Origin: a virus
IMG/VR virus record: IMGVR_UViG_3300033143_002012
Span: 1 to 21,762 of that record
DNA: 21,762 nt
Direction: 5' to 3' (one strand)
In this document: in pieces, positions 1 through 21,762 of the stretch
How positions within the stretch are numbered: position 1 is the first letter of the stretch
How the letters are laid out: every line of letters starts with the position of its first letter
Made by a program: the position numbers and the translations under genes
Notes under the pieces: model-generated
Seen by the model: the letters and a program-made list of their open reading frames with translations, nothing else
Databases searched by the model: none
What the model was told of the DNA's origin: nothing

Positions 1-2964
1 GGTTACTCCTAAGGTTGGGCTGCCCACGTACGTACCATTATTAACGCCGAGCTCGTCCACGACCACGGTGCCGGACAGTTCGCCCAGACGCCAGTAACCA
101 AGTGGGCTGAGGTACAGAACCTCACGTGCGTATGAGTCGTCCGCCAACAGAGCGAGCCCATACGCATGCAGCTTGCGGCCTTCGGCTGCGGAGAGCTCGT
201 GTTCGAACACAGCGACCTCGTCCAAGACGCCAGCCAGTGGTATGGTGCCTGAACCGGCATCGTTCGATGCGCCCAAGTTGAAGGAGGTTGGTATGGCGGG
301 CGAAGAAGAAAGAGTATCGGCACTGACCGTTGGTACTTGCTCGATGCCGTCTACATAAAAGTGGACGCCGCTGGCATTGGTCGAGCCATCATACGTGACC
401 ATTAAAAAGTGCGGGTTGCCGTCCCACACGTGGTCGGACGCAGTATAGAATATCTTCATCTCGTTGGAGGTAGTGGTTGTTCTCCAAATGAAGGCCATCT
501 GCGTGGTGTCGGTGTGGAACGTAAACCCCTTCGGTGTGCTCGCGTTGTACTTTGTGAGCAGCTGGCCATTAGAGTCCGAGCCGTCGTACCACATACAGAA
601 CGAGAATGGTAAGTTGTACTCGAAGTCCAGTACGTCGCCCATGTCAACATAGTCGTTTACACCATCAAACTGCACGGCTGTGTCTACTAGATCGACAGGT
701 ACCAGCGAAGTTTGTGCTAGCGTTGGGGTGTTAACGTACGTGCCGTCGTTGTTTCCCATCTCATCGGCTGCGTTGGTGCCAGAGCCTTCGCCCAAGCGCC
801 AATAACTCGTGGGGGCGAGCGCCATGACTTCGTACTCGTAGCCGCTCTTGTCCAAGCCTTTGTAGTACATGGCCGCAACGTCCTTCTGGTTAAGTTCATA
901 ACCGAAGATTGCTACTTCGTCTAAGGTGCCGTCGAGTGGTGTTGCTCCACCGTTGCGCATACATAGGTGCAGGCTTATTGCGCTAACTGTTGTGCTACTA
1001 GCTAACAAATCTCGCACGGTTGTCAGGGCTTCCGCCATTCCGTTTACGTAGATGCTTACTCCGCTGGCATTGCCCGATCCGTCATACGTGTATGTTACAA
1101 AGTACGTGCCACCGTCGTCGAACGTCGTAGCGGTTGTGTCCACCACCAAGTCTACCGTTGTAAGAGTGTTGGCCAACACAAAGCGCAACGCTCCGCTGGT
1201 TAGTGTGAGTTCGTACCCACGAAAGTTGCCCGTGCTCTCGCGCTTGCTGACCAAGATTTGGTTAGCGGTTGAGCTTGTGGTGAACCAAAAAGATATAGAG
1301 AACGGGTCGTCGTGGTCGAAGTCAAGTACGTCGCCCATAATGACATGCTCTGAAGAGGCAGAGACAAACGTTGCTGCTGTGTCCGCGTCGCCTGTAAGCA
1401 ACCCGGTGGCTCCCAAGGTGGGAGTGTTGGTGTATGTGCCGTCGTTGCGGAGCATCTCGTCTACTGCGTTTGTTCCAGATGCTTCGCCAAGACGCCAGTA
1501 ACCAAGCGGGCGCAAGCTCAGAACTTTGTTGCGGTAGTCGTCATCCAGTCCGGCGACGGGTGTGACATACACACCTGAGTCGTATAAGAACAGCGCCTCT
1601 GCTGCGGACAGCTCGTGCGCGAATACTGCTACGTCATCAATGGAGCCTTCCATGGGTAATATAGTCGCGGATTGCACGCCGATCTGGAAGTTCTCCGCGT
1701 GCACGGTAGTAGTGGTGAGTGTGTCCTGAGCGACCGTCTGTGCTTCCGCTACTCCGTCAACATATATGTTGACGCCGGACGCGTTGCCGCTTCCATCGTA
1801 TGTCGCGACCATAAAATGCCATGCATCATCATCAAAGCCTGTGGCGGTGGTCGCGGTGATAATTTCGTTGGAGGTTGTCACGCTAACCAGCTTGAAGTCG
1901 AGAGCACCGGTGCTTGATACTCCTATCTTGTACCCGCGAAAATTGGTTACTCCCTCCGTCTTACCCGCGATAATTTGAGTGGTGGCAGAACTTGTTTTGA
2001 ACCACGCGGCCAGTGTGAAAGGCTCGTTGTAATCAAAGTCCAGCACGTCGCCCATGTCTACGTGCTCGTCGGTGGCGCTGGCGAACGTAACGGCTGTGTC
2101 GGCGTCCTCAGATATTGCGCCGTCTACCGCGAGAGTGGGTGTGTTTGTATATGTGCCGTCGTTGGAACCAAGTTCGTCAACCGCGTTGGTGCCGGAGGCT
2201 TCGCCTAGCCGCCAGTAGCCTACGGGGAGGAGTCCGAGTACGTCCTGCGGGTAGCGGTCGAGTGCGCCCATACCCGTGTGGTACAAGCGTGCGACGTTCT
2301 TCGCGGTCAACTCTGCGTCGAAGATTGCTACTTCGTCGAGAGAGCCATCGAAGAAGATAGTATTGTCCTGCCTGCCGGAAATCTGAAGGTCTACAGAGGT
2401 TAGTGTGGTGGAGGATAACGTGTCCGACGTAATACTAAGCGCCTCGCTTACTCCGTCCACGTAGATGGTGATCCCTGCGGCGGTGGACGAACCGTCGTAT
2501 GTGATAACAGCGAAGTGCCAGTTGCCATCATCAAACCCAGTGGTGACAGTGTTAACGTTCACTTGGTTTGAGCCCGCTGTGTTCTGGAGGCTGAACTTTA
2601 CCTCACCAGTGGCAGTTACCCTGAAGTCATATCCAGCATAGTTACCTCCAGCACCGTCCATCTTGTTGACGAAGGCTTGTTCTGCCGCAGTGGTTGTCTT
2701 GAACCACACGGCAATAGAGAGCGTGTCTGTGCGTTCGAAGTCCAGTATGTCTCCAAAGGCAACGTGCTCAGAGCTGGCACTAGCAAATGTTGCGGCGTCA
2801 TCCAAGTCGTCGGTTAGTGCGCCGGTGACTCCAAGCGTCGGAGTGTTGGTGTATGTGCCGTCGTTGGTGCCGACCTCGTCAACTGCGTTGGTGCCGGATG
2901 CTTCGCCGAGACGCCAATAGCCCACAGGGGTGAGAGCTAGAACTTCCGTTTTATAATCAGACAT
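1..2964 (-). CDS. Giant tandem LamG-domain (concanavalin A-like) virion protein, C-terminus cut by window edge
   Basis: An open frame of 988 codons runs from ATG at 2964 to base 1 without a stop, so the gene continues outside the window. The protein is a series of about 235-residue modules, each opening with a (G/S)YWRLGE(x)SGT motif, starting near residues 15, 249, 488, 720 and 956. The modules share later motifs such as GDVLDF, WF.TS, TYDGSG.ASGV.IYV(D/N)G and LDEVA(I/V)F. This pattern matches the LamG_3 / concanavalin A-like lectin-glucanase fold, which usually binds glycans or other surfaces. Four modules are complete and a fifth begins. An AGGGAT ribosome binding site precedes the ATG, 9 bases after the stop of the upstream gene. 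Its place at the end of the tail module suggests a fibre or virion-surface adhesin recognising host carbohydrate; that role is inference. No signal peptide or catalytic motif was seen. Confidence 0.9.
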   Translation of the reverse strand, partial: MSDYKTEVLALTPVGYWRLGEASGTNAVDEVGTNDGTYTNTPTLGVTGALTDDLDDAATFASASSEHVAFGDILDFERTDTLSIAVWFKTTTAAEQAFVNKMDGAGGNYAGYDFRVTATGEVKFSLQNTAGSNQVNVNTVTTGFDDGNWHFAVITYDGSSTAAGITIYVDGVSEALSITSDTLSSTTLTSVDLQISGRQDNTIFFDGSLDEVAIFDAELTAKNVARLYHTGMGALDRYPQDVLGLLPVGYWRLGEASGTNAVDELGSNDGTYTNTPTLAVDGAISEDADTAVTFASATDEHVDMGDVLDFDYNEPFTLAAWFKTSSATTQIIAGKTEGVTNFRGYKIGVSSTGALDFKLVSVTTSNEIITATTATGFDDDAWHFMVATYDGSGNASGVNIYVDGVAEAQTVAQDTLTTTTVHAENFQIGVQSATILPMEGSIDDVAVFAHELSAAEALFLYDSGVYVTPVAGLDDDYRNKVLSLRPLGYWRLGEASGTNAVDEMLRNDGTYTNTPTLGATGLLTGDADTAATFVSASSEHVIMGDVLDFDHDDPFSISFWFTTSSTANQILVSKRESTGNFRGYELTLTSGALRFVLANTLTTVDLVVDTTATTFDDGGTYFVTYTYDGSGNASGVSIYVNGMAEALTTVRDLLASSTTVSAISLHLCMRNGGATPLDGTLDEVAIFGYELNQKDVAAMYYKGLDKSGYEYEVMALAPTSYWRLGEGSGTNAADEMGNNDGTYVNTPTLAQTSLVPVDLVDTAVQFDGVNDYVDMGDVLDFEYNLPFSFCMWYDGSDSNGQLLTKYNASTPKGFTFHTDTTQMAFIWRTTTTSNEMKIFYTASDHVWDGNPHFLMVTYDGSTNASGVHFYVDGIEQVPTVSADTLSSSPAIPTSFNLGASNDAGSGTIPLAGVLDEVAVFEHELSAAEGRKLHAYGLALLADDSYAREVLYLSPLGYWRLGELSGTVVVDELGVNNGTYVGSPTLGVT
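1..2964 (-). repeat. Tandem ~700-bp coding repeats (LamG modules)
   Basis: The YWRLGE-encoding segment recurs near 2912-2922, 2210-2220, 1493-1503, 797-807 and 89-99, giving periods of 702, 717, 696 and 708 bases. The repeats are clearly diverged at DNA level but keep near-identical stretches, for instance around the SGTNAVDE and NDGTYTNTPTL segments. They are in frame, so gain or loss of a whole module would keep the reading frame. Confidence 0.85.
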
Positions 2965-2973
2965 TTTTGATCC

Positions 2974-5343
2974 CTATAGGAAATATGGCATACCAGAGAA
3001 TAACACACCTGTCTTGGTGATATCATCTGGAAAGCCTGTGGCTGTGTGCTTTCTCGCTGTCATAGCGATTTCTGGCATAGAAAATATGTACTTACCTGAG
3101 AATGTATCAAACAATGATACCACGCTTTGGTACCCGTAGGAAGAGCTACTCTCCCTAAAGGGGCTGCTTTGGTTCACGATCTCGTCGTCTGAGAAGGCTA
3201 TGCTGCTGCCGTCGGGGAGCATAAGCCCGCCTACATAGGTCGTGTCGTCCTTTGTGTGCCCGGAGAGAATGGGTGCCGGGGCTCCGTTTGTGTATACCAC
3301 TCCGTCCAAGTCGCTGAAACAATCGTTCGCATCGTTGGGGGAGCAGGCTGTATGTATAGGGAAGAGCGTATCTGCGGTTGCGTTCCGTGCTAGGTAGTAG
3401 TTTGGTTGCGTGTCTGAGGAAGGCCAGCGATTGCCAATACGGCCAGTGGCCGCAGTTGTGCAGGCATTATACTCGCAGTCGTCGCTGCCTATAGACCCGT
3501 CGCCATACTGGCGTACCGGGGTGCCGTGCTCATAAATATACTCTGCGGCGAGCGAAAGACTACCGCTGGACAGCGTGGTTTGCAGGCTTTTGTAGTGGTA
3601 ATACCCCAAGCGCTCGAAGCTGGGGATTATCAGCACGCTCTCGGTCGCTCCGCCCCAGTTCCCGTGCTCAAGTTCCAAATACTGTGAGTCCATGTTCATC
3701 CCGGCGGGGCGGCTCGTGGTTGGGCCATAAGATATTTTCAGGTTGCTGGATGGGCCGAAATAAGTCGGTGGGGCCAGATCCTTAGCCGAGCTCCACGAGC
3801 CTCTGTACCCTAGGAAATTGTCGAAGCTGTCGGGAGTTGTTATAGAGGAGGTGAAGCCGTGTCTAGCGCCCATAGTTCCGGTGCCCGACTGGCCAGCGCC
3901 GCAGGCGGCGTAGTTGTAGTTCGTCGGGCTGATTGCGTTGGGTTCCCGGCACGCTATATACTCCGCCCACCCGAGCGCGAAACCAGAACCCCCGTTCTGG
4001 GTCTCGTAAGTCCCGGCGGTGTATGTGTACGATACGGTCTCCAGCGCTCCATTTAGGTTGTAGTATGTATAGATTGGTGCGGTGTAGCTGGAACTCGGCT
4101 GCGTGCCTTTGAACCCGTTCTCTCCTTTCCAGAAGTACACGGTTTCAAGGGTGCCATCGGAGTTTGGGAACTTCACGTGATCGAAGGCGCTGTCCATGAG
4201 GAACGGGGTATCCCCGGCCCCGCTAACAGATGCAGTGAATGCGGTGGGGTTGAGCGTCACCGTGAGCAGGTTGGACTTGTAGTTAGCGGCCAAGCCTCCG
4301 CCGCCCGGAGTGTTCCAAGCCATGCCGCAGAACACCGCGCTGGTGCCCGCTGGGTTGAACGACCAGCCGTAGTCGCCATATGCTCCGTACTCGGAAACCA
4401 CGGATAAGTACGCGGCAGCCGATAGTAACTCAAACGTTACCGTTGTGATTGCCGGCCTCTCTGCCTCTGGGAGCGCGTCCCATTCGGCCTTTGTATATAG
4501 TGGTTTGCTGCTGTCGAACGAAGTCTGCGTGGAGAACCACTCCTGCTCTGTTATCTCTGGAGGGATCTCCCCGGTCTTTAGCCGCTCGGCCTTCTCGAAC
4601 TTGGCGTCTGTGTAGTCCATCATTACCTGCATGACTATGCCGTTGGTCGCAGAGATCTGGTACAGCCATATACGCGTGACGTCATCGTCCAGCGCTTCGA
4701 GGTGTATGCCGTTCGAGTTGCTGGCGGTGTAGTTGAATTGCGGCAGGAGTCCATAACCAAGTTGCATCTGTACCAGCTCGCGCAGCTTCCCGGAATACTT
4801 GCCCGGGTGTATTGATGCGGCTGAGACTTGCTGCCCGGTGTCCTTGAACCAAGGTGCTTCTTCTCTGCCGTCATCGGGACCGACTCCGCCGGGGCTGTAG
4901 TCGTTGTACATCCACCTGTTGGGAGGCATGGGGTCTGACAGTTCTTCCGAGGCTCCATCGACTGACGCACCAAGACCAATGGGTGTTACAGAGTCGCTGT
5001 TGTAAAGCTCATAGTCCGATGGGAACCAGCGAAGGTAGTGCCCAATGCCGTGGGCTTGGACACGCGGCTCCCAGAATCCACTGTATATCTCTGCGGTGCC
5101 ACCCACCTCTTCCTCGCCCGGTTCAAAGGGCACGGTGATATCGACTATGTCGTAGCCGGGGAGGGAGGACAGCACGAACTTGATACCGTCGTACTGGAAG
5201 CGCTGAACGGGGTTTATATAGTTACCCAGCTCCTCGTTGCGGTGCTTCATGTTTGTCAGGAACTTGGTCGCGACCTTGCGCAACGGGGCTGTTGCGCCCG
5301 GGTGTCCGTTCGTCCTATAGAATGTGGGTTTCCATTTAGCCAT
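2974..5343 (-). CDS. Large unrecognised virion/tail protein (789 aa)
   Basis: I do not recognise a family. The 789-residue protein is rich in Gly, Ser, Thr and Tyr with long beta-type stretches and few charged helices, typical of tail-spike, fibre or baseplate-like virion proteins. The N-terminal 35 residues are basic (MAKWKPTFYRTN..., LRKVATKFLTNMKHR), and the C-terminal third has a cluster of Cys residues (SDDCEYNACTT, HTACSPNDANDC). No signal peptide or membrane segment is visible. The ATG overlaps the stop of the upstream gene by 8 bases and has no clear Shine-Dalgarno, so translation probably depends on coupling. It lies between a DUF4376-like fibre accessory gene and the LamG gene, so a structural tail role is likely, but this comes from position and composition only. 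Confidence 0.8.
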   Translation of the reverse strand: MAKWKPTFYRTNGHPGATAPLRKVATKFLTNMKHRNEELGNYINPVQRFQYDGIKFVLSSLPGYDIVDITVPFEPGEEEVGGTAEIYSGFWEPRVQAHGIGHYLRWFPSDYELYNSDSVTPIGLGASVDGASEELSDPMPPNRWMYNDYSPGGVGPDDGREEAPWFKDTGQQVSAASIHPGKYSGKLRELVQMQLGYGLLPQFNYTASNSNGIHLEALDDDVTRIWLYQISATNGIVMQVMMDYTDAKFEKAERLKTGEIPPEITEQEWFSTQTSFDSSKPLYTKAEWDALPEAERPAITTVTFELLSAAAYLSVVSEYGAYGDYGWSFNPAGTSAVFCGMAWNTPGGGGLAANYKSNLLTVTLNPTAFTASVSGAGDTPFLMDSAFDHVKFPNSDGTLETVYFWKGENGFKGTQPSSSYTAPIYTYYNLNGALETVSYTYTAGTYETQNGGSGFALGWAEYIACREPNAISPTNYNYAACGAGQSGTGTMGARHGFTSSITTPDSFDNFLGYRGSWSSAKDLAPPTYFGPSSNLKISYGPTTSRPAGMNMDSQYLELEHGNWGGATESVLIIPSFERLGYYHYKSLQTTLSSGSLSLAAEYIYEHGTPVRQYGDGSIGSDDCEYNACTTAATGRIGNRWPSSDTQPNYYLARNATADTLFPIHTACSPNDANDCFSDLDGVVYTNGAPAPILSGHTKDDTTYVGGLMLPDGSSIAFSDDEIVNQSSPFRESSSSYGYQSVVSLFDTFSGKYIFSMPEIAMTARKHTATGFPDDITKTGVLFSGMPYFL

Positions 5344-5956
5344 AGTAATCGGCGAGGTTGGTATCCAATAGGGCGATCAGCTGCGCGTCCGTGGCGCTCT
5401 GGATATCTTTCAGCCCAACGAACAACTTCTCGAGCTGCTGGTTGTGCGAGTTCACTGCATCCTTCATTAGCGATTTTAGCTTATTGTGCGGTACGGTTAC
5501 GCGCACGCACTCCCTGTCCAGCGTCTCGGCCATACAGGTGTAGTCCTCTTCGATTGCTAAGCAGTTCTGCCTGTGTATATGCTCGCACTGCTTGTTGGGG
5601 AACTTGTACGCTGTGCCCAGCACGGTGGAGTAGAATCCCATGACCGTGAAGAACTCGAACATTGCATACAGTTGCAGGGTGGCGTAGCGCGTGCCTCCCC
5701 GGTAAACTTTGTCGCCGAGCGGTACCTTCAATACTACGGAGTGCTCAGGGAGAAACAGCATGGTGAACTCGGCTCCCTCGCGTACGACTCCGTCGTCGCG
5801 CACCGGGTACCAGTTGTGCTTGGTTAGGTCTTTTCCTTTGAGGTGATGGAACCCTGCGACACTGCCCCAGTTCTGGGGCAGTGCCATCGGGCCTTCAAGA
5901 ATCTCGCCAGTCTTTGTGTTGACGTGGCAATACTCTGTCTGATGCTGTGCGGGCAT
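5336..5956 (-). CDS. DUF4376-like tail-fibre-associated protein
   Basis: The product has 206 residues. Residues 23-52 (ALPQNW..VAGFHHL..KDL..HNWYPV) resemble the N-terminal module common in phage tail-fibre assembly or accessory proteins. The C-terminal half (about 95-200) follows the layout I associate with DUF4376: a short beta segment with Cys residues, then a long helical segment (VTVPHNKLKSLMKDAVNSH) ending in SATDAQLIALL. Such proteins sit next to fibre genes and are thought to help fibre assembly or form part of the fibre. The upstream gene ends 11 bases before the ATG with tandem TAG TAA stops, and no good Shine-Dalgarno is seen, which fits re-initiation. The end overlaps the 789-residue gene by 8 bases. 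Family assignment is from remembered pattern, not alignment. Confidence 0.7.
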   Translation of the reverse strand: MPAQHQTEYCHVNTKTGEILEGPMALPQNWGSVAGFHHLKGKDLTKHNWYPVRDDGVVREGAEFTMLFLPEHSVVLKVPLGDKVYRGGTRYATLQLYAMFEFFTVMGFYSTVLGTAYKFPNKQCEHIHRQNCLAIEEDYTCMAETLDRECVRVTVPHNKLKSLMKDAVNSHNQQLEKLFVGLKDIQSATDAQLIALLDTNLADYYG

Positions 5957-5966
5957 CAGGGTATTA

Positions 5967-6569
5967 CTACGTGCTTGTGGCGTTGATGGTGTAAGTCACC
6001 AACAGCTCGTCAGAAGCAACGAGTGCGCGACTTGAACCAAACAGCGAACCAGCCAGCAACTTGCCAGCGGTGTCACCAAAAGCACTTGTCGAGATCAGCC
6101 ATGCGCCATAAATGGTCATGGTAACTGCGCTCGTATAAGACGCCTTGCTCGCTGAGTTGGTGGTGGACTCGGCAGTACTTTCCGCTTCCACATATGTCTC
6201 GCGAACGGTTTCTGAAACGTCAGAGCCAACGATCTCGGTGGTGGCAGACGATACCGTGGCACCCGTGGTTCCAGCAACAACGGCAACGTTCGCCTTGTGG
6301 ATACCGACGTACCAAGGATCAACCTGTGTCTCACCATGCAGAACCGCATTCAGAATGTGGTTCAAGCCTTCGTTGACGATGATGTTTGGGCCTTCCTCAT
6401 ATGGCGCGATGATGTCACCAAAACGGTTTCGCACCTCGGAACCGAAACGTCCACCGACGAGCAGCTTCTGTCTTGGCAGGTACAGCTCATTATCTTCGTT
6501 CATTTCGTACGCGCCATTGCGTACGTCCCGGGCAGCTTCCTTACGCTGCGATTCATTCAATCCGATCAT
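5967..6569 (-). CDS. Small virion structural protein of the 'NEGLNHILN' type
   Basis: The product has 200 residues. Residues about 60-95 (NIIVNEGLNHILNAVLHGET...WYVGIHKANVAV) match a motif I recognise from small phage structural or tail-associated proteins, followed by a Ser/Thr/Ala-rich segment (ESTAESTTNSASKA) and a beta-rich end (MTIYGAWLISTSAFGDTAGKLL...LLVTYTINATST). The family's exact function is not firmly known to me; a tail or virion decoration role is likely. The ATG has a GAGGT site 8 bases upstream and follows the stop of the neck-protein gene by 17 bases. It belongs to the same minus-strand run as the tail genes. Confidence 0.75.
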   Translation of the reverse strand: MIGLNESQRKEAARDVRNGAYEMNEDNELYLPRQKLLVGGRFGSEVRNRFGDIIAPYEEGPNIIVNEGLNHILNAVLHGETQVDPWYVGIHKANVAVVAGTTGATVSSATTEIVGSDVSETVRETYVEAESTAESTTNSASKASYTSAVTMTIYGAWLISTSAFGDTAGKLLAGSLFGSSRALVASDELLVTYTINATST

Positions 6570-6586
6570 AACAATTACCTCTTAGT

Positions 6587-7900
6587 TTAAGTTAATACAA
6601 CCCCGTTTCGGCGAACCTCAGCAGTTGCTGTGTCCACCGCACCAAACCCACTTCCGTCGCCCTTATTGGTTAAGGCTGTAATCAACTGTCTCGTGTCGCC
6701 CTCTTCCCGGAGGAAGGTGGCACCTTGTCCATATTCTGATACTGCGATCCTGTCCTCGGTTACGGGCTTGATCACGCCACCCGGGAACCCGAATACGGCT
6801 CCTGTGGTCGAGAACCAGTACGCCACATACTCTGGGACGTCCTCTGCGTCGGTCCCGGAGATCAGGTCGTTGTCTGACTTGAGCACCTTGGGCGGGACTG
6901 ACATGCCTGTACCTTCGACTGCCCCCTCATGATACACGACTGACTGGCTCATGTCTTTAGGATTCGTGCCTGCGAGGAAGTAAGTCTTCTCCCCGGCGAC
7001 CACAAAAAGCCCGTTCTCAACGGGTTGCACGATGTCGATCCGCGCTGCGAAGCGAAAGTATGTGTGCCGTGGGTCGAATAGACCGTATCGCAGGGACGGG
7101 GTAAAGATGAGGAGATCGCCAACAGCCATCCACATGCGGCCTTTGAAGTACCGTACGATGTGGCCTGCGGGAACCTCCTCCATAAACTGGGTCTCCAGCA
7201 TGCGGCTGAAGTTGATTGTGCTCTGTACCGTGGTGCTTACCGTGCCCATAGGGACGTTCTTTACCAGATACAGTACGTCGCCGTTTGCAGGGCTGACGTA
7301 GATATTGCAGGAATCCGCGCTGCTCTGCGGGATGTCCGAAATTAGAATGCCTCCACTCACGGAGAGTTCAAGCAAGGCTGCACGACCCGTACCTGATTCT
7401 TCACCGAGAGCAGAGACATAAGTTATAGCAACCTGATACGTTCCCGCATCGAGTCCACCAGCCGCTGTTACGGCTAGGTTAGGCTGCCCCACCGGAGCTT
7501 CCACGCCCCATTCAGCATTAACGGCGTCCTCTGTGATCACCCCCTTTTGGCTTCCATTTGCATAGTACACACGCCCGTCCACCTCCGCATAGCTGAGTCC
7601 TACGGAGGGGTCGAGCCCCGTTCTTACAGATGTAGCGGTGAAATTCGGTAACAACTGCTTGAGGGCAGTGCCCTCGCAGAAGAAAGTGTGCTGCTTGGTG
7701 CTGACGAGGCTGTGGATACCGGCCCCGGAGTAAACTGATGTGAAGCCCCTACGACGGCTGGGCTTGCCAGAATTGTTGATATCGACATTCAGTAGCTCAC
7801 GTGCTGAGCCATCGGGCATGTCTGTTTCCTTGGCCACGGTGTTCTTACCGAGTGGAAAGGTGAGTTCAACAAGATCCTTATCTGTGATTTGCTTGGTCAA
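6587..7900 (-). CDS. P22 gp10-like neck/tail hub protein (putative)
   Basis: The product has 437 residues and is almost entirely beta-strand with repeated blade-like units. The opening (SARELLNVDINNSGKPSRRRGFTSVYSG, with TKQHTFFCEG after it) resembles packaged-DNA-stabilisation or head-tail hub proteins of the P22 gp10 kind, which form beta-propellers beneath the adaptor. Later segments (YFKGRMWMAVGDLLIFTPSLRYGLFDPRHTY and VENGLFVVAGEKTYFLAGTNP, given here as key motifs) fit a propeller reporting a visual 'readout' pattern typical of that group. The start is TTG at 7900, overlapping the upstream stop as TTGA, with GGGGG about 9 bases ahead; the next Met is residue 28. Position after the adaptor and basic protein supports a head-tail connection role. 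The assignment is by pattern only. Confidence 0.7.
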   Translation of the reverse strand: MTKQITDKDLVELTFPLGKNTVAKETDMPDGSARELLNVDINNSGKPSRRRGFTSVYSGAGIHSLVSTKQHTFFCEGTALKQLLPNFTATSVRTGLDPSVGLSYAEVDGRVYYANGSQKGVITEDAVNAEWGVEAPVGQPNLAVTAAGGLDAGTYQVAITYVSALGEESGTGRAALLELSVSGGILISDIPQSSADSCNIYVSPANGDVLYLVKNVPMGTVSTTVQSTINFSRMLETQFMEEVPAGHIVRYFKGRMWMAVGDLLIFTPSLRYGLFDPRHTYFRFAARIDIVQPVENGLFVVAGEKTYFLAGTNPKDMSQSVVYHEGAVEGTGMSVPPKVLKSDNDLISGTDAEDVPEYVAYWFSTTGAVFGFPGGVIKPVTEDRIAVSEYGQGATFLREEGDTRQLITALTNKGDGSGFGAVDTATAEVRRNGVVLT

Positions 7901-8391
7901 TTTCGTACGCCCCCAGTGCTGCGGGTGAGGCCTCTCGCCATGCCGCTCGGAATGCGGCGTGCTTTACGACGACGCCGCTCCGCGAGGATGCGTTTGACCT
8001 CGGCTGGAGAATTCATCGGGGTGCCTCTTGTGGCGTCCCCAAGCTTGCCCGGCTGTAGGAGGGCTGAGGCCGCGAGGCCTACCGGCGATACCCGGAGTGC
8101 TTTGCCTATGCCGCCTGCTGCTCGTGAGACTGCCTGAGCTCGCTTAGGAGCTGCGCGGCGTGGTGCGGCTGCTGATGGTGTGCGCTTGGGGTTGACGCGC
8201 CTGTCACCAAAGCCCTGTGATGCCTGCACCCGTTTAGGGAAGCCCCGCCTGCGTTCGGCACCGGCAGCACCCGCACGGAACTCTGGGTCGCGGCTGACCA
8301 GTTGTTCGACACGTTTGAAATTCCTGTCGAACCGAGCTTTCGGGCCGAGCGTTCGTTCCAGTCCTCTCCCAAATGGTATTTTCTTGGCCAT
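7897..8391 (-). CDS. Arg-rich basic virion-module protein
   Basis: The 164-residue product has about 30 Arg and a dozen Lys against about ten acidic residues, giving a very high predicted pI. Basic patches include ERRRGFPKR, PRRAAPKRA and ERRRRKARR. A single short hydrophobic stretch lies near residues 93-112 (GGIGKAL..SPVGLAASALL). I do not recognise a family. A protein this basic within a head-tail module could bind packaged DNA or the terminase/portal end of the genome, or be an ejected internal protein; these are guesses. Its ATG overlaps the adaptor stop as TAATG and is preceded by GGGG. Its stop overlaps the TTG start of the neck gene. Confidence 0.75.
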   Translation of the reverse strand: MAKKIPFGRGLERTLGPKARFDRNFKRVEQLVSRDPEFRAGAAGAERRRGFPKRVQASQGFGDRRVNPKRTPSAAAPRRAAPKRAQAVSRAAGGIGKALRVSPVGLAASALLQPGKLGDATRGTPMNSPAEVKRILAERRRRKARRIPSGMARGLTRSTGGVRN

Positions 8392-9068
8392 TACAACCCC
8401 TTGTAAGCTACGACCTGCGGCCCTCGGTTGGCGCGCTTAAATTGTTTGTCAATCTTCGTTTTGGCCTGCTCCCACTTATCCTCGTAGTAAGCGGCCTTCT
8501 GCAAATTCTGTGAGTCCACGTCGTCCTTCATAAAGGCCAGATACTTGGCCTTGTGCAGAAGGTCACGCCTGTACTTGTTCGGTATCTCCATGGCATCAGC
8601 TACAGGGAGCCGGTACACATGCAACTCGATTGTCTCGATGCCGACGGGCTCAGGGACCAGCTTCACGTAGCCTACCTCGTAGTCCATCACGATGTAGTCC
8701 GGTTCACCCTGCATGCCTTCCCAGTCTGTGACAGTCAGCTCAAAGCTGGTCGGCTGGTAGCGGCGGAGCAACTCCTTCACGGAGACTGCTTCGAGGGTGC
8801 GGCCACCAGCAACTTTGCCTCGGCGCACCTTAGTAATGTCATCATCCAGCGCGTACAGGTCAGTGCCGTCTGCTGTGGTGAGATCGTACGAGGTAGCATC
8901 GAACAGGATGTCAACCTCTTCGCACAGCTCGCGCTGCGCTTCGGCCAGCCAGTCTTCGATCTCACTGTCCAGCCATAATGAATCGGAGTCATCCCCGCTG
9001 CCGGGGAGCTCCGGATCGCTCATATCAGAGCGAAATATTGCTACAAGATTTGTGGCGGTGAGAGCCAT
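8391..9068 (-). CDS. Head-tail adaptor protein (SU10/kuravirus-type, putative)
   Basis: The product has 225 residues with the layout of podoviral adaptors: an acidic helical N-terminus (SLWLDSEIEDWLAEAQRELCEE, residues about 30-50), a beta-rich middle (YALDDDITKVRRGKV; YVKLVPEP; IELHVYRLP), then a helical bundle (RDLLHKAKYLAFMKDD.DSQNLQKAAYYEDKW) and a basic tail. Adaptors dock beneath the portal ring and bridge to the tail. It follows portal, scaffold and capsid genes in the expected place. Start ATG overlaps the upstream stop as TAATG; no strong Shine-Dalgarno, so coupling is likely. Confidence 0.75.
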   Translation of the reverse strand: MALTATNLVAIFRSDMSDPELPGSGDDSDSLWLDSEIEDWLAEAQRELCEEVDILFDATSYDLTTADGTDLYALDDDITKVRRGKVAGGRTLEAVSVKELLRRYQPTSFELTVTDWEGMQGEPDYIVMDYEVGYVKLVPEPVGIETIELHVYRLPVADAMEIPNKYRRDLLHKAKYLAFMKDDVDSQNLQKAAYYEDKWEQAKTKIDKQFKRANRGPQVVAYKGL

Positions 9069-9463
9069 TAGTCAGCGTTGGCCCGGGCTTGCATGACCTT
9101 CTTCCAGAGCGTCTGGCACTCTTTCTGGTCAACGTCGTAGCCCACCATCTCGGTCAGTACCTTCAACTTCGGTCTGCCGCCGGGAGTGAACTTCTCGGGG
9201 TCGTTCTCATTGGCCAGCGAGATCATTGCGTCATAGATCTTCTGTTCCCGCTCGAAACCCAGATCAGGGGTTTTCAGTTCCTTCTCTTCTGGGGCAAGGA
9301 CTTTCTGGTCTTCGCTGTTGGCGAACACAGCGCCAAGGGCGATGGCTTCGTCAATAACTGGATAAGGGACACGGACAGGCTCGTTCGCTACGAATGCGAT
9401 TGCATGGCCATGTTTTGATCGTAAGACGAAGTCTCTGGGCATGTACATCATTTTGTTGCTCAT
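9068..9463 (-). CDS. Unknown small structural-module protein (131 aa)
   Basis: No family is recognised. The N-terminal half (residues 1-55) is beta-rich with a motif FVLRSKHGHAIAFVANEPVRVP that looks like a small barrel, then an acidic linker (EDQKVLAPEEKELKTPD), and the C-terminal half is helical with DPEKFTPGGRPKLKVLTEMVGYDV and a CQTLWKKVM end, possibly a winged-helix-like domain. Proteins of this size between capsid and adaptor genes are often head-completion factors, but that is position only. GAGGA lies 8 bases before the ATG. An intrinsic terminator stands just upstream, so its expression probably relies on read-through. Confidence 0.75.
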   Translation of the reverse strand: MSNKMMYMPRDFVLRSKHGHAIAFVANEPVRVPYPVIDEAIALGAVFANSEDQKVLAPEEKELKTPDLGFEREQKIYDAMISLANENDPEKFTPGGRPKLKVLTEMVGYDVDQKECQTLWKKVMQARANAD

Positions 9464-9494
9464 AGTGCAGTTCCTCTTAGTTGATACAACTTAG

Positions 9495-9521
9495 AAAAAG
9501 GAGCCCCGGGTGGGGCTCCTT
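9495..9521 (-). terminator. Intrinsic terminator after the capsid/decoration pair
   Basis: On the minus strand, arms at 9521-9512 and 9507-9498 form a 10-bp perfect stem (AAGGAGCCCC / GGGGCTCCTT) with a 4-base loop, followed by a run of T (9499-9495). It lies 23 bases beyond the stop of the 9544-9975 gene. This is the clearest intrinsic terminator on the minus strand. Confidence 0.9.
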
Positions 9522-9543
9522 CCATTCTTACTACGGGTGCAGC

Positions 9544-9975
9544 TTAGTCTGCGTTCTCGTCTGACCGGCCTTGGACGTAGTACTCTACTTCCACGGCACC
9601 AGCACCTACGGTACTATCAGCGACATTGTTCTTGACCGTAACCACGGATGGTTCCGGGATCGCAACGCCAGTGACAATCGGAGTGGAGAACCGGCCTACA
9701 CCGGCGCTCGACTGCGCAGAGTCCAGCACAACTGCTGCTGCCAGATCTGAACCGTCGAGAGAAAGAACCTCTACGGTCAGGGTTGGAGTAGTACCATCAA
9801 ACAGAGTGTCCACGATCAAGTGGCAATCCGTGATGACGGCACCTTCGGGCAGACCTACGACAGCTACGTCATCAGACGCGGCTCCCAGATCAGACTGCGC
9901 GAATACGCCTCGGGCGACTTTCTTTGCTTGTGCGCCTTCGGAACGGATGTTAAGTGTGTTAGCAACGAAACCCAT
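9544..9975 (-). CDS. Putative capsid decoration / head protein
   Basis: The 143-residue product is almost all beta-strand, low in Cys and charged residues, and rich in Ala, Val, Gly and Ser. Segments such as GAVITDCHLIVDTLFDGTTP and VTVKNNVADSTVGAGAVEVEYYVQGRSD fit a small beta-sandwich. It lies directly after the major capsid gene (14 bases), has a strong GGAGGA site 8-9 bases before its ATG, and is followed by a strong terminator, so it is co-expressed with capsid. Small beta-rich proteins in this place are commonly decoration or head-fibre-base proteins. Family not recognised; role is inference from position and composition. Confidence 0.75.
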   Translation of the reverse strand: MGFVANTLNIRSEGAQAKKVARGVFAQSDLGAASDDVAVVGLPEGAVITDCHLIVDTLFDGTTPTLTVEVLSLDGSDLAAAVVLDSAQSSAGVGRFSTPIVTGVAIPEPSVVTVKNNVADSTVGAGAVEVEYYVQGRSDENAD

Positions 9976-9989
9976 GATTTCATTCCTCC

Positions 9990-11132
9990 TTAGTTGGTTG
10001 CGACGTCAAGGCAAATTACGCCGAAGTCTTCCACAACACCAGAGCTCATGCCGCCAACCAGCTTACCTTCGAACTGAGGCTTCAAGAAGCCTGCAATCTT
10101 GCCGGTAGAAATGGCGTTCACGTTCTCGAAGTCGCGATCCTCTTCGACCCATGTTGGCATACCGATGTCAGCGAAGCCCATTGCTTGAGCGCCACAAAAC
10201 AGGACACGACAACCGTGTACAGTACCGTCGTTCTTCCAGCGACTACCGGAAGCCAGACCCTTCGTGTTATACACGTGGCGATACTCGGAGATGGCAATAC
10301 CATCAACCATCAGCGTATCGGTACCCTTGAACAGCTCGTTACCCGAGCCGCGCTTGCCAGCGTCACGCTGCATCTGGATAAAATCGCTATCCGTCTTCAG
10401 TGAAGCCATTGCGGTTGGGGTCAGGAAGGCGTGGTAGAAGTCAACTCCATCCTTGGTCCGAATCGGACGGATGTAGCGTTCTTTGGCCATTGCCTTCAGG
10501 TTAACCAGAGCCTGCCAGCTGATAGCGCTGTTCGCGACCGTGAAGGTAGCGTCAGAGTTCAGCTTGGTGCTGATGTAGCCCTTGGTGACTGCGTTGTCAA
10601 TAGTGAACAAGCGGTCAGCAGAAGGAGCAACAACGTCAGCGGCGAACTCAAGCAGTGCGAGATCGGAGCCAACACGTGCGGCACCGTTGGTGTGACTCGC
10701 GTACGAGACACCCGACAGAGTCAGGAAGCCGAGCTGGTCATAGCGGTCAGACAGCCAATAGGCCAGCTTGTTGCGAGACTGCTCACGGAAATTGATGATG
10801 GTGCGCTGATCGGCCATGCGACCGGTGTTCCGGTTTGCGTGGCGAAGCTGATCGATCTGGATGACCTGCTCTTCGGAAGTCAATGCTTCCTCGTAACCGG
10901 CCAGCTGACGATCTCCGGCACGACCGTCACCTTCGAGGTCGTTAACCAGCGTAATGACGGCGCGAGCACCCTTCTCATCCTTTTTCAGCTCAGTGATGCG
11001 CTGAATGAGAGAATCCTCACTGTCGCCAGTGAACTTGTTCAGAAAAGACATGTTGCGTGCCTTGTTCCAGAAGTCCATTGACCAGACCTTTTTCTCGTGG
11101 CCGGTCAGGTTGGCAAAATTTGTTGCGGACAT
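9990..11132 (-). CDS. Major capsid protein, N4-gp56 / DUF4043 type
   Basis: The product is 380 residues from the chosen ATG at 11132. An upstream frame could add 12 residues, but the ATG at 11132 has a textbook AAGGAGGG site 8 bases ahead. The family pattern is clear: an early WNKARNMSFLNKFTG segment, a VITLVNDLEGDGRAG / QLAGYEEAL segment, QIDQLRHANRNTGRMADQR, then NKLAYWLSDRYDQL, and a late MDGIAISEY-like region and PTWVEEDRDF. This is the HK97-fold capsid family known from phage N4 gp56 and many podoviruses. It follows the scaffold gene after 192 bases that hold a promoter and inverted repeats, and precedes a probable decoration protein. Capsid copy number explains the extra promoter. Confidence 0.93.
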   Translation of the reverse strand: MSATNFANLTGHEKKVWSMDFWNKARNMSFLNKFTGDSEDSLIQRITELKKDEKGARAVITLVNDLEGDGRAGDRQLAGYEEALTSEEQVIQIDQLRHANRNTGRMADQRTIINFREQSRNKLAYWLSDRYDQLGFLTLSGVSYASHTNGAARVGSDLALLEFAADVVAPSADRLFTIDNAVTKGYISTKLNSDATFTVANSAISWQALVNLKAMAKERYIRPIRTKDGVDFYHAFLTPTAMASLKTDSDFIQMQRDAGKRGSGNELFKGTDTLMVDGIAISEYRHVYNTKGLASGSRWKNDGTVHGCRVLFCGAQAMGFADIGMPTWVEEDRDFENVNAISTGKIAGFLKPQFEGKLVGGMSSGVVEDFGVICLDVATN

Positions 11133-11266
11133 AATATAGTCCCTCCTTAAATTATCGCACAATGCCACATAGTGGCTCGAATGTTCATACTACGGTTTTT
11201 AGATACGTATCGTGTATCAACTCGAGGTGCGACTCTTTTCAGGCTGTTACGATGGGCCCCGCTGTA

Positions 11267-11308
11267 TCGCTCACGGCTTCGATATACTGAAGTTTAAGCC
11301 GTGAGCGA
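11267..11308. repeat. 13-bp perfect inverted repeat overlapping the capsid promoter
   Basis: TCGCTCACGGCTT (11267-11279) is repeated inverted as AAGCCGTGAGCGA (11296-11308) with a 16-base spacer. It lacks a T-run, so it is not an ordinary intrinsic terminator. As DNA it could be an operator; as RNA it would fold only in transcripts reading through from the scaffold gene. Confidence 0.85.
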
Positions 11309-11319
11309 ATACATGTCAA
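11291..11319 (-). promoter_or_regulatory. sigma70-like promoter for the capsid gene
   Basis: On the minus strand a perfect TTGACA (11319-11314) is separated by exactly 17 bases from TAAACT (11296-11291, four of six consensus positions). The predicted start near 11284 leaves a leader of about 150 bases before the capsid ATG. The -10 box sits at the edge of the right arm of the 11267-11308 inverted repeat. Confidence 0.6.
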
Positions 11320-11324
11320 GCGGG

Positions 11325-12371
11325 TTATGCTGGTGTGTCGCCCCGCATCCGTTTGAGGGTGGCTTCGGGTAGAGAGGCCACGTCCTCGTAGGACAGCTTG
11401 TCGATGTTGATCCCGTCCTTGATGCCAGCGGAATCGGCATCGTCGCCGGTACCCTTGGCGTCAGCCGGGCTCTTGTTGGCCGCGTCGGTTGCCTTCTTCA
11501 GCCCAGCCTTCCGGAGTTCATCTTCCTTCTTGGCCTTGGCTTCCGGGTTGTCAGAGGCATCGCCGATGTCCTTGACAGCCTTCTTCGGCAGGACGAAGTC
11601 CATGGCGCGGAGCAGAGCCTGCGTCGGGGTGTACTTGCCGGTGGCAACAAACCCGTTTCTCAGTTCCTGTACCTTGTCCACAACTTCCTGTGAGTAGCCC
11701 TCTGACTCCGGGTTGAACTCGTCGTGGGTGGCTTCGATGTGATCGATGGCCATATCCAGTCGGACCTGCTCCCGGGCGTCGGTGGTGGCGTCGGCTGAGG
11801 ACTCGTCCATATCCATCTGCCAGAGTTCCCGTTCCTTGGCACGGACTTCGCCACGCAGTTCTGCGGCCTCGTCCATCTTGTCGTCTGAGATGGCTTTGTT
11901 GATCGCCTTGTCCAGATTGGCCAGCTCGGTCTCGATTACGCCACGGGCGTCATCGTTCTTGGCTGCCACGACATCTGCCGCCTTGTCCCGGTCAATCTGG
12001 TCGAGCCGGTCCTGAAGCGCCTTGTTCTGACGACTCTTGGCATCCAGACGAGACTTCGGAATCATTGCTTCCTTCTTGTCGTCGTCCTTATCCTCGGCTT
12101 TTGTGTCGGTGTCATCATCGGCTTTCGCGTCAGTGTCCGCATCCTTGTCCGCCTTTTTGTCCTCGGCAGCCTTGTCCTCATCGGCTTTCTTGGCGTCGGC
12201 CTTGGTTTTGTCGTCCGCTTCTTTGTCCGCAGCAGCCTTGTCGTCGATTTCCTTCTGCTCGGCGTCGGTGCGGTGTAGGTTTTCCCTCACCTCGTCTTCG
12301 TCCTCGGGATTGTCGCCACGTGCAGCAGCAACGGCTTTGGGGTCGTCCCAATCAATATCTTTATCAGCCAT
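11325..12371 (-). CDS. Capsid scaffolding protein (putative)
   Basis: The 348-residue product lies between portal and major capsid, the usual place of a scaffold. It is acidic and highly helical. Residues about 30-105 are a low-complexity Asp/Lys/Ala tract (repeated KADxDxKA and DDKKE units), residues 105-225 form probable coiled coil (KSRQNKALQDRLDQIDRD; ETELANLDKAINKAI; ELRGEVRAKEREL), and the end (GINIDKLSYEDVASLPEATLKRM) is a compact helical segment that could bind capsid subunits. No protease motif is seen. The start overlaps the portal stop by one base (TAATG), with GAAGGAG 7-8 bases upstream inside the portal gene. Function is assigned from position and composition. Confidence 0.75.
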   Translation of the reverse strand: MADKDIDWDDPKAVAAARGDNPEDEDEVRENLHRTDAEQKEIDDKAAADKEADDKTKADAKKADEDKAAEDKKADKDADTDAKADDDTDTKAEDKDDDKKEAMIPKSRLDAKSRQNKALQDRLDQIDRDKAADVVAAKNDDARGVIETELANLDKAINKAISDDKMDEAAELRGEVRAKERELWQMDMDESSADATTDAREQVRLDMAIDHIEATHDEFNPESEGYSQEVVDKVQELRNGFVATGKYTPTQALLRAMDFVLPKKAVKDIGDASDNPEAKAKKEDELRKAGLKKATDAANKSPADAKGTGDDADSAGIKDGINIDKLSYEDVASLPEATLKRMRGDTPA

Positions 12372-14554
12372 TATTTAGCTCCTTCCTTCGGTTTGCCAGA
12401 CGATTCTGACGCCCCCTTACTTGAATCTTTCTTCGCGTCGGCCTTCTCTTTGGCCTTCCCGTCTACAGCCTTCTGCCGGGCCTCGCGTTCTGACGCGATG
12501 GCGTTGTTGCGGATCTCCAGTTCTTGGAGACGAATCTCCTCCTTCTTGAGCGCCAGTTTCTCTCGCTCGATCCCCATCTTCTGATCAATCTCATACTTTT
12601 CAAGGCTGAGCTTAGCGATCTCGGCGACCCGATCTGCCTCTGCCTCAACCAAACGGATCTCGTCGTCTGAGGCTTTACCTTCTGCGCCGTTGGGATCTTC
12701 GAGCGCGGTCTGCTGAGCCCGAATAAGCGTAAGAGCAGCCTCTGCCTCAGTCTTCTTCTGGTCGGCAGCAGCTTTCCTATTCTCAAGACGCTTGGCTTCC
12801 ACTTCAAGCTCGGCGAGTTCTTCCTGCAATGCTGCTTCCTCTTCTGTTGGCTCACCGGAAATCTCCTTGGCAATTTCGTGCTTGCGAGCGAGGTGTGAGT
12901 TCTCGACGAGAATCTCGTCCTTGATGTCAACACCAAGTTCGCGCAGCTGAACGGCCTGCTCAAACTGGCTTTCCTCGAAGGTCTCGCGGGCTGGGATGGA
13001 CGACACTGTGACAGCATACTCGCCCACGGTCAAGTCCCGGGCTACCTTGCCTTCCGCAGATACCTCGTTCACAGCAATCGTTTCGTCGTCCTGACCCGGG
13101 TTGTTGCCGGTTATATGTAATATACGGGGCTCGACGTAGAAGGTCTGTACCATGCTCAAAACACGCTTTGCAAGTAGCCTCCGCGTGTAGTTCAGGTTGT
13201 CGAACACCTTGGTGTAGTTGGTTGAGCCCTGTGCCTGCTTGGCTTGGATGGCCTTGGCTGCCACGTCTGCCCGGTCGAAACCGCGCATGCTGTCGGAGGC
13301 CATTGAGATCTCTTTCAGGTCGGTGGCGGCGTTGAAGCTGATCCGATCCATACCCGTTGGTACGGTGTTGGGCGTGATCTTCTCCATGTCACCCGTGTCG
13401 TTCAGCTCGACGATGAGGCCGGTCTCTGCTCCGCGTTCCTCCAAGTCCTCGATGCTCATGTTCTGGATCGCACCGGTCTTGACCTTCCAGCCACTATTGG
13501 CCGTGGTGTTGACGATGTGCAGCTCCTGCGAGCGGACCTTGTTGTACAGCTCCTGCGGGTCAATCATGTTCTCGACCAGCCCAATGGTGCGGCCCCGGCG
13601 GAAGAACGGGAAGAACGGTACGACGGTGAAGTATTGGTACGGTGACTGCTCGTCGTGGACCATCTGGTCGTCCACGGTGACTCTCCAGTCGATTACCTCG
13701 GTGTTCCGGGTCATCACCTGAACGTCAAATTCTTGCATAATTAGCTGTATCTTTTCCCTTGGCATGCCCTCGGGGATGACCCGGGTCTCGCCGCTGACCA
13801 TGTCAACGAAGTGCTCCATGCGGCGGACGGTCTTGAACTGGCGCTCCAGCTGACGCCATCTGCGGCCTGATTTGTTGTCGCCCTCTGCCTGACGGGTGCC
13901 TTCGCCGCCAAAAGTATCGGGCCGGGTGTCCATAAAGTCGTACCCGAGGTACTGGCCGCTGGTGTGTTTGCCTGCCAGCTCCTGCGCCACGGCCTTGCCG
14001 TACAGCATGATAATGTCGCTCTCGCTGAGCCACTTGCTGGTGATGACGTCCTTCCACTTGTCCGGGTCATACTCCTCGGCGTCCGGGTCGATGACCACGT
14101 TCCGGGGGTTCATCAGGTTGATGTCCACTTCGCCAAAAACATTCGTGTCCCAGTTCATCCGGGCATCGAAGAAGCCCCGGCTGGTAATAATCCCATCCGC
14201 GAACACCTCGGATTCCATCCAATGCATCTCATTGGCTTGGTTGATCTGAACGGTGAGCCGGCCCAAGACGTCCGCAGTCTCCTGCGTGCCGTTCTTCAAG
14301 GCCTTGTAGCCGATATCGGCTTGGTTGTTCAGGTGTTCGCCAAAGATGGCAGCGCAGCTGGGTAGGATTTTGTTGAACGTAAGGGCGGGTCTGCGGACGC
14401 GGGCTAGCTTGGCCTTTGCTTCCTCATCCCACTGTTTGCCCTCGAAGAAATCCTCGCACATTCGGGCTTTCACGGAGTATTCCGTATGACCGTTGTCTCG
14501 TCCGTAGACGTACCGGTCTAGCTGTTCCTGTACCTGCGCATAATCGCTTGCCAT
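12371..14554 (-). CDS. Portal protein, P22-like long type
   Basis: The 727-residue length and layout fit the P22/SU10-type portal. Motifs include an early helical region with ARMCEDFFEGKQWDEEAK, RRPALTFNKILPSC, a segment EVDINLMNPRNVVIDPDAEEYD, and YFTVVPFFPFFRRGRTIGLVENMIDPQELYNKVRSQELH, which is the typical portal core (quoted by key parts). Residues about 560-727 are a long charged coiled-coil tail rich in Glu, Lys, Ala and Arg, likely forming the internal barrel or a flexible extension. The portal ring is the DNA channel of the head and docks the terminase. GGAGG stands 6 bases before the ATG, 12 bases after the large terminase gene. Confidence 0.9.
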   Translation of the reverse strand: MASDYAQVQEQLDRYVYGRDNGHTEYSVKARMCEDFFEGKQWDEEAKAKLARVRRPALTFNKILPSCAAIFGEHLNNQADIGYKALKNGTQETADVLGRLTVQINQANEMHWMESEVFADGIITSRGFFDARMNWDTNVFGEVDINLMNPRNVVIDPDAEEYDPDKWKDVITSKWLSESDIIMLYGKAVAQELAGKHTSGQYLGYDFMDTRPDTFGGEGTRQAEGDNKSGRRWRQLERQFKTVRRMEHFVDMVSGETRVIPEGMPREKIQLIMQEFDVQVMTRNTEVIDWRVTVDDQMVHDEQSPYQYFTVVPFFPFFRRGRTIGLVENMIDPQELYNKVRSQELHIVNTTANSGWKVKTGAIQNMSIEDLEERGAETGLIVELNDTGDMEKITPNTVPTGMDRISFNAATDLKEISMASDSMRGFDRADVAAKAIQAKQAQGSTNYTKVFDNLNYTRRLLAKRVLSMVQTFYVEPRILHITGNNPGQDDETIAVNEVSAEGKVARDLTVGEYAVTVSSIPARETFEESQFEQAVQLRELGVDIKDEILVENSHLARKHEIAKEISGEPTEEEAALQEELAELEVEAKRLENRKAAADQKKTEAEAALTLIRAQQTALEDPNGAEGKASDDEIRLVEAEADRVAEIAKLSLEKYEIDQKMGIEREKLALKKEEIRLQELEIRNNAIASEREARQKAVDGKAKEKADAKKDSSKGASESSGKPKEGAK

Positions 14555-14566
14555 TTCAATCCTCCG

Positions 14567-16573
14567 TTAAGCTGCTTGGTGGTTGCCCACCGACCGCGTC
14601 GCTTTAAGTTTATCCCGCCAAGAGTCGGGTTTTTTGCCTGCCCGTGTGCGACGGGGAGCCGATTTCTCTGCCACCATGCGGATGAGCCATGCCAGCGCAT
14701 CCACTTGGTCATCGTGAGCCCCACCCGGAAAGCGGAGGAGCTCGTTCGTAAAAGTAGAGACCCAAGGCTGGTTGCTAGGGAGCAGCACACGCCCTTGTTG
14801 CATCCAACCTTGAGCCGGTCTTGCCCGTGCAGTCTTGTCTGTGACTGGTTTCAACGTATCGTCCAGCGTTGGATACCAGTGCTTCTCCTTCATCAGCTTC
14901 CTCAGATTCGGCATTACCGACATCTGAATCTGCCCCTGCTCAATACCAATTCCTTGTAGCTGGCGCTTAAATGGCTCCGAAGTGCCCATTATAAGCTCTG
15001 CGACCTCATCTGTCCTGACCCGGACGACGTTGATGATATGCATCTGGTCGTCGAAGTCGTGGGCACCAACTATTCCTACAGTATAATCGTTTGTGTGCTT
15101 TTGGCCAATAGCCAAGTCCCAAGCTATGTAGACATTCCAATTCGTGTAGTCTGGAACGACCGGTTCAAACCTGAACATATCCTCCTTGAAGAATATACCA
15201 GAATCCGGGACAGGATTCTGCTGATATAGCGCACTCCAGATTCGGGGCTGCGAACTCTTGCGTTTTCGGCGATAGAATGACTCGTCATACCGCTCGGGGT
15301 GTAAGGCCTCATCTTTGCGCCTTACCAAGCGCGCACCTTTTTCTTTTTTCAGTAATAGTTCCCCATCTTCAGTGACATACTCGTCATGTTCGGCAAGGGC
15401 CGGGAGACTTAGCGTATCCCACCGGACCACGTCTTCGACCGATCTATCGACGTCATCGAGGTCTTGGCGCAACTTGTCGATCAAAAGCGATTCTGTCCGC
15501 TCGTCCTGAGCCTTGGAAAGAAGTCCGAGGATCTCATTGCGCTGTTCTTCGATCTCGCGCAAGGCCTCAGCCTCCTGATTCAGGAACCGGCCACTCAGGT
15601 CGTCGTCATTCCACCGGGTCTGGATGCCCAGCACGCCGCCACCCGGGGACAGGCGGGTCTCAGCGGTCGAATCCCACCAATCCCACACTGAGTTCCGGGT
15701 TGTTTCGGAGTCAGCTTCCATCATGTCCTTGACCGGGTCGTCAATAATCATCACATGCGCGCCCTTCCCGGTGATGCCGAGGCCTACGCCAGCTGGCACG
15801 TACCCGCCGCCCGCATTGATGTACCAGCCTTCGGTGGCCTGCGCGTTGGGGTTCAAAGTGACACCGGGAAACATCGCTTTATAGGCCGGATCGTCTATCA
15901 ACGCCTTGATTTTCCTACTAAATCCCATGGGCAGGGAAACGGCATACGAAGCGGCAATAATCTCGTGCGTGGGGTTATGACCGAGGTGCCATGCTGGGAA
16001 GTTCTTGGAAGCGATCTCAGACTTCCCGGTCCGGGGCGGCATGAAGAACAGCGACCGGGGACTCATCTCGAGGCTCACCGCGTTGCTGAAAAACTCCAGC
16101 TTGGCACAGATCAGTTTGTGCACCCAACCCGGCTTGTACGCAGGGTTGAAGCGCATTATGAAGTTAATCAGTCGCCTACGGGACATTTCCCGCTTGACCA
16201 GCTCGTTCCGGGCCAGCGCGGGTCGGTTGGCCATGGCCAGATTCTTGTCACGCTGCACCTTGGCGGCATGCACTTGGGCCGTGGCAGCGCGTTGCACCGC
16301 TTTTCTGTATTCCCGGCTGTATGCCCGGTGGTCAGCCTGTCGCCGGAAGCTTGGTATCGCTACTTCCTCGTGTTCGCAGACCTTGCACACCGTATGGTAC
16401 TCGATGGGCTTGGTATGCGGCATCTGTTTGTTGAATCCCTTCTGGATTCCTGTGTATTCACGCTCACATCGGACACATTGCTTGGTGTGAGCAGATGTGG
16501 GGAGCGATTTTGGGTAGCCTTCTTCCATGCTGCCTTTTACATGGTCTTCGCTCTTATCTGTTGGTTCGGTCAT
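14567..16573 (-). CDS. terL: Terminase large subunit with N-terminal zinc-ribbon-like extension
   Basis: The 668-residue product packages DNA: an ATPase motor and a nuclease that cuts the concatemer. Walker A is MPPRTGKS (178-185), Walker B VMIIDD (274-279), and GIQTRWNDDDLSGR (316-329) is the coupling region. The nuclease acids are visible at D486 (YIAWDLAIG), E545 (GIEQG) and D621/D622/D625 (HDDQVDALAW). Two features are unusual: residues 33-66 carry CxxC ... CxxC (C33, C36, C63, C66), a zinc-ribbon-like unit ahead of the ATPase, and residues about 332-385 form a charged coiled coil between the ATPase and the nuclease. The start overlaps the small terminase stop as ATGA with a GAGGA site. 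Confidence 0.96.
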   Translation of the reverse strand: MTEPTDKSEDHVKGSMEEGYPKSLPTSAHTKQCVRCEREYTGIQKGFNKQMPHTKPIEYHTVCKVCEHEEVAIPSFRRQADHRAYSREYRKAVQRAATAQVHAAKVQRDKNLAMANRPALARNELVKREMSRRRLINFIMRFNPAYKPGWVHKLICAKLEFFSNAVSLEMSPRSLFFMPPRTGKSEIASKNFPAWHLGHNPTHEIIAASYAVSLPMGFSRKIKALIDDPAYKAMFPGVTLNPNAQATEGWYINAGGGYVPAGVGLGITGKGAHVMIIDDPVKDMMEADSETTRNSVWDWWDSTAETRLSPGGGVLGIQTRWNDDDLSGRFLNQEAEALREIEEQRNEILGLLSKAQDERTESLLIDKLRQDLDDVDRSVEDVVRWDTLSLPALAEHDEYVTEDGELLLKKEKGARLVRRKDEALHPERYDESFYRRKRKSSQPRIWSALYQQNPVPDSGIFFKEDMFRFEPVVPDYTNWNVYIAWDLAIGQKHTNDYTVGIVGAHDFDDQMHIINVVRVRTDEVAELIMGTSEPFKRQLQGIGIEQGQIQMSVMPNLRKLMKEKHWYPTLDDTLKPVTDKTARARPAQGWMQQGRVLLPSNQPWVSTFTNELLRFPGGAHDDQVDALAWLIRMVAEKSAPRRTRAGKKPDSWRDKLKATRSVGNHQAA

Positions 16574-17115
16574 GATTTGTCCTCTACGAGGCTAAACTCA
16601 CCTTCAATCACGTCCTCTGATCCTGCCATTTCGATCAGCTCTTTCTCGGTCATCGAACTGAGTTCCTGCTTTGCCTTCTCCTCGGTCTTGGAAATCTTGA
16701 GCTTGGTGACCTTGGGTGCGTAATAGCCAAGCATCTTCGCGATCTCGCGCCAACCAGCGATCTGGGCTTGCGGGTCCGAGGTCATCTGGGCGTCATTGAT
16801 CGCGTCCTTCATGCCCTGTATGACGTCGTCCTGAGTGATCTGGGCTCGCTCTGCTGCTGCGGCCTGTAGCTCCACGAACATGGCCTTCACGGCTGGTCGC
16901 CTCATGATTGCTGAGGCTCCGTTCGCGGGGTTCTTGAAGTTATAGCCTGCGGCTGTTGCTGACGCGCTCCGGGAGAGCCCGGATATCACGTGATTGAGAA
17001 AGCAAAGCTCCTTCGGGGAAACAGCTTTGTCCGGTTGCGGTTCTTGCCCCTCGTACTCAGCTTCAAGCGCTTGCTCGTCAGCCTTGGCGAGGTTTTGTAG
17101 GTCGGTGTCGGCCAT
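16570..17115 (-). CDS. terS: Terminase small subunit (putative)
   Basis: From ATG at 17115 the product has 181 residues. A longer frame reaches back to a TTG at 17232, but those 39 residues look unlike the rest and the ATG has AAGGG about 10 bases ahead, so the shorter form is preferred. Residues 31-80 (AVSPKELCFLNHVISGLSRSASATAAGY..., MRRPAVKAMF) look like a helix-turn-helix DNA-binding region; residues 85-140 (QITQDDVIQGMKDAI..., AGWREIAKMLGYYAPKV) fit the oligomerisation region of Terminase_2-like small subunits; the end is acidic. It recognises viral DNA and feeds it to the large subunit. It is the first gene of the leftward block and overlaps terL by 4 bases. Confidence 0.85.
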   Translation of the reverse strand: MADTDLQNLAKADEQALEAEYEGQEPQPDKAVSPKELCFLNHVISGLSRSASATAAGYNFKNPANGASAIMRRPAVKAMFVELQAAAAERAQITQDDVIQGMKDAINDAQMTSDPQAQIAGWREIAKMLGYYAPKVTKLKISKTEEKAKQELSSMTEKELIEMAGSEDVIEGEFSLVEDKS

Positions 17116-17148
17116 GTGTGCTATGCCCTTTTTGTTACGAATCTCAAG

Positions 17149-17177
17149 ACCATACAGCAACCCGGTACTGAGTGCAA
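17149..17177 (-). promoter_or_regulatory. Weak promoter candidate for the leftward (late) block
   Basis: On the minus strand TTGCAC (17177-17172) and TATGGT (17154-17149) are exactly 17 bases apart, about 34 bases before the small terminase ATG. The match is only moderate. A perfect TTGACA also lies at 17223-17218 but has no convincing -10 at the right distance. Confidence 0.3.
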
Positions 17178-17193
17178 GGATTTTTGGCGACCC

Positions 17194-17222
17194 TGACACA
17201 TGTTTGCCGCGTTTTTGTGTCA
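17194..17222. repeat. TGACACA inverted repeat upstream of terS
   Basis: TGACACA (17194-17200) and its inverse TGTGTCA (17216-17222) are spaced 22 bp centre to centre, two helical turns, and the second overlaps the TTGACA hexamer. This is the arrangement of a dimeric operator, but no regulator is known here. Confidence 0.45.
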
Positions 17223-17371
17223 ATGTTTCCAATCCGCCGGCCTCAAGTTGACAATCAGCTTTGGGGTCATGCGGTTTTGGATAGTGTACTGGGCATGAAG
17301 CCGCCTCGTGCCTCGCACAAAAGTCAAAAATATTTTTGTAAAATTTTGGCTCCGTCCGGGGCTGGTAGGGT

Positions 17372-17451
17372 GTATAGGGTCTTCCCTACTGGGTACCCCA
17401 CTTCGGATTCGGATTCTCCGTACGAAGTTCGAGGGGGCCCCGACCCTATAC
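17372..17451. repeat. Nested inverted repeats (GTATAGGGTC arms)
   Basis: GTATAGGGTC (17372-17381) is repeated inverted as GACCCTATAC (17442-17451). Inside lie ACTTCG (17400-17405) against CGAAGT (17423-17428), flanked by CCCC and GGGG runs, and GTAGGG (17365-17370) is inverted as CCCTAC (17384-17389). The whole could fold as a large branched hairpin on either strand or act as paired sites facing each other. Confidence 0.7.
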
Positions 17452-17471
17452 CCAAGATCAAAAGCGACGAC

Positions 17472-17488
17472 GCATTGCATGGCAATGC
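17472..17488. promoter_or_regulatory. 17-bp palindromic operator-like site
   Basis: GCATTGC (17472-17478), spacer ATG, then GCAATGC (17482-17488): perfect 7-base arms in a 17-bp site, a size typical of helix-turn-helix repressor operators. Its binder is unknown. Confidence 0.45.
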
Positions 17489-17568
17489 ACTAAGAGCGAG
17501 ATCTTTACACCTAGAACGATAACCCTGTTCTATGCGCAAACATCTCCAAGTGCATGTACCAAGAGCGC

Positions 17569-17593
17569 GCTCGCAAGCTCACGCAGGACAGCC
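17569..17593 (+). promoter_or_regulatory. Conserved 25-nt leader element, copy 1
   Basis: This 25-base stretch begins GCTCGCAAGCTC and matches 21 of 25 bases at 19072-19096. It ends 60 bases before the ATG of the 17654 gene; the second copy ends 63 bases before the ATG of the 19160 gene. Both leaders also end in ACCTTGGAG, 7 bases from the start codon. Confidence 0.55.
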
Positions 17594-17634
17594 ATGTACT
17601 ATGTGAGTTAGGGCAATCATGTCCTTGCCACACA

Positions 17635-17651
17635 TATACCTTGGAGGTATA
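17635..17651 (+). promoter_or_regulatory. Hairpin covering the ribosome binding site
   Basis: TATACCT (17635-17641), loop TGG, AGGTATA (17645-17651) make a 7-bp perfect stem. The GGAGG ribosome binding site (17643-17647) is in the loop and right arm, 6 bases before the ATG at 17654, so the folded form would mask it. It could instead be a protein-binding palindrome. Confidence 0.5.
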
Positions 17652-17653
17652 CC

Positions 17654-18019
17654 ATGAGCACAACCAAACCACAGTTCGCGTTCGACCCACTGTACGGCAC
17701 CATGTTCCCCGGCACACGCTGCTGGTCAGGCAACTGGTCAGAGACAGGCGGCGCACCTACCCACCTTATCGCACTCGGCGAGAAGGACGGGGTACATCGC
17801 GTCGCCTTCAAGACCATAGGCGGACGCAAGTGGACGTACTGCGACATCACCTTCGCAGCCGAAGGCGAAGAGCTCGCCAAACGTAACCACAAGGGTTACG
17901 TTGTCTTCAAGGGCACCAAGCTCAATCTTTGGCTGAACTACGCCAAAGATCACGACGGTGATTCCGAGCATGAACGCTATGACCTTAAGCCGTCATCGCG
18001 AGCCGCTCGCCCGTTCTAA
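17654..18019 (+). CDS. Unknown small protein, first gene of the rightward block (121 aa)
   Basis: No family is recognised. The product looks globular and beta-rich with many aromatic residues (WSGNWSETGG, GRKWTYCDITFAA, KGYVVFKGTKLNLWLNYA), and ends in a hydrophilic DHDGDSEHERYD / RAARPF tail. No membrane segment or signal peptide. GGAGG lies 6 bases before the ATG. As the first gene after the divergent control region it is likely expressed early, and its leader has a hairpin over the ribosome binding site and an element shared with the 19160 gene. It is followed by a strong hairpin. Confidence 0.8.
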   Translation: MSTTKPQFAFDPLYGTMFPGTRCWSGNWSETGGAPTHLIALGEKDGVHRVAFKTIGGRKWTYCDITFAAEGEELAKRNHKGYVVFKGTKLNLWLNYAKDHDGDSEHERYDLKPSSRAARPF

Positions 18020-18026
18020 CCAACCC

Positions 18027-18053
18027 GCCTAGCTCCCATTCCGGGAGCTAGGC
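18027..18053 (+). terminator. Strong hairpin after the 17654 gene (weak or partial terminator)
   Basis: GCCTAGCTCCC (18027-18037), loop ATTCC, GGGAGCTAGGC (18043-18053) form an 11-bp perfect stem 7 bases after the stop. Only TT follows, so it may slow or process the transcript rather than end it. The next gene's ribosome binding site starts 4 bases downstream. Confidence 0.5.
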
Positions 18054-18067
18054 TTCGAGGTACTACC

Positions 18068-18124
18068 ATGTCTTACTTTCTCGCCGGCTTCATAGTCGGC
18101 CTCATCATTGGAGCATTCATATGA
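18068..18124 (+). CDS. 18-residue transmembrane micropeptide
   Basis: ATG at 18068 encodes 18 residues, MSYFLAGFIVGLIIGAFI, then TGA. It is wholly hydrophobic after residue 3, the length of one membrane helix, and has Gly at 7, 11 and 15 (GxxxGxxxG), a known helix-packing pattern. GAGG stands 7 bases ahead of the ATG, and the stop overlaps the next start as ATGA. The good ribosome binding site and coupling argue that it is real despite its size. It may oligomerise in the inner membrane or act on a membrane partner; it could also serve only as a translated leader for the next gene. Confidence 0.6.
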   Translation: MSYFLAGFIVGLIIGAFI

Positions 18125-18222
18125 ACAAATTCATCACTATCATCAAGCTGGTCACGCACTACCACGTACTTGGCTTCAAGCGCTTCTTCACCGGTCTCAA
18201 GATCCGGGCGCTGTTAGCCTAA
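18121..18222 (+). CDS. 33-residue cationic amphipathic peptide
   Basis: The frame encodes 33 residues starting MNKFITIIKLVTHYHVLGFK and ending RFFTGLKIRALLA. It has six Lys/Arg and two His and no acidic residues, with hydrophobic positions spaced as in an amphipathic helix, the make-up of membrane-active or nucleic-acid-binding peptides. GGAG lies 7 bases before the ATG, inside the upstream micropeptide gene, whose stop it overlaps (ATGA). Its own stop overlaps the next start (TAATG). No family is recognised. Confidence 0.55.
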   Translation: MNKFITIIKLVTHYHVLGFKRFFTGLKIRALLA

Positions 18223-18398
18223 TGTTCGTCGAGCCTACAGCGGACGAAGTTAAGGCGTATCGCTCGTACACCGGTGTTGGCCTCAACGAGGCCTTCAACG
18301 AACTACGGGCGATGCGCATCAAGGCCGCAATCCCCGAGGCCATATCGCTCCCTGAACTCAGGGAGCTTATGGGCCTCATGGCTGAAATCGTACTTTAG
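18222..18398 (+). CDS. 58-residue helical protein, third of a coupled trio
   Basis: ATG at 18222 overlaps the upstream stop as TAATG. A longer frame extends back to 18108 but would overlap both upstream peptides, so the coupled start is preferred; no separate Shine-Dalgarno is evident. The product is helical and mildly acidic. Residues 6-24 (ADEVKAYRSYTGVGLNEAF) resemble the short helical 'TG.GL.EA' pattern of ribosomal L7/L12 C-terminal or UBA/TS-N type domains, a weak similarity only. The gene ends 4 bases before a good terminator. Within it, GCTCCCTGA and TCAGGGAGC (18347-18366) form a near-perfect palindrome. Confidence 0.6.
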   Translation: MFVEPTADEVKAYRSYTGVGLNEAFNELRAMRIKAAIPEAISLPELRELMGLMAEIVL

Positions 18399-18402
18399 CA
18401 CT

Positions 18403-18435
18403 AAGCACCGGGCCTCAGGGCTCGGTGCTTATTTT
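18403..18435 (+). terminator. Intrinsic terminator after the micropeptide trio
   Basis: Arms 18403-18414 (AAGCACCGGGCC) and 18419-18430 (GGCTCGGTGCTT) pair over 12 bp with one G-U, around loop TCAG, followed by ATTTT. It comes 4 bases after the stop of the 18222 gene. Confidence 0.8.
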
Positions 18436-18478
18436 CGTGCACAGGCCAAGGGCTGGATTACAGTGGGGTCATGAGCTC

Positions 18479-18664
18479 ATGGCTGTTTGTTCGATAGGAC
18501 TAAGCACGGGAGGCTGCCTGACTGCCGAGTACCGAGAACCGGGTGCCGAGTACTTCGCTCGAACAATCGTCTACAGAAAACCGAGGACGAGGCCCCGGGT
18601 CATGCTATGGGGCCTTATTCAAGAGTCAAAATTCTATGTCCTTGATTGTGTGCAGGTTGGTTAA
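18479..18664 (+). CDS. Possible small protein of unknown function (61 aa)
   Basis: The ATG at 18479 gives 61 residues; the same frame reaches back to an ATG at 18425, but that lies in the terminator stem. No strong ribosome binding site is seen (GTGGGG about 10 bases ahead) and the ATG is part of a 12-bp palindrome CATGAGCTCATG (18470-18481). The product has a short repeat AEYREPGAEY, encoded by two TGCCGAGTAC copies 21 bases apart (18523 and 18544), and a basic middle (YRKPRTRPRV). No family recognised; the gene call is doubtful. Confidence 0.4.
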   Translation: MAVCSIGLSTGGCLTAEYREPGAEYFARTIVYRKPRTRPRVMLWGLIQESKFYVLDCVQVG

Positions 18665-18673
18665 ATGTGGGTA

Positions 18674-18766
18674 TTGGAGACTCGAGAAGAGGTGGAAATG
18701 GTGTTGATGTGGGGAAGATGAGGTTGATGAAGGTTGTAAAAGAGTTGTATGTGGTTGAAATGTAAA
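18674..18766 (+). other. 93-base tract with no cytosine
   Basis: From 18674 to 18766 the plus strand contains no C at all, and 18661-18780 has only four. It is made of G, T and A with loose repeats of GGTTGATG and GG(T/G)(T/G)GAAATG type. The minus strand is accordingly C-rich and G-free with many pyrimidine-C pairs. Two tiny frames overlap in it as ATGA (18665-18721, 18 codons; 18718-18765, 15 codons), too short and skewed to call as genes. Confidence 0.9.
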
Positions 18767-18812
18767 CAATGTGTGTGCGTGGTAGAGCCCACTGGACTCA
18801 TAGAGGTGAGTG

Positions 18813-19064
18813 ATGAACGTAATACCAAAGATGATAGCAATGACTCCCGCAGTCAATGCCAAGCCTGTTAAACTCCGCTTCAGCACCATACTTACAGTGA
18901 TGGAGTGCAAAGAATACGGTGTGACCATGTGCCTGAACACAAGGGCAGACGGTAGCTATGAACAAATATGGACCTGTACCGATGCACCGGGCTGGTTTAG
19001 AGACTGGGCTGGTCTTCGGGCACGGATGATCAACTGCTATGTGGCGGCTGTAACTGGGCATTGA
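18813..19064 (+). CDS. Unknown small protein (83 aa)
   Basis: ATG at 18813 is chosen over a GTG one codon upstream because GAGGTGA lies at the right distance. The product has 83 residues with five Cys (MECKEYGVTMCLNT, IWTCTDAPGWF, INCYV), and a Trp/Arg-rich segment APGWFRDWAGLRARM. No family or membrane segment recognised. The first 20 residues are rather hydrophobic and basic (MNVIPKMIAMTPAVNAKPVK), but not a clear signal peptide. It follows the C-free tract and precedes the second copy of the shared leader element. Confidence 0.65.
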   Translation: MNVIPKMIAMTPAVNAKPVKLRFSTILTVMECKEYGVTMCLNTRADGSYEQIWTCTDAPGWFRDWAGLRARMINCYVAAVTGH

Positions 19065-19071
19065 TCGGGGT

Positions 19072-19096
19072 GCTCGCAAGCTCCCACAGGGTAGCC
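19072..19096 (+). promoter_or_regulatory. Conserved 25-nt leader element, copy 2
   Basis: It begins with the same 12 bases GCTCGCAAGCTC as the copy at 17569-17593 and agrees at 9 of the next 13. It starts 8 bases after the stop of the 18813 gene and ends 63 bases before the ATG at 19160. A weak sigma70-like pair, TTGATA with TGTAAA 18 bases later, follows it. Confidence 0.55.
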
Positions 19097-19159
19097 GGGT
19101 TTGTGTTGATATCGCGACCGGTGTGGTTGTGTAAATCAGCTCAACCTTGGAGAAACATC

Positions 19160-19381
19160 ATGAACATTTATCTTTGCTACATCATTAACTCGTCTGGAGT
19201 ACGCATGCTTCAGATGAACTTCGACACCATGTGCTTGAAATGTGAGTGGAACAACCAGCTCATACGCAAGACCCTGACCGAGAATGGTTACAGACTCGAC
19301 ACTGATTTCGGTATCGATATGGAAGAAGCTATCAACATGGCCCGTGCACGTGACAGCTTTGGTCGCGGACATCACTCATGA
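19160..19381 (+). CDS. Unknown small protein (73 aa)
   Basis: ATG at 19160 is preferred over a TTG further back because GGAG lies 7 bases ahead of it. The 73-residue product has a CLKCEW motif at about residues 28-33, a single CxxC that may bind metal as a dimer or mean nothing, and a helical acidic end (DFGIDMEEAINMARARDSFG). No family recognised. The stop overlaps the next gene as ATGA. Its leader shares a 25-base element with the first rightward gene, suggesting common control. Confidence 0.7.
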   Translation: MNIYLCYIINSSGVRMLQMNFDTMCLKCEWNNQLIRKTLTENGYRLDTDFGIDMEEAINMARARDSFGRGHHS

Positions 19382-19524
19382 AGCTCACACACATACCAGA
19401 CATGGCGCTTGATAACCCTAACCTAGCTACCAATCACTGGATACGCATTGAACGCTACACCTACTGGGTGTGGCTGCGTATCGGAAGATGGATGCTACTA
19501 ACCGATGAACGGAGGATCTCATGA
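19378..19524 (+). CDS. 48-residue Trp/Arg-rich peptide
   Basis: The frame runs 48 codons and is joined at both ends by ATGA overlaps, to the 19160 gene before and the 19521 gene after. Residues 20-42 are rich in Trp, Tyr and Arg (HWIRIERYTYWVWLRIGRWM), which would suit an amphipathic membrane-surface helix. No Shine-Dalgarno of its own is clear, so coupled translation is likely. No family recognised. The two overlaps are the main evidence that it is a gene. Confidence 0.6.
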   Translation: MKLTHIPDMALDNPNLATNHWIRIERYTYWVWLRIGRWMLLTDERRIS

Positions 19525-19862
19525 CTTCAGCACTATTCGCAGTGATGACTGCCACCGGGATGTACATCGTGATGGCAAAGCTTGGCCTATTCAAACTATT
19601 CAGGATCAAGCAAACCCGGAAAATAACAGACGGAGGGCTCGACGTACTCATGACGTTCGGACTCGTTGCCGTGTTCGCTGGTACAGTCAGCGGCATGATG
19701 ATCGCAATGATGAGTGGACTGATGTTGAGTGCCATGCTCTTCGCTACACGCTACTTCATCAAACCCACGAAATCGCTTGGAGGCGCATTCAATGGAGTTA
19801 ACAAATGGATCAGACGCGTTCTCAGCTTACTGCGAAGGAATACAAACAACGCAGTCTCCTGA
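19521..19862 (+). CDS. Multi-pass membrane protein of unknown function (113 aa)
   Basis: The 113-residue product has a first membrane helix at about 3-23, a basic loop (FRIKQTRK), then a continuous hydrophobic stretch from about 42 to 80 likely to be two helices, rich in Met and Gly (FAGTVSGMMIAMMSGLMLSAMLF), and a basic tail (KWIRRVLSLLRRN). GGAGG lies 5-6 bases before the ATG. Two or three helices and a cationic C-terminus are also seen in phage holins, but holins usually sit by an endolysin and none was found here, so the role stays open. Its last 71 bases overlap the next gene in another frame. Confidence 0.7.
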   Translation: MTSALFAVMTATGMYIVMAKLGLFKLFRIKQTRKITDGGLDVLMTFGLVAVFAGTVSGMMIAMMSGLMLSAMLFATRYFIKPTKSLGGAFNGVNKWIRRVLSLLRRNTNNAVS

Positions 19863-19980
19863 AGACATACTCATAGCTGTAGAGGATTCAGTCCACTGTA
19901 GCTATCATGAACTGGGCGACGAGGAACTCGATATCCAAATCGCCATAGTAAGTCAGCGTACTGTTAGCTGGCAACCGTAG
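19792..19980 (+). CDS. Small acidic protein overlapping the membrane-protein gene (62 aa)
   Basis: ATG at 19792 with GGAGG 8-9 bases ahead opens a 62-codon frame that overlaps the end of the previous gene by 71 bases in a different frame. A longer frame back to 19729 exists but has no ribosome binding site. The product is acidic (SPEDILIAVEDSVHCSYHEL, DEELDIQIAIVSQ), with a regular alternation suggestive of a small alpha/beta fold. No family recognised. The strong site and coding beyond the overlap support a real gene. Confidence 0.65.
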   Translation: MELTNGSDAFSAYCEGIQTTQSPEDILIAVEDSVHCSYHELGDEELDIQIAIVSQRTVSWQP

Positions 19981-20021
19981 TAGCACGACAACTTAAACCA
20001 TAAACCAAAGGAAACACTATC

Positions 20022-20906
20022 ATGACCAAGAAAACAGCAATAGCCACTGCACTTGACAAAGCCGTTGACCCCGCCGCACAGATTCAGTGTTCTGAAGATG
20101 GGCGGATAGATGAGTACCGCATCAAGACGGAAATCATCGAGGACGTGATCAGCAAGTTCGGTGATGTTGAGAACCTGAGCGAGAACTCCTACAAGCCGTT
20201 CCTCTTTGGAGCCTTGTGCTGGAGTTACAAGTTCAAGCTGGCCCGCAGTATCATCCGCCTTATTGACCAGAACGCTGGTATGGCTGATGCAATCAAGGGT
20301 GAGCAGGTTGAACGCCAGCAGGTCTTGAGTGAAATCATCAAGCGCACTGAAGCGCAGGTTGAGGAACTCCAGAACCTGTACAACTGGGCTGCGACACAGA
20401 CCAAGCCTGATCTGGTACCCGAAGACGAAGACGTAATGTCCAAGTTGCAGGTACAGGCTGAAACTCCGAAGGACGAGATCGAGGAGTATGCAGAGATGAT
20501 GGGCATTACTATCGAAGAGGCAGCTGCTGACCTCGATGGTGTTGCTGATTCCGACACTGAACGCGCTATGAAGCACGGTGATGAGGCTCTCAAGGAGCTG
20601 AAGACCCGTACGACTGGTGAATTCACCGAGGGATTCTTCTTCACTGGCTGGAATGCAGTATCGACGATGGAGAAGATTGCTGAAAAGGCTGAAGTCTATG
20701 CCGAACGCAGCAAGGGTCTCTTCAAGAACAACCGTCGGAAGAGTAAGAAGGCACACTTGGTGGGCAACATCAAGGCCTTCGATGCGATCATGAACGAAGC
20801 GGATGATTTCGCTGTCGCATGGCGCAGGGATCTGGAGATTGAGATACAGAAGGCAGAAGATACTGCCACTGCGGCTCATGAAGGCTCCACCCCAGTACTT
20901 GCATAA
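20022..20906 (+). CDS. Helical acidic protein of unknown function (294 aa)
   Basis: This is the largest rightward gene, with AAGGA about 9 bases before the ATG. The product is strongly helical and acidic, with probable coiled coil at about 90-125 (GEQVERQQVLSEIIKRTEAQVEEL) and a basic patch near 235-250 (KGLFKNNRRKSKKAH). An unusual short motif IEEYAEMMGITIEEAAADLDG at about 152-173 looks like a small helix-turn-helix-like unit. No enzyme motif is seen. A 308-codon frame on the opposite strand is a shadow without a ribosome binding site. Two terminators follow, so this gene ends the transcription unit. Role unknown. Confidence 0.85.
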   Translation: MTKKTAIATALDKAVDPAAQIQCSEDGRIDEYRIKTEIIEDVISKFGDVENLSENSYKPFLFGALCWSYKFKLARSIIRLIDQNAGMADAIKGEQVERQQVLSEIIKRTEAQVEELQNLYNWAATQTKPDLVPEDEDVMSKLQVQAETPKDEIEEYAEMMGITIEEAAADLDGVADSDTERAMKHGDEALKELKTRTTGEFTEGFFFTGWNAVSTMEKIAEKAEVYAERSKGLFKNNRRKSKKAHLVGNIKAFDAIMNEADDFAVAWRRDLEIEIQKAEDTATAAHEGSTPVLA

Positions 20907-20923
20907 GCGGGTATGTTAGACCT

Positions 20924-20960
20924 GAGCACTGGCTGGCAACAGGCTGGTCAGTGCTCTTTT
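20924..20960 (+). terminator. Intrinsic terminator 1 after the 294-aa gene
   Basis: GAGCACTG (20924-20931) pairs with CAGTGCTC (20949-20956) around a 17-base loop and is followed by TTTT. Confidence 0.7.
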
Positions 20961-20984
20961 CTAAACTACTCTCCAAGGTAGTCA

Positions 20985-21010
20985 CCCGGGCTCTTCGGAG
21001 CTCGGGGCTT
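20985..21010 (+). terminator. Intrinsic terminator 2, UUCG tetraloop
   Basis: CCCGGGCTC (20985-20993) and GAGCTCGGG (20998-21006) pair with one G-U around TTCG, a very stable C(UUCG)G loop, then GCTTTATTA. The T-run is short, so it may back up the first terminator 25 bases upstream. Confidence 0.65.
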
Positions 21011-21043
21011 TATTACTTCAGGGCCGGGGCAACACAGTGGGGT

Positions 21044-21341
21044 TGTCACCTCATGTCACCTCATCAAGAACGAGGTGACAGACACCCAAGTCCCTGATCC
21101 ATATCTTATTAAAGCCACAGAACGGTGATTTGTCACCATGTCACCTCATACCCTGAGCCCGAAAGGATACTTAAGGCTTTGCTTATATTGTCACACATGC
21201 ACTACTATACTACTCCTTTCAATTTACATAAATGAAGAGGTGACAAGGTGACAAGCGGCAACATCAGCTATAGGGATCAATGACTTACAGTATGGTCCTT
21301 ATGTAGTTCATAAGGTGACAGTACGAGGTGACAAGGTGACA
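21044..21341. repeat. Iteron-like array of AGGTGACA octamers (putative origin or operator cluster)
   Basis: Ten copies of AGGTGACA or its inverse occur in about 300 bases. Inverse copies start at 21044, 21054, 21131 (ending A instead of T) and 21139; direct copies start at 21073, 21238, 21246, 21313, 21326 and 21334. Several are in tandem at 8- or 10-base steps, and 21054-21062 with 21072-21080 form a 9-bp hairpin. An AT-rich core (about 21160-21235) lies between the left inverse group and the right direct group. There is no gene between 20907 and 21420. Such arrays suit initiator binding at an origin or cooperative repressor binding. Confidence 0.85.
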
Positions 21342-21420
21342 AAAATACTCACACTTATTGCGTACACACAACACAATTGGTAACAAAGCTACATACCACA
21401 CAACTTATGGGGTAATCAAA

Positions 21421-21639
21421 ATGCATCCTTTTTCGGTAGTTTTCTTCCATATTCTGACCTTTTGCGCGGGTGGCATGTGCTTTGTCAACCTCGCCAACTT
21501 GGTCACTGTGCAGCAGGATTACGACTATGCATGGTGGAAAGTGGCAGCCTTCCTGATACTGGGTGTCGTGTTCTCTCTTATGACACACGCAGAGAGACGC
21601 TACAAGCCATTCACCCAAGACCGACACCGGCTGGGATAA
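21421..21639 (+). CDS. Small two-helix membrane protein (72 aa)
   Basis: ATG at 21421 is preceded by a modest GGGG site 8 bases ahead; the frame also reaches back to a TTG at 21358 with no ribosome binding site. The 72-residue product has membrane helices at about 4-29 (FFHILTFCAGGMCFVNLANL) and 38-56 (AWWKVAAFLILGVVFSLM), a short loop with acidic residues, and a basic tail (ERRYKPFTQDRHR). No family recognised. It is the first gene after the repeat array, so it may be controlled by it. The next gene begins 2 bases after its stop. Confidence 0.65.
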   Translation: MHPFSVVFFHILTFCAGGMCFVNLANLVTVQQDYDYAWWKVAAFLILGVVFSLMTHAERRYKPFTQDRHRLG

Positions 21640-21641
21640 CC

Positions 21642-21762
21642 ATGCGCACTATCAAAATAGTCACCGAGATTGCTCTCTTCGAGAAGAACGACCGGGTACG
21701 ATGCGTAGGCAGCACCACTGAAGGTGTCGTGATGGAAGACGAGAGTGAACCATTCAACGCAG
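21642..21762 (+). CDS. Unknown protein, cut by the right window edge
   Basis: ATG at 21642, with GGGATAACC before it, opens a frame of 40 complete codons that runs off the window. The visible part (MRTIKIVTEIALFEKNDRVR, then CVGSTTEGVVMEDESEPFNA) is beta-like and hydrophilic with no membrane segment. It sits 2 bases after the membrane-protein gene, likely in one operon. Too little is visible to suggest a function. Confidence 0.55.
   Translation, partial: MRTIKIVTEIALFEKNDRVRCVGSTTEGVVMEDESEPFNA

Follow-up and report, generated by a model that had tools for sequence, protein, structure and literature searches.

A two-sided array of GGTGACA iterons is very probably a replication origin in a KPP25-type phage

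Genes and repeats at the locus

The window, that is the whole stretch of DNA analysed here, is a complete virus record of 21,762 bases. It codes for a terminase, a portal, a major head protein and a connector, and its TerL is 37% identical to TerL of Pseudomonas phage KPP25. On the minus strand, positions 1-2964 encode a fibre-like protein built from several modules of ~230 aa that resemble one another and each begin near YWRLGEASGTNAVDE. A gene at 11325-12371 (minus strand), in a scaffold-like place between the portal and the major head protein, has a lysine/aspartate-rich low-complexity stretch that also yields a small heptamer cluster in our scan. Rfam and tRNA scans of the window returned no match.

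The array studied here lies 4.5 kb from terL, between a gene of unknown function in which no helicase domain was found and a small rightward gene (Table 1). The window ends 421 bp past the array and holds no initiator gene of its own, as the record stops before the place where one is expected. The first-pass annotation had described terminators on the left and a promoter-less gene start on the right. Both descriptions held, as two strong terminator-like hairpins end the left gene and a scan for sigma-70-like promoters found none.

Table 1. Features of the array and its flanks in the window.
Feature	Position	Strand	Remarks
Gene of 294 aa, unknown function, left of array	20022-20906	+	Syntenic marker; relatives 61-90% identity
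Two terminator-like hairpins ending the left gene	20924-20956, 20985-21006	+	Strong
Outer left iterons, TGTCACC	21044-21050, 21054-21060	-	10-bp spacing
Lone left-side iteron, GGTGACA	21074-21080	+	
Inner left tandem pair, TGTCACCaTGTCACC	21131-21145	-	8-bp period
AT-rich core, presumed melting region	21147-21237	none	91 bp, 63% AT
Inner right tandem pair, GGTGACAaGGTGACA	21239-21253	+	8-bp period
Outer right iterons, GGTGACA	21314-21320, 21327-21333, 21335-21341	+	
Small gene (~72 aa) right of array	21421-21639	+	Kept in G001 and G002

Ten GGTGACA heptamers were found within 298 bp (21044-21341). Nine of them lie inside the full octamer AGGTGACA and the tenth, at 21131, belongs to the variant TGGTGACA, so that the ten octamers reported at first are strictly nine plus one variant, while the count of ten is exact for the heptamer. 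Every one of the nine exact AGGTGACA copies of the window falls within the array, compared to 0.94 on average and at most 4 per shuffled window (100 shuffles). Furthermore, 300 dinucleotide shuffles of the window never gave more than three GGTGACA per 300 bp, and no heptamer, whatever its sequence, exceeded four in 40 shuffles, in agreement with the initial statement that the density is far above chance. Outside the array, the window has five more GGTGACA (2542, 6071, 6413, 8202, 13387), each copy standing alone as had been noted.

The orientation of the sites also follows the initial description of inverse copies mainly on the left and direct copies on the right: the heptamers at 21044, 21054, 21131 and 21139 are on the minus strand, and the one at 21074 and the five right-hand sites are on the plus strand. 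At the centre, TGTCACCaTGTCACCT and AGGTGACAAGGTGACA are separated by 91 bp and form two inverted tandem pairs with an 8-bp period, facing outward, with more GGTGACA copies outside both. The core between them is indeed AT-rich, at 63% (77% in its best 30 bp) vs 45% for the window.

Conservation of the array and the initiator gene of its relatives

Two close relatives, G001 (59.5 kb, TerL 94% identical) and G002 (10.7 kb, TerL 91%), carry the array at the same place. In a three-way alignment, the heptamer columns are 97% identical to the window in each relative, while the other columns are 72% (G002) and 53% (G001) identical. A copy number that is not conserved in relatives had been named beforehand as evidence against a functional array; we observed that nine of the ten sites are kept in G001 and nine of the ten in G002. 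The iteron at 21044 is lost at that place in G002, and the one at 21074, kept in G002, is lost in G001, which keeps both outer left iterons. The heptamers of both inner pairs are invariant and the outer right heptamers are kept in both relatives. Because the base preceding the heptamer varies among relatives, the conserved word is GGTGACA. Within the core, the conserved blocks are GAAAGGATACTTAAGG (21161-21176; one change in G001) and TATACTACTCCTTT (21206-21219), the second block kept across the three-way alignment being TATACTACT. G001 has a single GGTGACA cluster, its only array, and the GC skew around it gave no usable signal, being confounded with gene strand.

The first-pass annotation had proposed searching relatives for an initiator gene near the array, and G002 provided one. 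In this contig, 1.1 kb downstream of the array, on the same strand and past small genes, an open end of 338 aa represents the start of a primase gene. The fragment matches PHROG 16950 ('DNA primase'). L123, another terminase relative, encodes a full-length protein of 765 aa with a DUF5906 domain (PF19263), whose N-terminus shares 54% identity with the fragment. Our search for a full-length initiator of the window's own type found only this partial copy, which comprises the N-terminal 338 aa, whereas its helicase and DNA-binding parts would lie beyond the contig end. G001 stops right at the array, and its opposite end carries a truncated SF2 helicase and a family-A DNA polymerase; therefore, the missing piece would hold the primase gene. 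Five of the six relatives longer than 56 kb, KPP25 among them, encode DUF5906, and the sixth lacks just that stretch.

AlphaFold models of the L123 initiator (pLDDT 54, a low value, used for fold class only) and of the initiator of L127, which is linked to a GGTGACA array (pLDDT 67.5), were compared with known folds. Both matched first the C-terminal region of NrS-1 PrimPol, followed by the SaPI5 primase-helicase, PriRep1 with dsDNA, ASFV PrimPol and poxvirus D5; a sequence search of the PDB with the L123 initiator gave no match. In the L127 model, the final 110 residues run helix-helix-strand-helix-helix-strand-strand, with a pLDDT of about 75-80 over most of them, an order that we interpret as typical of a winged helix. 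Neither Rep_3 nor RepA_N domains were found among the proteins scanned, namely part of the window genes and the ends of G001.

Arrays beside initiator genes and iteron turnover

Scanning viral contigs for the 16-mer AGGTGACAAGGTGACA and for inverted pairs revealed further GGTGACA arrays, with Prim-Pol/DUF5906, VapE-like, DUF3987 or CHC2/Toprim primase genes detected beside them by Pfam. Most of the initiator-linked arrays follow the gene, no more than 600 bp from its 3' end. Among 16-mer-scan loci with at least five clustered copies, 6 of 21 had an HMM-detected DUF5906/VapE-sort helicase, vs 0 of 43 loci with at most two copies (Fisher p = 7e-4), and four or five more of the 21 have an initiator by other evidence (L008, L082, L097 and L060; L025 by kinship). 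Six arrays (L011, L044, L047, L068, L080 and L128) have no recognised initiator in the available contig sequence. The core between the inner sites measures 83-107 bp in 18 of 19 arrays (142 bp in L060), and its AT content exceeds the locus mean in 18 of 19.

This association comes partly from loci chosen by the word GGTGACA, whereas two other tests were not so chosen, one on cultured phages and one on TerL relatives. In the former, 14 cultured phages and satellites were selected solely for having a DUF5906/VapE-sort helicase, and 6 of them have arrays of a heptamer of their own, located at the 3' end of the helicase gene or shortly past it: TGATGCA in Staphylococcus phage StauST398-2, TGGATAC in Enterococcus phage AE4_2, GTTGCAG in Paenibacillus phage TonyLawson77, GTCCGAA in Burkholderia phage AH2 and in BcepNazgul, and TAGTTTT in the satellite Javan652.

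Several side observations came from the same scans. GGTGACA arrays stand beside VapE-like, DUF5906, DUF3987 and CHC2/Toprim genes in L004, L017, L053, L008, L060/L112, L082 and L166, and occur in proviral and chromosomal settings, Clostridium cadaveris included; the sharing of one word across initiator classes may reflect convergence or else a DNA-binding domain in common. Arrays of the same layout were also seen without a recognised initiator nearby in L068 (3998-4396; G003), where the array runs into a GpA-type terminase gene, in L047 (12773-12984) and in L044 (596-843). A pattern scan of genome contigs returned mostly host intergenic hairpin minisatellites, the informative matches being those in C. 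cadaveris and Prevotella. These minisatellites, intergenic tandem runs of GGTGACAA followed by a reversed run, many per genome (L133, L134, L136, L148, L163, L171 and others, from Planctomycete, Chloroflexi and other MAGs), are dispersed, and their long uninterrupted runs led us to set them aside as different from the phage array. Likewise, a three-copy group (L007 and relatives) was rejected as a short conserved site around a small gene and not the array type. In this separate group of phages (L007 8136-8168, L010, L014, L022, L031, L040 and L075), the site GGTGACAaGGTGACAgtttcttgacTGTCACC may serve as an operator or as a different kind of binding site. Literature searches for GGTGACA phage iterons, and for DUF5906 with 'replication origin' and 'phage', returned nothing relevant in the first case and no paper in the second.

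Among the terminase relatives, the place of the array is kept while its word changes. L122 and L123 (TerL 71% identical to that of the window) have eight TGTACGA in ~300 bp at the syntenic place and no GGTGACA cluster there. KPP25 has an array of TGTTACGA with an 8-bp tandem pair, a ~109-bp core and an inverted copy. Its distance to terL is 4.6 kb, vs 4.5 kb in the window, and it lies ~12 kb from the initiator gene of KPP25. A motif-blind scan of TerL relatives found heptamer arrays of ~300 bp, each built on another word: GGTACAC in L244 (9 copies), TGGAACA in L245 (10), TGTGTGC in L264 (12), TGTGTGA in L235 (11), TGTGCAC in L230 (7) and ATGTATT in L216 (7), all 2.1-4.9 kb from terL. It also found seven copies 7.6 kb from terL in L223 and a weak array of five copies in L217. 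At the threshold used, no array was found in some relatives, such as L219, L220 and L236.

KPP25 (L117, NC_024123) carries two similar TGTTACGA arrays, at 26395-26826 and 58258-58543 of the record (L117 6396-6827 and 38259-38544). They are ~80% identical over their best stretch, and a separation of 31.9 kb puts them almost exactly at opposite points of the circular 64.1-kb map; they are perhaps two origins or an ori/control pair.

The arrays of L264/L298 (L264 5495-5792) and L235/L299 (L235 2497-2774) can be aligned as homologues base for base. Across the 12 sites of this alignment, TGTGTG shows no difference at any of 72 positions, the next four bases agree in only 9 of 45 compared columns, and identity in the remaining region is 77%. 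Eleven of the 12 sites went from TGTGTGC to TGTGTGA or in the opposite direction, while one outer site reads TGTGTGC in both arrays and looks like a relic. Such a concerted change of 11 of 12 sites would be the trace expected of a change in initiator specificity. In the closer initiator pairs, the C-termini appear more divergent than the helicase domains (30% vs 43% identity for KPP25-L300, 24% vs 40% for KPP25-L303), which agrees weakly with such a change.

Interpretation and comparison with known systems

Taken together, the array, its conservation, its core, its association with initiator helicases in related and unrelated phages and the turnover of its iteron at a fixed place, all read from sequence, indicate that it is very probably a phage replication origin. 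We are confident in the fuller proposal that a DUF5906 (D5/SF3-like) primase-helicase binds GGTGACA, melts the core and loads itself there, and an initiator of a class related to those of SaPI and NrS-1 is the best explanation of the data. From these observations we infer the protein that binds and the steps from melting to firing. The phage-encoded protein would bind the iterons through its C-terminal DNA-binding domain, and the inverted tandem pairs flanking the 91-bp core would place two oligomers facing each other. These oligomers would melt the AT-rich core and self-load, serving the family-A polymerase of the phage as both replicative helicase and primase, and replication would fire.

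The first-pass annotation had left the choice between an origin and a multi-site operator, and the former is strongly favoured, with heptamers conserved amid drifting spacers and a primase-helicase gene 1.1 kb past the array in G002. The array does lie upstream of a rightward gene block and after terminators, and tandem sites suit co-operative binding, as would be expected if a phage repressor or activator on the heptamers controlled the genes from 21421. However, the promoter scan found no candidate, an origin is the better fit for ten sites spread across 298 bp on either side of an AT-rich core, same-layout arrays in other phages lie mostly just after initiator genes, and the arrays come without a linked regulator gene, so that we consider this control improbable; an operator role of the initiator itself (autoregulation) may exist. 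The similar distance to terL in relatives and the L068 array that adjoins a GpA-type terminase gene could point to a packaging (pac) or terminase-recognition site, but this is very improbable given that same-word arrays accompany replication genes in phages where no terminase is close by, and that the layout stands beside VapE helicases in satellites and a Clostridium chromosome. It is scarcely credible that the array consists of GGTGACAA units with no specific binder, like the intergenic minisatellites or hairpins of hosts: although MAGs carry many such tandem runs with a reversed run nearby, those are long and uninterrupted, often within GGTGAGGG-like sequence, whereas the phage copies are isolated, spaced and in register over 298 bp in relatives while spacers change, and G001 has a single cluster. 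All three explanations are less consistent with the data than a replication origin.

The origin reading gains further from the layout of two iteron sets around an AT-rich core beside initiator helicases in many phages, and from relatives that keep the locus and change the iteron. Such relatives amount to a natural series of a single origin whose letters change all together, and the L264/L298-L235/L299 series makes a joint specificity change of an initiator and ten dispersed sites directly testable, with cultured KPP25 as a bench system at hand. We tentatively suggest, as a possibility short of an even chance, that KPP25-like origins keep their place and layout while all iterons are rewritten along with the C-terminal domain of the initiator. 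The driver would be selection on the specificity of replication, which would let a phage escape origin-directed nucleases, satellites or relatives that co-infect the host, and GGTGACA would have been reached independently by several initiator classes.

PICI origins consist of two iteron sets around an AT-rich region (PMC6092414), and a 2018 survey knew this layout only from PICIs, which later papers may extend; it is now seen in KPP25-type podovirus-like phages and, judging by sequence, in many other phages. The window is not a PICI element, as terminase, portal, head and connector genes are present, and window-type phages are large with their own DNA polymerase, whereas PICIs are satellites. 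Nevertheless, the array is predicted to work like a PICI/SaPI origin (SaPIbov1, SaPI1, EcCICFT073; Rep or Pri-Rep), with which it would share the broad helicase class of the initiator and shares element-specific iteron words and the layout itself, its inverted tandem pairs being invariant in relatives. PICI origins lie immediately 3' of rep, while the window-type array precedes the initiator gene by 1.1 kb in G002 and that of KPP25 is far from its initiator. Strict membership among PICI origins thus fails because, in this type of phage, the array does not immediately follow the 3' end of the initiator gene.

According to the accessible part of PMC7581432, SaPI Rep and SCCmec Cch2 bind iterons via a C-terminal domain. 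Cch2 resembles the proposed initiator as a D5-type helicase whose C-terminal domain recognises short repeats; its AAGTG iterons are three direct repeats just downstream of the gene, and that part of the paper reports no two-sided array with an AT core, unlike the window. The GGTGACA-linked initiators of L127 and L004 find their best match, by fold and by sequence, in NrS-1 PrimPol (PDB 6k9c, 6lrb). The L123 homologue of the G002 fragment, a DUF5906 protein, has a fold like the NrS-1 and SaPI5 primase-helicases, at low model confidence.

The alpha protein of phage P4 has a Toprim-type primase and acts on type I iterons, GGTGAACAG, at ori and crr, the latter being also needed. It is alike as a primase-helicase initiator that binds short iterons, with a word that looks similar to GGTGACA. 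Unlike P4 alpha, the L123 and KPP25 initiators are devoid of a Toprim domain, and G001 has one array only instead of ori and crr. Finally, the PLE of Vibrio cholerae, faced with the ICP1 nuclease Odn, relies on a RepA_N initiator and ~30-bp repeats, unlike the heptamer array, but sets a precedent for iteron restructuring and replication-module swapping under an origin-directed nuclease (PMC8263062).
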